Part shown: piece after piece, positions 1-64,000 of the stretch
Layout: every line of letters begins with the position of its first letter
How positions within the stretch are numbered: the stretch's first letter is position 1
Notes under the pieces: generated by a model
Seen by the model: the letters and a program-made list of their open reading frames with translations, nothing else
What the model was told of the DNA's origin: nothing
The model's database searches: none
Position numbers and translations under genes: made by a program
DNA from: Desulfobulbaceae bacterium
Lineage (GTDB): Bacteria; Desulfobacterota; Desulfobulbia; Desulfobulbales; Desulfurivibrionaceae
Reading direction: 5' to 3'
Length of the DNA stretch: 64,000 bases
NCBI GenBank assembly: GCA_004332195.1
Contig: SJBG01000001.1
Span: 62,001 to 126,000, forward strand

Positions 1-101
1 GAATCGGCGGTGACCGCGGTCACCGTCAAATCGTCGAGGTTTCTCCCGGAATCAACCGAGTAGTCCACCTTGGCCGCTTTAAATAGCGCGGTCACATTCA
101 T
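1..101 (-). CDS. murE: UDP-N-acetylmuramoyl-tripeptide synthetase MurE, N-terminal fragment
   Basis: Only the first 33 or so codons lie in the window; the gene runs off the left edge. The ATG at 101 overlaps the ftsI stop by 4 bp (ATGA), which indicates translational coupling. The visible residues end in a VTADS stretch like the substrate-binding start of MurE (TADSR). In the family MurE adds the third amino acid of the peptidoglycan stem peptide in the cytoplasm. The assignment rests on this short match plus the standard dcw gene order (ftsI then murE), so it is likely but not proven. Confidence 0.7.
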   Translation of the reverse strand, partial: MNVTALFKAAKVDYSVDSGRNLDDLTVTAVTAD

Positions 102-2209
102 GGTTGCCGACCTCGACTGCTGTTACCAACCACCGTCAAATTGTCGCTATCCCTCCGCAGTTCAATGATCCCCTCGCTGATCCCCTCCAGGGCCACGCCG
201 GGAGCGGGATGTTGGGCAACAACCCGGCCGCTGCCCTGCACCTGAATTCGTAAACCGGATGTCTGTAAACCCTGCAGGGCCTTGCGCAGGCTCAGGCCCA
301 AAACATCAGGCATGTAATCGGGAGAACGATTGCCCACCACCTGAGTTTGTAGCCCCTCTTTTTCCCGCGTGCTTAACCACTGCCGATACAAGGTGTCTTC
401 ACGGACCGTGATGATTCCCGGCAGCGGTGGAATAATCGGGTGACGCAAGGTCGCGCTCCAGCGGTCAAGATCCCTGACGATCCCGGGCAACGGCGAGGGC
501 AAAGTCAGATCAATTCGAGCCCGGTCGATAAAGACCAGGGCCACCAGGGTCGGATGCCTGGCTGGAGCCATCCCCAGCATAACTGCTTGATAACGACGCG
601 GCTCCTCTATCTCCAGATTGGCGTCTTGTCTGTTTTCCGTTCCGCCCGGCAGAGCCAAGCTTGCTAGCTCAGCAGACTCCTGCCGGGTTTGCGTGATCAA
701 ACCTGGTTCCGACTCTTCGTTGACCAAAGGACCAGCCACGACAGCTAAATCGCCAAGATCAGCGGTCTTCGTCTGTTCGTCAAAGAACAAATGGCCTGGC
801 CCCGCCCCCCAAGTCACCAGACTCTCAAAAGTGACGACTGTTTTTGAATCGCCAGCCATGGCGATCAATTCCTGCCGCAAAGCCTGGCCGGCAGCATCCG
901 GAAAAATCCCCTCGGTTGCTCTCGGTTTATGCCGCCAAAACTGCTCTCCATCCCAGAATCCCTTGATCAGATGGGGCTCCACCACCTCACCACCGTTAAA
1001 CAAGCGACTAAAGGCAGTCAACAAGGAGATCCCGCTAACCGTGCGCAAGGCCGCAGCTCGCTGCGTAGCGCCTTCATCCTTATAGCCACCGGTGGCGGTC
1101 AGCGCCCGGTTTAAACTCCGGATTTCCAGCAAATCCAGAGCGCCGGCTGCGCAAAGCTCAATCTGCCGCAAAAAAGTTTCCGCCGACTTAGTCTTTGTCC
1201 GGGGAATGCCAGCCAGGTTGGCAGAGGCATAGATCCCCGGCTCCCATTCATACCAATCTCTCTTTGAGTCCACGGCCCCCGCAAGCGGAATTATGGCCGC
1301 AGTACCTTGTTTATGGGCCACCGCTCGGCTGAACAATGCTCGCAACGCCCCCAGATGGACCTGAGTCACTACGGCGCGATTAAGCCGTTCATCGGTGCCG
1401 ACCATCCAAAAACGATTGGGATCGTAGGTGGGGAGACTGGCCATGGCTACCACCTCTCCACGGCTAATATCCATTATCACTGCTGCCGCCGAGTCACCGT
1501 CAACCGCCCTCATCGCCCGAGCCAACCTTTGCTCCAGCTCTTGCTGCAACGTCAAATCCAAGGTGCTAACCACATGAACACCAGAGGCGGCCACCACCCT
1601 TTCGGGCACCCCGGCAGCCGCCAAACGAATGTCTGAAATTCCGCCGCGCAGGATATCGTCGTACGCCAACTCGATGCCGGCCAAGCCCTGCTCATCCCGG
1701 ACAAAACCCACAACATGAGCAGCTCCCGTCTGCTGCGGATAATAACGGTGGAATCGGGGCATAACGTGGATTCCCGGCAGATTACCCGCCAGTACCATAT
1801 CCACCACTTCCTTGCCCGCCTGACGGGTTAACCAAACAACACCGCGTTCACGGCGGAAAGATTCCAGTAGTTGTTCCCGATCCAGGTTCAAAAGTCGAGC
1901 CAACTCGACGGCAGTCCCCTCGGGATCGACAATTTCAAGGGGGCGGGCGTAGAGCGAGTTGAGCTGCAAGCTTAGGGCCAGGATATCAAAATTACGATCA
2001 TGGATGTTGCTACGCCGAATACCTGATTTTCCCGGCATAGTGTCAGCGCTAAACCAACCTTCCTGCTCTACCGGCCAAGAGTCAAAAGTGGTCATAAACC
2101 CCCAACTCGCAAAGCCAAGCAGAGAGATTAGTAACCCGCCAAAAAATATTTTTTTTAGATATTGTCGCTGAACAAAAGCTCTCCGCATCTTTTTAATTCC
2201 TTCAGGCAA
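98..2209 (-). CDS. ftsI: FtsI/PBP3-type protein with PASTA domain, catalytic motifs apparently lost
   Basis: 703 codons in the position of ftsI, the division transpeptidase, between ftsL and murE. A membrane segment at about residues 20-40 is followed by the PBP dimerisation region (YYPQQTGAAHVVGF near 156), a transpeptidase-like fold (DPNRFWM, NRAV near 263-281) and a PASTA domain near 628-690 (MPDVLGLSLRKALQ). Where active PBPs carry PGSTFK with the nucleophilic serine, this protein reads LGALRA (A288, L289, R290, A291), so both Ser and Lys are absent. No convincing SxN motif is visible, and the KTG region reads TKTADLG. The frame is open throughout, so this is not simple decay. It is either a structural pseudo-enzyme or a very divergent PBP. 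Fold assignment is firm; activity is doubtful. Confidence 0.85.
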   Translation of the reverse strand: MPEGIKKMRRAFVQRQYLKKIFFGGLLISLLGFASWGFMTTFDSWPVEQEGWFSADTMPGKSGIRRSNIHDRNFDILALSLQLNSLYARPLEIVDPEGTAVELARLLNLDREQLLESFRRERGVVWLTRQAGKEVVDMVLAGNLPGIHVMPRFHRYYPQQTGAAHVVGFVRDEQGLAGIELAYDDILRGGISDIRLAAAGVPERVVAASGVHVVSTLDLTLQQELEQRLARAMRAVDGDSAAAVIMDISRGEVVAMASLPTYDPNRFWMVGTDERLNRAVVTQVHLGALRALFSRAVAHKQGTAAIIPLAGAVDSKRDWYEWEPGIYASANLAGIPRTKTKSAETFLRQIELCAAGALDLLEIRSLNRALTATGGYKDEGATQRAAALRTVSGISLLTAFSRLFNGGEVVEPHLIKGFWDGEQFWRHKPRATEGIFPDAAGQALRQELIAMAGDSKTVVTFESLVTWGAGPGHLFFDEQTKTADLGDLAVVAGPLVNEESEPGLITQTRQESAELASLALPGGTENRQDANLEIEEPRRYQAVMLGMAPARHPTLVALVFIDRARIDLTLPSPLPGIVRDLDRWSATLRHPIIPPLPGIITVREDTLYRQWLSTREKEGLQTQVVGNRSPDYMPDVLGLSLRKALQGLQTSGLRIQVQGSGRVVAQHPAPGVALEGISEGIIELRRDSDNLTVVGNSSRGRQP

Positions 2210-2279
2210 TCAAAGCATTGAGGAGCGGCGACCATAAGTAGTTGGACCAAGCTGGTTTGACTCAAACCAAAAATCAGAG

Positions 2280-2621
2280 TCAAGGGCGACGAACCTGATT
2301 ATTTTGCGGCGGGAACAAACCCAGTTCGACCGCCATTTCCTTAATCCGATCCGCTGTCAGCAATTGATCGCGTCGTTGACTCAATTTCTGATGCTGTTGT
2401 CGCAATTCCGACGCCCGGAACTGTTCAACGGCCATTTCATCCAAACCGCTACGCACGGCCCAAGCCACCCAAAAACCGGAGAAAATAGCGAGCAGAGCCG
2501 CAACCAGCAACACCACACCCAGGGCTTTGAACAGAGCATTTATCGGATCATGATCACCCCCGGTGGGGCGTCTGCCCGATTGAACCATTTTGCTGCGATA
2601 AACACCATAAGTGCGGATCAT
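2280..2621 (-). CDS. ftsL: Cell division protein FtsL
   Basis: 113 residues: a cytoplasmic N-terminus, one strongly hydrophobic segment (about residues 30-55), then a charged heptad-like stretch rich in Q, R and L typical of the periplasmic coiled coil of FtsL. In the family FtsL pairs with FtsB and FtsQ to activate septal wall synthesis by FtsWI. Its start overlaps the rsmH stop by 4 bp, and ftsI follows after a 70 bp gap. Sequence conservation of FtsL is always weak, so the name rests on size, topology and position. Confidence 0.85.
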   Translation of the reverse strand: MIRTYGVYRSKMVQSGRRPTGGDHDPINALFKALGVVLLVAALLAIFSGFWVAWAVRSGLDEMAVEQFRASELRQQHQKLSQRRDQLLTADRIKEMAVELGLFPPQNNQVRRP

Positions 2622-3526
2622 CCCGTCTCCTCCCGACGTTCGGCCACCCGTAATTTGGCGCTGCGGGAGCGAGGATTACGCCGCAACTCCTCCGCACTTG
2701 GAGTCACGGGGCGGGGGGTTAGCACCCGCAAGCGGGGATCAGCGCGGAAAGCCCGTTTAACCAACCGATCCTCCAGGGAGTGAAAAGTGATCACGCAGAA
2801 GCGGGCTCCAGACCTAAGCAACGACGGGGCCATGGTCAAGATGGTTGCAAGATTTTCCAATTCATGGTTGACGGCAATTCGCAAAGCCTGAAAAGTCCGG
2901 GTGGCGACATGAATTTTGGCCGGGTGAAAACGACGGGGGATCGCCGCAGCCACCAGTTCGGCTAATTGGCCGGTGTTATCGAGAGGAACTTGACGCCGTT
3001 GCTCAACAATCGCCCTCGCGATACGCCGGGCCTGACGCTCCTCCCCGTAGTAATACAAAATATCGGCCAACTCTGAGGCACTCAAATCACGGAGCAGATC
3101 CGCCGCCGTCCGGCCACCCCGGCGATCCATCCGCATGTCCAGCGACTCACAACGGCGGAAGCTGAAGCCCCGAGCTGAACCGTCAGCTGAGCGACCGTCG
3201 AGCTGGAGCGAGGAAATCCCCAAGTCAAGCAGCAAACCATCGATTCGAACGATAGCCAGTTCAGCCAAAGTTACCTCCAGTTCGATAAAGTTACGCCGCA
3301 ACAACCAGGTCCTGGCTTCGTAAACCGCCAGATTTCGTCGGGCCAGAGCCAGGGCGTCCTCGTCCCAGTCGAAACCAAGCAAACGGCCATCCGGGGCACT
3401 ACTCGCCAAGATGGCGGCGGCATGACCGCCAAGCCCGACATTACAGTCCGCATAGACCCCGCCACTGACCGGGGCCAACCAGTGTAGTGTTTCGACAGCT
3501 AATACCGGCTGGTGTGTAGGACTCAT
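2618..3526 (-). CDS. rsmH: 16S rRNA (cytosine(1402)-N(4))-methyltransferase RsmH
   Basis: 302 residues, the usual RsmH length (about 300-315). The SAM-binding loop is visible as GLGGHAAAIL near residue 31, followed by DGLLLDLGISSLQLD and the family block RGFSFRRCESLDMRMD, and the C-terminal FHSLEDRLVKRAF. RsmH methylates N4 of C1402 in the ribosomal P site. It lies downstream of mraZ in the dcw operon and overlaps ftsL by 4 bp. Confidence 0.97.
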   Translation of the reverse strand: MSPTHQPVLAVETLHWLAPVSGGVYADCNVGLGGHAAAILASSAPDGRLLGFDWDEDALALARRNLAVYEARTWLLRRNFIELEVTLAELAIVRIDGLLLDLGISSLQLDGRSADGSARGFSFRRCESLDMRMDRRGGRTAADLLRDLSASELADILYYYGEERQARRIARAIVEQRRQVPLDNTGQLAELVAAAIPRRFHPAKIHVATRTFQALRIAVNHELENLATILTMAPSLLRSGARFCVITFHSLEDRLVKRAFRADPRLRVLTPRPVTPSAEELRRNPRSRSAKLRVAERREETG

Positions 3527-3740
3527 AAGCGAAACAACCGGGGGCCGACCTCTATTTTAAAAGTAACACGAAAAGATGAACGTCCAACATTGAATATGGT
3601 GCTTTTTTAGACAGAGCGGAGCGATTTCCTCAAACGGTTAAGGTTTAGGGGGTTCAGAGTTTGGGGGTTCAGGGCCCTGAGGTCAAAAATCCCCAACCGG
3701 CGTAGTAGGCAAACAAACAAAAAACCGAACCTCAAACTCG

Positions 3741-4223
3741 TCAAGAAAGCCCCAGCTCCAGCCAGGTCTGTTCAAAGGCGGCAAATTGCTCGTTGCTGGG
3801 CCGACTGACCTGCTCCCAAATATCCTTGTCCCAAATTTCAAAATGAGTGATCATGCCGTTGACTACCACGTCCCTTTTTAGCTTACACTCTTCGCGGAGA
3901 TTGGGGGGCAGCAGAATACGGCCTTGACGATCCAGACCGCACTCCAGCACCCCACCAATCACGTAACGCATCAAATTGACTTGCTGAGGATGCTTGCGGC
4001 CTTCAGCGATCAGACGGGTTTCCAGTTTTTCCCAGACCGGCAGAGGATAGGCGCGAAGACAGGTTTTCCAAGGCGTAATCATCAATCGCTGATCATCTTG
4101 CTGGCGCAAGACATCACGGAAACGGGTGGCGATATTGATCCGGCCCTTTTCATCCATGGTATGATCTGAGCGGCCCCGGAAACGATAAACCGGGTCCTGT
4201 GCTGGTGCTACGCCTTCAGTCAC
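3741..4223 (-). CDS. mraZ: Transcriptional regulator MraZ
   Basis: 160 residues with two AbrB-like SpoVT/MraZ repeats: the first around FRGRSDHTMDEKGRINIATR, the second around ECGLDRQGRILLPPNLRE. MraZ is a DNA-binding ring protein that represses its own dcw promoter by binding tandem TGGGN-type repeats. Such repeats are present just upstream at 4341-4365, supporting autoregulation here. It is the first gene of the cluster. A 214 bp non-coding gap separates it from rsmH, longer than usual, and contains G-rich repetitive sequence but no gene. Confidence 0.96.
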   Translation of the reverse strand: MTEGVAPAQDPVYRFRGRSDHTMDEKGRINIATRFRDVLRQQDDQRLMITPWKTCLRAYPLPVWEKLETRLIAEGRKHPQQVNLMRYVIGGVLECGLDRQGRILLPPNLREECKLKRDVVVNGMITHFEIWDKDIWEQVSRPSNEQFAAFEQTWLELGLS

Positions 4224-4340
4224 TGGCCCTTACCGCCTCCTAAAAAACCGCTTTTAACAGGTGGGAGGGGGAGGAAGAACCCCCCCTGCTTTCTCAACAA
4301 TCCCTTCCTGATCAGGTTCAGGGCTTGCGTCAACTCCGTC

Positions 4341-4365
4341 CGCCCCTTTCCCCCACTTTGCACCA
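4341..4365 (-). promoter_or_regulatory. MraZ box (three 10-bp-spaced repeats)
   Basis: On the minus strand three G-rich pentamers TGGTG, TGGGG and GGGCG are separated by 5 bp spacers CAAAG and GAAAG, giving the 10 bp periodicity of known MraZ operators. The site lies just downstream of the predicted -10, where a repressor would block initiation or escape. Only the middle repeat fits TGGGN exactly. Confidence 0.7.
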
Positions 4366-4374
4366 CTATAAACC

Positions 4375-4404
4375 CTTATAGTGACAAAGCGTCGAGAGTG
4401 TCAA
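4375..4404 (-). promoter_or_regulatory. Sigma-70 promoter of the mraZ/dcw operon
   Basis: Minus-strand -35 TTGACA (4404-4399), 18 bp spacer, -10 TATAAG (4380-4375). The -10 is embedded in an 8-bp inverted repeat with a 4-base loop (4364-4383) that abuts the MraZ box. Start of transcription is expected near 4368. Confidence 0.65.
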
Positions 4405-4515
4405 GGAAAAAGCAGAAAAAAATGAATGTAGGGAGTTGGAGGGGATAAGCCTCGCTTACCGCAGGTCTGCCACCGCTCCCCGAAGCGAGAATACGGTAAA
4501 CACATCGGATAACAA

Positions 4516-5160
4516 TTATGGGAGGTAGCCCAATACGGTTTCGCCGGCTTTTACTTTCTGGCCCACGGCTACTTCCAGTTGGGTGGCCAGGGGCAGATAG
4601 AGATCGACCCGGGAGCCGAAACGAATCAGGCCGAAACGCTGGTTGCGTTGCAACTGATCGCCGGGCTCGGCCCAGCAGACGATGCGACGGGCAATCAATC
4701 CGGCCACCTGAACCACCGCTATCTTACGGCCCCGTTGGGAGTCGAGAATCACGGCGCAGGCCTCGTTTTTTAAGGCCCCACGTTGACTGTCGGCGGAATA
4801 AAAGGTGCCGGGGGTATAGATGACCCGCTCTACCCGGCCAGGGTAAGGGATACGATTGACATGAACATTTAACACGTTCATGAAAATGCTGACCTTATAA
4901 ACGTGTTCCTTGAGGAAACGCTCATCAAAAACCCGTTCCACCAAAATCACCTTACCATCGGCAGGAACAACCAGAGCATCTTCATCTTGGGGAGCAACCC
5001 TCTCAGGGTCGCGAAAAAAATAGACCACAAAGACCGTGACGACCAGTAAGATCAGGGTGGGAATGAGCCAGCCCAGGATCGCCGCCACCAGGGTGGTGAA
5101 TCCAGCCAACAAAATAAAGGGGTAACCCTCCAGGGCTACGGGAATGCGGGGTGGATGCAT
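4516..5160 (-). CDS. psd: Phosphatidylserine decarboxylase proenzyme
   Basis: 214 residues, the short archaeal-type Psd (about 210-220 aa) rather than the 300-aa enterobacterial form. Two N-terminal membrane segments precede YFFRDPER, the VPADGKV motif, and the C-terminal IRFGSRVDLYLP, where autocleavage at Gly-Ser creates the pyruvoyl cofactor. It converts phosphatidylserine to phosphatidylethanolamine at the inner membrane. It follows ilvN by 12 bp on the same strand, so it is probably cotranscribed with the ilv genes. No pssA follows in this window. Confidence 0.93.
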   Translation of the reverse strand: MHPPRIPVALEGYPFILLAGFTTLVAAILGWLIPTLILLVVTVFVVYFFRDPERVAPQDEDALVVPADGKVILVERVFDERFLKEHVYKVSIFMNVLNVHVNRIPYPGRVERVIYTPGTFYSADSQRGALKNEACAVILDSQRGRKIAVVQVAGLIARRIVCWAEPGDQLQRNQRFGLIRFGSRVDLYLPLATQLEVAVGQKVKAGETVLGYLP

Positions 5161-5172
5161 GTACGTACCGGC

Positions 5173-5655
5173 CTATGACTTTTTGCCGCGCGTGATGGCG
5201 ATAATTCCGGAACGGACGATTTCCTGAACCCCGACAGGCCGCAGAATATCAATAATTGCCTGGACCTTGGTCTTGGAGCCGGTAACCTCCACCACGTAAC
5301 TCTTGGGTGAAACGTCAACCACCTTACCCCGGAAAATATCAATCACTCGCAGCACCTCGGCCCGGGAGCCAGATTCGGCCTTGACTCTGATCAGGACCAT
5401 TTCCCGCTCGACATGATCATGTTCGACCATGTCGGTAACCTTGATTACATCAATCAGCTTGTGTATCTGCTTGGTGATCTGCTCAATGATTGCCTCGTCT
5501 CCGTGAGTAACCAAGGTCAAACAGGACACGTCCTTTTCCAGGGTTTCCGCCACGGAGAGGCTGTCGATATTAAAACCGCGGCCACTGAAGAGCCCGGTCA
5601 CTCTGGAAAGCACTCCCGGTTTGTTCTGCAGTAACACGGAAATGGTGTGTTTCAT
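5173..5655 (-). CDS. ilvN: Acetolactate synthase small (regulatory) subunit IlvN/IlvH
   Basis: 160 residues, typical of IlvH-type small subunits. The N-terminal ACT domain is clear (TISVLLQNKPGVLSRVTGLF, then GFNIDSLSV), and the C-terminal domain carries EVTGSKTKVQAIIDILRP. It binds branched-chain amino acids and confers feedback control on IlvB. It lies between ilvB and psd. The start at 5655 follows CAGGAACCACC, a modest ribosome-binding site. The initiation region is duplicated upstream (see 5653-5743). Confidence 0.96.
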   Translation of the reverse strand: MKHTISVLLQNKPGVLSRVTGLFSGRGFNIDSLSVAETLEKDVSCLTLVTHGDEAIIEQITKQIHKLIDVIKVTDMVEHDHVEREMVLIRVKAESGSRAEVLRVIDIFRGKVVDVSPKSYVVEVTGSKTKVQAIIDILRPVGVQEIVRSGIIAITRGKKS

Positions 5656-5743
5656 GGTGGTTCCTGTTTTTTTTGGTTATCTTAAAAAGTATGTTTCATG
5701 GTGGTTTTTTTCTCTTATTATCCTAAAAAAGCGTTTCATGATG
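5653..5743 (-). repeat. Imperfect tandem duplication of the ilvN initiation region
   Basis: The ACCACC-ATGAAACA context of the ilvN start occurs again about 40 bp upstream, where it opens a five-codon reading frame MKHTF followed by TAA. A third, more degenerate ATGAAAC lies another 40 bp up. Poly-T/poly-C rich spacer separates them. It may be a neutral slippage duplication or a short upstream peptide that tunes ilvN translation. Confidence 0.55.
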
Positions 5744-5766
5744 CCGAGTCATTTGTGCCGGGAGCA

Positions 5767-7467
5767 CTACACCAAAAGCATTTCGGTGGTCGCCTTGCCC
5801 GCCGGAACCATGGGGAAAACCCCTTCCTCCCGGGCAATGACAAAGTCCATAATTACCGTGTTTTTAGTCTTGAGCGCTTCCTTGATCACCGGTTCAACTT
5901 CGCTGGGCTTGGTGGCTCGCAGACCCACGGCACCGTACGCCTCAGCCAGCTTGACGAAATCCGGCGCTACATCCATGGCAGTATGAGCATAGCGTTTGTC
6001 ATAAAAAAGCTCCTGCCACTGGCGCACCATCCCCAGATACTTGTTGTTGAGGATGGCAATTTTGATCGGACACTTATACTGTTGGGCCGTGGCCAACTCC
6101 TGGATGTTCATCTGAATGGAGCCATCGCCGGCAATATCGATGACGGTTTTATCCGGGGCGGCTATCTGGGCGCCGATGGCGGCGGGAAAGCCGTAGCCCA
6201 TAACGCCTAAGCCCCCGGAGGTCATAAAATGGCGCGGCCGGTTGAAAAGATAGAACTGAGCCGCCCACATCTGGTTTTGACCGACCTCGGTAGTGATGAT
6301 GGCATCCCCTCCGGTCAACTCATGGAGTTTCCGGACGACAAACTGCGGCTTGATTACCCCTTCTTCCTCGACATAAACCAAGGGGTGGTCGACTTTCCAC
6401 TCCTTGATTCGCTTTTGCCAAACCTGATGCTGCTCTTGGACCGCCTTTTGATCGAAATCCCGGCTTTTGTCGAACCAGATATTCATCGCGGTCAAGGCTC
6501 GACGGCAGTCGGCAACGATGGGGACATCGACCTGTACATTCTTGCTGATCGAACTGGGATCGATGTCAATATGAATGATCTTGGCCTGAGGAGCAAAGGC
6601 GTCAATCCGCCCGGTGACCCGATCATCAAAACGCGCGCCGACGGCAATCAGCAAATCGCTGTGGGCCACCGCCATGTTGGCAAAATAGGTGCCATGCATT
6701 CCCAGCATTCCCAAAGACAGGGCATCGGAACCGGGGAAACCACCCAGCCCCATCAAAGTCATGGTCACTGGAATATCGAGCTTTTTAGCCAGTTCGGTTA
6801 AGGCCTCCGAGGCATTGGCATTGATAACCCCGCCACCGATATAAAGCACCGGCCTTTCTGCTTTAAGCATCATCTTGCAGGCCTTTTCCACTTGGCCGGA
6901 ATGCGGCTCATAAGTGGGTCTATAGGTCCGCATTTTGATCGGTTGAGTCTCGGGGAAATTGATTGTCGCCCCAATCACGTCCTTGGGCAGGTCCACCAGC
7001 ACCGGTCCCGGTCGACCGCTGCGGGCCAAATAAAAGGCTTCGCGAATGGTGGGAACCAGGTCTTCGGGCCTCTTAACCAGATAATTGTGCTTGGTGACTG
7101 GACGAGTTATCCCAACGATATCCACCTCCTGAAAGGCATCGTTGCCGATCAGCTTGGTGGGCACCTGACCGGTGAAAACCACCATTGGAATGGAATCGCA
7201 GTAAGCCGAAGCAATCCCGGTGACCGCGTTGGTAGCGCCAGGCCCGGAAGTTACCAGAGCAACCCCGACTTCGCCTTTAACCCGGCCGTAGGCATCGGCG
7301 GCATGAACCGCAGCCTGTTCGTGACGAACTAGAATATGGATAAGGTCTTTTGCTTGCAGCAGCTCATCATAAAGCTCAATAACCGCTCCACCGGGATAGC
7401 CAAAAACAACCTTAACTCCTTGTTCATTCAGGCATTTGATCAAAGCCCGCGCTCCTTTCATTTTCAT
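5767..7467 (-). CDS. ilvB: Acetolactate synthase large (catalytic) subunit
   Basis: 566 residues. The three TPP-enzyme domains are visible: the N-terminal PYR domain with the catalytic glutamate in LVRHEQAAVHAADAYGR, a central FAD-binding-like domain, and the C-terminal PP domain with GDGSIQMNIQELAT and the NN of AILNN binding Mg-TPP. It condenses pyruvate (or pyruvate and 2-oxobutyrate) in valine, leucine and isoleucine synthesis. Together with cimA at the right end of the window, which makes the 2-oxobutyrate precursor, it gives a threonine-independent isoleucine route. No attenuator was recognised upstream. Confidence 0.97.
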   Translation of the reverse strand: MKMKGARALIKCLNEQGVKVVFGYPGGAVIELYDELLQAKDLIHILVRHEQAAVHAADAYGRVKGEVGVALVTSGPGATNAVTGIASAYCDSIPMVVFTGQVPTKLIGNDAFQEVDIVGITRPVTKHNYLVKRPEDLVPTIREAFYLARSGRPGPVLVDLPKDVIGATINFPETQPIKMRTYRPTYEPHSGQVEKACKMMLKAERPVLYIGGGVINANASEALTELAKKLDIPVTMTLMGLGGFPGSDALSLGMLGMHGTYFANMAVAHSDLLIAVGARFDDRVTGRIDAFAPQAKIIHIDIDPSSISKNVQVDVPIVADCRRALTAMNIWFDKSRDFDQKAVQEQHQVWQKRIKEWKVDHPLVYVEEEGVIKPQFVVRKLHELTGGDAIITTEVGQNQMWAAQFYLFNRPRHFMTSGGLGVMGYGFPAAIGAQIAAPDKTVIDIAGDGSIQMNIQELATAQQYKCPIKIAILNNKYLGMVRQWQELFYDKRYAHTAMDVAPDFVKLAEAYGAVGLRATKPSEVEPVIKEALKTKNTVIMDFVIAREEGVFPMVPAGKATTEMLLV

Positions 7468-7673
7468 CTGGCTTTTCCTGTTTTTGGTTTTTGGGGTGAA
7501 ACTTTTGGTTTTTGAAATTGCAACTTTTGGTTTTTTGGACGAAAAAATTTTAATATAGTGAGTGCTGAGTGCTTGTCAAGCAGCTTTGCGCCAGGCGGCA
7601 TTTTTCTTTGCCCAAAAGCCAAATGACCAAGATAAATCACTGGCCAAGCCGCTGCTGGAGCGCTCTTGCTGGT

Positions 7674-8687
7674 CTACAGGCTGGGTGGCAATATTCCGGC
7701 CTCTCGCCCACGGCGCAAAAACTCGGCCACCGCCTGCCGCGCATCTTCGCCGAGCCTGCAGGAAAACTCATTGACATACAAATCAATGTGAGCGGCCACT
7801 GTCTTTTCGTCCAACTCCCCGGCATGGCGACGGATATAAGCCAAGGCCCCGGTCGAATTTGCCCGAGCCAAACGCAAACTTTCCCGAATTGCCGCCTCAA
7901 TGGCCGCCAACTTTTCCGGCCCCAGAGAACGACGGGCGACTAGGCCCCCCAAAGGGATGGGCAGTCCGCTGAGATCTTCCCACCAGGCCCCCAGATCGGC
8001 CAATAAAACCAAACCGTGTCGCTGATAAGTGAAGCGGCTTTCATGGATGATCACCCCGGCATCGATTTCCCCGCGAACGATGGCCGGCATGATGAGATCA
8101 AAGCGCATCTCACTCACCCCCCCATCGCTCTTATCCTCATCCTTATTCTTGTTTTTGTCCTTACCCTGATCTTTACCCCCACCCCCACCCTGCTCTTGAT
8201 CGCCACCCCAGTCCTCATCACCCTGTTCCTGATCCTGACCTTTGCCCTTCTTCTCCAGATGTTCATCAGCCCAACCAGGCCGCGCGGCGGCTCGCAAATA
8301 GTCGTTTAACCGTAGGCAGGCCGGGGCATAAAGCCCGAGCAGCATGGCGGCGGTAGTGAAACGACCGGGCACGGCCAGGCGCTTGTCCGGCAACTCATCG
8401 GGATCGTATGGCTTGCGGGCCACCAGCAAGGGGCCACAGCCCCGCCCCAGGGCCGCCCCCACCCCCAACAGGACATAATGATCCAAGACGTGCCCCAGGG
8501 CATGAAAAGAGATCTTGCTGACATCAAGCCGCGCCCTCAAAGCCCAGCGATTCAGGGTTTCCACGTCTTTAAGCAGCGCCGGGGCAAAGGCCGGAGCCCC
8601 ATCAACCAGGCCATGAACCAAGGCATGAAAGATAAAGGTGTCGTTGGGGCAGGGAGAAAACCCTAATGACAGTGGGCCGGTCGTCAT
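7674..8687 (-). CDS. mqnD: 1,4-dihydroxy-6-naphthoate synthase MqnD with a low-complexity insert
   Basis: 337 residues. The family start FSPCPNDTFIFHAL, then DVSKISFHAL and the MPAIVRGEIDAGVIIHESRFTY segment identify MqnD, the last dedicated futalosine-pathway enzyme, which cleaves cyclic dehypoxanthine futalosine to 1,4-dihydroxy-6-naphthoate. The family is normally about 270-290 residues. Here roughly 50 residues made mostly of K, D, E, Q and G (about 143-195) are inserted between conserved blocks, probably as a surface loop. The start overlaps mqnB by 4 bp. Confidence 0.92.
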   Translation of the reverse strand: MTTGPLSLGFSPCPNDTFIFHALVHGLVDGAPAFAPALLKDVETLNRWALRARLDVSKISFHALGHVLDHYVLLGVGAALGRGCGPLLVARKPYDPDELPDKRLAVPGRFTTAAMLLGLYAPACLRLNDYLRAAARPGWADEHLEKKGKGQDQEQGDEDWGGDQEQGGGGGKDQGKDKNKNKDEDKSDGGVSEMRFDLIMPAIVRGEIDAGVIIHESRFTYQRHGLVLLADLGAWWEDLSGLPIPLGGLVARRSLGPEKLAAIEAAIRESLRLARANSTGALAYIRRHAGELDEKTVAAHIDLYVNEFSCRLGEDARQAVAEFLRRGREAGILPPSL

Positions 8688-9478
8688 TTTGCGACGACAA
8701 CGGCAAGCGCCAGTTTTGGCAAGAGCTGGGCGATAATCTCGGAGTTACGTTTAATCGCATCAGACAGACGCCAGCGCTTAAAATCACGAGTCCCAACCTT
8801 GTTGCTGATACAACGAATCTCCAGCAAAGGCAGGCGGTATTGTTGACAGACATAAGCGGCGGCAGCGCCTTCCATGTTTTCGCAAAGCCCTTGGTGACGG
8901 CGAGCCAGAGCTAGGGCCCGGGCCGAGGTGGCAGTGGTGGCGTTGACCGTGATAAAAGTGCCACTGTGGAAGGGAATCTTTAGCTGCCGCAGGATTGTTT
9001 TGGCGGCGGACGCCAGAGGGGTGTCCAAGGAAAACTCGTGAGCTGCGACCAGATCCGGATGTGTAAAGGGGTCAGCCACGTGGATGGTGGCAATCCCGAA
9101 ATCGCCGAGCACTTCTCGGTCCGCCAGACAAATATCCAAAATCTCGGCAGGCTTCGGCGGTTCATCCGTCTGCTCGTTGGCCGTTTCCAGTAAATCAGCA
9201 GGGACCGGATAAGCTCCGGCCACCCCTCCGAGGATCACCCCGGCGTAATCCCGGCACCGATCGGGTTGGCTGGCCAGATACCCGGCCAAGGTTGCGGCCG
9301 TAGCCGTTAGTCCCACCCCGCAGCAGAGGAAATCCAGACGGGAAACTGCTTGCTGATCATCAGAGGTCGTCTGTCTCAAAGTCTCCCGCAGGGGGGTAAG
9401 CTCCATGACCGTGGCTGCCAGGAGCAAAAAACGGGCGGCAGCGGTGGGCTTCGCCTGGCTTGCGACAAAACCGCTCAT
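8684..9478 (-). CDS. mqnB: Futalosine hydrolase MqnB
   Basis: 264 residues of the nucleoside phosphorylase/MTAN fold. Supporting segments are the GVGLTATAATLAGYLA loop, the central NMEGAAAAYVCQQY motif with the purine-site glutamate, and ISNKVGTRD near the C-terminus. It removes hypoxanthine from futalosine in menaquinone synthesis. The 4-bp overlaps with panD upstream and mqnD downstream place it in one operon. MTA/SAH nucleosidase is the alternative, but the partner gene mqnD argues for MqnB. Confidence 0.88.
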   Translation of the reverse strand: MSGFVASQAKPTAAARFLLLAATVMELTPLRETLRQTTSDDQQAVSRLDFLCCGVGLTATAATLAGYLASQPDRCRDYAGVILGGVAGAYPVPADLLETANEQTDEPPKPAEILDICLADREVLGDFGIATIHVADPFTHPDLVAAHEFSLDTPLASAAKTILRQLKIPFHSGTFITVNATTATSARALALARRHQGLCENMEGAAAAYVCQQYRLPLLEIRCISNKVGTRDFKRWRLSDAIKRNSEIIAQLLPKLALAVVVAK

Positions 9479-9864
9479 GCTCCGAGGTCAGTCGGCTCGC
9501 TGAGTCCCCGCCGCTTAATCCGGTTGCTTGAGTCGAGAACGATGATTTGCGGATGATACTCCTTCAGTTCCTCGGGCCGATAAAGGGCATAGCTGACAAT
9601 AATGATCATATCACCAGCCAAGCCCTTACGGGCCGCGGCCCCTCGCAGGCCAATGATCCCAGAACCGGCCGGAGCTTCGATGGTATAAGTTTCGAAACGC
9701 TCACCGTTATGCATGTTGTAAACGTGAACACCCTCGAAAGGAGCCAGGCCGACGGCCGCCATCAAATCAGCATCCACCGCCAGACTGCCCTCGTAGTGAA
9801 GATTGGCATCAACCACCGTGGCCCGGTGAATCTTGGATTTCAACATGGATTGCAGCATAATCAA
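9475..9864 (-). CDS. panD: Aspartate 1-decarboxylase proenzyme PanD
   Basis: 129 residues, normal for PanD. MLKSKIHRATV and the autocleavage site YEGS (Gly-Ser) near residue 25 are visible, followed by NGERFETY and GSGIIGLRGAAAR. The pyruvoyl enzyme makes beta-alanine, the partner of pantoate in the PanC reaction, whose gene lies just upstream. The stop overlaps mqnB by 4 bp. Confidence 0.96.
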   Translation of the reverse strand: MIMLQSMLKSKIHRATVVDANLHYEGSLAVDADLMAAVGLAPFEGVHVYNMHNGERFETYTIEAPAGSGIIGLRGAAARKGLAGDMIIIVSYALYRPEELKEYHPQIIVLDSSNRIKRRGLSEPTDLGA

Positions 9865-9914
9865 TCAATCCTCTTTGGCTTATTTTCCGTAACCGTTCCC
9901 ATTTACTCACTCAT

Positions 9915-10754
9915 TTATCCAAATCGGCAGTTATCAATCAGCCTGGTTGAACCGCAGTGAGCGGCTAGGGCCAAAATTGTATTGATTCCCACCGCGGTCA
10001 CCGGCTTCAGATTTGACTCATCAACAAACTCTATGTACTCCGGTTCCAGCCCGGCTGAAGTCAAAATGGCAGCGACCTTCGGGCGCAAAACATCCGGTCG
10101 TCTTTCTCCCCGTTTTACCATGCTGCCAGCGTGCTTAAGGGAATGCGCCAGAGCCGGGGCCGCCTGCCGTTGTTGGCTGCTCAAGTAAATGTTGCGGGAA
10201 CTCATGGCCAGCCCATCGGCTTCGCGCACAATGGGATGACCAAGAATTACAATATCTAAATTCAAATCTCGAACCAGGGTGCGGATTACCGCCAACTGCT
10301 GAAAATCCTTCTCGCCGAATATCGCCAGATCCGGTCGAACAATGTTGAAAAGCTTGGCCACCACGGTAGCCACCCCGGCAAAATGACCGGGCCGACTGCG
10401 GCCGCAGAGACTATCACTGACCCCGGTTACCGTCACCGTGGTCTGGAAGTTTTCAGGATACATCAGGGCGAGGTCCGGGCAAAACAGGATATTAACCCCG
10501 TTGGTCGTTGCCAGTTTGCGGTCTCGCTGCCGATTGCTGGGGTAAGATTTAAGATCTTCCCCGGCCGCAAATTGAATGGGGTTGACAAAAATACTGACCA
10601 CCAGGCTATCGGCCCGAGCGACGGCAAAACGCATCAGACTGAGGTGCCCCTCATGAAAATAACCCATGGTAGGCACCAAAGCTAACTTTTGCCCAGCCCG
10701 ACGCGTCCGCTCCGACCAGGCCCTCATTTCAACGGGATTAGTGATGATTTGCAT
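9915..10754 (-). CDS. panC: Pantothenate synthetase PanC
   Basis: 279 residues. Nucleotidyltransferase motifs are present: LVPTMGYFHEGHLSLMR (HxGH-like), SIFVNPIQF, FGEKDFQQL and the KMSKS-like READGLAMSSRNIYL. It joins pantoate and beta-alanine with ATP. It is the first gene of the panC-panD-mqnB-mqnD run. The separation of 50 bp from panD fits one transcript. Confidence 0.97.
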   Translation of the reverse strand: MQIITNPVEMRAWSERTRRAGQKLALVPTMGYFHEGHLSLMRFAVARADSLVVSIFVNPIQFAAGEDLKSYPSNRQRDRKLATTNGVNILFCPDLALMYPENFQTTVTVTGVSDSLCGRSRPGHFAGVATVVAKLFNIVRPDLAIFGEKDFQQLAVIRTLVRDLNLDIVILGHPIVREADGLAMSSRNIYLSSQQRQAAPALAHSLKHAGSMVKRGERRPDVLRPKVAAILTSAGLEPEYIEFVDESNLKPVTAVGINTILALAAHCGSTRLIDNCRFG

Positions 10755-10770
10755 CTAAACCAAAGCCTTA

Positions 10771-10930
10771 GGGCACGCTAAGAAATAACCTCACATTTTG
10801 CAGCGCGGATTCATCCTGACATGACGGCGTTACTCGTCGGTTGAATAGCCCGGCTATTCGCCCCCCCCTTGCGCCTGGTCATGCTGGAGCCTCGATCCCT
10901 CAAGATGTAAATTTATTGCTGAGTGAGCCC
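10771..10930. repeat. R2 miniature inverted-repeat element, copy A
   Basis: 160 bp element bounded by inverted ends of about 30 bp (GGGCACGCTAAGAAATAACC at the left; the right end read in reverse begins GGGCTCACTCAGCAATAAAT). Direct repeats TTA flank it (10768-10770 and 10931-10933), consistent with target duplication. It holds no reading frame of note and lies between panC and the TPR gene. Confidence 0.75.
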
Positions 10931-10979
10931 TTAGGGAAATCTTGGATGAGCCTTAGCAAAAGAGAGCGGGTGGAAGAAA

Positions 10980-11708
10980 TCAGCGCAGACGTTGCAACGC
11001 TTGCGCTCTGAGCAACCGGGCAACGTTTTCCATTGCCACTACCTGACGATATTTTTCCCAAGCCGCATCCATGTCACCCCGGCGGGCCAACATATCGCCA
11101 CTGCCCAACAAGCCCCAAGCCTCGAAACCGACGATCGTTTCCAGCTCCAGATAAACGGCGGCGGCCTGGTCATACCGCTTTAGTTCCACCAGGGCTTGGG
11201 CCAGACTGAGTTGAACCATGGGCCTCCGGGGATCGAGCCGGGAAAGAGTCGGCAACAGCTCCTCGTAAGCCTGGACCGCACTGGCCATTTCTCCGGCTTC
11301 CCGGGCCTGGTGGGCCAATTCAATTCGGCCCCAAAGTCCGGCCCCGGTGCGGGGATATTTGGCGATCAACTCATTAAGAGCAGCAACTCGAACTAAAGAA
11401 TCGTTGGCACCCATGGCCACTGACAATTGTTCCGAGGCTCGATTCTCCCGACCGGAGATATATTGCTGGCTAAAAACCCAACCCAGAATCACCACCAGCA
11501 ACAAGACAAGGCCCGCCAGCAAATGGCGATACCAAATCGTAAGAAAATCGGCTACAGTGGGCGGCAGATTAAGTTCGTCGATAAAATTGCCGCCGCTGCC
11601 GCCGCCGCTGCCGCTGCCGCTGCCGTTGGGGGTGGGGGCGGCGGAGTCCATAATGTTTTCGATTTTGAAAACTTTTTTGTCGGTCACGCTTTCTCCCTGT
11701 CGCTTCAT
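10980..11708 (-). CDS. Single-pass membrane protein with TPR-like periplasmic domain (YfgM-like)
   Basis: About 242 residues from the ATG at 11708; a TTG five codons upstream is possible but less likely. A short N-terminal segment contains a Gly/Ser-rich linker (GSGSGSGGGSGG), then one membrane span (about residues 60-85) and tetratricopeptide-like helices (for example AHQAREAGEMASAVQAYEEL). The layout resembles YfgM, an inner-membrane protein linked to the Sec translocon and outer-membrane assembly, but sequence alone does not prove it. It is divergently oriented from xseA. Confidence 0.65.
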   Translation of the reverse strand: MKRQGESVTDKKVFKIENIMDSAAPTPNGSGSGSGGGSGGNFIDELNLPPTVADFLTIWYRHLLAGLVLLLVVILGWVFSQQYISGRENRASEQLSVAMGANDSLVRVAALNELIAKYPRTGAGLWGRIELAHQAREAGEMASAVQAYEELLPTLSRLDPRRPMVQLSLAQALVELKRYDQAAAVYLELETIVGFEAWGLLGSGDMLARRGDMDAAWEKYRQVVAMENVARLLRAQALQRLR

Positions 11709-11878
11709 AAATGTTAAACTCAAGCGTTGAGTTGTCTCTTTCTCGATAATATACCGGAAAAAGCATTGAAAAAGTATCGGAAAAACAAAGTTTCATTCTA
11801 GCAAAATTTCGTTTTTTCGTTCTCCATCCTTCGTAACATACTCGAGTTTAAGCGAAAAATCACCCAGGATTTCCCGGC

Positions 11879-13228
11879 ATGGAAAACCCCTTCGATCATC
11901 GTATTCAAACAGTAAACGAGCTTACCCGATCAATTCGAGGGCTGCTGGAAACATCCTACTCGATGATCACTGTGACCGGAGAGGTCTCCAACCTGCGCCG
12001 CCCTCAGTCCGGCCATCTTTATTTCACCCTCAAGGACGCCTACGCCCAGATCCGGGCGGTACTATTCAAGGCCCAGCAGCGCTACCTGACCTGTGTCCCC
12101 GCCGACGGTCTGGAGGTGCTTTGTCGGGGGCGCATCTCGGTTTACGAGCCCCGGGGGGAATACCAATTGATTATTGATTATCTGGACGCAAAAGGGGCGG
12201 GCCTGCTGCGCATCGCTTTCGACCAGTTGAAAGCCAAACTGGAGGCCGAAGGTCTGTTTGCCCCGGAACGTAAAAGACCTCTGCCCTTTTTGCCGCGCAA
12301 TATCGCGGTGGTCACCGCACCCCAAGGGGCGGCGATTCGGGATTTTCTTTTACAAGCCCGACAACGTTCACCCGGCACGGCCATCAGCATCATGCCCGTG
12401 CGGGTTCAGGGAGAGGGAGCGGCGGCGGAAATTGTTCAGGCCATTACCGAACTTAACCGCATGGGTCGGGCCGAAATCATCGTTATATGTCGGGGGGGTG
12501 GTTCGCTGGAAGATCTCCGGGCCTTCAACGAAGAGACGCTGGCCCGAGCTATCGCCACCTCCAAAATTCCGGTGGTATCGGCGGTAGGCCACGAGGTCGA
12601 TTTCACTATCGCCGATTTCGTCGCCGATCTTCGAGCCCCTACCCCCACTGCAGCGGCCCAGATGATTCTGCCCAGGCAAGATGTTCTGGCGGCAGCGATA
12701 TCCGATCTTAACCACCGCGTTAGCGCCACCATGACCCGGCGGCTGGCCACAGCCCGACAACAACTGATGACCGCTCGGCGCCTGCTGGGCGACCCCGGTC
12801 GTCTGCTGGTCCAGCATCATTTACGCTTGGATCATCGACAAACGGAACTTGGACATGCCCTGCATCGCCGTCTCCATCGCGATCGCGACCAACTCAACGA
12901 CTTTAACGTCGTCCTGCAACACCATGATCCCCGCCGAACCATCACTCGTCATCATGGCCAGATCCGGGAAAACACCTTGCGCCTTTCTTGGCTGATGCAG
13001 CGTCTGCTAAGCGCAAAACGTTATCAATTAAGCCAATCCGTTGGCATCCTGGACGCAGTAAGCCCCCTGGCGGTACTCAGCCGCGGCTATGCCATACCCT
13101 ACCGCCACGACGGCGCCGTACTGCGAAGCGTCAATCAGGCCAGGCTTGGCGAGGAAATAAGACTCAGCCTCAACGACGGACATCTGGGTTGCAAAATCAC
13201 CGAAATCAAACATAACACCGATCGGTAA
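11879..13228 (+). CDS. xseA: Exodeoxyribonuclease VII large subunit
   Basis: 449 residues. The N-terminal OB-fold (VTGEVSNLRRPQSGHLYFTLKD) and the catalytic core (VVTAPQGAAIRDF, IICRGGGSLEDLRAFNEE, VSAVGHEVDFTIADFVADLRAPTPTAAAQ split across the core) are all recognisable, followed by the long helical C-terminal region. With the small subunit XseB it degrades single-stranded DNA from both ends. xseB is not adjacent here. Confidence 0.97.
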   Translation: MENPFDHRIQTVNELTRSIRGLLETSYSMITVTGEVSNLRRPQSGHLYFTLKDAYAQIRAVLFKAQQRYLTCVPADGLEVLCRGRISVYEPRGEYQLIIDYLDAKGAGLLRIAFDQLKAKLEAEGLFAPERKRPLPFLPRNIAVVTAPQGAAIRDFLLQARQRSPGTAISIMPVRVQGEGAAAEIVQAITELNRMGRAEIIVICRGGGSLEDLRAFNEETLARAIATSKIPVVSAVGHEVDFTIADFVADLRAPTPTAAAQMILPRQDVLAAAISDLNHRVSATMTRRLATARQQLMTARRLLGDPGRLLVQHHLRLDHRQTELGHALHRRLHRDRDQLNDFNVVLQHHDPRRTITRHHGQIRENTLRLSWLMQRLLSAKRYQLSQSVGILDAVSPLAVLSRGYAIPYRHDGAVLRSVNQARLGEEIRLSLNDGHLGCKITEIKHNTDR

Positions 13229-13294
13229 AAGCTTACCAGCGCCTCGGCTTCATTCATTCGGTAAAAGACGGGGTGCTGGTGAACTGATCTTTTA

Positions 13295-13434
13295 GGCTAC
13301 CTTGAAAATTGCTATTTTGTTTGAGTTTACGGCCTGCGAAAAAAAAATACCGCAGGCATATGGTTGATATTCCGAGGATAATTTTTTGAGCATAACGCAG
13401 AAATCGGGCGAAAGAGCAATTTTTCAAGGTGGCC
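13295..13434. repeat. R1 miniature inverted-repeat element, copy A
   Basis: 140 bp element with ends GGCTACCTTGAAAATTGC and, inverted, GGCCACCTTGAAAAATTGC. Direct repeats TTTA flank it at 13291-13294 and 13435-13438. The right-hand TTTA contains the TAA stop of the recD-like gene (13438-13436), so insertion occurred at that stop codon. Confidence 0.8.
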
Positions 13435-13435
13435 T

Positions 13436-15712
13436 TTACTCTGCGAGCACCGAGCCAAGCTGCTCGGCCAGGCCGGAGCTTCGTTGCCGACGGCGTTCCA
13501 CCGCTTTGCTGATAACGGCTTCCGGGCCAAAGAGATGAACGCTGCCTCGGGCCCTTGAAACCGCGGTGTAAAGCAGTTCTCGACTAAGCAGTGGGGAATC
13601 TTCCCGGGGCAGGACTACCGCCACCCGGAAAAATTCCGAACCCTGACTTTTGTGGATGGTCATGGCAAAAGCGGTTTCATGACGAGGCAGACGGCCCAGG
13701 CTTAGACGACGCAAACCGGCGGCTGCGGGGAAAAAGGCCATCAGCTCACCGTTATCCTCAGGAGAATCCCAGATTACGCCCAAATCACCGTTAAAAAGCC
13801 GAATGTCATAATTATTGGCAACCACCAGGAGCGGTCGCCCCCGATACCACTCATTTGGTCCCAGGGCCGGTGACCAACCAGGGATAAGCTCGGCAATCGT
13901 CAGTAGTTCGCGACAAAAAACATTAAGTCGCTCAACCCCCGCCGGCCCTCGACGATGGGGACAAAGCAGGCGAAAGTCATTGAGTCGGCTCAGGGCCTCG
14001 GCCGCCGATGAGGCTTCCAGATAACCACGAAAACCAGCCAGAATCAGAGCCCGGAACTCCGGATCATTTTCCGGGTCCGGGGCCACGTTTAGAGTTAGTT
14101 CCGGCCACCTTTCGCTTTTGATCGGCAAAGTACGTCTCCAGGCGCTACTTAGCTCCAAACCCGGATGTTGTTCATCACCCGCCCCCAGATTCAGCCCTCG
14201 GGCCGGTACGGCCAGCGCCGAGGCCGAAGCGCCGGCCTTGATTCTCCGGACCAAGGCGCCGATTCCCCGTTGAGGATCGAAACGAAACCCCCGCTGTAGG
14301 GAGACGACGCAGGAAGCCAGACCGGAAGAGGCCCGGCAAATATCCCCGAGAATGGCGCCGGCCTCCACCGAGGCCAATTGATCCTGATCGCCCAGCAGAA
14401 TCAGCCGGGCCTTGGGGGGGATGGCGGCCAACAGTTTGCTCATCAGAGCCAGATCCACCATCGAGGCCTCGTCCACCACCACCAAGTCAGCGGCCAGAGG
14501 GCGATCCCGATTATACCGGAAAACAGTCGGATTATCAGACTGATAACCCAGAGCCCGATGAATGGTCATGGGCGCAGGGACCCCGGCCAGTCGTCGGCCT
14601 TTGTCGGCCAGATCCGGCAGGGCCGCCACTAGACTATCCTGTTTTTGGCTAATGGCCTCACCGAGCCGGAGAGCCGCCTTGCCGGTGGGCGCCAGCAATA
14701 AAATCCTGGGGGGATTGCCTCCCGAGGCCACAACATCATGCCCCGAGGCCGCAATTTCATGATTCTCCGGAACTGCAACATCCCTCTCTGATGATGCAGC
14801 ATCACCGCTTAAAACCGCGATCGCACTTCCCGAGGTTGCGACCTTGCTTCCCGGGGCCGCAACCGCACACTTTGGGACCGCAACCTCATCTCCCAACACT
14901 GCGGTCGGTTTGACGTGAAATCGGGACGGTTCTTGCGCCAGAATGGTCAGAATGAAAAAAATAATTGTGGTTTTGCCGGTGCCCGGCCCGCCGGTAATCA
15001 CCGTTAGATGATGGCGAAGCGCCGCGAGGACGGCTCTTTGCTGGTCTCGGTCAAGCTCAACCCCGGTTGCCGTCGCCAGTTTCCGCAACCGTTGCTCAGC
15101 CCAAATCAGATCCGGTTGCGGCTGGACTAAAACCGCTCGACGGCGAATATCTGTAACCAACGTCCGCTCATATTGCCAGTAACGGTGAAGATAAAGACGA
15201 TGGTTGGCCAACACCAGCGGAGCAACAAAGGGGTCAGCAAAAACGGGGCGAGTGAGATCAGTCTTCTCTGATGTCGGTTTTATTTTGCTCGTCTGTTCAG
15301 GCGGCAGGTGGGGTGGGGCTGGCGCTCGGTTCACCTCGGACACGGACGGTAAACTTAGTTGGGGCGAGGGCGAGATGTCCACCAAGGGTGAGCGGCGCAG
15401 TTCGCGCGCCAAGGCTGGGGTGTCGGGCTTGGGATAGCCAGCCGCTGTAGCCAACGGTGGCCACCAGGTGGCTGTTTCATCAAAATCAAGACAGATATGG
15501 CCCTGGTCGATGGCAAAACGAGCCAGGGCGGCGGTAAGCAGCAAGACCGGAGAAGCAGCCGGATCGAGGCGGGCCAGCAACGTAACCCAATGCAGATCAA
15601 ACTCGGCCAATGCTTCCTCCCGAACCAGACGGGTCAGCAGACTATCTAATTCCGGCCAATTGGTCAATTCGGGGGAGATCAGGGGGGGATCGGTGACGAC
15701 TGTTCGTATCAT
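13436..15712 (-). CDS. recD: RecD-like exodeoxyribonuclease V alpha subunit / SF1B helicase
   Basis: 758 residues. It has a RecD-like N-terminal domain, Walker A VITGGPGTGKTTI (near 240), DEAS box DLVVVDEASMVDL, LLLGDQDQLASVEAGAILGDI, and the C-terminal FAMTIHKSQGSEF and LYTAVSRARG motifs. In RecBCD this is the 5'-3' motor subunit; recB and recC are not in the window, so partners are unknown. Between the Walker A block and motif Ia lies an insert of about nine degenerate heptads (around 272-335), encoded by 21-bp tandem repeats at about 14728-14905. The 3' end abuts R1 copy A. Confidence 0.88.
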   Translation of the reverse strand: MIRTVVTDPPLISPELTNWPELDSLLTRLVREEALAEFDLHWVTLLARLDPAASPVLLLTAALARFAIDQGHICLDFDETATWWPPLATAAGYPKPDTPALARELRRSPLVDISPSPQLSLPSVSEVNRAPAPPHLPPEQTSKIKPTSEKTDLTRPVFADPFVAPLVLANHRLYLHRYWQYERTLVTDIRRRAVLVQPQPDLIWAEQRLRKLATATGVELDRDQQRAVLAALRHHLTVITGGPGTGKTTIIFFILTILAQEPSRFHVKPTAVLGDEVAVPKCAVAAPGSKVATSGSAIAVLSGDAASSERDVAVPENHEIAASGHDVVASGGNPPRILLLAPTGKAALRLGEAISQKQDSLVAALPDLADKGRRLAGVPAPMTIHRALGYQSDNPTVFRYNRDRPLAADLVVVDEASMVDLALMSKLLAAIPPKARLILLGDQDQLASVEAGAILGDICRASSGLASCVVSLQRGFRFDPQRGIGALVRRIKAGASASALAVPARGLNLGAGDEQHPGLELSSAWRRTLPIKSERWPELTLNVAPDPENDPEFRALILAGFRGYLEASSAAEALSRLNDFRLLCPHRRGPAGVERLNVFCRELLTIAELIPGWSPALGPNEWYRGRPLLVVANNYDIRLFNGDLGVIWDSPEDNGELMAFFPAAAGLRRLSLGRLPRHETAFAMTIHKSQGSEFFRVAVVLPREDSPLLSRELLYTAVSRARGSVHLFGPEAVISKAVERRRQRSSGLAEQLGSVLAE
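14728..14905 (-). repeat. Degenerate 21-bp tandem repeats inside recD
   Basis: About nine units translate as heptads of the form (P/S)xxxxVAV, for instance LGDEVAV, PKCAVAA, PGSKVAT, SGSAIAV, SERDVAV, ASGHDVV. The frame is kept because the unit is 21 bp. It interrupts a conserved helicase core region and is presumably an exposed loop. Confidence 0.75.
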
Positions 15713-15853
15713 TTGGTCCCTTCATTAGATAACCTGGACGGACGTCAACAAGGCCAGCAAAGCCAACCGGCAACCAAGGCCGGCGGTGTCAACGGAACCA
15801 ACCGGCAACCGGCGTCATAAGGAATAACCACTATTTCTCTCCCTGGGTCAGGG

Positions 15854-17101
15854 TCACTGCGGGCCTTTATTTATTATCTTGTTGCCTTTGTGCATCATTT
15901 TGGCCTTGAGTAAATCGCCCAGGGTTCCTAGGGGATTATCGGATTTTTTTTGATATTTCCGGTAATCCGGGCTCACTTCATCGACACTGGTATCCCTTAA
16001 ATCAGGTCGACTCTTGAACCCACTTTTTTTCGCCGGGACGGTGACGGTCTCGATTTCGGCCGGTGGAGGCACGTTCAGGGAGAGTCGCCGTTTTTCCGGA
16101 TCAAAAGTCTCAATTTGAACCTCCAGTTCATCACCGACCTGTACTATCTCCCGAGGATGATTGATTCGACGACCAGCTCCAAGCTTGGAAATATGAATCA
16201 GGCCATCAATCCCCGGGGCAAGGGTGACAAAGGCGCCAAAGTCCATCAATCTAACCACCTTGCCCATCTGTCGCGAACCTTCGGGAAACCGGACGGGGAC
16301 CTCATCCCAGGGATCGGGTAAGGTATCTTTAAGGCTGAGCGCATAGCGGTCCTGTTCCCAGTCCAGACTTTTGATCACCACTTCAACCTGACGGCCCGGT
16401 TCAAGATGACTGTGAATATCTTCCACCCGGCCCCAGCCAATTTCCCCCATGGGAATCAGACCCTCGATCCCGCCGATATCGACAAAGGCGCCGAATTTTT
16501 GCAACGAAGTCACCGTGCCGCCAACTTTGTCCCCCACCTTCAGAGTTTGGCGCAATTCTTCCTTGCGAGCTGTCCGTTCTTCCTCCAACAACTGGCGACG
16601 AGAGAGGATAATGTTGCGACCCCCTTCCCGAAATTCCATGATTTTAAAGGTCATACATTGGCCCAGATACTCTTCGCTGTTCTCAACCCGGCGCAGGCCC
16701 ATCTGGGAATAAGGGCAAAAGGCCCGGATACTGCCACCGATCCGTACCTGAAAGCCGCCTTTACCCTCCGCCCCAACTGTTGCTTCCACTGGGATGCCGC
16801 AGCGAAATGCCTCTTCCAAGTGGGCTTGAGCGGCGACTCCACCGACTTTGGTGGTAAAAAGTTTTTCCTGTTTTTTCTCGGCCAGAAAATAAACTTTCAC
16901 CGTATCTCCCACCGCCACTTTGCAATTGCCCTCCGGGTCAAGAAACTCGGACTTGGCCACCACCCCTTCGCTCTTAGTGCCTGAGTCAATAAAAATCCAT
17001 TCGCGGGCGATGCCGACCACCGAGGCGCTGACCTGTTGTCCGGGTTGCAGTTTTTCTCCCACCACTTTATTTCTCGCAAAAAGTTCAGCAAAGCCACTCA
17101 T
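15854..17101 (-). CDS. S1-domain RNA-binding protein (ribosomal protein S1-like)
   Basis: 415 residues with four S1 OB-folds: about 22-90 (VSASVVGIAREWIFIDSG), 105-170 (degenerate, FQVRIGGSIRAFCPYSQ), 190-260 (GGTVTSLQKFGAFVDIGG) and 275-345 (MGKVVRLMDFGAFVTLAP). A basic tail follows. Canonical S1 has six repeats, so this is a shorter paralogue that may bind mRNA or act in RNA decay rather than being RpsA itself. The start codon overlaps the stop of an upstream reading-frame remnant (ATGA). Confidence 0.85.
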   Translation of the reverse strand: MSGFAELFARNKVVGEKLQPGQQVSASVVGIAREWIFIDSGTKSEGVVAKSEFLDPEGNCKVAVGDTVKVYFLAEKKQEKLFTTKVGGVAAQAHLEEAFRCGIPVEATVGAEGKGGFQVRIGGSIRAFCPYSQMGLRRVENSEEYLGQCMTFKIMEFREGGRNIILSRRQLLEEERTARKEELRQTLKVGDKVGGTVTSLQKFGAFVDIGGIEGLIPMGEIGWGRVEDIHSHLEPGRQVEVVIKSLDWEQDRYALSLKDTLPDPWDEVPVRFPEGSRQMGKVVRLMDFGAFVTLAPGIDGLIHISKLGAGRRINHPREIVQVGDELEVQIETFDPEKRRLSLNVPPPAEIETVTVPAKKSGFKSRPDLRDTSVDEVSPDYRKYQKKSDNPLGTLGDLLKAKMMHKGNKIINKGPQ

Positions 17102-17245
17102 TTGATCAACCCCTTTTCACAGTTTTCGGACATTTCCCTGATGGCCTCCAGGCAACGACGCTGCAAGGCACATTTCCCTCTGGTGTTTTCCCAATGATAA
17201 ACGCCGGCGGCGGAAAATCCAAGATAATCGGCAAAATCGGCTACA
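17098..17245 (-). pseudogene. C-terminal remnant of an HTH (XRE-like) reading frame
   Basis: An open frame of 48 codons runs from the edge of R1 copy B to a TGA that overlaps the S1-protein start. It contains FADYLGFSAAGVYHWE, which has the look of an XRE-type helix-turn-helix (LA.YLG.S...V..WE), followed by a cysteine-containing helical tail. There is no start codon left. If R1 copy B and one CTAYA flank are removed on paper, the frame joins the NUDIX-like gene upstream without a shift. It may therefore be the original C-terminus of that gene or a separate truncated regulator. Confidence 0.5.
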
Positions 17246-17385
17246 GGCTACCTTGAAAAATTAGCTATTTTGTTCGAGTTTACGGCACGTAAAAAAAATA
17301 CCGCAGGCATATGGTTGATATTCCGAGGATAATTTTTTGAGCATAACGCAGAAATCGGGCGAAAGAGCAATTTTTCAAGGTGGCC
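17246..17385. repeat. R1 miniature inverted-repeat element, copy B
   Basis: 140 bp, same orientation and subtype as copy A (shared interior GTTTACGGC and CCGCAGGCATATGG). Flanks are CTACA and CTATA, a possible 5-bp duplication with one mismatch. The element supplies the last residues (PP) and the stop of the NUDIX-like gene. Confidence 0.8.
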
Positions 17386-18016
17386 CTATACCAACCGAAA
17401 AACTCGCCTGACTGGCGAGACCCACAGCCATAAGCGACCATTTTTCAAATTTTTCCTTTTGTCGGTCAATTTCTGCTGCGCTCCACCAGCCCAGGGCATG
17501 AATATCCTCACCCTGTTTCCTGATTCGCAGATCATCGGCGGCCTGAATCTCACAACAATGAACCGCACCTAAATGGACTTGTCCGACTGAATCGGAATCA
17601 TCATTGATCCAGCCGATAAAATTTATCGGCAAACCGTTCGTCCCGCAGAGTTCCTCCTGACGTTCACGAAGAAGAGCCGCCAGATATGCGGCCAGAGTCA
17701 TCAGGCCGTTTTCGGTGTCTTCGATACTGATATGGCCGCCAATGCCCACCGAGAGACGGCTGGCCAAACGGCCTTCTCCGACCCCGTCGCCCCGTTGATA
17801 GACAAAAAAATGGTCCTGTCGGATGAATAACTGATAGGGAATAAGTTGTTTGTAGACCGGATCATACTCTGCGTCGCCCCGTCGCAGGAAATGCTGGGGC
17901 AATGAAAACACCCGCTCAAGCTCCGGCCCCATATATCTTCCCTGGGGAAGCGGGGTCCCGAAAAGGGCTTCCAGGTCGGTTCGCAACAGGCAAAATACTA
18001 TTTCATTTTCTTTCAT
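17375..18016 (-). CDS. NUDIX-like predicted phosphoesterase, C-terminus rewritten by R1
   Basis: 213 residues. The centre PYQLFIRQDHFFVYQRG followed by LSVGIGGHISIED resembles the NUDIX-fold family annotated as MutT-type predicted phosphoesterase (COG4112); the classic GX5EX7REUXEEXGU box is not intact, so a hydrolase activity is uncertain. The last codons and TGA lie inside R1 copy B. Excision of the element would extend the frame by about 46 residues into the HTH remnant at 17098-17245. The gene reads towards the S1 gene. Confidence 0.6.
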   Translation of the reverse strand: MKENEIVFCLLRTDLEALFGTPLPQGRYMGPELERVFSLPQHFLRRGDAEYDPVYKQLIPYQLFIRQDHFFVYQRGDGVGEGRLASRLSVGIGGHISIEDTENGLMTLAAYLAALLRERQEELCGTNGLPINFIGWINDDSDSVGQVHLGAVHCCEIQAADDLRIRKQGEDIHALGWWSAAEIDRQKEKFEKWSLMAVGLASQASFSVGIGPP

Positions 18017-18397
18017 GACTGTTTCGTATCCTCTTTGCGCCCGACAAAATCAAAGCCGGTAACGCGCGGCCCCTTTCCCTCTCCAGGCTGACCTATATAA
18101 TACCACGGCGACCACGTGGACGACCTTGAAAATTACGGTCGGCTACAGCAAACAATATCCTGAGCCCATCAAGTAATTGCGGTAAAAAAGATGCTGTGTC
18201 AACACTTTGTGGTTTTTGCGGGGACGAACATCCACCTTGCTCTGTCTTTCTCCGTCGACATCGACAAAACGGCAGATGCCACACAATGAGAGACCATAAG
18301 TGCAAGACTGCAAGTGAAAGACTTGTGATTTTCTACCCGATTGAGTATCGTCTTTAGCAACGCCTTGAGCTCCTTCCTGGTCTTGTTTTGGCGAATC
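18017..18397. other. Non-coding stretch between NUDIX-like gene and group II intron
   Basis: No gene with recognisable similarity was found. On the minus strand just after the intron 3' end several frames are open for 60-80 codons but none is convincing. A short ACCTTGAAAATT near 18122 resembles an R1 terminus and could be an eroded fragment. Confidence 0.4.
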
Positions 18398-20246
18398 GGG
18401 TAAGGGGGAGGTTTCCCCCCCCCTCCCCACACCACCTGGCATGCGGGTCCGCACCGGACGGTTCCTATGAGCTACCGCTTCGAAAGCGGGGTAATGAATC
18501 TTCACCCACAGATCTTTGACCGACAACAACCCCTGATCCTTCAGCCATTGGTTGGTCATCCCCGACTTTAGTAGCCGGCGTCTTGGCGAGTCGATACGGC
18601 CCCTTGCGGCTCAGGCCGATGGAGATGGCCTGAGCCGCAAGGTTGCAACCGAGTCTGGTCAGTTCACGGACTTTGGTGCGGCACCTGCGCCACCTTTTCA
18701 GGTAGCACATCCGCACCCTTCGGGGCAGCCGGTGGTCTATCTCCGGGAGTGGGCTGTAATACTCCGCAATCCCGAAATAGCCCATTAAAGCCTCGGAGGT
18801 ACTCCGCGAGCTTGGCAAACCGGTATGCCATTAAGACTCCCCAACTCCGCCCGGTCAGTTTCCTGACCCGCCGCTTGAACTCGGCAAAGGCCTTGTCCGA
18901 CCAGCGGATTTTGGCGCCCTTGAAGATGAACCCGAGAAAACCGCTCTCGTTGGTCGAGGCCACCTTGCTCTTCTCCTGGTTGACCGCAAGCTTGAGCTTG
19001 TGCTCAAGAAACCTTAGTGACGCTTGCCATCACCCGCTCACCAGCCCCGCCGACTCTTTACCAGGATGATAAAGTCATCGGCATAGCGGGCATTGCTACG
19101 GCCGCGTTTTTCCCGTTCCTTGTCAAGGTCGTCGAGCAGGATATTACTGAGCAAGGGTGACAGCGGACCGCCTTGAGGAACCCCTTTGCGGGTCTCCTGC
19201 CGGCGGCCGGCGATCATGACCCCGGCCCGCAGGTAACTGCCGATCAGTCGTAGAATTCGCCGGTCGCCAATTTTACGGCCGACCCGGTTCATCAGGACAT
19301 CATGATCCACGGTGTCGAAGAATTTCGACAGGTCGGCGTCAACGGCCACGCGGTATCCCTGACGGATAAAGTCGCGCACCCGAAAGACGGCGTTGTGGGC
19401 CGAACGTCCCGGCCGGAAACCAAAACTTAATTCCGAAAAGTCCGGGTTAAAGATCGGCAGCAGTACCTGGGCAATGGCCTGTTGGATCAGGCGGTCAAGC
19501 ACGGTGGGAATCCCCAGGGGGCGGGCGCCCCCGGTTGCTTTGGGAATCTCCACCCGCTTGACCGGCCATGGTTGGTAGGCGCCCGCCGGCAATGATGAAC
19601 GGATTTGCTCCCATTGTTCGCGGGCAAAGGCCGGGAAGTCGGTAATGGGCATGTTGTCCACCCCCGGCGCTCCCTTATTGGCTTTGACCCGGTCCCAGGC
19701 GCGGGTCATATTCGACCGGGAGAGAATCCGTTCCAGCAGGTGTTGATCGGGATCGGGTTTGTCGGCAACGCGCCGGAAAGTGCGCTCCCCCGGACGGGTT
19801 CGTGGCGCCGAGCGAGCTTGCCGGACCTTTTCCCTGCTCTGGGTTCGGCCCTTCGCTCCGTTGACCGGAACTACTATGATCTTGGCTGACTCCTGCCTGA
19901 TCATCCGGCATGTTGCCATGCAGGAACGCTGTCCAGCGTGAGCTGAACCGCACGTCGGGCAGGTCTCCCCGGATAAGAACGTGATCTGTCGCTACACCAC
20001 CGCGGCATTTACCCTACCTCCTGAACCCGGGGCTTCGTCATGTTGTGCTGACTTACCCGGAAGCTGGGCCTTGTATGCCATTTCTGTTCGTCGGCTCATA
20101 GCTTAGTGCTCCGGCTTCCTCCGGACGGTCCCTCACGGTTCCGCCCTTGCCTTCGGCTAGTATTTGTGGTTCTGTCTTCTCGACAGTACCAGGGTTCACA
20201 TACAGGGGGACTTGCACCCCAATCACGCCCATGCCGGGCGTACCAC
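18398..20246 (-). mobile_element. Group II intron (bacterial class C-like), inactive
   Basis: The minus-strand 5' end near 20246 reads GTGGTACGCCCGGCATGGGC followed by GGGGTGCAAGTCCCC, typical of a group II 5' domain I. The 3' end near 18398-18470 has a domain V-like stem (GAACCGTCCGGTGCGG) and a G/C-rich domain VI-like hairpin ending TTACCC. The encoded maturase is broken. The 5' exon ends in a strong hairpin (20256-20295), which fits the class C habit of inserting behind stem-loops. Exact ends need comparison with intact relatives. Confidence 0.75.
18480..19919 (-). pseudogene. ltrA: Group II intron reverse transcriptase/maturase, multiply frameshifted
   Basis: The N-terminal frame (19919 to 19038) holds RT blocks including KATGGARPLGIPTVLDRLIQ, FGFRPGRSAHNAV, ADLSKFFDTVDHD, GVPQGGPLSPLLSNI and the catalytic YADD. 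It shifts near 19045, again near 19010, near 18795 and near 18555. The thumb/X domain continues in pieces (GFLGFIFKGAKIRWSDKAF; YRLAKTPAT; WLKDQGLLSVKDLWVKIHY). No HNH endonuclease domain is visible, again like class C. With at least four shifts the protein cannot be made. Confidence 0.88.
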
Positions 20247-20255
20247 AAATCGCTG

Positions 20256-20295
20256 CACTGGATTTTTACTACGCTGCGCTCCGTAAAAACCAGTG
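20256..20295. other. Hairpin at the 5' exon of the group II intron
   Basis: CACTGGATTTTTAC (20256-20269) and GTAAAAACCAGTG (20283-20295) form a near-perfect 13-bp stem with a 13-base loop. It sits 9 bp from the intron boundary, where class C introns recognise terminator- or attC-like stem-loops. It also lies upstream of the antitoxin gene. Confidence 0.6.
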
Positions 20296-20323
20296 AGATC
20301 AAGCGGTTAACTGTGTATGTGCC

Positions 20324-20337
20324 AACGTCTTGACGTT
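20324..20337. promoter_or_regulatory. Palindromic operator candidate of the toxin-antitoxin pair
   Basis: AACGTC-TT-GACGTT is a perfect 6-bp inverted repeat 42 bp before the antitoxin start. It overlaps a possible -35 (TTGACG). Ribbon-helix-helix antitoxins commonly bind such palindromes to repress their own operon; binding here is inferred. Confidence 0.5.
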
Positions 20338-20378
20338 ATGGCGCTATAGTGTTAATGTGACTCATGGAGGAAAAATCT

Positions 20379-20612
20379 ATGAGCGCCACATCCAAACGAT
20401 CAACGGTCTATTTTGAACCTGAAGTTCACCAAGCCTTGCGGTTGAAGGCAGCCTTTACGCACCGATCTGTATCGGATCTTGTAAATGAGGCAGTTCGTAA
20501 CGTACTGCAGGAAGATCAGGAAGATTTAGAGGCCTATGATAAAAGAGTAAGCGAACCAACAATTACTTACGAAGAGCTACTGAATGATCTAAAGGCCCAT
20601 GGGAAGCTTTGA
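20379..20612 (+). CDS. Ribbon-helix-helix antitoxin (RelB/CopG-like)
   Basis: 77 residues from the ATG at 20379, preceded by GGAGG eight bases upstream; the in-frame ATG at 20364 includes that ribosome site and is less likely. The N-terminal half (STVYFEPEVHQALRLKAAFTH split, then RSVSDLVNEAVRNVL) is a CopG/RHH DNA-binding fold, and the acidic C-terminal half (TITYEELLNDLKAHGKL) would wrap the toxin. It overlaps the toxin gene by 14 bp, typical of a type II toxin-antitoxin operon. Confidence 0.85.
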   Translation: MSATSKRSTVYFEPEVHQALRLKAAFTHRSVSDLVNEAVRNVLQEDQEDLEAYDKRVSEPTITYEELLNDLKAHGKL

Positions 20613-20856
20613 AGTTATATTCAAGCAGTCCGTTGCAAAGGACTTGCGTCAGATTCCAAAAAAGGATATCGTAAGAAAGAGGATTGAAGCACTGCGAGAA
20701 AAGCCTCGGCCTCCTGGTGCAGAAAAACTCTCCGGTCAGGAGAAGTATCGTGTCCGTCAGGGTGTCTACCGGATTCTTTATGAGATTCGGGATAATGAGT
20801 TGATAATTGTGGTTGTTAAAATTGGTCATCGACGTGATGTCTATAGAATCACCTGA
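20599..20856 (+). CDS. RelE/ParE-family toxin
   Basis: 85 residues: FEVIFKQSVAKDLRQIPKK at the start, the middle LSGQEKYRVRQGVYRILYEI and the end VVVKIGHRRDVYR match the RelE/ParE fold. RelE members cleave mRNA in the ribosome, ParE members poison gyrase; the C-terminal arginine and tyrosine favour RelE but this is not decisive. The TGA stop is formed by the terminal inverted repeat of the IS1380-like element, which inserted exactly at the gene's end. Confidence 0.85.
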   Translation: MGSFEVIFKQSVAKDLRQIPKKDIVRKRIEALREKPRPPGAEKLSGQEKYRVRQGVYRILYEIRDNELIIVVVKIGHRRDVYRIT

Positions 20857-20874
20857 ATCCGTGAGGGTCCTTAT

Positions 20875-20901
20875 GCCCCCAGTAACGCGGGGGCGTTTTT
20901 T
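20875..20901 (+). terminator. Rho-independent terminator after the toxin gene
   Basis: GCCCCC and GGGGGC form a stem around AGTAACGC and are followed by GTTTTTT. It lies within the left end of the IS and would end the toxin-antitoxin transcript. Confidence 0.75.
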
Positions 20902-21059
20902 GAAAAAAATGTCAATGGCACCTTGCCATAACACAAATCAGGGGCTATTCCCTGTGATTTTTCGCGCGATCTTTGAAAAAACGGCCCATTTCGGCGGACC
21001 ATGGGCGCACCTGCCCAGCCGGGCCGCCAGCCGCCATTTCGAGATCGGTGGGGTTGAGC

Positions 21060-22174
21060 TCAAGCTATCCGGTGGCAAGGTAACCATAAACCAACCTTCC
21101 AGAAGGCGTCATAGGCCCGGCAGTGTCGGCTGAATCTCAGCTTTAGCCGGTGGCCGCTTTCTATCAGCCGGGAAGCGCGATAGACCAGTTCCTGGATCAC
21201 CGTCTTAATCCGGCGCCGCTTGGCAGCATGGCGGATCGGTGAGCGGTCTCCCAGCAGGCCAAGCTGGCCGATAAAGCGCAAAATATTGTAGGTCAGGCCG
21301 GCCAGGGCCATGATCAAGGCATTGGTGGCGAACTTGCCCGACGGCAGCCGCTCCATATCCATGTCGGTCTTGAACTCGCTGTGGAACTGCTCGCTGGTGC
21401 CGTGATCTTGGTAAAGCCTGATGATCTCCTGTTCCGGCAGGTAAAACGAGGTCCACCAGCCTTCCGCTTCGATCTTTGGTAAAAGCAGCCGCTGCCCGCG
21501 GCGGTCGATGGCACGTTCCGTCACCCGAACCACTAGGCGGCTGCTGATTTTTTGCCCCTCATGTTCCTCACGCTGGTTGTAGCTGAAGGTCACCACCCGC
21601 TTGCCATCCCTGGGGGTGGGGTGACCTTGCCCTCCCGCAGGCCCCGCTCAAACAAGGCCTTGCGGTCATGCTTGCGGGGGTTCCACTTGAGGATGTAATC
21701 GGCCTTTTGGTGGCCGCTGATGGTCGCCCTGGTTTCAACGGCATCGTGGGCGGAATCAAGCCTGAGCAGCAGTGGCCTCCTGGTCAGCACTCCGGCCCGC
21801 GCCAGGGATTCTTGCAGAAAGGGGATAAAGTTGTTCTGGCTGTGCCGGCTCCCCTCCCGAAACTCCAGGTTGAGGCACCAGCCTTCCTCACCCAGATAGG
21901 CGGCGATCGGCGCATAGCCATGATACCCGTGGTAGGTGTAGCCTATTCCCTCTTTCTTGGTCCCGGAGTTGTCCATGCAGAAAACATCGATATCCAGGGG
22001 GACACTGGCGGAATTATTCTCCCCGATGTTGCTGATGGGCTTGGTGTCCGGCATGGCGCGTTTCAGTTTTCCGCTTAGTTTGGTGAAGCGGTTGATCCCC
22101 AAGCCGACCAGGGCCAGCCCGGAATGGGAGGTGTAGAATTCGTCCTCGGATCTTTCGATGATGAATTTTCTCAT
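21060..22174 (-). pseudogene. IS1380-family transposase, internally deleted and frameshifted
   Basis: The N-terminal part (22174-21590) begins like IS1380 transposases (TSHSGLALVGLGINRFTKL) but about 80-100 codons of the DNA-binding region are missing before VPLDIDVFCMDNSGTKKEG, which carries a catalytic aspartate. The C-terminal part (21596-21060) is in another frame and has LYQDHGTSEQFHSEFKTD with the catalytic glutamate and MERLPSGKFATNAL. A shift near 21593 separates the two. It is not functional. Confidence 0.88.
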
Positions 22175-22294
22175 TTTTGCACCCGTTGAGTGAGCTTTTT
22201 AGACGGGCGTATATTGCACTATATTTGCATAAAAATCAATAGATTAGGTTGAAAAACCGGGTTTTTTTATTGCAACTTCTTCACGGACTCAGGT

Positions 22295-24226
22295 CTATTT
22301 TTTATCCCCTTTGTTAAAACGCTCCTCACTTGCTCTTAAAATATTTTCTAACATTTCAGCGTACGAAAGTCCCGCAAATTTAGCCATTTTTGCCAGGTGG
22401 CCATCCCAACACCAGCCCGGATTCGGATTTGCTTCAAGCAGCCTTGGTGTTCCATTTGCATCCAATCGCCAGTCAAACCTCGCATAGTCACGACATTCAA
22501 GTCTTTCAAAAAGTTTAATACAGCTTGCCACCAGGAACCTCTCTGTATCTTCAGGTAAATTCGCTGGAACAGAGTCTATCTTGCCGTATGGAGAATCAGG
22601 TTCCCATTTAGCCTCATAACCGCAGATTTTTGGCAGATCAGGTGGTAATGTTGAATAGTCTTCCTTAATAATAGGAAGCACTAAATATGATTCAGGAGGA
22701 TTGCCGATAATGCCGACGCTGATATCTTCTCCTTCAAGAAATTCTTCTACTATAATAGGCTTGTCATATCCCACATTCCTACGCACATGTAAAAGAGCGC
22801 TTTCCAATCCTTCTAAATTATTACAGACGCTATATTGATTGATTCCGAAACTGGAATCTCCAAAATTAGGTTTCACAATTACCGGGAAGTCTATTTGCAA
22901 TTCGATAAAATTCGTGTCTTCAGGATTGAGAATAAAGGCACGTGGAATGGGAATGCCCATCTCTTTGGCAATCCCTCTGACAAGTGATTTGTCGTAACAA
23001 TACGCAAGGCATTGAGGAGTTCCTCCCGTATATTTAATATTGAGAATTTCCAGTAATGAAGGAACGTGCAGTTCTTTTGTGGCGTCATTGTTGAACCCTT
23101 CGTCACACAGATTGAAGACAAAATCAAATTTGTTCGTATTTTTACTGAGATCATTAATAAGCGTATCATGTTTGTTGAAGTAGATGAAAGTATATTCCTT
23201 CAATCCTTCCAACGTTCTTTTCAGTTCATTGATTGTGAAAAAATCATCTTCATCAAAGCTCCCGCTGGGCTTCACTCTGTCAAGTTTTCGGTGGTCGCCC
23301 ATCGCTATGGCGATCGTCTTCGTGACTATTTGCCGCTTTTTTACAGGAGCCCATTTTTTCATGGCCACGGAAGTAATGACAATACGTCTTTCCATCATCC
23401 CCAGGTCTTGTTTTCTTTGCGAATCAGTAGACAGTTCAGCGTGGAAATCTATGTCTGCAAATCCTGATCTTTTCAGCAGATCACTTAGGCTTTCTCTGGT
23501 GTAAAGCCTTTCCGCATAGAATTGGTCCGCGATTACGCCTTTTCTTACATTGCTAATCACTTCTCGCGATATTAATCGTTCACCATCTGCCGATAGAGAA
23601 CGCTCCCTGCACACAAAATAGTCCTTATTAATCCATTCCCAGCTCCGGGGCTGAAAGTTATTTTTCATATAGCAACCGTCTGTAATATCTACAAGCAATT
23701 TTCCGGATGGCTTAAGAACCCGCATCGCCTCCCGAAGAATGGCTATATCATCCTTAATGGTTTCAAAATAACCGAAACTATTGCCGGCTATAAGCACATA
23801 ATCGAATTTATCGGGAAGAAATGACATCTTCCTGGCATCTCCTTCTTTGAAGGTGACGTTAAATCCCTCTTTTCGATTGATTGATCTTGCTCTATTAATA
23901 AGATAATGGGAACGGTCAAGCCCGAAGACGTTTTTGAATCCGCACCTTGCCAGTTCCAGGGAATGGCGTCCCTGTCCACAGAATAAATCCAGAATCACAC
24001 TCTCTGTTGACGGGGACAATACACTCAGGAACAGATCGATTTCGGTTTTAGTAACGGCTTTATCTTCTACAACATCGCCATCGGTTCTTAAGTAATTGGC
24101 ATTGAAGATTTCTCTCCACCAATCCGCCTTGACATAGCTTTCAAGATTCTCAACAGGGCCTATTGATTGCAATAGTCCAGCACTTCGTGGTTTGCCGGTT
24201 TTTGATTTGGCGTTTTTAGTTATCAT
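22295..24226 (-). CDS. Fusion of SAM-dependent methyltransferase and D-Ala-D-Ala-ligase-like ATP-grasp enzyme
   Basis: 643 residues. Residues about 30-290 form a class I methyltransferase (VILDLFCGQGRHSLELA motif I, GDARKMSF, FDYVLIAGNSFGYF, LKPSGKLLVDITDG). Residues about 305-635 resemble D-alanine-D-alanine ligase: FVFNLCDEGF, LEILNIKYTGGT, DFPVIVKPNFGDSSFGI, IIVEEFLEGEDISVGI and FDWRLDANGTPRLLEANPNP, i.e. an ATP-grasp with Mg-binding D/E/N residues. The reaction is presumably ATP-dependent ligation of an amino or carboxyl substrate plus methylation; the substrate is unknown. The gene is visibly more AT-rich than the core genes and sits alone between two mobile elements, suggesting transfer. 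Confidence 0.75.
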   Translation of the reverse strand: MITKNAKSKTGKPRSAGLLQSIGPVENLESYVKADWWREIFNANYLRTDGDVVEDKAVTKTEIDLFLSVLSPSTESVILDLFCGQGRHSLELARCGFKNVFGLDRSHYLINRARSINRKEGFNVTFKEGDARKMSFLPDKFDYVLIAGNSFGYFETIKDDIAILREAMRVLKPSGKLLVDITDGCYMKNNFQPRSWEWINKDYFVCRERSLSADGERLISREVISNVRKGVIADQFYAERLYTRESLSDLLKRSGFADIDFHAELSTDSQRKQDLGMMERRIVITSVAMKKWAPVKKRQIVTKTIAIAMGDHRKLDRVKPSGSFDEDDFFTINELKRTLEGLKEYTFIYFNKHDTLINDLSKNTNKFDFVFNLCDEGFNNDATKELHVPSLLEILNIKYTGGTPQCLAYCYDKSLVRGIAKEMGIPIPRAFILNPEDTNFIELQIDFPVIVKPNFGDSSFGINQYSVCNNLEGLESALLHVRRNVGYDKPIIVEEFLEGEDISVGIIGNPPESYLVLPIIKEDYSTLPPDLPKICGYEAKWEPDSPYGKIDSVPANLPEDTERFLVASCIKLFERLECRDYARFDWRLDANGTPRLLEANPNPGWCWDGHLAKMAKFAGLSYAEMLENILRASEERFNKGDKK

Positions 24227-25059
24227 TTTTCAGTTGGTGATGGGTGGGTGATGGTGATAGTGATGGTGATAGGAAGTTGCTTTTCTTGGCCCTGGCAAAA
24301 AACGGGGCACCAAAGACAACCCCGCGCAATTTGCCCCGCAAAAGGGGGTGCTTTGCACCATTAACGGCTACCGGCCAGCGTGTCAACTAAAAAATCCAAC
24401 ACTAAAAAAATCCACCGCCAAAGCAACCTGATTTCGCCTGATTTCGGCAGATACCTGCATTTTGCGCCAGTGACCGGCAAAAAAACATGTACTACCCCAG
24501 CCGCCTGAATCCCCTCGCAAAAAACAGACCCAGGCTCTTGTCCCCCGCTACCCCGCAACAAACGGATCTTCATACTGCGACCAGCCATCGTCGAACGGTT
24601 CATATCGCTCATCCGGACTCAATCAACGTGTCATACGAGCACATTAAGGCCCATCTCCGTTTTGGGTTCGGTCCTTCGTCGTATGGTGACGACTACTACA
24701 GACCTCTGCTGACTTTTGCTCACTCATCAATGATGTTACCATCAGAGACGCTGCCGGGATCATCCGACAGCCCGCAGAGCAGATCTCCCCGGATAAGAAC
24801 GTGATCTGTCACTATGCAACCGCAGCATTTACCGTATCTCTTGAACCCAGGGCTTTGTCATGTGTGGCTGACTTACCCGGAAACTCGGCCTTGTATGCTG
24901 TTTCTGTTCGTCGGCGCATAGAGAGGATATTGCTCTCTAAAGCGATGGCCCGCGGTAAGTATTCTGTTCGATGAAGAGGAGGAGAAAGTTGGCTTGAGTG
25001 GGACATGACATTGCTCCCTTTAGAGTTGAACGGTAAAACCGGGTTTAAACGGGGTTTGC
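24227..25059. other. Intergenic region with intron remnant, no intact gene
   Basis: Contains a GATGGT/GATAGT microsatellite near 24240-24270, unassigned sequence at 24280-24640, and a degenerate group II intron fragment at about 24640-24920. No protein-coding gene is convincing. Confidence 0.6.
24640..24920 (-). mobile_element. Fragment of a second group II intron
   Basis: The segment GATCTCCCCGGATAAGAACG to TTCTGTTCGTCGGCGCATAG matches 19966-20100 of the first intron with scattered differences. The similarity continues at lower stringency into the start of the maturase region (GTAACATCATTGATGAGTGA). The 5' end of domain I and everything after about 24640 are missing. Confidence 0.7.
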
Positions 25060-25767
25060 TCATCTCCTTGTCAGGTCAAACTTGACGGTGATGGTGGCCT
25101 TAGCCGCAACCTTCTGACCATCAAGGATCTGGGGATGAAATCGCCAGAGGCTTACAGCCCGCACGGCTTCCTGGTCGAAAATGCCGCGCCGGGGCTCGGC
25201 TTCGACCACCCGAACATCGTGGACTGAACCGTCCACGGCCACAACAAACTCCAAACGCACCCAGCCGGATACTCCGGCCAATCGGGCCCGCCGAGGATAG
25301 TGAGGCTTAACCTGATAAACCGGACGTAAAGACTGAGTATAAAGCACCGGCCCCATCGGTCCCGTTGGTGGATCTGCCGGTGGCTCCGTCATTGCCATCG
25401 CCAAAGGCAGATCGGCCAGGGCCAAATTCGGCCGCAAGGTGGGTACCGAGGGAGCAAGCGTTGGCGTCAGCGGGAAGGGAGCAAGCGTTGGCGTCAGCGG
25501 GATCGGCGTCGGTAATGGCGGCGTCATCATGGTCTCCAGCCGGGGAACCGTCGCGGGCTGCTCAAGCGGCCGAGGTTTTTCCCGTTGTCGCTCTTGGACC
25601 GTGTCTTCCGACTGTTCCAGCCTGATAAACTCGGTGATGATCCCCGCTCGTTTCTCACTGGGGTCAAGCTCAGGGCCGATGATCAATCTTTGCATTAACC
25701 AAAACAGCCCTAAAGTAACCCCAACAGCCAAAAGCAGGGCAATGCTCTGTCTGGCCCGCGCGGTCAC
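25060..25767 (-). CDS. tonB: TonB-family energy transducer
   Basis: 235 residues: one N-terminal membrane segment (SIALLLAVGVTLGLFWLM), a proline/threonine-rich periplasmic spacer with a repeated LTPTLAPF element, and a C-terminal TonB domain (KPHYPRRARLAGVSGWVRLEFVVAVDGSV, then AVSLWRFHPQ, in pieces). TonB carries proton-motive energy from ExbBD to outer-membrane receptors. The short spacer resembles TonB2-type proteins. Its start overlaps exbD by 4 bp at the end of the DUF3450-ttpC-exbB-exbD-tonB operon. Confidence 0.92.
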   Translation of the reverse strand: MTARARQSIALLLAVGVTLGLFWLMQRLIIGPELDPSEKRAGIITEFIRLEQSEDTVQERQREKPRPLEQPATVPRLETMMTPPLPTPIPLTPTLAPFPLTPTLAPSVPTLRPNLALADLPLAMAMTEPPADPPTGPMGPVLYTQSLRPVYQVKPHYPRRARLAGVSGWVRLEFVVAVDGSVHDVRVVEAEPRRGIFDQEAVRAVSLWRFHPQILDGQKVAAKATITVKFDLTRR

Positions 25768-26171
25768 GGCTTACCGGCCGCGATCGCCATGTTCAACACC
25801 CCGGCCAGGCGAACCTGATCCATAACCTGAACCAACACTCCAATGTTTGCGGCTTCATCGGCCTGGATAATTACCGCACTCTCCGGGCTTTCAGCTCGCA
25901 GGCGTTCCACATTTGCCCGCAGGGCCAAAATGTCCACCTGACGGCCATCAATCCAGACAGCCCCGGCCGTTGAAACCGCGATCATAATGTTGCCATGCTC
26001 CATGTGCTGCGCGGTTGCCGCGACGGGTCGGTTGATCTCAATCCCCGTCTCTTTGATAAAAGAGGTGGTGACGATGAAAAAAATCAGCATGATGAAGATC
26101 ACGTCCAACATCGGAGTCAGATTTATCTCAGCGGCTTCCTGGTCGTCGCGTTTTTGTCGGCGTCGCATCAT
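25764..26171 (-). CDS. exbD: Biopolymer transport protein ExbD
   Basis: 135 residues. The N-terminal INLTPMLDVIFIMLIFFIVT contains the conserved proton-responsive aspartate in the single membrane helix, followed by a periplasmic domain (ALRANVERLRAESPESAVIIQAD). It forms the motor with ExbB. Overlaps with both neighbours are 4 bp. Confidence 0.95.
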   Translation of the reverse strand: MMRRRQKRDDQEAAEINLTPMLDVIFIMLIFFIVTTSFIKETGIEINRPVAATAQHMEHGNIMIAVSTAGAVWIDGRQVDILALRANVERLRAESPESAVIIQADEAANIGVLVQVMDQVRLAGVLNMAIAAGKP

Positions 26172-26779
26172 GATTTTCCCGTCAGAGTTGAAATATCAGT
26201 GCCAGAAGGAAAAGGAAGAGGGTAAGCTTTCAACTGTCGCACCCTACATTCATGCAGTTTACGGTACAGCTCGTCACCGGCCCATCGCACCTTGGAGGTG
26301 CAGTCACGTTGCAGACGGACGCTAAACACGTAACCGGAGAGCGCCACCACCAAGCCGGACATGGTGGGAATAGTGGCCATCGACACGCCGGCGGCCATGG
26401 CCCGGGGATTGCCGGTGCCGCTGAGCTCTAAGACCGCAAAAACCTGAATCATGCCGGTGACGGTGCCCAGCAAACCCAGCAGGGGACAAGCGACGATTAA
26501 GGTCCGAATAAGGGGCAGGGATTCATTGAGCCGCAGGCGTAAACGACAAACATCTCGACGCAAGCGCATGTCCGCCAGTTGATGATCGGGGTGAGTGGTG
26601 GCGCGCCAACGTGAACACAGGGCGGCGAAGTCTCGCGGGAAAACCAGCCACTGATACCAGTAACGTTCAATAATCAAAGTCCACATGATCACCGCAACGA
26701 TGAAGATGAGCCACAAGACCGGACCCCCGGCATCAAAGAAGCGCTGGAGGGCATACCAGAAATCAGCCATGACGCTCAA
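26168..26779 (-). CDS. exbB: ExbB/TolQ-family proton channel protein
   Basis: 203 residues with three membrane segments: near 15-40, then the conserved pair LLGLLGTVTGMIQVF and AMAAGVSMATIPTMSGLVVALSGYVF in the C-terminal half. With ExbD it converts proton flow to TonB movement. An alternative start at codon 4 would reduce the 17-bp overlap with the upstream TtpC-like gene. It corresponds to ExbB2 of the Vibrio TonB2 system. Confidence 0.93.
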   Translation of the reverse strand: MSVMADFWYALQRFFDAGGPVLWLIFIVAVIMWTLIIERYWYQWLVFPRDFAALCSRWRATTHPDHQLADMRLRRDVCRLRLRLNESLPLIRTLIVACPLLGLLGTVTGMIQVFAVLELSGTGNPRAMAAGVSMATIPTMSGLVVALSGYVFSVRLQRDCTSKVRWAGDELYRKLHECRVRQLKAYPLPFPSGTDISTLTGKS

Positions 26780-28136
26780 CCATCGTCCGGGTCCGGGTCC
26801 ACTGAATATGGTCGGCCAGCAACCCGGCCCCCTGCTCCTCCATAATACTTAGCAAACGCTGGCTTTTGGTCGAAGCGATATTATGCATAAACAGCAGAGG
26901 GATGGCCACCGTCAGACCCAGGGCGGTAGTCACCAGGGCCTGGGAAATACCTCCGGCCATCAGCTTGGGATCACCCGTGCCAAACAGCGTGATAACCTGA
27001 AAAGTTTCGATCATGCCCACCACCGTGCCAAGCAAGCCCAACAGCGGGGTCACCGCCGCCAGAATCTTAATGGTCGTCAACCCCGCCTTCAGGCGTGGAG
27101 TCTCGCGCATAACCGCTTCATTCAGCCTGATTTCCAGAGCTTCAGGATCCAGCGTGCGGTTTTCGTCGTAGAGGGCCAAAACTCGTCCCAGGGGATTGTC
27201 CAGCATCGGCCGTTGGGCTTGTTGTAACTGACCTTTTATGCGCCGGTCTTCAAGCGTCAGCACCACGAAGCGGACCACAAAAAGGACCAGGCCCAAAAGG
27301 CCCAGAGCCAGAATAATCACCCCAATCGCCCGGCCCTGCCTAACTCGTTCCAGGGGCGATGGCGACTGAACCAGTTGGGCCAGGATGGCTCCCTGCGCAG
27401 GATCCAGGGCAAAGAAAGCCATCTCGCCGGGGCTTGCGGCCTCCAGATTTCTGGCTAAACGCAAATAACGACCCTGGGGTTGGCGCGACAGTTGCAGAAA
27501 TTGATTGCGGCCTTGAATATGGGACAGGTACAGACCATCGGCAATGGCGTTAAATGACCCTACCCGCAAAATCCTATCAAGCTCCCGGCGGCCGTCAGGG
27601 CGCAGCACCTCGCCGTTGAACCATGTCACCCGGCCAGAGCCGACCATTTCTTCAAGGATCAGCAACCAGTACCGCGAAAGCTCGGCGATGTTGGGCAGCT
27701 TGCGACTGTTGCTCAGATGATGGATAAAGGCCAGGTCTTCGGGACGCTCAACCATGGTTAATGAGCTTAGCAACTGGGCATGAAAATCTCCCGCGAATTG
27801 ACGAACCACACCAAATAACTCGCCGAGATCACCCTGCCGTGCGTGCAGGTCGCCCTCTAGTTCCAGCACCTTTTTTTGGTTGGTCTCAAAAATCTTAAGC
27901 AGACGTTCTTGCCGTTTTTTCTCGACTTGCAGGGACTTACGCATTTCCTGAACCCGGCGATCGGCGGTTTCCAGGCTGCTTTTAAACTCCTGTTCTCGCT
28001 GTTGATTGACTAGCTCGGCGCTGACGGCCCGTTGGCGAAGCTCCTGGAGCAAGGTATCGAGCTCCGGACCGGCCCAGGCCGGATCGCTTAAGCAAAGGGC
28101 CTGAATAAGGGCAATGGCTATCAGAAAACCTTTCAT
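26763..28136 (-). CDS. TtpC-like MotA/TolQ/ExbB protein with long periplasmic coiled-coil domain
   Basis: 457 residues. A signal-like N-terminus is followed by a coiled-coil (roughly 30-110, rich in Q, E, R), a periplasmic domain, then three membrane helices with the ExbB signature (LLGLLGTVVGMIETFQVI, GISQALVTTALGLTVAIP). Size and layout match TtpC (about 450 aa), an extra ExbB-like subunit required for TonB2-dependent uptake in Vibrio. It overlaps DUF3450 by 4 bp. The gene name ttpC is used for Vibrio; orthology is inferred from context. Confidence 0.85.
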   Translation of the reverse strand: MKGFLIAIALIQALCLSDPAWAGPELDTLLQELRQRAVSAELVNQQREQEFKSSLETADRRVQEMRKSLQVEKKRQERLLKIFETNQKKVLELEGDLHARQGDLGELFGVVRQFAGDFHAQLLSSLTMVERPEDLAFIHHLSNSRKLPNIAELSRYWLLILEEMVGSGRVTWFNGEVLRPDGRRELDRILRVGSFNAIADGLYLSHIQGRNQFLQLSRQPQGRYLRLARNLEAASPGEMAFFALDPAQGAILAQLVQSPSPLERVRQGRAIGVIILALGLLGLVLFVVRFVVLTLEDRRIKGQLQQAQRPMLDNPLGRVLALYDENRTLDPEALEIRLNEAVMRETPRLKAGLTTIKILAAVTPLLGLLGTVVGMIETFQVITLFGTGDPKLMAGGISQALVTTALGLTVAIPLLFMHNIASTKSQRLLSIMEEQGAGLLADHIQWTRTRTMVERHG

Positions 28137-29245
28137 TGCCGACCCTCCGGGATCATCAATTGATTTTCCAAAATCATCAACCGGTTGGCCGAGCTTACCG
28201 ATTGATCCCCTAAGATTGCTAGTTGAGCTTCTGAGCTCATCGGTTGCCCCCCTTGATCCCCTGGAATCACCGGGCGGTTCTCTGAGATCACCAGCGGCAC
28301 TCGGATCAACTTCGGGGCCGCTTGCCGGGCGGCAACACGGAGACTCTGATGGATGGCCCGATTATGGCGACGCGCCAGGGGAATCCAGGTTTGCCGGTGG
28401 GGGTCCCAGAAGCCGCTTTCACGACGATCCAGGGTTTGATAGATCAGGGCCAGGCGACCAACACGCAGAAACTCGACAACGCGAGCCGAGTCCTCATCCC
28501 GGCCGGCTAAAACCAGTTTGCCTTGATAGGCCTCGATGGTCCGACCAAAGTCAACCTCGGCCTGATAAGCGAGCATAACTCGACGAAACTTTTCCGGGAT
28601 ACTGACATCAGCCCGAACCATCAAGGCCCGCAGACCCTCAACCCGCGCCTTTCGCTCCTCGGCAAGAAAGGGGATATCCGCTGAGACAAAATCTGCCAGC
28701 GTGTCGACCATGCGCAGCACCATAGGCAAAATCTCGCGCTGACTCACCTCGATATCTTTGATCTGCTGATCTAAAGCGACCATCTCAGCCTGTTGAGACC
28801 GAATCATCTGTTCCAGATTATCGTTGTAGATAGCCAGATTTTCCTGTTGCCGGAGCAAGTTTCGATACTCATGCAACAGCTTGGTTGTCGCCTCGTCCAG
28901 GTCGTTGATTCGGTTTTGCGAAGCCAGACCCTGTTGTAAAATAGCCGCCTCCGCTTCAATAATCCGCGTAAGCTGCTCGGAGGCCCAAAGTGCTGGTGGT
29001 GGCGATAAAAGAACCAAAGACCAGGCAAAGATGAGGCTAGTGAAGACCGTCCAAATAAGCCCTTTGGGTTTTGCTGACGACCCTGAGTCCGTTGCTGTTT
29101 GAGTGCGGTTAAAAAACAAGAGCGTTCCTCTTCTATGGTTGAACTTGCTGCGGATACTTCGAACATTATGCCCTGTGGGCAAACAGGGATCAGGGAGATC
29201 GCAGTATTGGACACCTGGGCTACGCAGCTTAAAAAGGCGGCGCAA
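28133..29245 (-). CDS. DUF3450-family periplasmic coiled-coil protein
   Basis: Open frame of 370 codons, but the first 40 or so residues do not look like a secretion signal, and the true start may be a TTG or GTG near 29120, giving TVFTSLIFAWSLVLLSPPPALWA as signal peptide. A long coiled coil (QQGLASQNRINDLDEATTKL; YNDNLEQMIRSQQAEMVALD) precedes the conserved FVSADIPFLAEERKARVEGL of DUF3450. Such proteins regularly precede TtpC. The C-terminal tail holds repeated SENRPVIPGDQ/SANRLMILENQ-like units. Function in TonB2-type transport is unknown. Confidence 0.85.
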   Translation of the reverse strand: MRRLFKLRSPGVQYCDLPDPCLPTGHNVRSIRSKFNHRRGTLLFFNRTQTATDSGSSAKPKGLIWTVFTSLIFAWSLVLLSPPPALWASEQLTRIIEAEAAILQQGLASQNRINDLDEATTKLLHEYRNLLRQQENLAIYNDNLEQMIRSQQAEMVALDQQIKDIEVSQREILPMVLRMVDTLADFVSADIPFLAEERKARVEGLRALMVRADVSIPEKFRRVMLAYQAEVDFGRTIEAYQGKLVLAGRDEDSARVVEFLRVGRLALIYQTLDRRESGFWDPHRQTWIPLARRHNRAIHQSLRVAARQAAPKLIRVPLVISENRPVIPGDQGGQPMSSEAQLAILGDQSVSSANRLMILENQLMIPEGRQ

Positions 29246-29543
29246 TGGTCACCATCACCCGCATGTCCGTGGTCGCACGAATCCCGTGGGGCACGCTGAT
29301 CTCGCACACCAGAATATCTCCGACCTTGGCCGGCATGGTTTTATCCTGGGCCAGAAATTCACCCTCGCCCTCTATGATCAGGATGGAAAGCTGCCCCTCG
29401 GAGTCGTGGGAATGAATGGGTAGTTGCTGACCCGCCCGAAAGTTGAAGCTCAGGATCTTAAAATAGGGCGAGTCGTGAACTAAAAATTTACTTAACCCCA
29501 GGTCATTAAATCCATTGGCTTCGTACAGATTGATCTTTTTCAC
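29229..29543 (-). CDS. Small single-domain cupin
   Basis: 104 residues. The cupin beta-barrel motif is present as IHSHDSEGQLSILIIEGEGEF (two histidines and a glutamate-like position for metal) with the second block VPHGIRAT. It lies between the broken receptor and the DUF3450 gene on the same strand, overlapping the long version of the latter by 17 bp. A metal- or heme-related role is suggested only by context. The sequence is intact. Confidence 0.75.
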   Translation of the reverse strand: MKKINLYEANGFNDLGLSKFLVHDSPYFKILSFNFRAGQQLPIHSHDSEGQLSILIIEGEGEFLAQDKTMPAKVGDILVCEISVPHGIRATTDMRVMVTIAPPF

Positions 29544-29677
29544 AGTGTCCCACTTTGTTGGGTTTGGGCTCGCGGCTTAACAGGCCACATTGGCCGGGTG
29601 ATCACCCGAAAACGAGCAGTTTCGCTCTAGTCCGACCGGCGCAAAGCGCGGCCAAAGAAAAAAAGCGGAGCTTGTTT

Positions 29678-31448
29678 TCAGAAGCTGCCTCGCCATGCGA
29701 GTTGAAAACTGCGCCCCGGCGCCTTAATCTCTTGACCGGAAATGCCTACGGTCAAATGCTCGTGGTAGGCCTTGTCGGCAAGATTTTTGACGCTGACCCG
29801 CAGCGATTGACCCAGCGCGTAGCGCCAGGTCACACCGATATCGGCGGTGGCAAAGCCGGGGGTGGGGTTCTCCGTGCCACGGGCAAATACGGTAGCCACC
29901 CGATCCTGCCTGCGGACCAGACGAAGCGTTGCGTCCGCCGTCCAGTCACTTGCCACCGTGCCCTCCCAGCCGAAGGAAAGTTCGTCGGCCGGCATCTGAA
30001 ACAGCGGCTCATTGAGTTCTTCGTTGTCGCCACGCAGACGAGAATAACTCACAGCAAGCCAGTAGTCATCAATAAACTGCCAGCGTGCTTGGGCCTCAAA
30101 GCCCGTGATGACGACCTCATCCACATTGCGTGTTCGCTTAATCGGCGCCCCGCTTGGATGGAACGTACCGGTTCGTTAAAACTCACTGTCCGAGCGTTTG
30201 AGACCGGTAGTTTGGGGCGGGTTGCCAACGGCGGCGGCGCGGCCTTCGACGATATCATGACGCAGTCCGGCAAGCACATTTAGTTTGCCAAAGCTCATAT
30301 CGTTTTGCAGGTAAAAGCCCAATGCTTCGATGCGCCCATCGCGGAAAGGGTCGTTGCGGGCAAAGACGAAGCGGGGCGGGTTTGCGATAAAACGTGCCGG
30401 TGCGGCTTTCATCCGCCAAGCATCAATGCCGAACGACAACAAATGCGCCGGATGAGCCAGCCAGTCGGCCTTAACATCCACCCCGTTGGTGACAAAGGAG
30501 ACCCGGCCTTCGGTAATATTGCGGGCGAGTGGACCGTTGGCTCGCGCAAAGATTTGTCGTTTCATCTCTTGGCGATAAACCCGCGCGTCAAAGTTGAGAG
30601 GGCGCTCCCCTAAACCCTGCCAGGTATAGCCAAACTCAAACAGACGCCTCTCTGTTTCAGGCGAGTGCAGGGTGGTGCTCACAACTTGCGGATGGGGATG
30701 GGGCCGGGTCGAACCAGGATACCAAACGTCCTTGTCGATGTGCCGCTGCAATGACAAACGCAGTTGCTGAACATTGTCGATGCGGAAACGATATTGACCG
30801 ATAAAGGCATTCGAGTCGTAACCCGTCCGCGCCACCCGGCTGTCGGGCGCGTCATAGTCGCCGATACGGGCCAGTGAAGCGCCAAGCATCAATGCATGGT
30901 CTGGGCTTGCAACGTTGACCACACTTGTGCCGCGAATGCCGCGGCTGGCGCTGTCGAAGATTGCCGCCGCATCTAAGCTGACTCGGTCGTCAAAACACGC
31001 CTGGGGCATCAGCACGTTGATGGCGCCACCCAACGCGCCGGTGCCGTACAGCACCGAAGCCGGCCCCTTGACCACCTCGACCCGCTCGGCCAGTCCCAAG
31101 GACAGCATTGACCCGATAGCGCCCGCCGGCTGAGCGGAATTAAGTCGCATACCATCCACCAACAGCACCACTCTTTCCTTCTTGAGTCCACGAATCACCG
31201 GATTCTGCCCTTGGGGGCTATCGCTGGCCACCGCCAGTCCCGGTCGGCCGCGCAGAACGTCGCCGAGATTGTTGGTCCCGCGTCGCAGCAGTTCATCCTG
31301 ATCAACAACGATGACTGCCGCCGGGGTCGCAAGAACATCGGCAGCATGCCCTTTGGCGGTAACGTTGACGGTGGGCAGAGCGTGTAAATTTTCCGCCGCC
31401 CGGGGCACAGGGTCCGCCGCCTGGACGACGGAGGCGGTTAAAACTGCA
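29678..31448 (-). pseudogene. TonB-dependent heme/hemoglobin receptor, truncated, deleted and stopped
   Basis: The plug domain is intact (LPTVNVTAKG, then DVLRGRPGLAVASDSPQGQN, VVLLVDGMRLNSAQPAGAIG, EVVKGPASVLYGTGALGGAIN) and the barrel follows to about 30176. There an in-frame TAA occurs after LKRSDSEF; the same frame reopens to 29678 (VVITGFEAQARWQF to the C-terminal FQLAWRGSF). Compared with family receptors about 100-130 barrel residues are missing at that point, so a deletion accompanies the stop. The N-terminal signal peptide is cut by IS3 element A. The HPHPQVVSTTLHSPETERRL stretch is reminiscent of heme receptors; the adjacent hutW supports this. Confidence 0.85.
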
Positions 31449-31520
31449 CTTCCCCCAGTATAGCGGACACACCGAAGAGTTAGGTTACAATAAATAACCT
31501 TATAACCTTGGAGGTGTAAA

Positions 31521-31825
31521 ATGCAAGAGAGCAGAAGGCATAGGACGTACGACCGGCAGTTCAAAGAAGAAGCAATACGGCTTGTGACAGAAGGCGGGCG
31601 ATCAGTAACAGAAGTAGCCCATAGCCTTGGGATTCACGAGAATCTGCTGCACACATAGAAACGAAAGCATAAAGAAGACCCATATCGGGCAGTTTCCCTG
31701 GCAAAGGCCACCTAAAGCCAGAGGAAGAAGAACTCAAAAGGCTGCTGAAAGAAAATGCCAACCTGAAGGATGATAGGGAAATCCTAAAAAAAGCGTTGGC
31801 CATCTTCTCAAAACACCCCAGATGA
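31521..31825 (+). pseudogene. IS3 element A orfA (helix-turn-helix subunit), stop and frameshift
   Basis: Begins MQESRRHRTYDRQFKEEAIR with the expected HTH (SVTEVAHSLGIHENLLHT). It then meets a TAG where related proteins have W (codon 46), and shifts frame a few codons later; the remaining sequence encodes the usual leucine-zipper region (LKRLLKENANLKDDREILKK). It overlaps orfB by 4 bp. Confidence 0.85.
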
Positions 31826-32702
31826 AATACTGGTTCATGGATCAGTATCGCTCCACACATGGGGTGCAGAGGATGTGCCGAGTCATTGGAGCATCAAGGA
31901 GCGGATATTACAGCAGGAAGATACAGCCTCAGAGCAAGAGGCAGAAGGAAAACGAAAAGATACTCATGGAGATAAGAGAATCACACAAAAACAGTCGCAG
32001 GGCATATGGAAGTCCGAGAATCACGGAGGATTTGCAGGCAAAAGGGACAAGATGTGGCGAAAACCGCGTAGCCCGATTAATGAAAATACATGGCATTGTT
32101 GCCAAGACAGCAAAGAAGTTCAAAGCGACAACGAACTCGAAGCACAATTTGCCTGTTGCTCCCAATCTCCTGAGTCAGAACTTTGAGGTAGAAAAGCCAA
32201 ATACCGTATGGGTATCTGATATTACGTATATTGCAACCATGGAAGGCTGGCTGTATCTGGCAGTAATATTGGATCTCTATTCCCGGCAGGTAGTTGGCTG
32301 GGCTATGAGCGACCGGCTGACATCCGGGTTTGTTGTCAAAGCCTTATATCAGGCCGTAGGGCGGAGGAAGCCCGGTACAGGATGTATATTTCATTCTGAT
32401 AGAGGGGTTCAATACGCAAGCTCTGATTTCAGGGATGCACTAAAGGCTTATGGTTTTATCCAGAGTATGAGCAGGAAGGGTAATTGTTATGACAATGCGG
32501 TTGCTGAAAGCTTTTTCCACACGCTAAAGACAGAGCATGTATATGATTACCGGTATGAAACACGGCCAGAGGCTATACAAAGTATTTTCGAATATGTTGA
32601 GATGTTCTATAATCGTAGATGTTCTATAATCGTCAGAGGAGGCATTCAGCGCTGGGATACCGTTCACCAGTATCTTTTGAACTGGAGGCCATGGCAGCCT
32701 AA
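31822..32702 (+). pseudogene. IS3 element A orfB (DDE transposase), C-terminus shifted
   Basis: The rve integrase core is intact: VWVSDITYIATMEGWLYLAV, FHSDRGVQYAS and CYDNAVAESFFHTLK supply the D, D and E residues. A 17-bp tandem duplication at 32600-32633 then shifts the frame just before the family end (RRHSALGYRSPVSFELEAMA), whose normal stop is at 32700-32702. Confidence 0.85.
32600..32633 (+). repeat. 17-bp tandem duplication in IS3 orfB
   Basis: AGATGTTCTATAATCGT occurs twice in direct succession (32600-32616, 32617-32633). Removing one copy restores the family C-terminus of the transposase. Confidence 0.9.
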
Positions 32703-32735
32703 CTTAACTGGAGTGTCCGTGAAAACGGGGGAAGA

Positions 32736-33900
32736 TCAGTTGCGCTCTCGACCATCCCATCCCCAATGATTCATGGAAAGCCGTTTCATCCGGACCTTCA
32801 TCGCCGCTCTTCTTCCGTAGGCAAACATTTCCGCCTGCAAAGGGATGTCGGCAGCAGGGGAGATTTTTCCCTCAAGAATGGCCGTGGCCAACGGCCCGCC
32901 CCTGAAGACGTTGAGCTGGTACATATCGCAGCCATCAAGCTGGGTCTCCTCAAGAAAGGTCCGAACATCCTCCTGCCAGATTTCCATGCTTTGCTCCGGA
33001 AATCCGTAAATCAGATCAATCACCGTTGCGGCTGAATTTCGGCTGGTCAGATCAGCAAGCATCGCCAGCGCCTGCTCGCGGTCGGCCACTCTGCCCATCT
33101 TGCGCCGAACCATGGTATTAAAACTCTGCACCCCAATCGAAAAGCGGTTGGCGCCGCCATCGAGGCACGCAGTGATCTTTTTCGAATCAAAACCACTCAC
33201 TCGGCCTTCAACCGTAACCTCACAGTCGTTGGCCAGCGGCAGAACATCCCGGATTCCCAGCAACAATCGCCGCAAATCAGCAGCATCGAGATCGCTAGGC
33301 GTGCCGCCACCGAAATAGACGGCATGAATGGGGTTTTGCCCCACCGCCTCGAGAGTTGCCGTCTGTTTCATTTCGGCAAGCAGGGCGCCGGTGTACTCAC
33401 TTGAAATACATTCCCTGCTGCCATACATGTAAAAGCCACAAAATCGACAGTGACTTCGGCAAAATGGGATGTGAACATACGCGGTCCGGCGCCGGTTTTG
33501 ATCCGGCCTGCCCGCAAGCCTTTGCCAAGTCGCGGCAACCTGGTCAGCGGGCAGGTGTTCACCGCCGGCCCCGGCATGAACGGCCGCTTTTTCCGTAAAG
33601 GCAAAACGCAGCGGATCAACATTTTCCCGAGCAAAGTAAATGGAGTTTTGCCGGTGCAGGCGCGAGGTTTCCTTGTTTGGATCACCCAAATTTGTTGCTG
33701 TTTTATTTTCCTTTACCGCCGGACCCTGCTCCATCTCTCCCTTGGCTGCGCGGATGATCTCCAACGTGATCACCGAAACGCCCCTCATCCGGGCAAACTT
33801 TTCCACGCCTTTTTGGGCCATGGGCCGGACAAAGAGCGGAACTTTTTTTTAAGGACTCAGTGGCCTCATCAGTCCATTTCAGCTTGCGGTGTTTTTGCAT
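32736..33900 (-). pseudogene. hutW: PCP_red-HutW fusion: anaerobic heme-degrading radical SAM protein, frameshifted and truncated
   Basis: The first codons (33900 to about 33850) encode a PCP_red-like start (KLKWTDEATESLKK). At an eight-A run (33844-33851) the frame shifts by one; the other frame continues with VPLFVRP-like codons, MAQKGVEKFARMRGVSVITL (rest of PCP_red), a linker, and a HutW/ChuW-type radical SAM domain (AYVHIPFCRSHCRFCGFYMY with the CxxxCxxC cluster site, then VYFGGGTPSDL). The protein ends in NHWGWDGRERN beside the IS3 element; about 90 C-terminal residues typical of the family are missing. HutW/ChuW open the heme ring without oxygen. The fusion is unusual. Confidence 0.8.
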
Positions 33901-34345
33901 GATAATATTGTCTTTTGTCGTAATTATTCGGTGGTTTTAGCGCGCGCGGAATCAAGTAGACCCTTATATATCAGTCCAAAATTAATATCTCAATACATTT
34001 TTGTGGACTGGTTAAAAAATCCTGCGCAACAAATAAAAAAGATTTACAAAAAAGATTTAATGATGATATAAATGTCGGCGAGACCCCGCCACCTATACAG
34101 ACCATGTTATTTTTTAATGAATGCCTAAAAAAAATATTGACACCTCAACTGTAGCCTGGTAGTTAGTTAAGTGAAACACTTTTCAAAAACCCTGATCGAG
34201 GATCTCAAGAGGTCAAAACAAAGCGGTCACGGACGTCAACGATGGCTGCCAAAGACATCAGGCTACCTTGAAAAATTAGCTATTTTGTTCGAGATCAAGG
34301 CAAGACTGTCAACTATCACCCAAACCATAGCCAGGAGGCACGATC
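33901..34345. other. AT-rich divergent intergenic region with truncated R1
   Basis: No gene. Contains an imperfect hairpin (CAGTCCAAAAT near 33975 and its complement near 34005-34018), a plus-strand promoter candidate TTGACA-17 bp-TAGTTA near 34139-34167, and the 43-bp R1 fragment at 34261. It separates hutW from the DUF2325 gene. Confidence 0.5.
34261..34303. repeat. R1 element, truncated copy E
   Basis: GGCTACCTTGAAAAATTAGC begins it and similarity continues to GTTCGAGATCAAGGCAAGAC, matching the outer 43 bp of copies C and D. The rest of the element is absent. Confidence 0.7.
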
Positions 34346-34648
34346 ATGAGTATCGCGGTAATCGGCGGCATCAAAAGACTGGAGACCCACTATCGGCGCG
34401 AGGCATCAAAGCGGGGCATCAATCTGGTGATTTTTAACGTTGCCAGCCGTGACATGGATCAAAAGTTGCGCCGCATGGATGCGGTGATCCTCTTCACCGG
34501 CCAGGTTTCCCATAACGCTCGCACCGAGGTGATTCGGGCGGCCCGTCGCCACCAGATCCCCCTTTACCAGCATCACTCCTGTGGTATTTGCACCCTGCGG
34601 GACTGCCTGGACTGTTGTTTGGACGCAAACAAACAAATCCAGGCCTGA
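34346..34648 (+). CDS. DUF2325 domain protein
   Basis: 100 residues, the whole length of a DUF2325 unit: IAVIGGIKRLETHYRREASK at the start, a central MDAVILFTGQVSHNARTEVI and a C-terminal HHSCGICTLRDCLDCC with five cysteines that may bind metal. Members are often found near iron and heme uptake genes, but their function is not established. A strong AGGAGG lies 7 bases before the ATG. The broken heme locus is divergently transcribed next to it. Confidence 0.8.
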   Translation: MSIAVIGGIKRLETHYRREASKRGINLVIFNVASRDMDQKLRRMDAVILFTGQVSHNARTEVIRAARRHQIPLYQHHSCGICTLRDCLDCCLDANKQIQA

Positions 34649-34733
34649 GAAAGCGAATTGTCTGGGGGTTAGGAGCGGCCGACAACAACGATTTGCGAAA
34701 TTTTCAATCCTTGCATATTGAGGAGCTAAGAGA

Positions 34734-35057
34734 ATGACGATGTACACCTCTTCCTTCGGCATTGATTACAGGAAAAACCACAACGCCCTTCACCTCAGCT
34801 TGGCCGGAGATTTTGACGGACCGGCGGCCTATCAACTAATCACCTTTCTGCAAAGCAGGTTTGCCGCAGGGGATCACATTTTTCTCAACACCGAAAAACT
34901 CCGCCGGGCTCTGCCAGCCGGCCGCAATGCTTTGCAAAATCTTTTGCGATGGGCGGGCATCCCGGCGGAATCTCTCTCCCTGAAAGGAGATCAGGCTGCC
35001 GCGATGGCCCCGGATGGCAGCGAAGTGCTTATTGGCGACCAGTGTTGCGGTGGCTGA
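34734..35057 (+). CDS. Small STAS-like protein
   Basis: 107 residues. ALHLSLAGDFDGPAAYQLIT then FLNTEKLRRALPAGRNALQNLL resembles the beta-alpha pattern of STAS/anti-sigma-antagonist domains, without a recognisable phosphoserine site. The C-terminus ends in CCGG. It follows DUF2325 by 85 bp on the same strand and may be cotranscribed. Weak assignment; hypothetical is the safe name. Confidence 0.5.
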   Translation: MTMYTSSFGIDYRKNHNALHLSLAGDFDGPAAYQLITFLQSRFAAGDHIFLNTEKLRRALPAGRNALQNLLRWAGIPAESLSLKGDQAAAMAPDGSEVLIGDQCCGG

Positions 35058-35128
35058 AATTGCTCACCATGTGGCCAGCAAAGTCGCACGAGCCGCAACC
35101 ACCAGCACAACCCTGCCGACTCTTTTAA

Positions 35129-35270
35129 GGCCACCTTGAAAAATTGCTCTTTCGCCCGATTTCTGCGTTATGCTCAAAAAATTATCCTCGGAATATCAAC
35201 CATATGCCTGCGGTAATTTTTTTTCGCATGCCTTGAACTCGAACAAAATAGCTGATTTTTCAAGGTAGCC
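35129..35270. repeat. R1 miniature inverted-repeat element, copy C
   Basis: 142 bp, inverted relative to copies A and B, of the subtype with GAACTCAAGGCATGCG-type interior (as copy D, read on the other strand). Flanked by TAA direct repeats (35126-35128, 35271-35273). Confidence 0.8.
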
Positions 35271-35322
35271 TAAATTTAGCAGGCTGTGGCTTGTTCCAGT
35301 TTGCTCAATTTCAGGGTGCCTC

Positions 35323-36303
35323 ATGAACGACGAAGCTACTGGCATAATCAGCCAAATAACGGCAACTCTCGCCTCAATCGGCGATTCTATGCTCGGCTGG
35401 AGTACTGCTAAGAAGCTTCGATTGATCATTGTCGTGCTGATGGTGATTCCGACGCTCGGTGGTTTGATCATTCTGAAAGTCGATGCCCAGTACCTGGAAT
35501 CATACTTGGTGTTCATGTTGCTGGCTTGGCTCATCCTGCTGCGTCCGCTGTCTACGTTATTAGGCCATTTCCTGGCGCTGCAAGAGCTTCACGATATTGA
35601 ACAATTTTGTCGGAAATTCAAAAGCGGAAATTACGGCGCCAGATTCGATTTGCCCCCACAACGGGCTGAAGAGAGTGACCTGCTGGCCCTTAAACGTCAT
35701 CTAAACTGGATGGCTCACCTCATTTCTCGTCGAGAGCGGCAGTTGGAGGAAGAACTGGGCAAAGCCCACCAGGATAGAGCCCACCACGAAAACATGTCCA
35801 TGCTGGATCCGCTCACCGGATTGCACAACCAGCGCGGTCTCCAAGCAAAGATGACGCAACTGATCATCGAAGCGACGGCCACCAATCGGCCACTGACCAT
35901 GATATTTATAGATATAGACAAATTCAAATCGGTAAACGACACTTTTGGTCACCAGGCAGGCGATGAGTTGCTACGCCATATGGGGCGAATTTTACGAGAC
36001 AATGTTCGCGAAGATATGGACGTTCCTTTTCGCTATGGCGGGGATGAGTTCGGAGTTTTGCTGGTCAACACCGAGCTTAAACATGCCAACGTCCTCGGTG
36101 AACGGATTCTGCAAACTTACAATACCGCCAAAACCGGTGACACTACCCTGAGTATCGGGATTATCGAAATGATTGCAACGGAAGGGGATCATCACCTCGC
36201 GACCGACAAGATGATGAAGATGGCCGATCAAGCCGCCTACAAGGCCAAGCGCAGTGGCGGTAATCGCATTCACACTATCCCGGCCAGTGTAAACAGGCCT
36301 TAA
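35323..36303 (+). CDS. Membrane diguanylate cyclase (GGDEF)
   Basis: 326 residues: two membrane segments (about 30-50 and 58-78), a linker, then a GGDEF domain with DPLTGLHNQRGL, IFIDIDKFKSVNDTFGHQAG and the active-site signature RYGGDEFGV. It makes cyclic di-GMP from GTP. No RxxD inhibitory site is clear. The next gene, 15 bp downstream, is an HD-GYP protein, so synthesis and breakdown may be paired. Confidence 0.92.
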   Translation: MNDEATGIISQITATLASIGDSMLGWSTAKKLRLIIVVLMVIPTLGGLIILKVDAQYLESYLVFMLLAWLILLRPLSTLLGHFLALQELHDIEQFCRKFKSGNYGARFDLPPQRAEESDLLALKRHLNWMAHLISRRERQLEEELGKAHQDRAHHENMSMLDPLTGLHNQRGLQAKMTQLIIEATATNRPLTMIFIDIDKFKSVNDTFGHQAGDELLRHMGRILRDNVREDMDVPFRYGGDEFGVLLVNTELKHANVLGERILQTYNTAKTGDTTLSIGIIEMIATEGDHHLATDKMMKMADQAAYKAKRSGGNRIHTIPASVNRP

Positions 36304-36318
36304 TGTAGGGATGACCGC

Positions 36319-36978
36319 ATGACCCCACTGAGATGTTTACCGGGAATCAACGAACTTTTTGTTGAAATAAAAAGCTGTGGAGCCAGCTGTGTGTCACTGC
36401 ACCAGTTTTCAGAAGCAATGGGGAATGCCGTTGATGCTAAAGACCAAAATACTTATCAGCACTCGCAACACGTGGCGGTAATCAGTTACTTGCTCGCCCT
36501 TGCTGTTGGTTTTAGGCCCGCCCAGGCAGATGTTATTCATATCGCGGGACATTTGCACGATATTGGCAAAATAGCGGTGCCTGACGCAGTATTACTGAAA
36601 CAAGGAAAGCTCACTGAAAACGAATGGTTGACGATGAGAAAACATCCCGAATCAGGTGCGAAGATTGTCGACAACATTAAACTTTTTAACCATCCTGGCG
36701 GGATAAAAGATATGATTCTTTGCCATCACGAAAAATTTGATGGCTCTGGTTATCCCAACCAGCTCAGCGGCAATCAAATACCAATTGGCGCAAGAATCAT
36801 TGCGGTGGCCGATGCCCTTTCCGCGATGATCCAGGTCAGGATTTATCGACCTGGTCGTTCTTTCGCGGAAGCCATTAATGAGATTTTAAAAAACTCCGGC
36901 AGTCAGTTTGACCCGGTGATAGTTGTGGCTCTTGAAGGCCAAGCCGCAACCATCAAGAGCTGGCTTGATCACATGTAG
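36319..36978 (+). CDS. HD-GYP domain phosphodiesterase
   Basis: 219 residues. The metal-binding HD pair (HLHDIGKIAVPD), HHEKFDGSGYP (the GYP motif) and AVADALSAM are intact. HD-GYP enzymes degrade cyclic di-GMP to GMP or pGpG. There is no receiver or membrane domain, so it depends on another partner for sensing. The 3' end is 27 bp from IS3 element B. Confidence 0.9.
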   Translation: MTPLRCLPGINELFVEIKSCGASCVSLHQFSEAMGNAVDAKDQNTYQHSQHVAVISYLLALAVGFRPAQADVIHIAGHLHDIGKIAVPDAVLLKQGKLTENEWLTMRKHPESGAKIVDNIKLFNHPGGIKDMILCHHEKFDGSGYPNQLSGNQIPIGARIIAVADALSAMIQVRIYRPGRSFAEAINEILKNSGSQFDPVIVVALEGQAATIKSWLDHM

Positions 36979-37069
36979 CCTAGAAGCATATCTTGATCCA
37001 GTATATGAGGTAGGATAGAAAAAGTGGACACCAAAAGAAAGGTTAAAATAACTAACTGGAGGTGTCAAG

Positions 37070-37384
37070 ATGGAAAGGTTACCGTATGGAAGGTACACAA
37101 GGGAATTTAGGCAGGAGGCAGTAAAGCTTGTGATTGATGAGGGGCTGTCGGTGCATGAGGCGGCCAAGCGGCTGTCATTGGCATCAACAACCTTAAGCAA
37201 CTGGATGAAGGCATGTAAGGCAGGCAAACTTGGAGAAGTAGGGAAAAACCACAGACCGCTGACGGATGTAGAGATAGAAAACTACAGGCTCAAAAAAGAG
37301 TTGGCTGAAGCGAGGATGGAGCGAGACATATTAAAAAAAGCGGCAGCGTACTTTGCAAAGGAGTCGCAGAGAGGTGCGCGATGA
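37070..37384 (+). CDS. IS3 element B OrfA
   Basis: 104 residues with the IS3 OrfA helix-turn-helix (YTREFRQEAVKLVIDEGLS, EAAKRLSLASTTLSNWMK) and a C-terminal leucine-zipper (LKKELAEARMERDILKKAAA). OrfA binds the inverted repeats and, fused by frameshift to OrfB, forms the active transposase. Confidence 0.95.
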   Translation: MERLPYGRYTREFRQEAVKLVIDEGLSVHEAAKRLSLASTTLSNWMKACKAGKLGEVGKNHRPLTDVEIENYRLKKELAEARMERDILKKAAAYFAKESQRGAR

Positions 37385-38244
37385 TAAAAGATATGCGGCT
37401 CAAATATTTCACATCATCTCTATGTAAAATGCTCAAGGTATCAGAAAGCGGATATTACGCACAGATTAACAGAAAGCCTTCTAAAAGAGAGCAGGAGGAT
37501 ATCCGGTTGACAATAGAGATAAAAGCAGCACACAAGCGAAACAGAAGGGTATGCGGAGCAGAGAAGCTTCAGAAAGAGCTGGCAGAGGGCGGCAGATATG
37601 TCGGCATATGCCGCATAAAGCGGACAAAAAGAGAGCACGGACTTTATTGCAAGCAGACAAAGAAATACAAGGCAACAACTGACTCAAAGCATACATTGCC
37701 GGTGGCAGAGAACTTATTACAGCAAGAATTCAAAGCAGAGGCTCCGAATAAGGTATGGGTAACAGATATAACCTATATACCTACGGAAGAAGGCTGGCTA
37801 TATCTTGCCGGACATAAAGACATCTTTAACGGAGAGATAGTGGGATATGCAATGGGAGAAAGAATAACAAAGAACCTTGTCAGCGAATCATTGTTTCGGG
37901 CAGTGGCATCCAAGAGACCTGCGAGGGGGCTGATACATCACTCTGACAGGGGGAGTCAATATTGTTCCGGCAATTACGGCAAGTTACTTGAGCAATTTGG
38001 GATGACCGCATCAATGAGCAGAAAAGGCAACTGTTATGACAATGCTCCTATGGAAAGCTTTTGGGGAACACTTAAGCAGGAGCTTGTGCATCACAGGAAA
38101 TACAGAACAAGACAAGAGGCAACGCAGGAGATCAGAGAGTATATAGAAGTTTTTTACAATCGGCAGAGGAGGCAGGCACGGCTAGGGTATCTATCCCCGG
38201 TTGCTTATGAGAAGAAGTTTTATGGAAACTGGATGGCGGCATGA
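37381..38244 (+). CDS. IS3 element B OrfB transposase
   Basis: 287 residues with an HTH_21 region and an rve core: VWVTDITYIPTEEGWLYLAG (D), HHSDRGSQYCSGNYG (D) and CYDNAPMESFWGTLKQEL (E). The end RQARLGYLSPVAYEKKF is complete. All catalytic residues are in place, so it may be mobile. Confidence 0.95.
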   Translation: MIKDMRLKYFTSSLCKMLKVSESGYYAQINRKPSKREQEDIRLTIEIKAAHKRNRRVCGAEKLQKELAEGGRYVGICRIKRTKREHGLYCKQTKKYKATTDSKHTLPVAENLLQQEFKAEAPNKVWVTDITYIPTEEGWLYLAGHKDIFNGEIVGYAMGERITKNLVSESLFRAVASKRPARGLIHHSDRGSQYCSGNYGKLLEQFGMTASMSRKGNCYDNAPMESFWGTLKQELVHHRKYRTRQEATQEIREYIEVFYNRQRRQARLGYLSPVAYEKKFYGNWMAA

Positions 38245-38278
38245 GCCAATTGGTGTCCACTTTTTCTATCCTACCTCA

Positions 38279-38353
38279 ATCTACGCAGGGTTGGCGATCT
38301 GGGTTTCATTGTTAATCATTGCTGCTTCATCAGGGGTTTTTTCTGCCGCCTAG
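38279..38353 (+). pseudogene. Possible 3' fragment of a membrane protein cut by IS3 element B
   Basis: Directly after the IS an open frame of 24 codons ends in TAG and reads as a hydrophobic tail (GLAIWVSLLIIAASSGVFSA). No matching 5' part remains on the left of the IS, where only 27 bp separate it from the HD-GYP gene. It may be a chance frame. Confidence 0.25.
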
Positions 38354-38378
38354 ATTTTGTCAACATGACAAAACCTAG
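38349..38378. other. Inverted repeat downstream of tRNA-Glu
   Basis: CCTAGATTTTGTCA and TGACAAAACCTAGG pair around ACA with one mismatch. It lies 12 bp past the tRNA 3' end (minus strand). Without a T run it is a processing or weak termination signal at best. Confidence 0.45.
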
Positions 38379-38390
38379 GTACTGTATTGA

Positions 38391-38465
38391 TGGTGACCCC
38401 TAGGGGAATCGAACCCCTGTTACCGGCGTGAGAGGCCAGCGTCCTGACCGCTAGACGAAGGGGCC
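38391..38465 (-). tRNA. tRNA-Glu (anticodon CTC)
   Basis: Minus strand. Acceptor stem GGCCCCT pairs with AGGGGTC; anticodon stem CTGGC/GCCGG encloses loop CTCTCAC, anticodon CTC reading GAG; T-arm AGGGGTTCGATTCCCCT is canonical. CCA is encoded at the 3' end (38393-38391). Confidence 0.95.
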
Positions 38466-38584
38466 ATACTTGAATGGTGGGTCTTATCTATATGACTCTA
38501 GGGATTGCTGTCAAGTTAATTGTTGGTTCACGCAGGACTATCAAGTTTAGCGGAAACCAGAATTGTTACAATTGTTTAGCCGGA

Positions 38585-39169
38585 TCATCGCACCAGGGTG
38601 TAGCCAAATTCTTCGGCCCGTCGCAGGGCATCATGATTGCGACCAGCATCGTCCGGTCCTTCCAAACCACGGATCAGCAGGGCGCCGCCATAGGCAAGAC
38701 CCATGGCGTTAAAGGCGTATTTGGCGGTGAGGATCGCTCCGTCGAATACTTTTGCCCCCTTGGTGGCCGCCACCGCCAGCAATACTCCTCGCCGCCGCGG
38801 GTCTGACCGACGGGCGTCATCCAGTGCGACTTGTAATCTTTGTCGGTTCCAAAGGGCTTGAGTGCGATCCACCAAGGCCTTGGCTTGAGCAGTAATCCCA
38901 TAGAAATAGATGGGGGAGGCCAGCACCACCCGGTCAGCGGCCAGAATTTTCGGGTAAATTGCCGTCATATCGTCCTCTAAAATACAACAACCGCTGAGGT
39001 CACAGCCGCCGCAGGAGGTGCAGGGATGAATGGCTAAATCACCAAGCCGAATTATTTCAAGATCACCCTGACCATCATCGACCCCTTTTCCCAAAGCCGC
39101 CAGCAAGGTGGTGGTGTTACCTTGACGACGGGGGCTGCCGTTAAATGCCAATGTTTTTATTTTTGCCAT
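38585..39169 (-). CDS. Flavodoxin-fold NAD(P)H-dependent FMN reductase
   Basis: 194 residues: phosphate-binding loop FNGSPRRQGNTTTLL, a CTSCGGCDLSGCCILEDDM segment with several cysteines, and SPIYFYGITAQAKALVDRTQ. This is the iron-sulfur-flavin-like/NADPH-FMN reductase group found in many anaerobes. Substrate is unknown. It ends next to a non-coding stretch before tRNA-Glu and is followed upstream by R2 copy C and malQ. Confidence 0.85.
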   Translation of the reverse strand: MAKIKTLAFNGSPRRQGNTTTLLAALGKGVDDGQGDLEIIRLGDLAIHPCTSCGGCDLSGCCILEDDMTAIYPKILAADRVVLASPIYFYGITAQAKALVDRTQALWNRQRLQVALDDARRSDPRRRGVLLAVAATKGAKVFDGAILTAKYAFNAMGLAYGGALLIRGLEGPDDAGRNHDALRRAEEFGYTLVR

Positions 39170-39266
39170 TTCTTAGCCCCCCTTTTTTTAGGTGACTTCT
39201 CAATAAGTTTGGATAACTTGCACCACTGGAATTACGTGATGACATTGCAGATTTTGCCAGACCCCA

Positions 39267-39305
39267 GGGCTCACTCAGAAATAACTTCACATTTTGAATA
39301 AGCCC
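39267..39305. repeat. R2 element, collapsed copy C
   Basis: GGGCTCACTCAGAAATAACT and TTCACATTTTG form one end, followed almost at once by the other terminal AGCCC; about 120 bp of interior is gone. The flanking TTA at 39306-39308 is the reverse complement of the malQ stop TAA. Confidence 0.65.
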
Positions 39306-40859
39306 TTATTGCGAGATTGACGCCCCCGGCAGGCGATTATAGAATTCACATTCTCGTCGCAAGTGTTCCATAGCCCCTACCTCGAGATAACGTGGAGCCA
39401 CTCGCCAGCGCCAGTTACCTTGAGGTGTTCCGGGTAGATTCATCCGGCAATCACTGCCAAGACCCAAAACATCCTGCAGCGGAATAATCACCAGATCTGC
39501 CACCGAGCCTAACGCCAGGCGGATAAAGCTCCAGTGGATCGAGCCACCCGCATGACTGCGGGCGTACCGCAGTAAACGGGTCTTGGCCTCCGAGCTAACT
39601 CTCTCGCTGTAATACCAGCCCAGCGCCGTGTCATTATCGTGGGTGCCGGTATAGACCACCCAGTTACGGTGGGAATAGTTGTGGGGCAGGTAGCTATTGC
39701 CGGCGTCGGAATCGAAGGCAAACTGCAACACCTTCATTCCCGGAAAACCCAAGGCGTTCCGTAATTTTTCCACCGCCGGGGTGATGACTCCCAAATCCTC
39801 GGCAATAATCGGCAGCTTGCCAAGATCAGTTTCCAAGCGCCGGAAAAATTTCAGGCCCGGTCCCTTGATCCACGCACCCCGCACCGCATCGGACTCTCCG
39901 GCCGGAATCTGCCAGTAAGCCTCAAAACCGCGGAAATGATCAATCCGGACAATATCGACCAAGGAAAACTGGTGGGCCAAGCGCCGCCGCCACCATTGAT
40001 ATAAACGCTCTTTAGCCCCCAGGTCGCCACCATTCCAATCAAACAACGGATTACCCCAGCGTTGACCGCTGTCGCTGAAATAATCCGGCGGTACTCCGGC
40101 TACATAGGTGGGGGTCAGGGTTTCCGGATCAAGCTGAAAACACTCGGTCAAGGCCCAGACATCAGCGCTGTCCTGGGCCACATAAATGGGAAGATCACCA
40201 ATCAGCTTGACTCCTTTGGCGACGGCATGACAACGCAGTCTTTGCCACTGGCGCAAGAAAATAAACTGAACAAACTCGTGATAGGCAATCTGGGCTACCA
40301 GACGCTTCCGGGCGCGCGCCAGCGCCGATGTTTGCCGTCGAGCCAACCCCTCCGGCCATTGATGCCAAGGCAAGCCCTGCTGTTCTTCACGAAGGGCCAT
40401 AAATAGAGCGTAATCGTTCAACCAAGGGTTGGCGGCGGCAAAGTCCGGCAACTTTCTCCGCAGAGGATGGTCTTGAAAGTTGGTAAAGGCCACCGCCAGA
40501 AGCTCTGCTTTCCAGGGGATAAGAGTCGCGAAATCGACCAGATATTCGGAAAATTGCGGGGCCGCGATCAGGAGTGCGTCAAGAACGTCGTGCTCCAGCA
40601 GACCGTCTTCGATCAGTAATTCGGGACTGATCAGCATAGGATTGCCAGCAAAAGCGGAAAGCCCCATGTATGGTGAATTATCCAGGTCACGACTGGTGGG
40701 GATCAGGGGTAAAAATTGCCAGTACTGCTGGCCGCCTGCGATCAGCAAATCGATAAAGTCATGGGCGCCTGGCCCCAAATCCCCTACCCCAAAGCAACTC
40801 GGTAAAGAACTGAGATGCAAAAGAATACCACTGCCTCTGGTTGTGAAAATCATCCCCAC
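39306..40859 (-). CDS. malQ: 4-alpha-glucanotransferase (amylomaltase)
   Basis: 517 residues of GH77. RGSGILLHLSSLPSCFGVGD at the start, IGDLPIYVAQDSADVW, VDIVRIDHFRGFEAYW (catalytic region with the nucleophilic Asp in RIDHFRG), PIIAEDLGVIT (acid/base Glu) and VVYTGTHDNDT are all present. It transfers alpha-1,4-glucan segments in glycogen or maltodextrin metabolism. Stop codon abuts R2 copy C. Confidence 0.97.
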   Translation of the reverse strand: MGMIFTTRGSGILLHLSSLPSCFGVGDLGPGAHDFIDLLIAGGQQYWQFLPLIPTSRDLDNSPYMGLSAFAGNPMLISPELLIEDGLLEHDVLDALLIAAPQFSEYLVDFATLIPWKAELLAVAFTNFQDHPLRRKLPDFAAANPWLNDYALFMALREEQQGLPWHQWPEGLARRQTSALARARKRLVAQIAYHEFVQFIFLRQWQRLRCHAVAKGVKLIGDLPIYVAQDSADVWALTECFQLDPETLTPTYVAGVPPDYFSDSGQRWGNPLFDWNGGDLGAKERLYQWWRRRLAHQFSLVDIVRIDHFRGFEAYWQIPAGESDAVRGAWIKGPGLKFFRRLETDLGKLPIIAEDLGVITPAVEKLRNALGFPGMKVLQFAFDSDAGNSYLPHNYSHRNWVVYTGTHDNDTALGWYYSERVSSEAKTRLLRYARSHAGGSIHWSFIRLALGSVADLVIIPLQDVLGLGSDCRMNLPGTPQGNWRWRVAPRYLEVGAMEHLRRECEFYNRLPGASISQ

Positions 40860-40952
40860 GCTCTTTTGGTTTTTAGCAAATCGTTAACCGGAATCACCGA
40901 GATGTTTGACCTCGGCTGATTTATATCTCTGTCCATATATTTTTTATTTTGG

Positions 40953-40958
40953 TATAAT
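40953..40958 (+). promoter_or_regulatory. -10 element before the sigma factor gene
   Basis: TATAAT in the context TTGGTATAAT (extended -10-like), with no good -35. It would start transcription about 110 bp before the likely GTG start at 41078. Confidence 0.5.
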
Positions 40959-41077
40959 TACGTTTTAGAGTTGATTATGACCTGTTAAAATGTTAGAATT
41001 AAGCGTTTGGTGTGGTGCTTTCGCTCCAGAGAATACAAAAGCTCTTTAAACCATCCAACCTGGGAGTTTTCATTAAC

Positions 41078-42415
41078 GTGTTCACCAATACTGAATCCAA
41101 ACTACTCGAAGCTGGCAAGGACGACGGTTGCATTACCCTTTCTTTGCTCAACGATCTGATCCCCGATGATCAAGATACGGACGCTATCGACAGAATTTTT
41201 GACTTCCTTCAGCAACACAACATCGAAATCATAACCCATGACAGAAGCGGCGACAAGAGAAACCTCGAAGGCAAGCCACTGGACGACAAGGATCAGGAAG
41301 AAAGCCAGAACATTGGCGATAAGGCCCCGCTAGCCGCTAAGGTCGTTGGCCGTGATGATCTGGCCGAATCTGAGGAAACCACCACCACCTACCTTCGGGA
41401 AATGGGCCAGTTCGATCTGTTGACCCCGAAAGAGGAAGCAAAGTACTCCAAGGCTATCAGCGAGGGCTTTAACGCGATTATCGCAGCCATCCGTGATGAT
41501 CGTTCCGACACGCCGGAGATGAAACAGCTTGCCGCCCAGATTGAGCTTTGGGAAAAACGTGACCCTACCCTTAAGCCTAAAAAACAGCACCTTAACTATA
41601 TGGTGCAGGCTATGACCAAGGTCTGCGAGCAGTACCCGGAGGAAAAACGGCTACGCCATGGTTACTGTCGAATCGAGCTCTACGCCCGCTCAATCGAGGT
41701 GGCCAAGGATGAGATGATTAAAGCCAACCTGCGGCTGGTGGTCAGCATCGCTAAACGTTATATGCACCAGGGCCTGACTCTAGCCGACCTGATCCAGGAA
41801 GGCAACCTGGGCCTGATGCGGGCAGTTTTTCGCTTCGATTACAATCGGGGCAACAAGTTCAGCACCTACGCCAGTTGGTGGATTCGTCAGTCCATCACTC
41901 GGGCCATTCTCGACAAGACCAGGACAATTCGCCTGCCCGTCCACTTCCTTGAATTGCGCAGCCAGTTTTTTAAGGCATTTTATTCCTTACTCAAGGAACT
42001 CGGTCGGGAACCGACCTCAGTGGAAATTTCCGAAAAAACCGGGCTGGGCATGGAGAAAATTCTCGCCATCTTCGAAGCCTCCCGCGAACCAATTTCTCTG
42101 GAAACTCCGGTAGGCGACGACGACTCCACCCTGGGTGATTTCCTGGAAAATCAGGAATCTATTTCTCCTTACGAAGCGGTCAAGGGCAACCAACTGACCG
42201 AACGAGTCACCAGTATTCTTTCCACCCTGAGTTCCAGAGAGGAAAAAATCATCCGCCTGCGTTTCGGTATCGGGGAAGACACTGAGTACACCCTGGAGGA
42301 AATCGGCAAGCGGTTCAAGGTTTCCCGTGAACGTATTCGCCAGATTGAAAAAAAAGCTTTACACCGTCTCCGCCACTCCAGTCGTCGAGAAAAACTAAAG
42401 AACTTCTTGGATTGA
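41078..42415 (+). CDS. RNA polymerase sigma-70 family factor (RpoD-like)
   Basis: About 445 residues from the GTG at 41078, which has GGGAG 11 bases upstream; another GTG at 41012 would add 22 residues of poor character. A region 1.1-like start (LLEAGKDDGCITLSLLNDLI) is followed by 1.2 (TYLREMGQFDLLTPKEE), 2 (NLRLVVSIAKRYMHQGLTLADLIQEGN, FSTYASWWIRQSI) and 4 (EEIGKRFKVSRERIRQIEKK). The large non-conserved insert of E. coli RpoD is missing. The usual dnaG neighbour is absent, so it may be the housekeeping factor or a close paralogue. Confidence 0.87.
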   Translation: MFTNTESKLLEAGKDDGCITLSLLNDLIPDDQDTDAIDRIFDFLQQHNIEIITHDRSGDKRNLEGKPLDDKDQEESQNIGDKAPLAAKVVGRDDLAESEETTTTYLREMGQFDLLTPKEEAKYSKAISEGFNAIIAAIRDDRSDTPEMKQLAAQIELWEKRDPTLKPKKQHLNYMVQAMTKVCEQYPEEKRLRHGYCRIELYARSIEVAKDEMIKANLRLVVSIAKRYMHQGLTLADLIQEGNLGLMRAVFRFDYNRGNKFSTYASWWIRQSITRAILDKTRTIRLPVHFLELRSQFFKAFYSLLKELGREPTSVEISEKTGLGMEKILAIFEASREPISLETPVGDDDSTLGDFLENQESISPYEAVKGNQLTERVTSILSTLSSREEKIIRLRFGIGEDTEYTLEEIGKRFKVSRERIRQIEKKALHRLRHSSRREKLKNFLD

Positions 42416-42428
42416 TCAAAGGTTGCCG

Positions 42429-45047
42429 GTGATTGCCGCATTATCATCCGTCAACCTTTTTCGTGGTCCCCTGATCCTGCCGATCATGACCTTCACTCTG
42501 GGCATTGCCGGCGCCTATTACCTGAATGTTCCCCGGGCTGGGGTCGCAATCCCGCTGGTGACAACAACCCTGGCTCTGCTCCTGCTGGTTCGGCCGGAAA
42601 CTTTTTTCACTCCAGTCGCGATCGTCTCCATTCTGCTCCTACCCCTCTTTTTTTTCGCCGGCTACAGCCTGACCCACTTTCAGCTCGCTTCACCAACCGC
42701 CCCCGAACATATTTACAACCTGCTGACGACAACTCACGATCCCGATGATTTGAACCCTGACGCCTTTGCGCAACGACGAGCATCCCATGACCTGGTTTTG
42801 GTGGGAACCCTGCGGGAGTTGCCGAGATTTAACCGGGGACGCACCAGCATGGTTCTGGAAGTCACGGAACTACACCGGACTTTGGGAAAAACCCCGGCCC
42901 ACGGCCAAATTAAGCTTACCGTTAACGGCCCCATGGCTCCGGAAATCACCCCGGGCACCTCGCTGATAGTTCGCGCCAGAGTTGGCCCGGTCCGCTCTTT
43001 CAGGGTTCCCGGCGCCTTTGACTACCAACAATTTCTGGCCCGCCAAGGGATAAAACTCAGCGGCTGGGTTGACAACCCGGCTCATATTGCCAAAATCTGG
43101 GATGATCGACAGACCACTCTCGCCTTGCGTCTTCGTTATCTACCCGAACAGCTCCGCGCCAAGGCCAGTGATCTGCTAAATTTGCACCTGGACGGCCCAA
43201 CCAGACCCGTGATCAGGGCTTTGCTTATTGGCGATTACAGTGAAATCGCCCCGGCCACCATGGAGATTTTCAAGGCCAGCGGCGCCATGCACCTGCTGGC
43301 CATCTCCGGCATGCATATGAGTTTGATTGCGATGATGAGCATGGTCGTAATCGAATGGTTGCTCAAACGCTCAACCCGCATCATGCTTGCGTTACCGGTG
43401 CGCAAGGTGGCCCTGCTGCTGGCCCTGATTCCGATCATCGCCTACGCTTTAATCACCGGCCTGCAACCCCCGGCCGTGCGGGCCTTGATCATGACTCTGG
43501 TTTTCATGGCCGCCATCCTGAGCAATCGCCAGTGGTGCAGCCTCAACAACCTGGCTCTGGCCGCCCTGATCATCCTGATCCTGGATCCGCCGGTTTTGTT
43601 CGGGGCCTCATTTCAACTCTCTTTTGTCGCCACCGCCGGCATTATCATGCTGGTTCCCGGTCTTCAGGCCCGCTATGAGGCCACCTATGGCTTTTGGCAA
43701 AAAATACTATTCTGGATCATTACCAGCCTGCTGGTTTCGACGGTAGCCACCCTGGTTACCGCCCCCCTGGCCATTCACCATTTTCACCGGGTCTCATTGC
43801 TCAGCCCCATCACCACCCTGCTGGCCACTCCGCTGCTTTTTTTCTGGACCATGCCCGTAGCCCTGATCGGCCTGGCCCTCGCGGCCACTGAAATTGCCGG
43901 GCTGGCAAGCTTGGGCGGCTTGCTGTTGCAAGTATCCACCTGGGGGATAGCGGCCACCATGTTGATCGCCACCCCTCTAGCCGCCCTGCCCTTCAGCTTT
44001 TTTTATCTAGCCCCGCTCACTGGGGCGGAAATAACCGTTTGGATTGGCTTGTTTATCGCCCTGGCCTTGCTACGTCGCCATTGGTTTTTTCCCTTGGCCG
44101 CGGCCCTCGCCGCCTTGCTCCTTTTCCTGCTGCCTGTTCACGGACAATGGCAACGCCAACAAAATGAAAACAGCCGGATCAGCTTCCTCGAAGTTGGCCA
44201 CGGTAGTGCTACCGTGCTTGAAATGCCCGGCAACCGCACCATTTTGGTGGATGGCGGCGGCCCATCCAGCTTAAGCACCGACGTGGGAGAGCGGTTGATC
44301 GCCCCATTCCTCCGCCATCGTCGCATTAGGCGCTTGGAGGCGGTGGTGATTACTCATCCGCACGCCGACCACTACAACGGCATACCCTTCATATTACGTC
44401 ATTTTAGGCCAAAAGTTCTATGGATAAACGGGGAGCCCACATCCATCCCCGATTACCTTAGCTTGCTGGCCCTGGCTCAGGAGTTGGGCATTGATGTACA
44501 AATTCCGGTCGCCGGCCAAGCTATGGTCTCAGCCCCCAAGATCACGGGGGACAAGACCGGGGAAGTCGGGCAAGCCGGGAAGGGAGAAGGGGCTGATTCA
44601 AACGGGACCGGTAATCCGGCTGAACTGCGCAATCTGGCTGATTTTCACCTGCGGGAACTGGCCGACTTCATTCCGCCATTGACAGATCCAGGCAACGACC
44701 GGGGACTGATCGCCAGCTATCGCCACGCGACTTTTGCCTTGCTTCTGCCGGGGGACATCAGTATGGGGCAGGAAAAACGGTTGCTCGGGGAATTTGGCCA
44801 CGACCTGCCCCATCATCAGGTGTTGGCCGCATCCCATCACGGGCGCCGCGACTCCATGGCCCCAGAGTTCGTTGCCGCTATAGCCCCCAAATACATCATC
44901 GTTTCCGACGACGAACGTCGCATTGATCTCCAGCGTGTCAACTCCTGGCGAGATCTGGGCGCAAAAGTGTTCACCACCGGTCACCACGGAACCATCGTCT
45001 GCACCACCGACGGCCTTTCCACAAACTGCCAACCAACCCACCACTAA
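42429..45047 (+). CDS. comEC: DNA uptake channel ComEC/Rec2
   Basis: About 872 residues from the GTG at 42429, which has AAAGG six bases before it; the TTG at 42423 directly touches that site. An N-terminal OB/DUF4131 region is followed by the multi-pass competence domain (HLLAISGMHMSLIAMMSM, LQPPAVRALIMTLV) and a C-terminal metallo-beta-lactamase domain (VVITHPHADHYNGIPF, LLPGDISMGQEKRL, ASHHGRRDSM). It forms the inner-membrane pore for single-stranded DNA. A low-complexity Gly/Lys/Glu insert lies near residues 700-735. A ComEA-like gene is at 62.9 kb. Confidence 0.95.
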   Translation: MIAALSSVNLFRGPLILPIMTFTLGIAGAYYLNVPRAGVAIPLVTTTLALLLLVRPETFFTPVAIVSILLLPLFFFAGYSLTHFQLASPTAPEHIYNLLTTTHDPDDLNPDAFAQRRASHDLVLVGTLRELPRFNRGRTSMVLEVTELHRTLGKTPAHGQIKLTVNGPMAPEITPGTSLIVRARVGPVRSFRVPGAFDYQQFLARQGIKLSGWVDNPAHIAKIWDDRQTTLALRLRYLPEQLRAKASDLLNLHLDGPTRPVIRALLIGDYSEIAPATMEIFKASGAMHLLAISGMHMSLIAMMSMVVIEWLLKRSTRIMLALPVRKVALLLALIPIIAYALITGLQPPAVRALIMTLVFMAAILSNRQWCSLNNLALAALIILILDPPVLFGASFQLSFVATAGIIMLVPGLQARYEATYGFWQKILFWIITSLLVSTVATLVTAPLAIHHFHRVSLLSPITTLLATPLLFFWTMPVALIGLALAATEIAGLASLGGLLLQVSTWGIAATMLIATPLAALPFSFFYLAPLTGAEITVWIGLFIALALLRRHWFFPLAAALAALLLFLLPVHGQWQRQQNENSRISFLEVGHGSATVLEMPGNRTILVDGGGPSSLSTDVGERLIAPFLRHRRIRRLEAVVITHPHADHYNGIPFILRHFRPKVLWINGEPTSIPDYLSLLALAQELGIDVQIPVAGQAMVSAPKITGDKTGEVGQAGKGEGADSNGTGNPAELRNLADFHLRELADFIPPLTDPGNDRGLIASYRHATFALLLPGDISMGQEKRLLGEFGHDLPHHQVLAASHHGRRDSMAPEFVAAIAPKYIIVSDDERRIDLQRVNSWRDLGAKVFTTGHHGTIVCTTDGLSTNCQPTHH

Positions 45048-45190
45048 ACGGATATCCTGTACGACGGACAAAAAGACAATGAACAATATTTACGAAAACA
45101 AAAAACTTTTGTTACTACGCGCAGCCCACCTATGTCAGACCGCTACCCGGCTTCATAATGCAGACTCCTTGGCGCCTTGACAAATGGCGT

Positions 45191-45218
45191 CCTCCATCTC
45201 GAGGAGGGTTTTGGTTTT
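45191..45218 (+). terminator. Possible terminator after comEC
   Basis: CCTCC and GGAGG form a 5-bp stem around ATCTCGA, followed by GTTTTGGTTTT. Weak stem. Confidence 0.45.
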
Positions 45219-45306
45219 ACTGGAACATTTCAGAACAATACAACCTTGACGATACGTCATCAGTATGCTAGACAGACCGCTCTTGTGGCTTGATCAGCCG
45301 AAGACA

Positions 45307-45382
45307 GGGCCGTTAGCTCAACTGGTAGAGCAACTGACTCTTAATCAGTAGGTTTGGGGTTCGAGCCCCCGACGGCCCACCA
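45307..45382 (+). tRNA. tRNA-Lys (anticodon CTT)
   Basis: Acceptor GGGCCGT pairs with ACGGCCC; D-arm TAGCTCAACTGGTAGAGCA; anticodon stem ACTGA/TCAGT with loop CTCTTAA, anticodon CTT; T-arm GGGGTTCGAGCCCC. CCA is encoded. Confidence 0.96.
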
Positions 45383-45393
45383 GTAACGCCAAG

Positions 45394-45424
45394 GGTTTCC
45401 GGGTTTTCCCGGAAACCTTTTTTT
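45394..45424 (+). terminator. Rho-independent terminator of tRNA-Lys
   Basis: GGTTTCCGGG and CCCGGAAACC form a perfect 10-bp stem with a TTTT loop followed by seven T residues. Confidence 0.9.
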
Positions 45425-45450
45425 GTTCATCGGTGATTCAAGGATATACC

Positions 45451-46635
45451 ATGGCAATTTCCAAAAAAATGATCGCCTTTGCGGCCCAATCTTCCTGGAT
45501 TCGTAAAATGTTTGAAGAGGGTGTCAGGCTCAGGGCTGAACATGGGGCGGAAAATGTTTTTGATTTTAGCCTTGGCAACCCGGACCTGCCGCCGCCGGTC
45601 CAGTTTGACGCGGCATTGCAAGAAGCAATCGCCGAAGCCGAGTCGGGGGCCCACAGCTATATGCCCAACTCTGGTTACCCGGCGGTGCGAACCGCCGTGG
45701 CCCGGCAAATCTCGCGGGAACAAGGGATGACCCTCAGCCTCGATGAGGTCCTGATGACCGTGGGCGCGGCCGGCGGCCTCAACGTAGTGCTCAAGGCCCT
45801 GCTTGATCCAGGCGATGAGGTGATCATCCTGGCGCCTTTTTTTGTGGAATATAATTTTTACGTGGACAACCACGGCGGCATAAGCAAAATCGTTAATACC
45901 AAAAAAGCTGATTTCAGCCTGGATCTGGATGCCATCGCCGCGGCTATCGGTCCCCAAACCAAGGCCCTCATTGTCAACAGCCCCAACAATCCCAGCGGCC
46001 AGATCTACGCAGCGGCCGAACTAGCGGAACTTGGGGAAATTTTAAATAAAGCGCCACAAACCATCTATCTGATCGCCGACGAACCTTACCGCAAGATCGT
46101 TTACGACCATCATCTGGTGCCCAGCGTTTTCAAAGCTTATCGCCACAGCCTGGTGGTTTCATCCTACTCAAAAGATCTTTCTCTGCCGGGGGAGCGCATC
46201 GGCTATATCGCCGTCCAACCGGAAATCACCGGTAAGGCTCAACTCATTAACGTTATGACCATGGCCAACCGCATTTTGGGCTTTGTCAACGCCCCGGCCA
46301 TGATACAACGGGTGGTGGGAAAAATGCAGGGAGTCACCGTGGATACGGCAATCTATGCCCGTCGCCGCGATCTTTTCTGTCAGGTGCTGAGAGCGGCGAG
46401 CTACCAGTTCGTTTCGCCCAAGGGCGCGTTTTACATCTTTCCCCAATCACCACTGGCCGATGATACCAGATTTATCGGCCTATTGGCTCAACAGAGAATT
46501 CTGGGGGTCCCGGGCTGTGGTTTCGGGATGACGGGCTACTTCCGCCTGGCCTTCTGTGTCGAGGACGACCTTATCACTCGCTCGGCCGTCGGATTCAAGG
46601 CGGCCATGCTGGCGGCCGAGTCGGCTGGTACTTGA
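45451..46635 (+). CDS. Class I/II aminotransferase
   Basis: About 394 residues from ATG 45451 (an ATA/ATG 18 bp earlier is possible). Fold-type I features: FSLGNPDLPPP, MPNSGYPAVRTAVAR, VNSPNNPSGQIY, LIADEPYRKIVYD and the PLP lysine in SSYSKDLSLPGERIGY. Substrate cannot be told; aspartate-type or alanine-like aminotransferases are closest in pattern. It starts just after the tRNA-Lys terminator. Confidence 0.9.
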   Translation: MAISKKMIAFAAQSSWIRKMFEEGVRLRAEHGAENVFDFSLGNPDLPPPVQFDAALQEAIAEAESGAHSYMPNSGYPAVRTAVARQISREQGMTLSLDEVLMTVGAAGGLNVVLKALLDPGDEVIILAPFFVEYNFYVDNHGGISKIVNTKKADFSLDLDAIAAAIGPQTKALIVNSPNNPSGQIYAAAELAELGEILNKAPQTIYLIADEPYRKIVYDHHLVPSVFKAYRHSLVVSSYSKDLSLPGERIGYIAVQPEITGKAQLINVMTMANRILGFVNAPAMIQRVVGKMQGVTVDTAIYARRRDLFCQVLRAASYQFVSPKGAFYIFPQSPLADDTRFIGLLAQQRILGVPGCGFGMTGYFRLAFCVEDDLITRSAVGFKAAMLAAESAGT

Positions 46636-46658
46636 TGGTAAATGGGGTGGTTGCACGA

Positions 46659-47270
46659 TCAGATCGGAGATTTAATCCCGGTCTCGGGGCCAAAACAGGC
46701 GATAGCCCCGCTTTCGCTAACCAGATAATGCAGGAGTTGATCGTGGGGCAACAGAGCCAAGGCGTCCACCACCTGAAGGTCGAAGGCTAAGCCGATCCTG
46801 ATAGCCTGGGGAGCCTGATTGGCCAGAAAACGATCGTAATAGCCACCCCCATAGCCTAGGCGACCGCCCTGACGATCAAAGACGCTGCCGGGCACCAGGA
46901 CCAGATCGAGTTCGGCCGGATTAAGCCGCTGGGCCTTGGCCGGATCCGGTTCTGTAATCCCGCGATAACCCGGGCGCAGTTGCTGGTCAGGGTCGGTGAG
47001 AAGGTAAACATCCAAGGTTTTTTCGTCCACTCTGGTTAGGGGTGCCGCCAGACGGCAATGCGGCGGCAAATGGTGTTGCAGAGCGGGCAGAGTTTCCACC
47101 TCGCTGCGAAAATGAAGATAAACCATGATGACGGTGGCTCGACGCACCGGCTCAAGCCTGGGCAAAGCTGCGTGAATAGCCGCACTTTTATCTCGGCGCT
47201 GGGCCAAGCTCAGAGCATCGCGGGCTGCCAGCTTTTCTTGACGAAGAACCCGTCGTTTATCTGCCACCAT
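46659..47270 (-). CDS. fau: 5-formyltetrahydrofolate cyclo-ligase
   Basis: 203 residues. The start (KRRVLRQEKLAARDALSLAQ) and the signature LGYGGGYYDRFLA are diagnostic. It converts 5-formyl-THF to 5,10-methenyl-THF using ATP. In gammaproteobacteria the 6S RNA and zapA precede it; neither could be recognised here, although 47271-47490 is non-coding. Confidence 0.93.
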   Translation of the reverse strand: MVADKRRVLRQEKLAARDALSLAQRRDKSAAIHAALPRLEPVRRATVIMVYLHFRSEVETLPALQHHLPPHCRLAAPLTRVDEKTLDVYLLTDPDQQLRPGYRGITEPDPAKAQRLNPAELDLVLVPGSVFDRQGGRLGYGGGYYDRFLANQAPQAIRIGLAFDLQVVDALALLPHDQLLHYLVSESGAIACFGPETGIKSPI

Positions 47271-47632
47271 GTTTTATCTTCCTCACGAAGCAAAAATTTT
47301 TATCTCCCCATAAACGACTATTTCAAGTAGACTTGCCTCATCCATATAGTTGTTCTCTACCTTAGCCTTACTTTATTCTACCTTAACTTCAAATCGGAGT
47401 ACAGCCGAGCGCGAAACTACTAACAACACAAAGCTGCTTGGTGTTCATCCGGCAATGGCCATTCTATCCGGTTACCCGGCTGTAATAGTGCTTGGAGGCC
47501 GAAAATATCTACCTATCTCCAGATGCACTTGATCTTTTCGTCCTCCGGGTATCCCGCACTCGAACAAAATTGCTCGTTACCCAGTGGACACTTTTAACGG
47601 TTTTTAATCGCTTGGGGATGTTGAACCAGAAT
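47271..47632. other. Intergenic between fau and mutM
   Basis: Divergent promoter space. A 20-codon frame (MDEASLLEIVVYGEIKIFAS, minus, about 47345-47283) begins downstream of GGTAGAG and ends just before fau; not recognised. No 6S RNA-like fold could be confirmed by eye. Confidence 0.4.
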
Positions 47633-48574
47633 ATGCCGGAATTACCCGAAGTCGAAGTGGTCCGCCGGGGCCTTAAACCGCTGATCCTTAACCGTCAAAT
47701 CGTAGCGATTGCCACCAGCGGTTTATCTCTGCGAGTACCGACGCCACTGAAAAACTTGCAACGATGGGCTAAAGGAGCACGAGTAACCAAAGTGGCCCGA
47801 CGGGCCAAGTTTATACTGCTGTATCTGGATAACGGCGCCATGATTCTGCTGCATCTGGGAATGACCGGCAAAATATATCCGGCTACATCTCAAACGCCTC
47901 GCCGCCGACATGACCACCTCTGGTTAACTCTCGGTGAGATTCCCGGTGAGAGTTGCGCCGATACCGACACCAAGATCGCCTGTCCGGAAAACCGTTTCAG
48001 TCAGGGCTTAAACAGTGGCCCCAATCCGGCGACCGAGCTTCGCTTCAACGACTCTCGCCGTTTTGGCCTGGTGGCGGTGTGTTCACCGCAGGAGGCAGGC
48101 AATCCACCACTGTTGGCCAAGCTCGGCCCCGAACCGCTGGATCCGGATGCCGGAGCCTTTACCCCGACCTATCTGGCTCAGTATTGTCGACACCGCCCGA
48201 CCCCGATCAAAAACCTGCTGATGAATAACCAAATGGTGGTGGGAATTGGCAATATTTACGCCAATGAAATTTTATTTGCCGCTAAAGTCAGTCCCTTTGC
48301 CCCGGCCAACTCGTTGAGCTTTATTGCGTGTGAAAAAATTGTTATCGCCAGCCGAAAAATCCTGAATCAGGCCATTGCCGCCGGCGGTACTACCATCGCC
48401 GATTTTACCAACACCACCGGGGAATCAGGTTATTTCCAGGTCCAACTACAGGTTTACGGGCGCCACGACCAGCCCTGCCCCCGCTGCCGGGGCTTAATCG
48501 AGCGGCGCACGCAGGGGGGGCGGCCCACTTTTTTCTGTCCATCATGTCAAATAAAAGGTGTTGAAATTAACTGA
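47633..48574 (+). CDS. mutM: Formamidopyrimidine-DNA glycosylase MutM/Fpg
   Basis: 313 residues from the ATG at 47633; MPELPEVEVVRRGLKP provides the catalytic Pro2 and Glu3. GMTGKIY, ELRFNDSRRFG and NQMVVGIGNIYANEILF follow, then the C-terminal zinc finger CPRCRG...FFCPSCQ. Some 40 extra residues sit between the first blocks and NDSRRFG. It removes oxidised purines. The normal family end is right after the second CxxC; the last six residues (KGVEIN) and TGA lie in the inverted repeat of the adjacent transposon. Confidence 0.95.
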   Translation: MPELPEVEVVRRGLKPLILNRQIVAIATSGLSLRVPTPLKNLQRWAKGARVTKVARRAKFILLYLDNGAMILLHLGMTGKIYPATSQTPRRRHDHLWLTLGEIPGESCADTDTKIACPENRFSQGLNSGPNPATELRFNDSRRFGLVAVCSPQEAGNPPLLAKLGPEPLDPDAGAFTPTYLAQYCRHRPTPIKNLLMNNQMVVGIGNIYANEILFAAKVSPFAPANSLSFIACEKIVIASRKILNQAIAAGGTTIADFTNTTGESGYFQVQLQVYGRHDQPCPRCRGLIERRTQGGRPTFFCPSCQIKGVEIN

Positions 48575-50424
48575 CCAAAGGCTGAGAAAAATTTTTCTGC
48601 AAGCCAAATTGGCCATTGAATTTTTTATTTTTCACCCCTGCTGGCGATTATTTTTGGCTTGCAAATATATTTTTGCTTTTTAATCCCTTTTTGGGGCAGC
48701 ACTTTAAGTAAGGCAACAAGTCGTTTTCGCTAACATAGACAGAAAAATCAGTTGGTTATCTTGCGTGCTAAGCAACGTTGCAGTTTTTGGCACGCGTTGA
48801 GCGTATCAGGCCGCAGCAAATATATACTGTTGCTGCGCTGGCATATTGATAGGTTTCTTTTTCCTTGTACCGGCCATTTTTATTAGTAGTACAGCGATTG
48901 AACTCAACGTGCATCTGGCCATTGTTGCATGCTGGCTTCTTACTCGTAACGTTTCAAGACCGGTTTGATTTTTTAATAGGTTAAAAGGCCTTTCACAGTT
49001 TTTACGAATATCATGGGCCTTTGGTATCATTCCTGTTGCGTGGGGGATTCGTTGAAAAAGCCCGCGATCCATTGGCAAAAAACGACATTGTGGGCATGAG
49101 TGCAGGTGTAGGCGCTCACCCGGCAAGGCACCACACTTAAATTCGTGGTTCTGGTCTTCCGAGCCGACATGCCGCATGGAGATAGAGCATTCATCATGAC
49201 AAAAAACAGCGCCGGTATTTCCGTCGACATATTCAGGCAATGCCACTTTTGCAGAGGGAGGCGCTGTGACAATTGCACCGGTATCCCTGTATAGAGAACC
49301 ATCTTTATCGTGGTAAGCTTCGTCGGCAGTAATAAGCTTTACTTCAATCCCCATTGCCTGGGCAAGACGAACCAGGAATGGTAAAAAGTGGCTATCATGA
49401 TGATTAGCAGGAGCCAGAAGAGAGACGAGGGGGAAACTTTGGCCCGATTGAGCATCAATAGCCGTGAGAGTATGTAAACGATAGCCAATGACGAATTGAG
49501 ATTTATCCCGTTTATTGCGGCGTTTGCCGCAATCACAGTCAATGTCATTGTATATCCGTATTTTTTTGCCCTTGATCTCGACACTGGCTAAGGGAACTCT
49601 GCAATCGTTAGCAAGTTCTGTTGAATCAACTCCATGAAGGGCACAATCACCTAAAAGTCCTGATTGGTTGAAGTAATGAAGGATATACGCCAGTAAATTG
49701 ACCTGCTGCGTAAAAGAGAGGCTGGATCTGAACTTACTGAGCTGGCTATGATCAATAGTGGTATTTTTGTGTAACGGCAAACCAATGAATACACGGTTTT
49801 GTTTTCGATCCAGGCCAAGATACTCATCGGTGCAAAATTTACGGTAGCTTATCTCTGGATATTTTATTGCTTTGAGCAATTCGGCACGGAATAAGGTGGC
49901 CGGGAAAAGATCCCGTGTTGCTGGTCTAAAGCCTTCATATGATAGGATGCGATTGATTATCGTGTCATCGATTAATCTATCAACAAAAGCAAGTTTTTCA
50001 TCTTTGATATAGATAGGGGAACGTTTATAACTACTGAATTTTATGATTCTATTTTCGTTAATCATATCGATAAATCGAGCCATTTCATCAAGCTTGATGA
50101 TCCCCTTCGGAATTTGGCTTTCAATGCCAAGCAGTTCTTCCACTGGAGCCTCGACAACTTGTTTGAAATCGTGTTCAGCAACAGCTTCAGCCAGTACCGT
50201 GCGGGCAATGTCCTTCTTTTGCTTTTTTCGTAGACGATTCCAGTTGGGGAATTGTTTTTTTTAGTTGTTTCCGTATGGTTCGTTTGATATCTTTGTGGTG
50301 CATGAAGAGCCTCCGTTTTGATGTTACTTCTCGGCGAAATAATCAACACCATCATATATAGAGGCTTTTCTGTCTTAACTAAATGTTTTTATTCACAAAA
50401 ACATAACTTATTTCAACACCTTTT
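48553..50424 (-). mobile_element. Insertion sequence with IS1182/IS4-like DDE transposase, frameshifted
   Basis: Imperfect terminal repeats AAAAGGTGTTGAAATTA (48553-48569) and, reversed, AAAAGGTGTTGAAATAA (50424-50408) bound 1.87 kb with one minus-strand transposase. A further inverted GCAAGCCAAA/TTTGGCTTGC lies within the left flank. It separates mutM from the hydrogenase locus. Family placement is tentative. Confidence 0.7.
48806..50303 (-). pseudogene. DDE transposase with one frameshift in an A8 run
   Basis: A start ATG at 50303 gives MHHKDIKRTIRKQLKK, then an eight-A run (50262-50255) shifts the frame; with one A fewer, about 498 residues are open to 48806. The body has LHGVDSTELANDCRVP and ITADEAYHDKDGSLYRDTGA with DDE-type acidic residues and CERPFNLLKNQTGLE near the end, as in IS1182/IS5-like transposases. 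Slippage at the A run might still yield protein. Confidence 0.8.
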
Positions 50425-50463
50425 ACTTGTCAACCCAAAGAAAAACAAAAGGGGGAACACACT

Positions 50464-50985
50464 ATGCACAACGGCAAGGCCGAAAAAGTAGTGGTTTTCG
50501 GATGCGGCAACACGCTGCTTGGCGATGACGGATTTGGCCCGGCTGTCATCGCTGATTTGCAGTCCCTTGGTGATCCGCCAGAGCATGTTTTGCTGGAGGA
50601 TGTGGGGACCGGGGTCAGGGAATATCTTTTTGATTTTATTCTTGCTCCAGATATTGCCCCGAAACACTTGATCATTTTAGACGCTGTTGATTTTCAAGGA
50701 CGTAAGCCCGGAGAGGTTTTCGCCATAACTCCCGATACTATTCCGGCAAACAAAATTCACGATTTTTCTCTACATCAGTTTCCCACCGTTAATTTGCTGC
50801 GGGAACTTTCAGAGCATACCGGGATAGTCATTCATATTATTGCCGCTCAGGTTGAACATATTCCAGATAAAATAGCCCCGGGGCTTACTCCATCCATGAA
50901 AAACGCGGTCAAGGAGGCGAGTGCAAAGGTGAAAAAATTACTATCAAGCATCTGCCCGCAAATACGTGAGGTGACGGCACTATGA
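50464..50985 (+). CDS. Hydrogenase maturation protease
   Basis: 173 residues. The HyaD/HybD/FrcD signature VVFGCGNTLLGDDGFGPAVI and LIILDAVDF (metal-binding Asp) are clear. Such endopeptidases trim the C-terminal tail of the [NiFe] large subunit after nickel insertion, here the product of 52482-53930. GGGGGAA precedes the ATG. Its stop overlaps the next gene by 4 bp. The transposon end lies 40 bp upstream, so the original promoter may have been displaced. Confidence 0.93.
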   Translation: MHNGKAEKVVVFGCGNTLLGDDGFGPAVIADLQSLGDPPEHVLLEDVGTGVREYLFDFILAPDIAPKHLIILDAVDFQGRKPGEVFAITPDTIPANKIHDFSLHQFPTVNLLRELSEHTGIVIHIIAAQVEHIPDKIAPGLTPSMKNAVKEASAKVKKLLSSICPQIREVTAL

Positions 50986-51405
50986 TCTACGAGTTTAAAG
51001 TAAATGAGCTGGCTGAGGAGTTCGGGGTCCACCGAAATACTATTCGCAACTGGATTAAGAGTGGATCGGTCAAGGCTAAACCCGGGCCTGGTCGTCAATA
51101 TATCATGCAGTGGGCGGACTACCAGGCGTTTTGTGAAAAATTCGGGCGCAAACCGCGCATCAGTCCGAATCAGGATTTGGCGATGATCAGGGCCCGAGAA
51201 AAAAACTGCCGAGGTGGTTGTTCAACCTTTCGCCCTGGTTTCCTGCGAAAAAACCCTCTACGACGAGCCATCATGGGCGGATACCTGCCTGACCTGCGGG
51301 ACTTGTGCCTCGGCTTGTCCTATTGCCGGGGTGGACGATTTGGATCCGCGCAAAATCGTGCGGATGGCTTTTCTGGGTATGGAAGATGAGTTAGAGGGCG
51401 GCTGA
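50982..51405 (+). pseudogene. HTH-ferredoxin (HdrC-like) fusion with a frameshift
   Basis: Residues 1-70 form an excisionase/MerR-like helix-turn-helix (FKVNELAEEFGVHRNTIRNW). At a seven-A run (51199-51205) the frame shifts; with six A the frame continues as REKTAEVVVQPFALVSCEKT, then TCLTCGTCASACPIAGVDDL, a [4Fe-4S] site like the first cluster of HdrC. The second cluster and the rest of HdrC are missing; the frame ends at EDELEGG. The second part could also start independently at GTG 51214. Joined to the MvhD-like fragment by overlap. Confidence 0.7.
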
Positions 51406-51527
51406 TGATTTTCTGGTGTTCCTCGGCCGAGCCGGACAAGTTTGTCGAAGCTGTTACCAAAATGACAACTCTGACCAAAAGTATGGGACCAATTCTGGTA
51501 AATTCTGAAGCCCCACAGGTGGCATAG
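51405..51527 (+). pseudogene. C-terminal fragment of MvhD-like delta subunit
   Basis: 40 codons: FWCSSAEPDKFVEAVTKMTT and SMGPILVNS resemble the end of MvhD (YCSAAEG..F...V, LGP), the [2Fe-2S] subunit linking F420-non-reducing hydrogenase to heterodisulfide reductase. The N-terminal cysteines are gone. It starts one base inside the previous stop, suggesting that a deletion fused hdrC to mvhD and removed hdrA/hdrB-type genes between them. Confidence 0.55.
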
Positions 51528-51536
51528 GAGGCAATT

Positions 51537-52478
51537 ATGGGTGTAAGCGTAGCTGAAGAATGGCTGCATTCCTGTTCCGGTTGCGAAATTGCAATTCTCA
51601 ACATTGGTGAACCTCTCATCGAAATTTTGGGATTAATTGATTTTGTCCATATTCCCGTGCTGATGGATCATAAGTATTATGGGCAACTTGGCGACGGTAA
51701 AGAGCTGGAAATTCCTGAAGCCGTAGTGGGTATTGTCTCAGGCGGGGTTGCCAACGAAGAGCACCTGGAAGTGCTCGAGGTTATGCGGAAACAGTGCAAG
51801 GTGCTGATTGCCCTGGGAACCTGCGCCACCCATGGTGGAATTCCCGCGCTTGTGAACTCCTGGGGCCTAAAAGAAGGAATTAAGTGTTCTTATTCAACTC
51901 CGACCACTGATCCCTGCGAGATACCGACCAAGGTTGTTCCCAAACCCTTTGATCGAGTGTACGCACTCGATGAGAAGGTTGAAATTGATATGTTTATTCC
52001 CGGTTGCCCACCTAATTCTCAACTTATTGCCGAGGTGATCACAGCTTTGGTTGAAGGGAAAGACCCGGTTCTTCCTCGAAAAGCTGTCTGCTCCACCTGC
52101 CCGACCAGGCGGGAAGGCAAAGGCGGCGTAAAGCAGGTCAGGCGTTTTCGTTTTTTACAAAATGCCCAGTTTGACCATGAAAAGCCTATTGACGACATGC
52201 GTTGTCTCCTGGAACAGGGTCTTACGTGTATGGGACTGGTCACGGCCGCCGGATGCGCCAAACAAGGGGCGCCATCTTGTATCATCGCCAGGGTTCCCTG
52301 TAGCGGCTGTTTCGGGCCGGTGCGCAAAGATGGCAACCAGATGCTTGATATGATGAAAATCTTGGCCAGAAATGGAATTGATGATAAATCTGTGGTTGAT
52401 CGCTGCTCTTTACTACGCTTTTCCGGGGCACACGGCCTGCTCAGTCCGGTAGCGTCCCGGGTGGCAATGGAGGAATAA
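51537..52478 (+). CDS. Group 3 [NiFe] hydrogenase small subunit (MvhG/VhuG-like)
   Basis: 313 residues. The N-terminal CSGCEIAILN binds the proximal cluster, GTCATHGGIPA and FIPGCPPNSQLI follow, and the C-terminal half has further cysteines (STCPTRREGKGGVKQ; LTCMGLVTAAGCAKQGAPSC; VPCSGCFGPVRKDGNQ) for the medial and distal clusters. No signal peptide, so cytoplasmic. A strong GGAGG is 6 bases before ATG. Confidence 0.93.
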   Translation: MGVSVAEEWLHSCSGCEIAILNIGEPLIEILGLIDFVHIPVLMDHKYYGQLGDGKELEIPEAVVGIVSGGVANEEHLEVLEVMRKQCKVLIALGTCATHGGIPALVNSWGLKEGIKCSYSTPTTDPCEIPTKVVPKPFDRVYALDEKVEIDMFIPGCPPNSQLIAEVITALVEGKDPVLPRKAVCSTCPTRREGKGGVKQVRRFRFLQNAQFDHEKPIDDMRCLLEQGLTCMGLVTAAGCAKQGAPSCIIARVPCSGCFGPVRKDGNQMLDMMKILARNGIDDKSVVDRCSLLRFSGAHGLLSPVASRVAMEE

Positions 52479-52481
52479 ACC

Positions 52482-53930
52482 ATGACGAAAGTGATAAATA
52501 TCCAACCGGTAACCAGAATTGAAGGGCATGCCAGGATTGCCATTCATCTCGACGATGACGGCAATGTAAATGATGCCTTTCTGCATATCATGTCCCTCAG
52601 AGGGTTTGAAAAATTCATCGAAGGACGACCCGCTGAAGAAGTACCGCGTATTGTCAGTCAAATTTGCGGCATCTGTCCTTGGATGCACCATCTTTCTTCC
52701 ACCAAGGCAGTGGACGGATGCTTTGGGGTTACCCCCGCACCCACCGGTGATAAACTGCGAGAGCTGTGTCAGACTATGGCTCATATCAATGATAAGATCC
52801 TGCACTTTTTCTTTTTGGCGGCACCTGATTTTGTTCTTGGGCCGGATAGTGATTTTTCGGTTCGTAACGTCATCGGGCTGGTGAAAAAAGCCCCTGAGCT
52901 TGCGACCAAGGTCGTCAAGATGCGGCAACTGGGCCAGATGATGCTGGAGCGCTTTGCCGGCAAGGCAATTCACCCCATTGCCGGTGTGGTCGGTGGTTTT
53001 TCCAAACCCATGACCGAAGAAGAGCGTAAGGGGCTTTTGCAAGACACCAGAACCCTGCTTGATTTTGCCTTGTTTGCCATGGATTTTGCAAAAACCAAAG
53101 TCTTTCCCGAATATGAAGCAACCATGGCCACCCTCGGAGCCATCACCACCGGCTTTCTGGGTACTGTTGACAATTCAGGGGCCCTGAACTTGTATGATGG
53201 GCACCTTCGACTGATGAAAGCCAATGGCTCCATAACCGATTTCCCGGTCAATGAGTACGACCAGTACCTGGCGGAACATGTGGAAGATTGGACTTACGGC
53301 AAGCTAGCCTATGCCAAGTGCTGGGGTGAAGGTTTTTCTATGGATCTGAATGCCCCCAAAGGCATCTATCGCGCCAACACCCTTGCCCGTATTAATGTTG
53401 CTGACCGAATATCAACCCCGCAGGCGCATGGGGAGCTTGAGGAGTTTCGGGAGAAATTCGGGCGACCCGCGCAGGGGACCCTGCTTTATCATTGGGCCCG
53501 GCTGATTGAGCTGGTGTATGCTTGTGAACGGACCGTTGAGCTTCTGCTCCAGGATGATATTACGGATACCTTTGTCAGGGCCAAAGTGGAACCCAAAGCA
53601 GGGCGGGGCATTGGCGCAGTGGAAGCCCCGCGGGGAACCCTTATCAATGACTACACTACGGATGCAAACGGTTTAATTGTCAAGGCCAATATGATTATTG
53701 GGACAACTCATAATGTTGCCCCCATGAACATGAGTGTCAAGCAGGCAGCCACCACCCTGATAAAAAACGGGGTTTATGACGAAGGACTACTCAACAAAGT
53801 CGAAATGGCGGTGCGCGCCTATGACCCCTGAATGTCCTGCGCCACTCACCGCCTGGATGGCGGCATGCCCCTGACCATTACCCTGATAGACAGCTCCGGC
53901 AATATTTTGAGTACGCTCAACAATAAGTAG
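52482..53930 (+). CDS. Group 3 [NiFeSe] hydrogenase large subunit with selenocysteine
   Basis: 482 residues when the TGA at 53829-53831 is read as selenocysteine. The N-terminal QICGICPWMHH holds the first CxxC nickel ligands. The C-terminal motif is DPUMSCATH, exactly the DP(C/U)xxCxxH of the large subunit, and the frame then stays open to TAG at 53928-53930 with a conventional tail for protease processing. Read as a stop, the protein would lack two nickel ligands. The neighbouring hairpin is a SECIS candidate. Related to VhuA/VhuU of methanogens, where the Sec motif is on a separate subunit. Confidence 0.9.
53829..53868 (+). promoter_or_regulatory. Selenocysteine UGA and SECIS-like hairpin
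   Basis: Downstream of the TGA, CCGCC (53849-53853) and GGCGG (53859-53863) form a stem with loop TGGAT, 17 bases after the codon, in the range used by bacterial SECIS elements (G in the apical loop). Confidence 0.65.
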
Positions 53931-53941
53931 AGGTTTATATT

Positions 53942-54189
53942 ATGAGTGCAACAGGTAGCAAGGAAAGAAGACAGGTTAAGGCCGAGAATCCTAGTGGCGC
54001 CTGCGGATATGTCGGACATATGACGCCGATGAACTAAAAGCCAGGGCCGTTGGCGAAGAAGTGGACGGCACCTGCCCGGTTTGCGGCATGGTCCATCTGT
54101 CCGTTGATGAAATAACCGAATTGGAGCGACAGAAGGTTGTTGACTCTGACCGGTTTGAGATTATCAGAAAAGAGGCTGAAGCAAAATAA
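53942..54189 (+). pseudogene. Small zinc-ribbon-like protein with one frameshift
   Basis: The first frame (ATG 53942) stops after 31 codons. One missing base near 54002 restores a continuous product of about 82 residues with SGAC-RICRTYDADELKARA and TCPVCGMVHLSVDEITEL, two cysteine pairs typical of rubredoxin/zinc-ribbon domains. It follows the hydrogenase genes on the same strand and may have been cotranscribed with them. Function unknown. Confidence 0.5.
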
Positions 54190-54310
54190 AAGGCTATATC
54201 CGAGTTTTCCGCCATGTTGACCAGTCTTCGGGGAAAATTAGTTGTCATCTTTATGATAATCACCTAGAAAAAGTTCAATGATTTCAGAGCGGGAAAGGAG
54301 TGATGGCAAA

Positions 54311-54730
54311 ATGGATGAATGGGAAAAATTCGCCCGGTTAAAGCAAGGCTTGATCCTGATGACCCGCAGCATGGGACACCACAGCTTGCATCCCTTTGCC
54401 GGTCAATCATGGTCGGTCCCCACCGATATTTATGAAACTGACCAGAACTTCGTGGTTCACATGGAGTTGGCCGGGATCAATCCTGACTCGATCAGGGTGG
54501 TGGCCGAAGAGTCTCGGTTGACCGTTTCCGGCGAACGGAGCTACCGCTTGCCGCACCAAGTGCGGCGGGTTCACCAACTGGAGATTGAACGGGGTTATTT
54601 CGAGAAGCAGATTTCTCTGCCCTGGCCCATCGATGTTGCCGCGGCCGAAACCGAGCATCACCACGGCTTTTTGGTGATCATTTTGCCCAAACGACGACGG
54701 CTGGCTAGTCTGCCAATCAGCTTTGGATAA
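54311..54730 (+). CDS. Small heat-shock protein (Hsp20/alpha-crystallin family)
   Basis: 139 residues from ATG 54311 (MDEWEKFARLKQ); an in-frame ATG lies 33 bp upstream, but AGGAG is placed for 54311. The alpha-crystallin domain reads WSVPTDIYETDQNFVVHMEL, AGINPDSIRV, SGERSYRLP, GYFEKQISLPWPIDVAAAE and FLVIILPKRRR. It probably binds unfolded proteins. lon follows, a common stress pairing. Confidence 0.93.
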   Translation: MDEWEKFARLKQGLILMTRSMGHHSLHPFAGQSWSVPTDIYETDQNFVVHMELAGINPDSIRVVAEESRLTVSGERSYRLPHQVRRVHQLEIERGYFEKQISLPWPIDVAAAETEHHHGFLVIILPKRRRLASLPISFG

Positions 54731-54750
54731 ATAAATGTTGTCCTTCGGAG

Positions 54751-54862
54751 TCAGGAGGCAAGAGGCAAGAGGCAAGAGACAAGGGGTAGAGCTCATAGTC
54801 AAGGGACAGGGAATAGCGAGGATGCGTGCGCTCTGTCCCCTGTCTCCTGATTCCTGACTCAA
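54751..54862. repeat. Palindromic heptamer-rich intergenic repeat
   Basis: GAGTCAGGAGGCAAGAGGCA at the left has its complement near TCCTGATTCCTGACTC at the right, with inner complementary GGGACAGGG and CTGTCCCCTGTC. The left arm contains a four-fold AGGCAAG repeat. A low-complexity hairpin between hsp20 and lon. Confidence 0.55.
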
Positions 54863-54895
54863 GGGCAACCAAAAATTGAAAGAGCATAGGCTGTT

Positions 54896-57412
54896 ATGAC
54901 CGATGACAAGAAAAACATGGAACAATCGGGAGCCAAGTCCCAGGAAGGGGCGGGACAAAAGACTGAGCAACCGGAGCTCTCGGACCAGAAAAGCAAGCGA
55001 AGTGATCCAGCCAATTTGCCGGTGCCGGAAGAATTGCCGGTGCTGCCGCTGCACGGTTTTGTTTTTTTTCCCGGCATGGGCTTTCCCATGCAGATCAGTC
55101 ATTCTTCCTCGATGCAACTGGTGGATGAAACCATTTTGCGAGATCGACTGGTGGCAGTGGTCGCCCATCGCCGGACGGCGAAGGAAGGCGGAGAGCAACC
55201 GCGACCGCCCGGCGTCTTGCCGGAAAGCTCCGACACCCTCACAAGCGAACATCTTTACTCGGTGGGGGTGCTGGGATATATTCATAAACTGATTAAATCC
55301 GATGACGGAGTTTATCAGGTTTTGATCAGTGCGGTCAAAAAACTGCGCATTAAGGAATTTACCCAGCAGACCCCGTTTCTGCGGGCCAGAATTGAGCTGA
55401 TCCCCGCCGACGAGAGCCTGGACCAGGAAGGGGAGGCCATGCTGCTTAATATCCGGACGCAGTTCAAGAAAATGGCCGACCTGGGAGGGACGCCCAATGA
55501 ACTGGCTCAAACCGTGGCGGCTTTGGCCAATCCTTTTTATGTGGCCTATCTGGTGATGTCCCAAGTCGGCTTGAGCTTGGAGCAGGAAGAAGAGGTCCTG
55601 GAGATTGAGGACTTAAAAAAACTCCTCAATTGGGTTGGTCGCGAATTAAACAAGAAAATTGAAACCGTGGAAATAAGCCATAAAATCCAGAAGGGAATCA
55701 AGGAGGATATGGACAAAAAACAGCGGGAGTTTTTTCTGCGCGAGCAGTTGAAGGCCATCCGCAAGGAGTTGGGCGAGGACGGCGAAAATCTTGATCTCAA
55801 GGAGTTGCGGGAGAAGCTAGAGGCCGCAGACTTGCCGGAAGAACCCCGCAAAACCGCCGAGAAAGAATTAAACCGACTGAGCCGAATTTCCCCCTCATCC
55901 CCGGAATACACGGTTTCCCGAACCTATCTCGACTGGATTTTAGACCTGCCCTGGCAAAGTGTTACCGAAGACAAGCTCGATCTTGATCAGGCCCAGCAGG
56001 TGATGGATGAGGACCATTATGGACTCAAGGAAATCAAAAAAAGGATCATCGAATTTTTGGCGGTGCGCAAACTAAAAAAGGATATGCACGGGCCCATTCT
56101 TTGTTTCGTCGGCCCTCCCGGGGTGGGGAAAACCTCGCTGGGCCAGTCCATCGCGCGTTGCATGGGGCGCAAGTTCATCCGTATTTCTCTGGGCGGGGTC
56201 CGGGATGAGGCGGAAATCAGGGGCCATCGCCGGACCTATATCGGCGCCCTGCCGGGCCGGATCATTCAGAGCCTGCGCAAGTCTGCCTCGGCCAACCCGC
56301 TGTTTATGCTGGATGAAATTGACAAACTGGGCACCGATTTCCGGGGTGATCCTTCATCAGCCATGCTGGAGGCTCTTGATCCTGAGCAGAATTTTTCCTT
56401 CTCCGATCACTACCTGGAGATTCCCTTCGACCTGACCAAGGTGATGTTCATCACCACCGCCAACCTGCTGGACAACATCCCCGGCCCCCTGCGGGACCGC
56501 ATGGAGGTGATCGAGCTCTCCGGCTACACCGAGGAAGAAAAACTCAATATCGCCCGCCGCCATCTGCTGCCTAAGCAGCTTGAGGCCCACGCCATCGGGG
56601 AAGACGATCTTCAGTTCAGCGACGAAGCTCTGCGCAGCATCATCCGTTCCTACACTCGCGAGGCCGGGGTGCGCAACTTGGAGCGCAAAATCGGCGGGGT
56701 GTGCCGGGGGGTGGCTCGCAAGATTGTCGGCGGTCATACCGGCCTGATTGTGGTCCAACCACAAGGTCTAAACGAACACCTTGGCCCGGCCCAGTTTTTC
56801 CCCGCAAGCAAGGCCCGGACTTGGGGCCCGGGGTTGGCCACCGGCCTGGCCTGGACTCCGGTGGGCGGGGAACTGCTCTTCATTGAAACCGCCAAAATGA
56901 CCGGTAAAGGCGGCTTGAACCTTACCGGCAAACTTGGCGAGGTCATGAAGGAGTCGGCCAGTGCGGCCCTCACCTATATCCGCTCTCATGCTCAAGATTT
57001 GGCGATTGACGAAAAGGTTTTCGCCGAAAACGATCTTCATATTCATGTGCCGGAGGGGGCCATTCCTAAGGATGGACCATCGGCCGGGGTGGCCATGGTG
57101 GTTTCCCTGGTTTCGCTGCTTACCGGTAAGTCGGTACGTCGTGATCTGGCGATGACCGGCGAGATTACCCTGCGCGGTGATGTGCTGCCGGTGGGGGGGA
57201 TCAAGGAAAAGGTGCTGGCGGCGGTGCGTTCAGACATTTACGAGGTGATTTTACCCAAGCTCAACGAAAAAGACTTGATTGATTTGCCCGACAGCGTTAA
57301 GGATAAACTAAAGATCCACCTGGTTCATGACATCAAAGAAGTTCTGGGGGTAGCTCTTAGGGCGCACTCAGCAATAACTTCACACTTTGAGGCGCCGATT
57401 CATCCCGCATGA
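54896..57412 (+). CDS. lon: ATP-dependent protease Lon, C-terminus rewritten by R2
   Basis: 838 residues. The N-terminal LON domain ([20 protein letters not shown]), AAA+ core with [12 protein letters not shown] and DEIDKLG, and the protease domain with catalytic Ser in [11 protein letters not shown] and Lys in [10 protein letters not shown] are complete. A N-terminal extension of about 35 charged residues precedes the domain. The final residues [17 protein letters not shown] and the stop derive from R2 copy B; without it the frame would read VALNLADE and stop. The tail is outside the conserved fold. Confidence 0.97.
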
Positions 57413-57515
57413 CGGTGTTACTCGTCGGTTACATAACCCGGCTGCTTAACCTCCTCGCGCCTGGTCATGCGGGCGCCTCGACCCCTCGAAATGTAATTTA
57501 TTTCTGAGTGCGCCC
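57360..57515. repeat. R2 miniature inverted-repeat element, copy B
   Basis: 156 bp with ends GGGCGCACTCAGCAATAACT and, reversed, GGGCGCACTCAGAAATAAAT. Direct repeats TTA flank it (57357-57359 and 57516-57518); the right-hand TTA is the trmL stop TAA read from the other strand. The element overlaps the lon 3' end by 53 bp. Confidence 0.85.
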
Positions 57516-58007
57516 TTAACCTTGCTGACGAATAGCCTCGTAAAGAACCACGGCGGCGGCTTGTGCCAAGTTAATACTGCGGATGCCGGGATTGCTCATG
57601 GGAATTAAACAGCAACGATCGTGGTAAAGATCGAGCAGTTCCTCGGGTAGGCCTTTGCTCTCTTTGCCGAAGATCAAAAAATCTCCGGGTCGAAAATCTA
57701 CCGCGGTATATAGTCGTTTTACCTTTTTGCTGAGGAAATGCAGCCGCCCTTCGTCCTGGGCGGCAAGAAAGTTCTCGAGCTTGGGCCAGTTAACTATTTT
57801 TACTTGAGACCAGTAATCCAGTCCCGCCCGTTTTAAGTGTTTGTCGTCAATTTTGAAGCCCAAGGGATGCACCAGGTGGAGAATACTATCGGTGGCCCCG
57901 CAAAGCCGCGCAATACAGCCGGTATTGGGCGGGATCTCAGGCTCCACCAGAACAACGTTGAAGGGCGGGGAGATTTGTGGTCGAGTATGGTTGCTTGAAT
58001 TAGTCAT
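57516..58007 (-). CDS. trmL: tRNA (cytidine(34)-2'-O)-methyltransferase TrmL
   Basis: 163 residues from ATG 58007 (MTNSSNHTRP); an upstream ATG would add a hydrophobic 25-residue stretch unlikely for this enzyme. SPOUT-fold motifs: VVLVEPEIPPNTGCIARLCGA, HLVHPLGFKIDDKHLKRAGL, FLIFGKESKGLPEELL and SINLAQAAAVVLYEA. It methylates the wobble base of leucine tRNAs. Convergent with lon; the stop codon touches R2 copy B. Confidence 0.94.
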   Translation of the reverse strand: MTNSSNHTRPQISPPFNVVLVEPEIPPNTGCIARLCGATDSILHLVHPLGFKIDDKHLKRAGLDYWSQVKIVNWPKLENFLAAQDEGRLHFLSKKVKRLYTAVDFRPGDFLIFGKESKGLPEELLDLYHDRCCLIPMSNPGIRSINLAQAAAVVLYEAIRQQG

Positions 58008-58069
58008 GGTTCTTCCTCTTACCTCAAGCAAAAAAACTAGTAAACAATAAAAAACCCAGCATCTTGTCG

Positions 58070-58091
58070 GACAACCACGCATGTGGTTGTC
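58070..58091. other. Hairpin and tandem GTGGTTGTC repeats
   Basis: GACAACCAC and GTGGTTGTC form a perfect 9-bp stem with a 4-base loop; TGCATGTGGTTGTC then repeats once to 58106. It sits upstream of trmL and the M23 peptidase gene, followed by a T-rich run, so it may act as a terminator or be a simple duplication. Confidence 0.4.
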
Positions 58092-58227
58092 TGCATGTGG
58101 TTGTCTTGATTTTTTTTTGAGTCAGAAGTTACAATGCTTCGCCTTCAGGCCGACGAAATCGGGGGCATGGTTTTTATCTGCAACCGCCAAGATCAACCGT
58201 CTTTTTAAAAAGAGGAGGGTATTTTTT

Positions 58228-59574
58228 ATGAAATTTAATTTTCCAGCGTATCTTAAGTCAAAAACAACCCCCGAGCCTAAGCGCCGTAAAAAACTCCTGT
58301 TGTTTTTTGTTTTTTTTATTACGACCGTTCTTTTTTCTTACGTGTTTATCGGTTTTGATTTTGAAATTTCCGAACCCCCCACCTCAGTCGCCCTGAAGGA
58401 GAAAGCAGGGCAAACCAGTTTGAGATCAGAAGCGACCGAGGCCCACTGGGAAATTCCCCGGATCCTGGAAAAATCCGTAGCCGTATCTGCGGGCGACACC
58501 CTGATGAATCTTTTGATGCGCGGGGGTTTGGCTCGGTCTGAGGCCCACGCGGTCATTTCCTCAATGGAAGAGCTGTTTAACCCCAGGCGTTTTCACCAGG
58601 ATCACGAAGTTACTCTGGCTTTTGAAGCCCTGGAGCATGAGGACCCGCTGTTTCGAGGCATGAGCTTAAAGCTTGATGTCACTCAAAAAATCCAGGTGAC
58701 AAGAACTCCTGAAAATGAGTTTGTAGCCCAAAAAATTGTTTATGAACTGCAGACCAGACCGGTCAGGGCTGAGGGGGAAATAAGCTCCAGCCTTTACAGT
58801 GCCGCGGTTAATTCCGGCGTGCCGGTTGAGGTGTTGATGCAGTTGATCCGGGCCTATTCCTTTGATATTGATTTTCAACGAGACATTCAACCAGGCAACC
58901 GATTCGAGATTCTTTTTGAAGAGCTGATCGATGACCAGGGAAACAGGGTGCGCGGCGGAGCAATGCTATTTGCCAGGCTCAACATCGGGGGTCGCGACCT
59001 TGCCGTTTTTCGTTATGAAACATCGGATGGCGAGGTTGATTTTTTTAATGAAAAAGGACGAAGTGTGCGCCGGGCCCTTATGCTCACCCCCATTGATGGG
59101 GCTCGAATAAGCTCCAGTTTCGGGATGCGCAAACATCCCATTTTGGGGTTTAACCGGAAGCACCAGGGGCTTGACTTTGCAGCTCCCACCGGAACCCAGA
59201 TTATGGCGGCCGGCGATGGGGTGGTTGAATTTGTCGGACCTAAAGGCGACTTCGGCAACTACATTCGTTTGCGTCATGCCAACGAGTATCATACGGTTTA
59301 TGCGCACTTAAGCCGTTTTGGTTCGGGGATTCGTGCGGGAGTACGAGTCAGCCAGGGGCAAATCATTGGCTATGTCGGGTCAACAGGAATGTCCACCGGA
59401 CCTCATCTTCATTATGAGATTCATCACCGGGGTCGGCCGGTTAATCCGACAAAAATTGATTCTATGCCCGGCCGCACCCTGGCTGGCGAGGAATTACAAA
59501 AATTTATGGCGGCCCGAAAAGACTTGAAAACCCTTTTTGCCTCCCTCAAAAGTGAGAGAAAAATTGGCGGATGA
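58228..59574 (+). CDS. M23 family metallopeptidase (peptidoglycan endopeptidase)
   Basis: 448 residues from ATG 58228, preceded by GAGGAGGG. One N-terminal membrane segment (LLLFFVFFITTVLFSYVFIGF, split), an OapA/LysM-like domain (VSAGDTLMNLLMRGGL), then the LytM domain with zinc ligands: HQGLDFAAPTG (HxxxD), HLSRFG and HLHYEIHHRG. Probably anchored in the inner membrane and hydrolysing peptidoglycan cross-links in the periplasm, as MepM does. Confidence 0.93.
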   Translation: MKFNFPAYLKSKTTPEPKRRKKLLLFFVFFITTVLFSYVFIGFDFEISEPPTSVALKEKAGQTSLRSEATEAHWEIPRILEKSVAVSAGDTLMNLLMRGGLARSEAHAVISSMEELFNPRRFHQDHEVTLAFEALEHEDPLFRGMSLKLDVTQKIQVTRTPENEFVAQKIVYELQTRPVRAEGEISSSLYSAAVNSGVPVEVLMQLIRAYSFDIDFQRDIQPGNRFEILFEELIDDQGNRVRGGAMLFARLNIGGRDLAVFRYETSDGEVDFFNEKGRSVRRALMLTPIDGARISSSFGMRKHPILGFNRKHQGLDFAAPTGTQIMAAGDGVVEFVGPKGDFGNYIRLRHANEYHTVYAHLSRFGSGIRAGVRVSQGQIIGYVGSTGMSTGPHLHYEIHHRGRPVNPTKIDSMPGRTLAGEELQKFMAARKDLKTLFASLKSERKIGG

Positions 59575-59613
59575 AGAAGCGGGGCCGAACCACCTTGCAA
59601 TAAAGCCGCTTAA

Positions 59614-59754
59614 GGCCACCTTGAAAAATTGCTCTTTCGCCCGATTTCTGCGTTATGCTCAAAAAATTATCCTCTGAATATCAACTATATGCCTGCGGTA
59701 ATTTTTTTCGCATGCCTTGAACTCGAACAAAATAGCTAATTTTTCAAGATAACC
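59614..59754. repeat. R1 miniature inverted-repeat element, copy D
   Basis: 141 bp, same orientation and subtype as copy C (GCATGCCTTGAACTCGAACA interior). Perfect TTAA direct repeats flank it (59610-59613, 59755-59758). Lies between the M23 gene and lysC. Confidence 0.8.
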
Positions 59755-59837
59755 TTAAGTTTAGTTCATCGCCCCCATCATAAAAGTGGATTTGAGGGTA
59801 CTCTCGGCCAACCTGGCCGTCTAGTCCCGTAAAAGTT

Positions 59838-59960
59838 CACTTCAGTGCTTCAGCTTCATTTATTTGGGACTTCGAAGCATAGTTTAAGCTATGCGAGAAG
59901 GGCAGGTAAGCGCGGATTCCGAAATAAACGAAGATGGGGTTGCCGGTGAAATTCTATGAA
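59838..59960 (+). other. Structured leader or eroded repeat upstream of lysC
   Basis: Nested inverted repeats: TTCAC...GGTGAA at the outside, CTTCATTTATTTGGG with GAAATAAACGAAG inside, and GCATAG...CTATGC at the centre. A related short form occurs at 13237-13286 (GGCTTCATTCATTCGG then GGTGCTGGTGAAC). Lysine-riboswitch hallmarks were not seen. Confidence 0.4.
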
Positions 59961-59977
59961 AAAGTAGGCGAAAATTT

Positions 59978-61189
59978 ATGGCTCTTATCGTTCAGAAATT
60001 CGGTGGCACCTCAGTGGCCAACCTGGGGAAGATCAAGGCGGTGGCCCAACGAGTATTGAGTAAACATCAGCAAGGTCATCACGTGGTGGTGGTGCTCTCC
60101 GCCATGGCGGGAGAAACCGACCGTTTAATAGACCTGGCCAATCAGATACAGAACATTCCAGCCCCTCGGGAGCTGGACATGTTGCTAGCCAGTGGCGAAC
60201 AAGTCTCGGTCGCCCTGTTGGCCATGGCGATTAAAAAAATGGGGACTGATGCTATCTCTTTAACGGGAAATCAGGTTAAAATTCATACCGACGGCATGCA
60301 CACCCGGGCCCGGATTCTCTCCATTGACCATGAGCTGATTGAGACTCATCTTGACCAGGGTAGAGTCGTGGTGGTCGCGGGCTTTCAGGGCGTTGCCGCC
60401 TCGGGGGATATCACCACTTTGGGCCGGGGTGGCTCTGATACCACCGCGGTGGCCCTGGCCGCGGCCCTCAAGGCCGACCGCTGTGATATCTTCACCGATG
60501 TTGAGGGGGTTTACACCACCGATCCGCATATCTGTGCCTCAGCCCGCAAGATCGATCGTATTTCCTACGACGAAATGCTGGAGCTGGCCAGCCTGGGGGC
60601 CAAGGTGCTGGACATCCGCTCCGTTACTATCGCCAAGCGGCACAAAGTGCCGGTGCAAGTACGTTCGACTTTTACCGACACCGCAGGCACATGGATTGTC
60701 GAGGAGGAAAAAGCTATGGAACTAAATCCGGTTTCCGGGGTTACCTATAATCGTAATGAAGCACGCATCACTGTCAGCAAATTGCCGGATATGCCAGGGG
60801 TTGCCTCTCGACTGCTCAGCCCGATCGCCAAGGCGGGTATTGTGGTGGATATGATTCTCCAGAATACCCGCGACGGCAATCTCACTGACTTGACCTTTAC
60901 CGTCCTGAAGACCGATTACCAAAGAGCCATGGGCATTGTCGAAAAAAACGCTCAGGAAATCGGAGCGGCGGGGGTCAGCGGTTCGGAAAACATCTGCAAG
61001 GTTTCCATCGTCGGCGTGGGGATGCGTAATCATCCGGGTGTCGCCATCACTATGTTTGATGCACTGGCCCAAGAGGGGATCAACATTCAGATGATCAGCA
61101 CCTCGGAAATTAAAATTTCCTGCGTGATCGAGGAAAAGTACACCGAGCTGGCGGTCCGCACCCTGCACGATGCCTTTAACTTGACTTAG
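59978..61189 (+). CDS. lysC: Aspartate kinase
   Basis: 403 residues: KFGGTSVANLGKI at the start, AGFQGVAASGDITTLGRGGSD and DVEGVYTTDPHICASARKID in the kinase domain, and two C-terminal ACT domains (ITVSKLPDMPGVASRLLSPI; VSIVGVGMRNHPGVAITMF; MISTSEIKISCVI). This is the stand-alone, lysine/threonine-inhibited type. cimA lies 54 bp downstream. Confidence 0.96.
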   Translation: MALIVQKFGGTSVANLGKIKAVAQRVLSKHQQGHHVVVVLSAMAGETDRLIDLANQIQNIPAPRELDMLLASGEQVSVALLAMAIKKMGTDAISLTGNQVKIHTDGMHTRARILSIDHELIETHLDQGRVVVVAGFQGVAASGDITTLGRGGSDTTAVALAAALKADRCDIFTDVEGVYTTDPHICASARKIDRISYDEMLELASLGAKVLDIRSVTIAKRHKVPVQVRSTFTDTAGTWIVEEEKAMELNPVSGVTYNRNEARITVSKLPDMPGVASRLLSPIAKAGIVVDMILQNTRDGNLTDLTFTVLKTDYQRAMGIVEKNAQEIGAAGVSGSENICKVSIVGVGMRNHPGVAITMFDALAQEGINIQMISTSEIKISCVIEEKYTELAVRTLHDAFNLT

Positions 61190-61243
61190 CGCATGATTTG
61201 AAAAAGTGATTAGCGATAGTAAGCTGCGTAACGAGGGGTCGCC

Positions 61244-62872
61244 ATGCGAGAACAACTTACCATTTACGATACCACTCTGCGAGACGGGACTCAAGCCGAG
61301 AATTTCAATCTCTCGGTGGCAGACAAGCTGCGGATCACTCTCAAGCTGGATGAGTTGGCTATCGATTTTGTTGAAGGCGGCTGGCCGGGGGCCAATCCGG
61401 CATCCACCCTCTACTTCGAAGAGATTCGTAACTACGAACTGAAGCATACGGTGGTCGTGGCTTTCGGCAGCACCCGCAATTTCAGGAATCTGCCGGAAAA
61501 TGATCCCAATCTGAACGCCCTGATTGCCGCCAAAACCCGAGCCATCACGATCTTCGGCAAGAGTTGGGATATTCATGTCCATGACGCCTTACGGATTGAA
61601 CTGGCGGACAATCTGCAAATCATCGAGGATTCGCTGGCTTACCTGCGACCCCATGTTGAATTTCTCTTTTATGACGCCGAACATTTCTTTGACGGCTACA
61701 AGGCCAATCCCGCCTACGCCTTAAGCACTCTGGATCGGGCAATTGTCGGGGGAGCCCGGTGCCTGATTCTTTGCGACACCAACGGGGGCACGCTGCCAGG
61801 AGAAATCGCGACAATTTATACCGAGGTGCAAAAACATCTGGCCGCGGCGGTTAACAAAATCGTACCGGTTGAGCTGGGTATTCATGCCCATAACGACACG
61901 GAATGCGCGGTGGCCAACACCCTGGTCGCCGTTTCCCTGGGCGCCACCCATGTCCAGGGGACCATTAACGGCATCGGTGAACGTTGTGGCAACGCCAATT
62001 TGACCTCAATCATGCCTGGCTTGGCCTTAAAAATGAAACGTTATTTCGCTGCAGCCGAAAATCTGCACAAGCTGACTGAAGCCTCCAGATTTGTTTCCGA
62101 ACTAGGCAATGTAACGCACAATAAGTACCAGCCGTATGTCGGTCAAGCAGCCTTTGCCCATAAAGGAGGAATCCACGTCAGTGCGGTTAAACGCAATCCC
62201 CTGACTTACGAGCACATCGTGCCCGAACGGGTGGGCAATGTTCGCCGAATCCTGATTTCCGATCAGGCCGGACGCAGCAGCATCCTGCACAAGGCCAAGA
62301 AATTCGGGATTGACCTGGCCAGTCATGATCCTTTGGTCAGTTCCATCTTGAAAAAACTCAAAGAGCTGGAAACTCAGGGCTTTCAGTACGAAGGGGCCGA
62401 TGCCTCTTTTGAGCTGCTGATGCGCAAAGCCCTGGGCACCCGTAAGGAATATTTTCGGTTGCTGAGTTTTCGGGTAATCAGCCAGAAGGAGACTGCCGGT
62501 AACGGGTCCGAGGGAAAAATCATGGAAGAGGCCACCATCCGTCTGGAGGTGGGTGGGGAAGTAGTGCATGTCGCCGCTCTGGGCAACGGCCCGGTCAACG
62601 CCTTGGACAACGCCCTGCGTAAGGCCCTGAACGATTTCTACCCGCAACTGACGACTATGGAACTCCAGGATTACAAGGTGCGGGTTCTGGCCAGCGAGCA
62701 CGGAACCGGGGCCATGGTTCGGGTTCTGATCGAATCCCGCGACGAAACTTCCACCTGGGGGACGGTCGGAGTTTCCCACGACATTATCGATGCCAGTTGG
62801 CAGGCTCTGGTGGACAGTATTACCTACAAGCTGATACAAGATGAGCGGTCTCACCAGAGCGACAGGCAATAA
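61244..62872 (+). CDS. cimA: (R)-citramalate synthase CimA
   Basis: 542 residues, the long LeuA-like type. The DRE-TIM domain shows TIYDTTLRDGTQAENFNLSV and the metal-binding HAHNDTECAVANTLVAV with VQGTINGIGERCGNANLTSI; the C-terminal LeuA dimer domain follows (VRVLASEHGTGAMVRVLIES). Length and the start DTTLRDGTQAENF favour CimA over 2-isopropylmalate or homocitrate synthase. It condenses pyruvate and acetyl-CoA for isoleucine synthesis, feeding 2-oxobutyrate to IlvBN. Confidence 0.9.
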   Translation: MREQLTIYDTTLRDGTQAENFNLSVADKLRITLKLDELAIDFVEGGWPGANPASTLYFEEIRNYELKHTVVVAFGSTRNFRNLPENDPNLNALIAAKTRAITIFGKSWDIHVHDALRIELADNLQIIEDSLAYLRPHVEFLFYDAEHFFDGYKANPAYALSTLDRAIVGGARCLILCDTNGGTLPGEIATIYTEVQKHLAAAVNKIVPVELGIHAHNDTECAVANTLVAVSLGATHVQGTINGIGERCGNANLTSIMPGLALKMKRYFAAAENLHKLTEASRFVSELGNVTHNKYQPYVGQAAFAHKGGIHVSAVKRNPLTYEHIVPERVGNVRRILISDQAGRSSILHKAKKFGIDLASHDPLVSSILKKLKELETQGFQYEGADASFELLMRKALGTRKEYFRLLSFRVISQKETAGNGSEGKIMEEATIRLEVGGEVVHVAALGNGPVNALDNALRKALNDFYPQLTTMELQDYKVRVLASEHGTGAMVRVLIESRDETSTWGTVGVSHDIIDASWQALVDSITYKLIQDERSHQSDRQ

Positions 62873-62972
62873 AACGGGGAGCAACGAGTTTTTGCCGGAG
62901 GTCCAGTTGGATGTTCAACCGGAAGGTTCAGAGGTTCAGCTAAAAGTTCAGCAGGCGAAAGAGGAAACCACG

Positions 62973-63425
62973 ATGGCGCCCGAGCTTGCAACCGTGCTGC
63001 TGGTTATGGCCCTTGGCTTTGGCTTGTGGTTGTACGCGGTGCTGCCGGGGAATTTCAGCGCGACCTCAACATCGCCTGGTACTCCGCTTGCTCAGTATCG
63101 CTGGCTGGCCGAGCCCGGCCAACCAGCCGGGATTTATCGTATTTCATCGCCCACCAAGCAGATTCTCGGCGATAATTGGATCGATGATTGGACCAGGGAA
63201 GGCCCCCCACATCTGGCTGTTTTCAGCCTCGACCCCCTCCCGCTAAATCGGGTTGACGCCCAAACCCTGACCCTACTGCCCGGCATCGGTCCGGCGTTAG
63301 CCCGCCGCATTATCCAATATCGCGAAAATCACGGCCCTTTTAGCAGCAGTGAAGAACTGATTCGGGTTCACGGCATCGGCCCCAAAACCATGGAGCGTAT
63401 CCGGTCGCTGGTGACAATCGATTAG
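62973..63425 (+). CDS. Membrane protein with ComEA-like helix-hairpin-helix domain
   Basis: 150 residues from ATG 62973, which has GAGGAAA five bases upstream; an in-frame ATG at 62841 overlapping cimA is possible. One N-terminal membrane segment (ATVLLVMALGFGLWLYAVL) and a C-terminal (HhH)2 domain (LNRVDAQTLTLLPGIGPALA, FSSSEELIRVHGIGPKTMER). ComEA binds incoming DNA and hands it to ComEC, whose gene is at 42.4 kb. A role in uptake is likely but not certain. Confidence 0.8.
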   Translation: MAPELATVLLVMALGFGLWLYAVLPGNFSATSTSPGTPLAQYRWLAEPGQPAGIYRISSPTKQILGDNWIDDWTREGPPHLAVFSLDPLPLNRVDAQTLTLLPGIGPALARRIIQYRENHGPFSSSEELIRVHGIGPKTMERIRSLVTID

Positions 63426-63437
63426 GCCTTGGTTCCG

Positions 63438-64000
63438 TTATCCTCGTTGTTGGACCAGTTCCGCCATATTGCGACGAACCTCCGCGTATTCCTCGGCGGA
63501 AAGTCCGGCGCCCAAGCCGACAATTTTCGCCATTGAGCTGGTGAGGAAATCACCGGGACCGTGAGCGTCGGCATTGATCACCAGGCGCGCTCCCGTCTGT
63601 CGGGCCAGGGAGGCGACATGGCCGTTGGTCAGGGAGTGTCCTTTGCGGCCGGAAAGCTCGAGAAAAACCCCCGACGCCGCAGCCAGTTCCGCATCTTCAC
63701 GACTGAGCAATCCAGGGTGGGCGAGAATATCGACTCCGGCAGCGATGGCGGCCCGGTTGGTGCCCGGCTCCACCGGCTCCACTACGGTTTCTCCGTGACC
63801 AACCACGATTTGTGCCCCCAGTTCCCGGGCTTGGGCGGTAAGTTCGGCAAAAAGAGCGACCGGCACATGAGTCAGTTCAATACCGGCGAGCAGCCGGGTA
63901 GGGGAGTGGGGGTTTAGTTGGGCGGCCACCCGTACTATCCTGGGGATAATGAAATCCAGATTAGAGCCATCGGCATGGTCGGTAATGGCCACGGCGGTAT
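63438..64000 (-). CDS. PHP-domain hydrolase, partial at right edge
   Basis: The frame continues beyond the window; 187 codons are visible. AITDHADGSNLDFI and AGIELTHVP give PHP metal ligands, DILAHPGLLSREDAELAAAS and LVINADAHGPGDFLTS two more. Such proteins are phosphoesterases of the histidinol phosphatase/DNA polymerase PHP superfamily; the substrate is unknown. Convergent with the ComEA-like gene. Confidence 0.87.
   Translation of the reverse strand, partial: TAVAITDHADGSNLDFIIPRIVRVAAQLNPHSPTRLLAGIELTHVPVALFAELTAQARELGAQIVVGHGETVVEPVEPGTNRAAIAAGVDILAHPGLLSREDAELAAASGVFLELSGRKGHSLTNGHVASLARQTGARLVINADAHGPGDFLTSSMAKIVGLGAGLSAEEYAEVRRNMAELVQQRG

Follow-up and report, generated by a model that had tools for sequence, protein, structure and literature searches.

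A probable selenocysteine codon in an Mvh-type hydrogenase gene whose neighbouring electron-transfer genes are deleted

The window, the whole 64,000-nucleotide stretch of Desulfobulbaceae DNA analysed here, contains a hydrogenase gene with an in-frame TGA triplet. The locus raises the question of whether this TGA ends the protein or encodes a selenocysteine (Sec) of the nickel site, and of what becomes of such an enzyme when the genes next to it are damaged. In all likelihood the product of mvhA is the catalytic subunit of an Mvh/Vhu-type (group 3c) [NiFeSe] hydrogenase located in the cytoplasm, with Sec at UGA450. The present use of the enzyme is a more doubtful matter.

The mvhA reading frame and its product

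The hydrogenase genes and the elements associated with them are the following.

52482-53930, + strand: mvhA, large (Ni-Fe) subunit of an Mvh/Vhu-type hydrogenase, 482 amino acids with TGA read as Sec
53829-53831, + strand: putative Sec codon TGA (U450), motif DP[U]MSCATH
53849-53863, + strand: putative apical hairpin of a bacterial SECIS, stem CCGCC/GGCGG, loop TGGAT containing G
51537-52478, + strand: mvhG, small Fe-S subunit, 313 amino acids, intact (VhuG match, PF01058)
50464-50985, + strand: hydrogenase maturation protease, HycI/FrhD type, 173 amino acids (TIGR00072, TIGR00130), found in the same place in relatives

The mvhA frame starts with the ATG at 52482, has the TGA as codon 450 and ends with the TAG at 53928-53930. 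The original prediction had placed a TGA in a DP(U)xxCxxH motif followed by an open frame to a normal tail, and these coordinates are exact. On read-through the C-terminal end of the protein is VRAYDP[U]MSCATHRLDGGMPLTITLIDSSGNILSTLNNK. All ligand positions are retained when compared with the motifs CGxCxxxH and (C/U)xxCxxH, namely C62, C65, H69, U450, C453 and H456. A standard ORF call gives a protein of only 449 amino acids and loses U450 and C453, so that a plain annotation does truncate the enzyme and drop two nickel ligands, as anticipated. Reading the TGA as Sec puts back an active site that the annotation would otherwise lose. In mvhG and mvhA taken together (795 codons) the Sec codon is the sole break of the frame.

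The Pfam match of MvhA is NiFeSe_Hases. Its nearest NCBIfam model is VhuA (454 bits over residues 5-428), with VhuU matching residues 433-458, both matches being under the curated cut-offs of these archaeal models. The closest solved structures are those of methyl-viologen-reducing / F420-non-reducing hydrogenase subunit A (9sw2, 5odc). MvhA/VhuA as the closest proteins and a small subunit of the MvhG type are the sequence features of the group 3c Mvh/Vhu enzymes, and the predicted assignment to group 3 agrees with them, including the solved MvhA chains (5odc).

The VhuA/VhuU proteins of the F420-non-reducing [NiFeSe] hydrogenase of Methanococcus have Sec at the same C-terminal CxxC position. 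Unlike them, the window has one chain instead of two, with a bacterial-type SECIS situated within the coding region. The periplasmic [NiFeSe] enzyme HysA (PDB 5jsu, 1cc1) is homologous to the window MvhA and presumably has its Sec in the Ni-ligand position corresponding to U450. However, HysA is an exported, respiratory enzyme of group 1, whereas the window enzyme is Mvh-like. The suggestion that Sec improves oxygen tolerance derives from other [NiFeSe] enzymes, not from group 3c-like ones, and might apply to MvhA by analogy.

The TGA codon and the downstream hairpin

Scanning species genomes of bacteria and archaea with two patterns gave 334 related loci, the best 80 of which were kept. Cultured carriers of the gene include Desulfogranum marinum DSM 2058 and Desulfofustis glycolicus DSM 9705. 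TGA is found at the position of codon 450 in 80 of these best 80 loci and Cys in none, in a set where truncated or tail-less relatives are under-represented because it was partly found via the conserved tail peptide (one of the two patterns, CATHRLDG, favours open-tail loci and is neutral between TGA and Cys). The ten residues past the TGA have a mean identity to the window of 96% in the 80 relatives, compared to 75% for residues 1-449. Across 395 genomes from the phylum, the homologues found with at least 60% identity nearly all carry the TGA. The homologue in genome G004 has Cys at the Sec position (YDPCLSCAT), and many more distant MvhA homologues have no in-frame stop there. The UGA is situated in frame at the Sec/Cys position of homologues, as in bacterial selenoproteins.

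Three MvhA homologues (loci L065, L066 and L067 in genomes G188, G136 and G038) are 54-60% identical to the window protein and lack the C-terminal nickel ligands. Where the Sec/Cys codon would be, they end with TAG or TAA or after a short extension. A search for a VhuU-like partner gene in the genomes with truncated MvhA gave nothing over the VhuU cut-off. TGA-bearing tails in G188 and G107, considered as a separate VhuU-like gene, were found to be the C-terminal parts of ordinary MvhA.

The hairpin CCGCC-TGGAT-GGCGG starts exactly 17 bases past the TGA. Its five stem pairs are kept in 99.7% of cells (77 distinct sequences), and 12 cells, at two of the pairs, show changes on both sides. Shuffling gave 1.6 such cells on average, none of 500 shuffles reached 12, and slid controls gave 0-3. 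Among the distinct sequences, pair 21-35 is C-G in 64, U-A in 9 and U-G in 3, and pair 23-33 is G-C in 74 and A-U in 3. As read from the alignment, the former ties a silent His codon change (CAC/CAT) to a Gly/Asp codon change and the latter ties an Arg/His change to a silent Gly change. Each covarying pair thus couples a silent change with an amino-acid change, showing that the pairing is not a by-product of the protein sequence alone. The apical loop is TGGAT or TGGAC in 81 of 81 sequences, in agreement with published features of bacterial SECIS elements, in which this loop is small and includes a G (PMC1088965). A stem-loop with a small, G-containing apical loop is therefore present downstream of the UGA, and its position, conservation and compensatory changes uphold the earlier proposal that it is the SECIS. 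Rfam at gathering thresholds gave no SECIS family match at the hairpin site, which is not counted against the SECIS. When the window sequence is folded by itself, the apical hairpin persists in a 48-nucleotide segment, over mixed lower stems, and a 71-nucleotide segment prefers another structure; because single-sequence folding is mixed, the claim is confined to the covarying apical hairpin.

All four genes of the Sec machinery, selA, selB, selC and selD, are present in the genome. Matches over the family cut-offs were found for selA at C13:4071 (618 bits), selB at C16:113443 (332 bits), selD at C15:58193 and the tRNA-Sec gene at C21:9941 (71.8 bits). The original prediction was to be abandoned if the genome had no such machinery, which is not the case. 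The selD gene (G000:C15:58193-59119, locus L040) has an in-frame TGA of its own. The hairpin would direct the ribosome at UGA450, via SelB and tRNA-Sec, to insert Sec, a decoding step that the evidence strongly supports.

It is highly improbable that the TGA is an ordinary stop leaving a truncated or split enzyme. The standard ORF call does end there, as does the MvhA of the few distant genomes described above. However, 80/80 relatives conserve the frame past the TGA, both the hairpin and the Sec machinery are present, and truncation would take away two Ni ligands. TGA450 very probably encodes selenocysteine, and sequence alone hardly permits more certainty.

The operon and its deletion

The surroundings of mvhG and mvhA differ from those in relatives at the following places.

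50982-51402, + strand: HTH + HdrD/GlpC-like remnant, reduced to its first 28% and frameshifted close to the A7 run around 51199
51389-51404, no strand: deletion junction; about 4.48 kb of the relatives missing (rest of HdrD, HdrA and most of MvhD)
51405-51527, + strand: mvhD remnant, last 40 residues (MIFWCSSAEPDKF...), equal to the last 29%
53942-54190, + strand: small zinc-ribbon-like gene (CGxxGHMT...CPVCG), conserved 3' of mvhA in relatives

The order in relatives is protease, HTH+HdrD/GlpC-like protein (Sec), HdrA (Sec), MvhD (Sec), MvhG, MvhA (Sec) and a small zinc-ribbon-like protein. The Sec sites of the first three selenoproteins are LLLPE[U]GHAYYATR in HdrD, NDCSM[U]IIAPKLVEC in HdrA and MVLG[U]HLGECHY in MvhD. 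In a blastn comparison with the relative L099, window positions 50494-51392 correspond to L099 548-1445 and the window from 51402 onward corresponds to L099 from 5925 onward. The arrangement seen in the assembly would result from a single deletion, some 4.5 kb long, that fused the N-terminus of HdrD with the C-terminal 40 residues of MvhD. The operon partners of a group 3c enzyme are consequently not found alongside, HdrA being absent and MvhD amounting to those 40 residues. The small zinc-ribbon-like gene has also lost one base, giving a frameshift near 54025; no Pfam family matches the unbroken copy in a relative. Among the loci with enough flank, two others are without HdrA and MvhD beside mvhG: L105 (genome G290), which keeps a short MvhD remnant, and L160, with another Hdr-like set lying farther upstream.

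Sec-containing forms of FrhA, HdrA and FrhD are known from archaea through the work of Zhang and co-workers, who also described a deltaproteobacterial operon of five genes that includes GlpC (PMC1794560). The relatives of the window have the same genes, in the same order and with four Sec proteins, as this glpC-hdrA-frhD-frhG-frhA operon of Syntrophobacter fumaroxidans and Desulfotalea psychrophila (PMC1794560). Compared to it, the window has lost three of the four selenoprotein genes to deletion or truncation, and the Sec codon of MvhA is the only one left in the operon. A cytoplasmic selenocysteine-containing MvhA2DG was reported in the genome paper of Desulfobacterium autotrophicum (PMC2702500). 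The MvhA2DG-HdrA1 of strain HRM2, a sulfate reducer with selA, selB, selC and selD in its genome, resembles the window enzyme as a cytoplasmic Sec Mvh hydrogenase (PMC2702500), but the HRM2 cluster includes HdrA1 and HysAB, whereas the window mvhA has no intact Hdr genes alongside. A 2026 review counts MvhA/VhuA/VhuU, with the motif UxxC, as an experimentally verified selenoprotein family and mentions the operon of four selenoprotein genes (PMC13188914). Since Sec-containing FrhA/MvhA and the four-selenoprotein operon of Deltaproteobacteria had been described in 2006-2009, the Sec call in the window appears correct and is of a known kind. As a selenoprotein, mvhA is one more member of a family known since 2006. 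The unusual part here is that the genes of the usual electron-transfer partners next door are deleted. The locus would offer an example from nature of a selenium hydrogenase core that has lost its bifurcation partners, with MvhAG either served by a partner encoded elsewhere or simply being lost.

A DDE transposase gene is situated just 5' of the hydrogenase protease gene (window 48806-50143, - strand). Two group II intron domain matches are found about 4.7 kb apart at window positions 19848-20142 and 24671-24922, also on the - strand.

MvhG and MvhA after the deletion

Family knowledge suggests that Sec, together with C62, C65 and C453, would bind the nickel, and that the neighbouring protease would then remove the tail after H456, a cut that is likely to occur. 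The hypD and hypE genes for assembly of the Ni-Fe site are present with open frames. MvhG would take the electrons onward. In relatives, electrons presumably pass via MvhD to HdrA, where flavin-based bifurcation would take place. The genome has just one other full-length HdrA match, at C12:161530; it shares 45% identity with the HdrA of a relative's operon and is followed by a Sec-type MvhD at C12:164748. The pair (G000:C12:161530-165116, locus L079), each member of which has an in-frame TGA, adjoins genes that were judged by eye to be CODH/ACS-like. If the hydrogenase still works, its likeliest acceptor might be this HdrA-MvhD pair acting in trans, a suggestion that is tentative, the identity to the lost HdrA being only 45%.

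Pairwise dS is saturated, and private changes were therefore counted among close relatives instead. The ratio of private amino-acid to synonymous changes is 32:44 in the window and 26:131 in three sister lineages (Fisher p = 4e-5), in a count that treats sites as independent and includes few sister lineages. In the MvhG+MvhA tree the end branch of the window is 0.19, compared to 0.054, 0.066 and 0.086 for the sisters. A smaller rise is seen in L105, likewise without the Hdr part (22:42, p = 0.02), and the ratio is raised too in L102 and L106, in which the operon is complete. Departures at conserved columns amount to three in MvhA (rank 4 of 81) and two in MvhG, which does not make the window an extreme outlier. 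Because L102 and L106 are raised and the conserved columns do not single out the window, the faster evolution is suggestive only. One MvhA change, R60Q, lies in the L1 motif RxCGxC next to two Ni ligands; Arg is found there in 80/80 relatives and Gln is unique among the 81 sequences. This change may affect MvhA function, but R60 is not a metal ligand, so that membership of the hydrogenase large subunits by homology stands.

With whole frames and retained ligands, yet a raised rate of change, MvhG and MvhA are either adapting to a new partner or weakening. It is possible, though rather unlikely, that a minimal Sec-containing MvhA-MvhG unit was kept after loss of HdrD-HdrA-MvhD, that it docks on some acceptor, be it the distant HdrA-MvhD pair of the CODH/ACS cluster or a different one, and that it evolves faster while adapting, with a similar loss in L105. 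Decay is another, likewise doubtful, account: the Sec gene would be present by descent, and after the deletion mvhG and mvhA would be mostly useless and gathering amino-acid changes. The 4.5 kb deletion with frameshifts in both flanking gene remnants is consistent with decay, as are the private changes, the long end branch, R60Q and the weaker rise in L105. However, the two long frames are unbroken, the Sec codon, the hairpin and all ligand residues are intact, synonymous changes still outnumber amino-acid changes, and the rise in L102 and L106 accompanies a complete operon. Decay concerns the functional part of the explanation, leaving the Sec reading unaffected. The deletion and the flanking frameshifts could also be assembly errors, the operon being complete in the living cell, but this is improbable. 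The operon structure is known from the assembly alone, and the frameshift near 51199 sits in a run of seven A. Against this, the junction is clean and lies between two coding remnants, the genome of 1.66 Mb, rated 100% complete, has no other copy of the missing HdrA, and protein evolution is faster on the window branch. Judged from their sequences, the chance that MvhG and MvhA are still in functional use is somewhat better than even.

A second Ni-Fe hydrogenase large subunit of 494 amino acids is encoded at C17:67181 (G000:C17:67064-68548; locus L081, 7065-8549), beside which no small subunit gene was recognised in the ORF list. A second MvhD gene is found at C16:64213.
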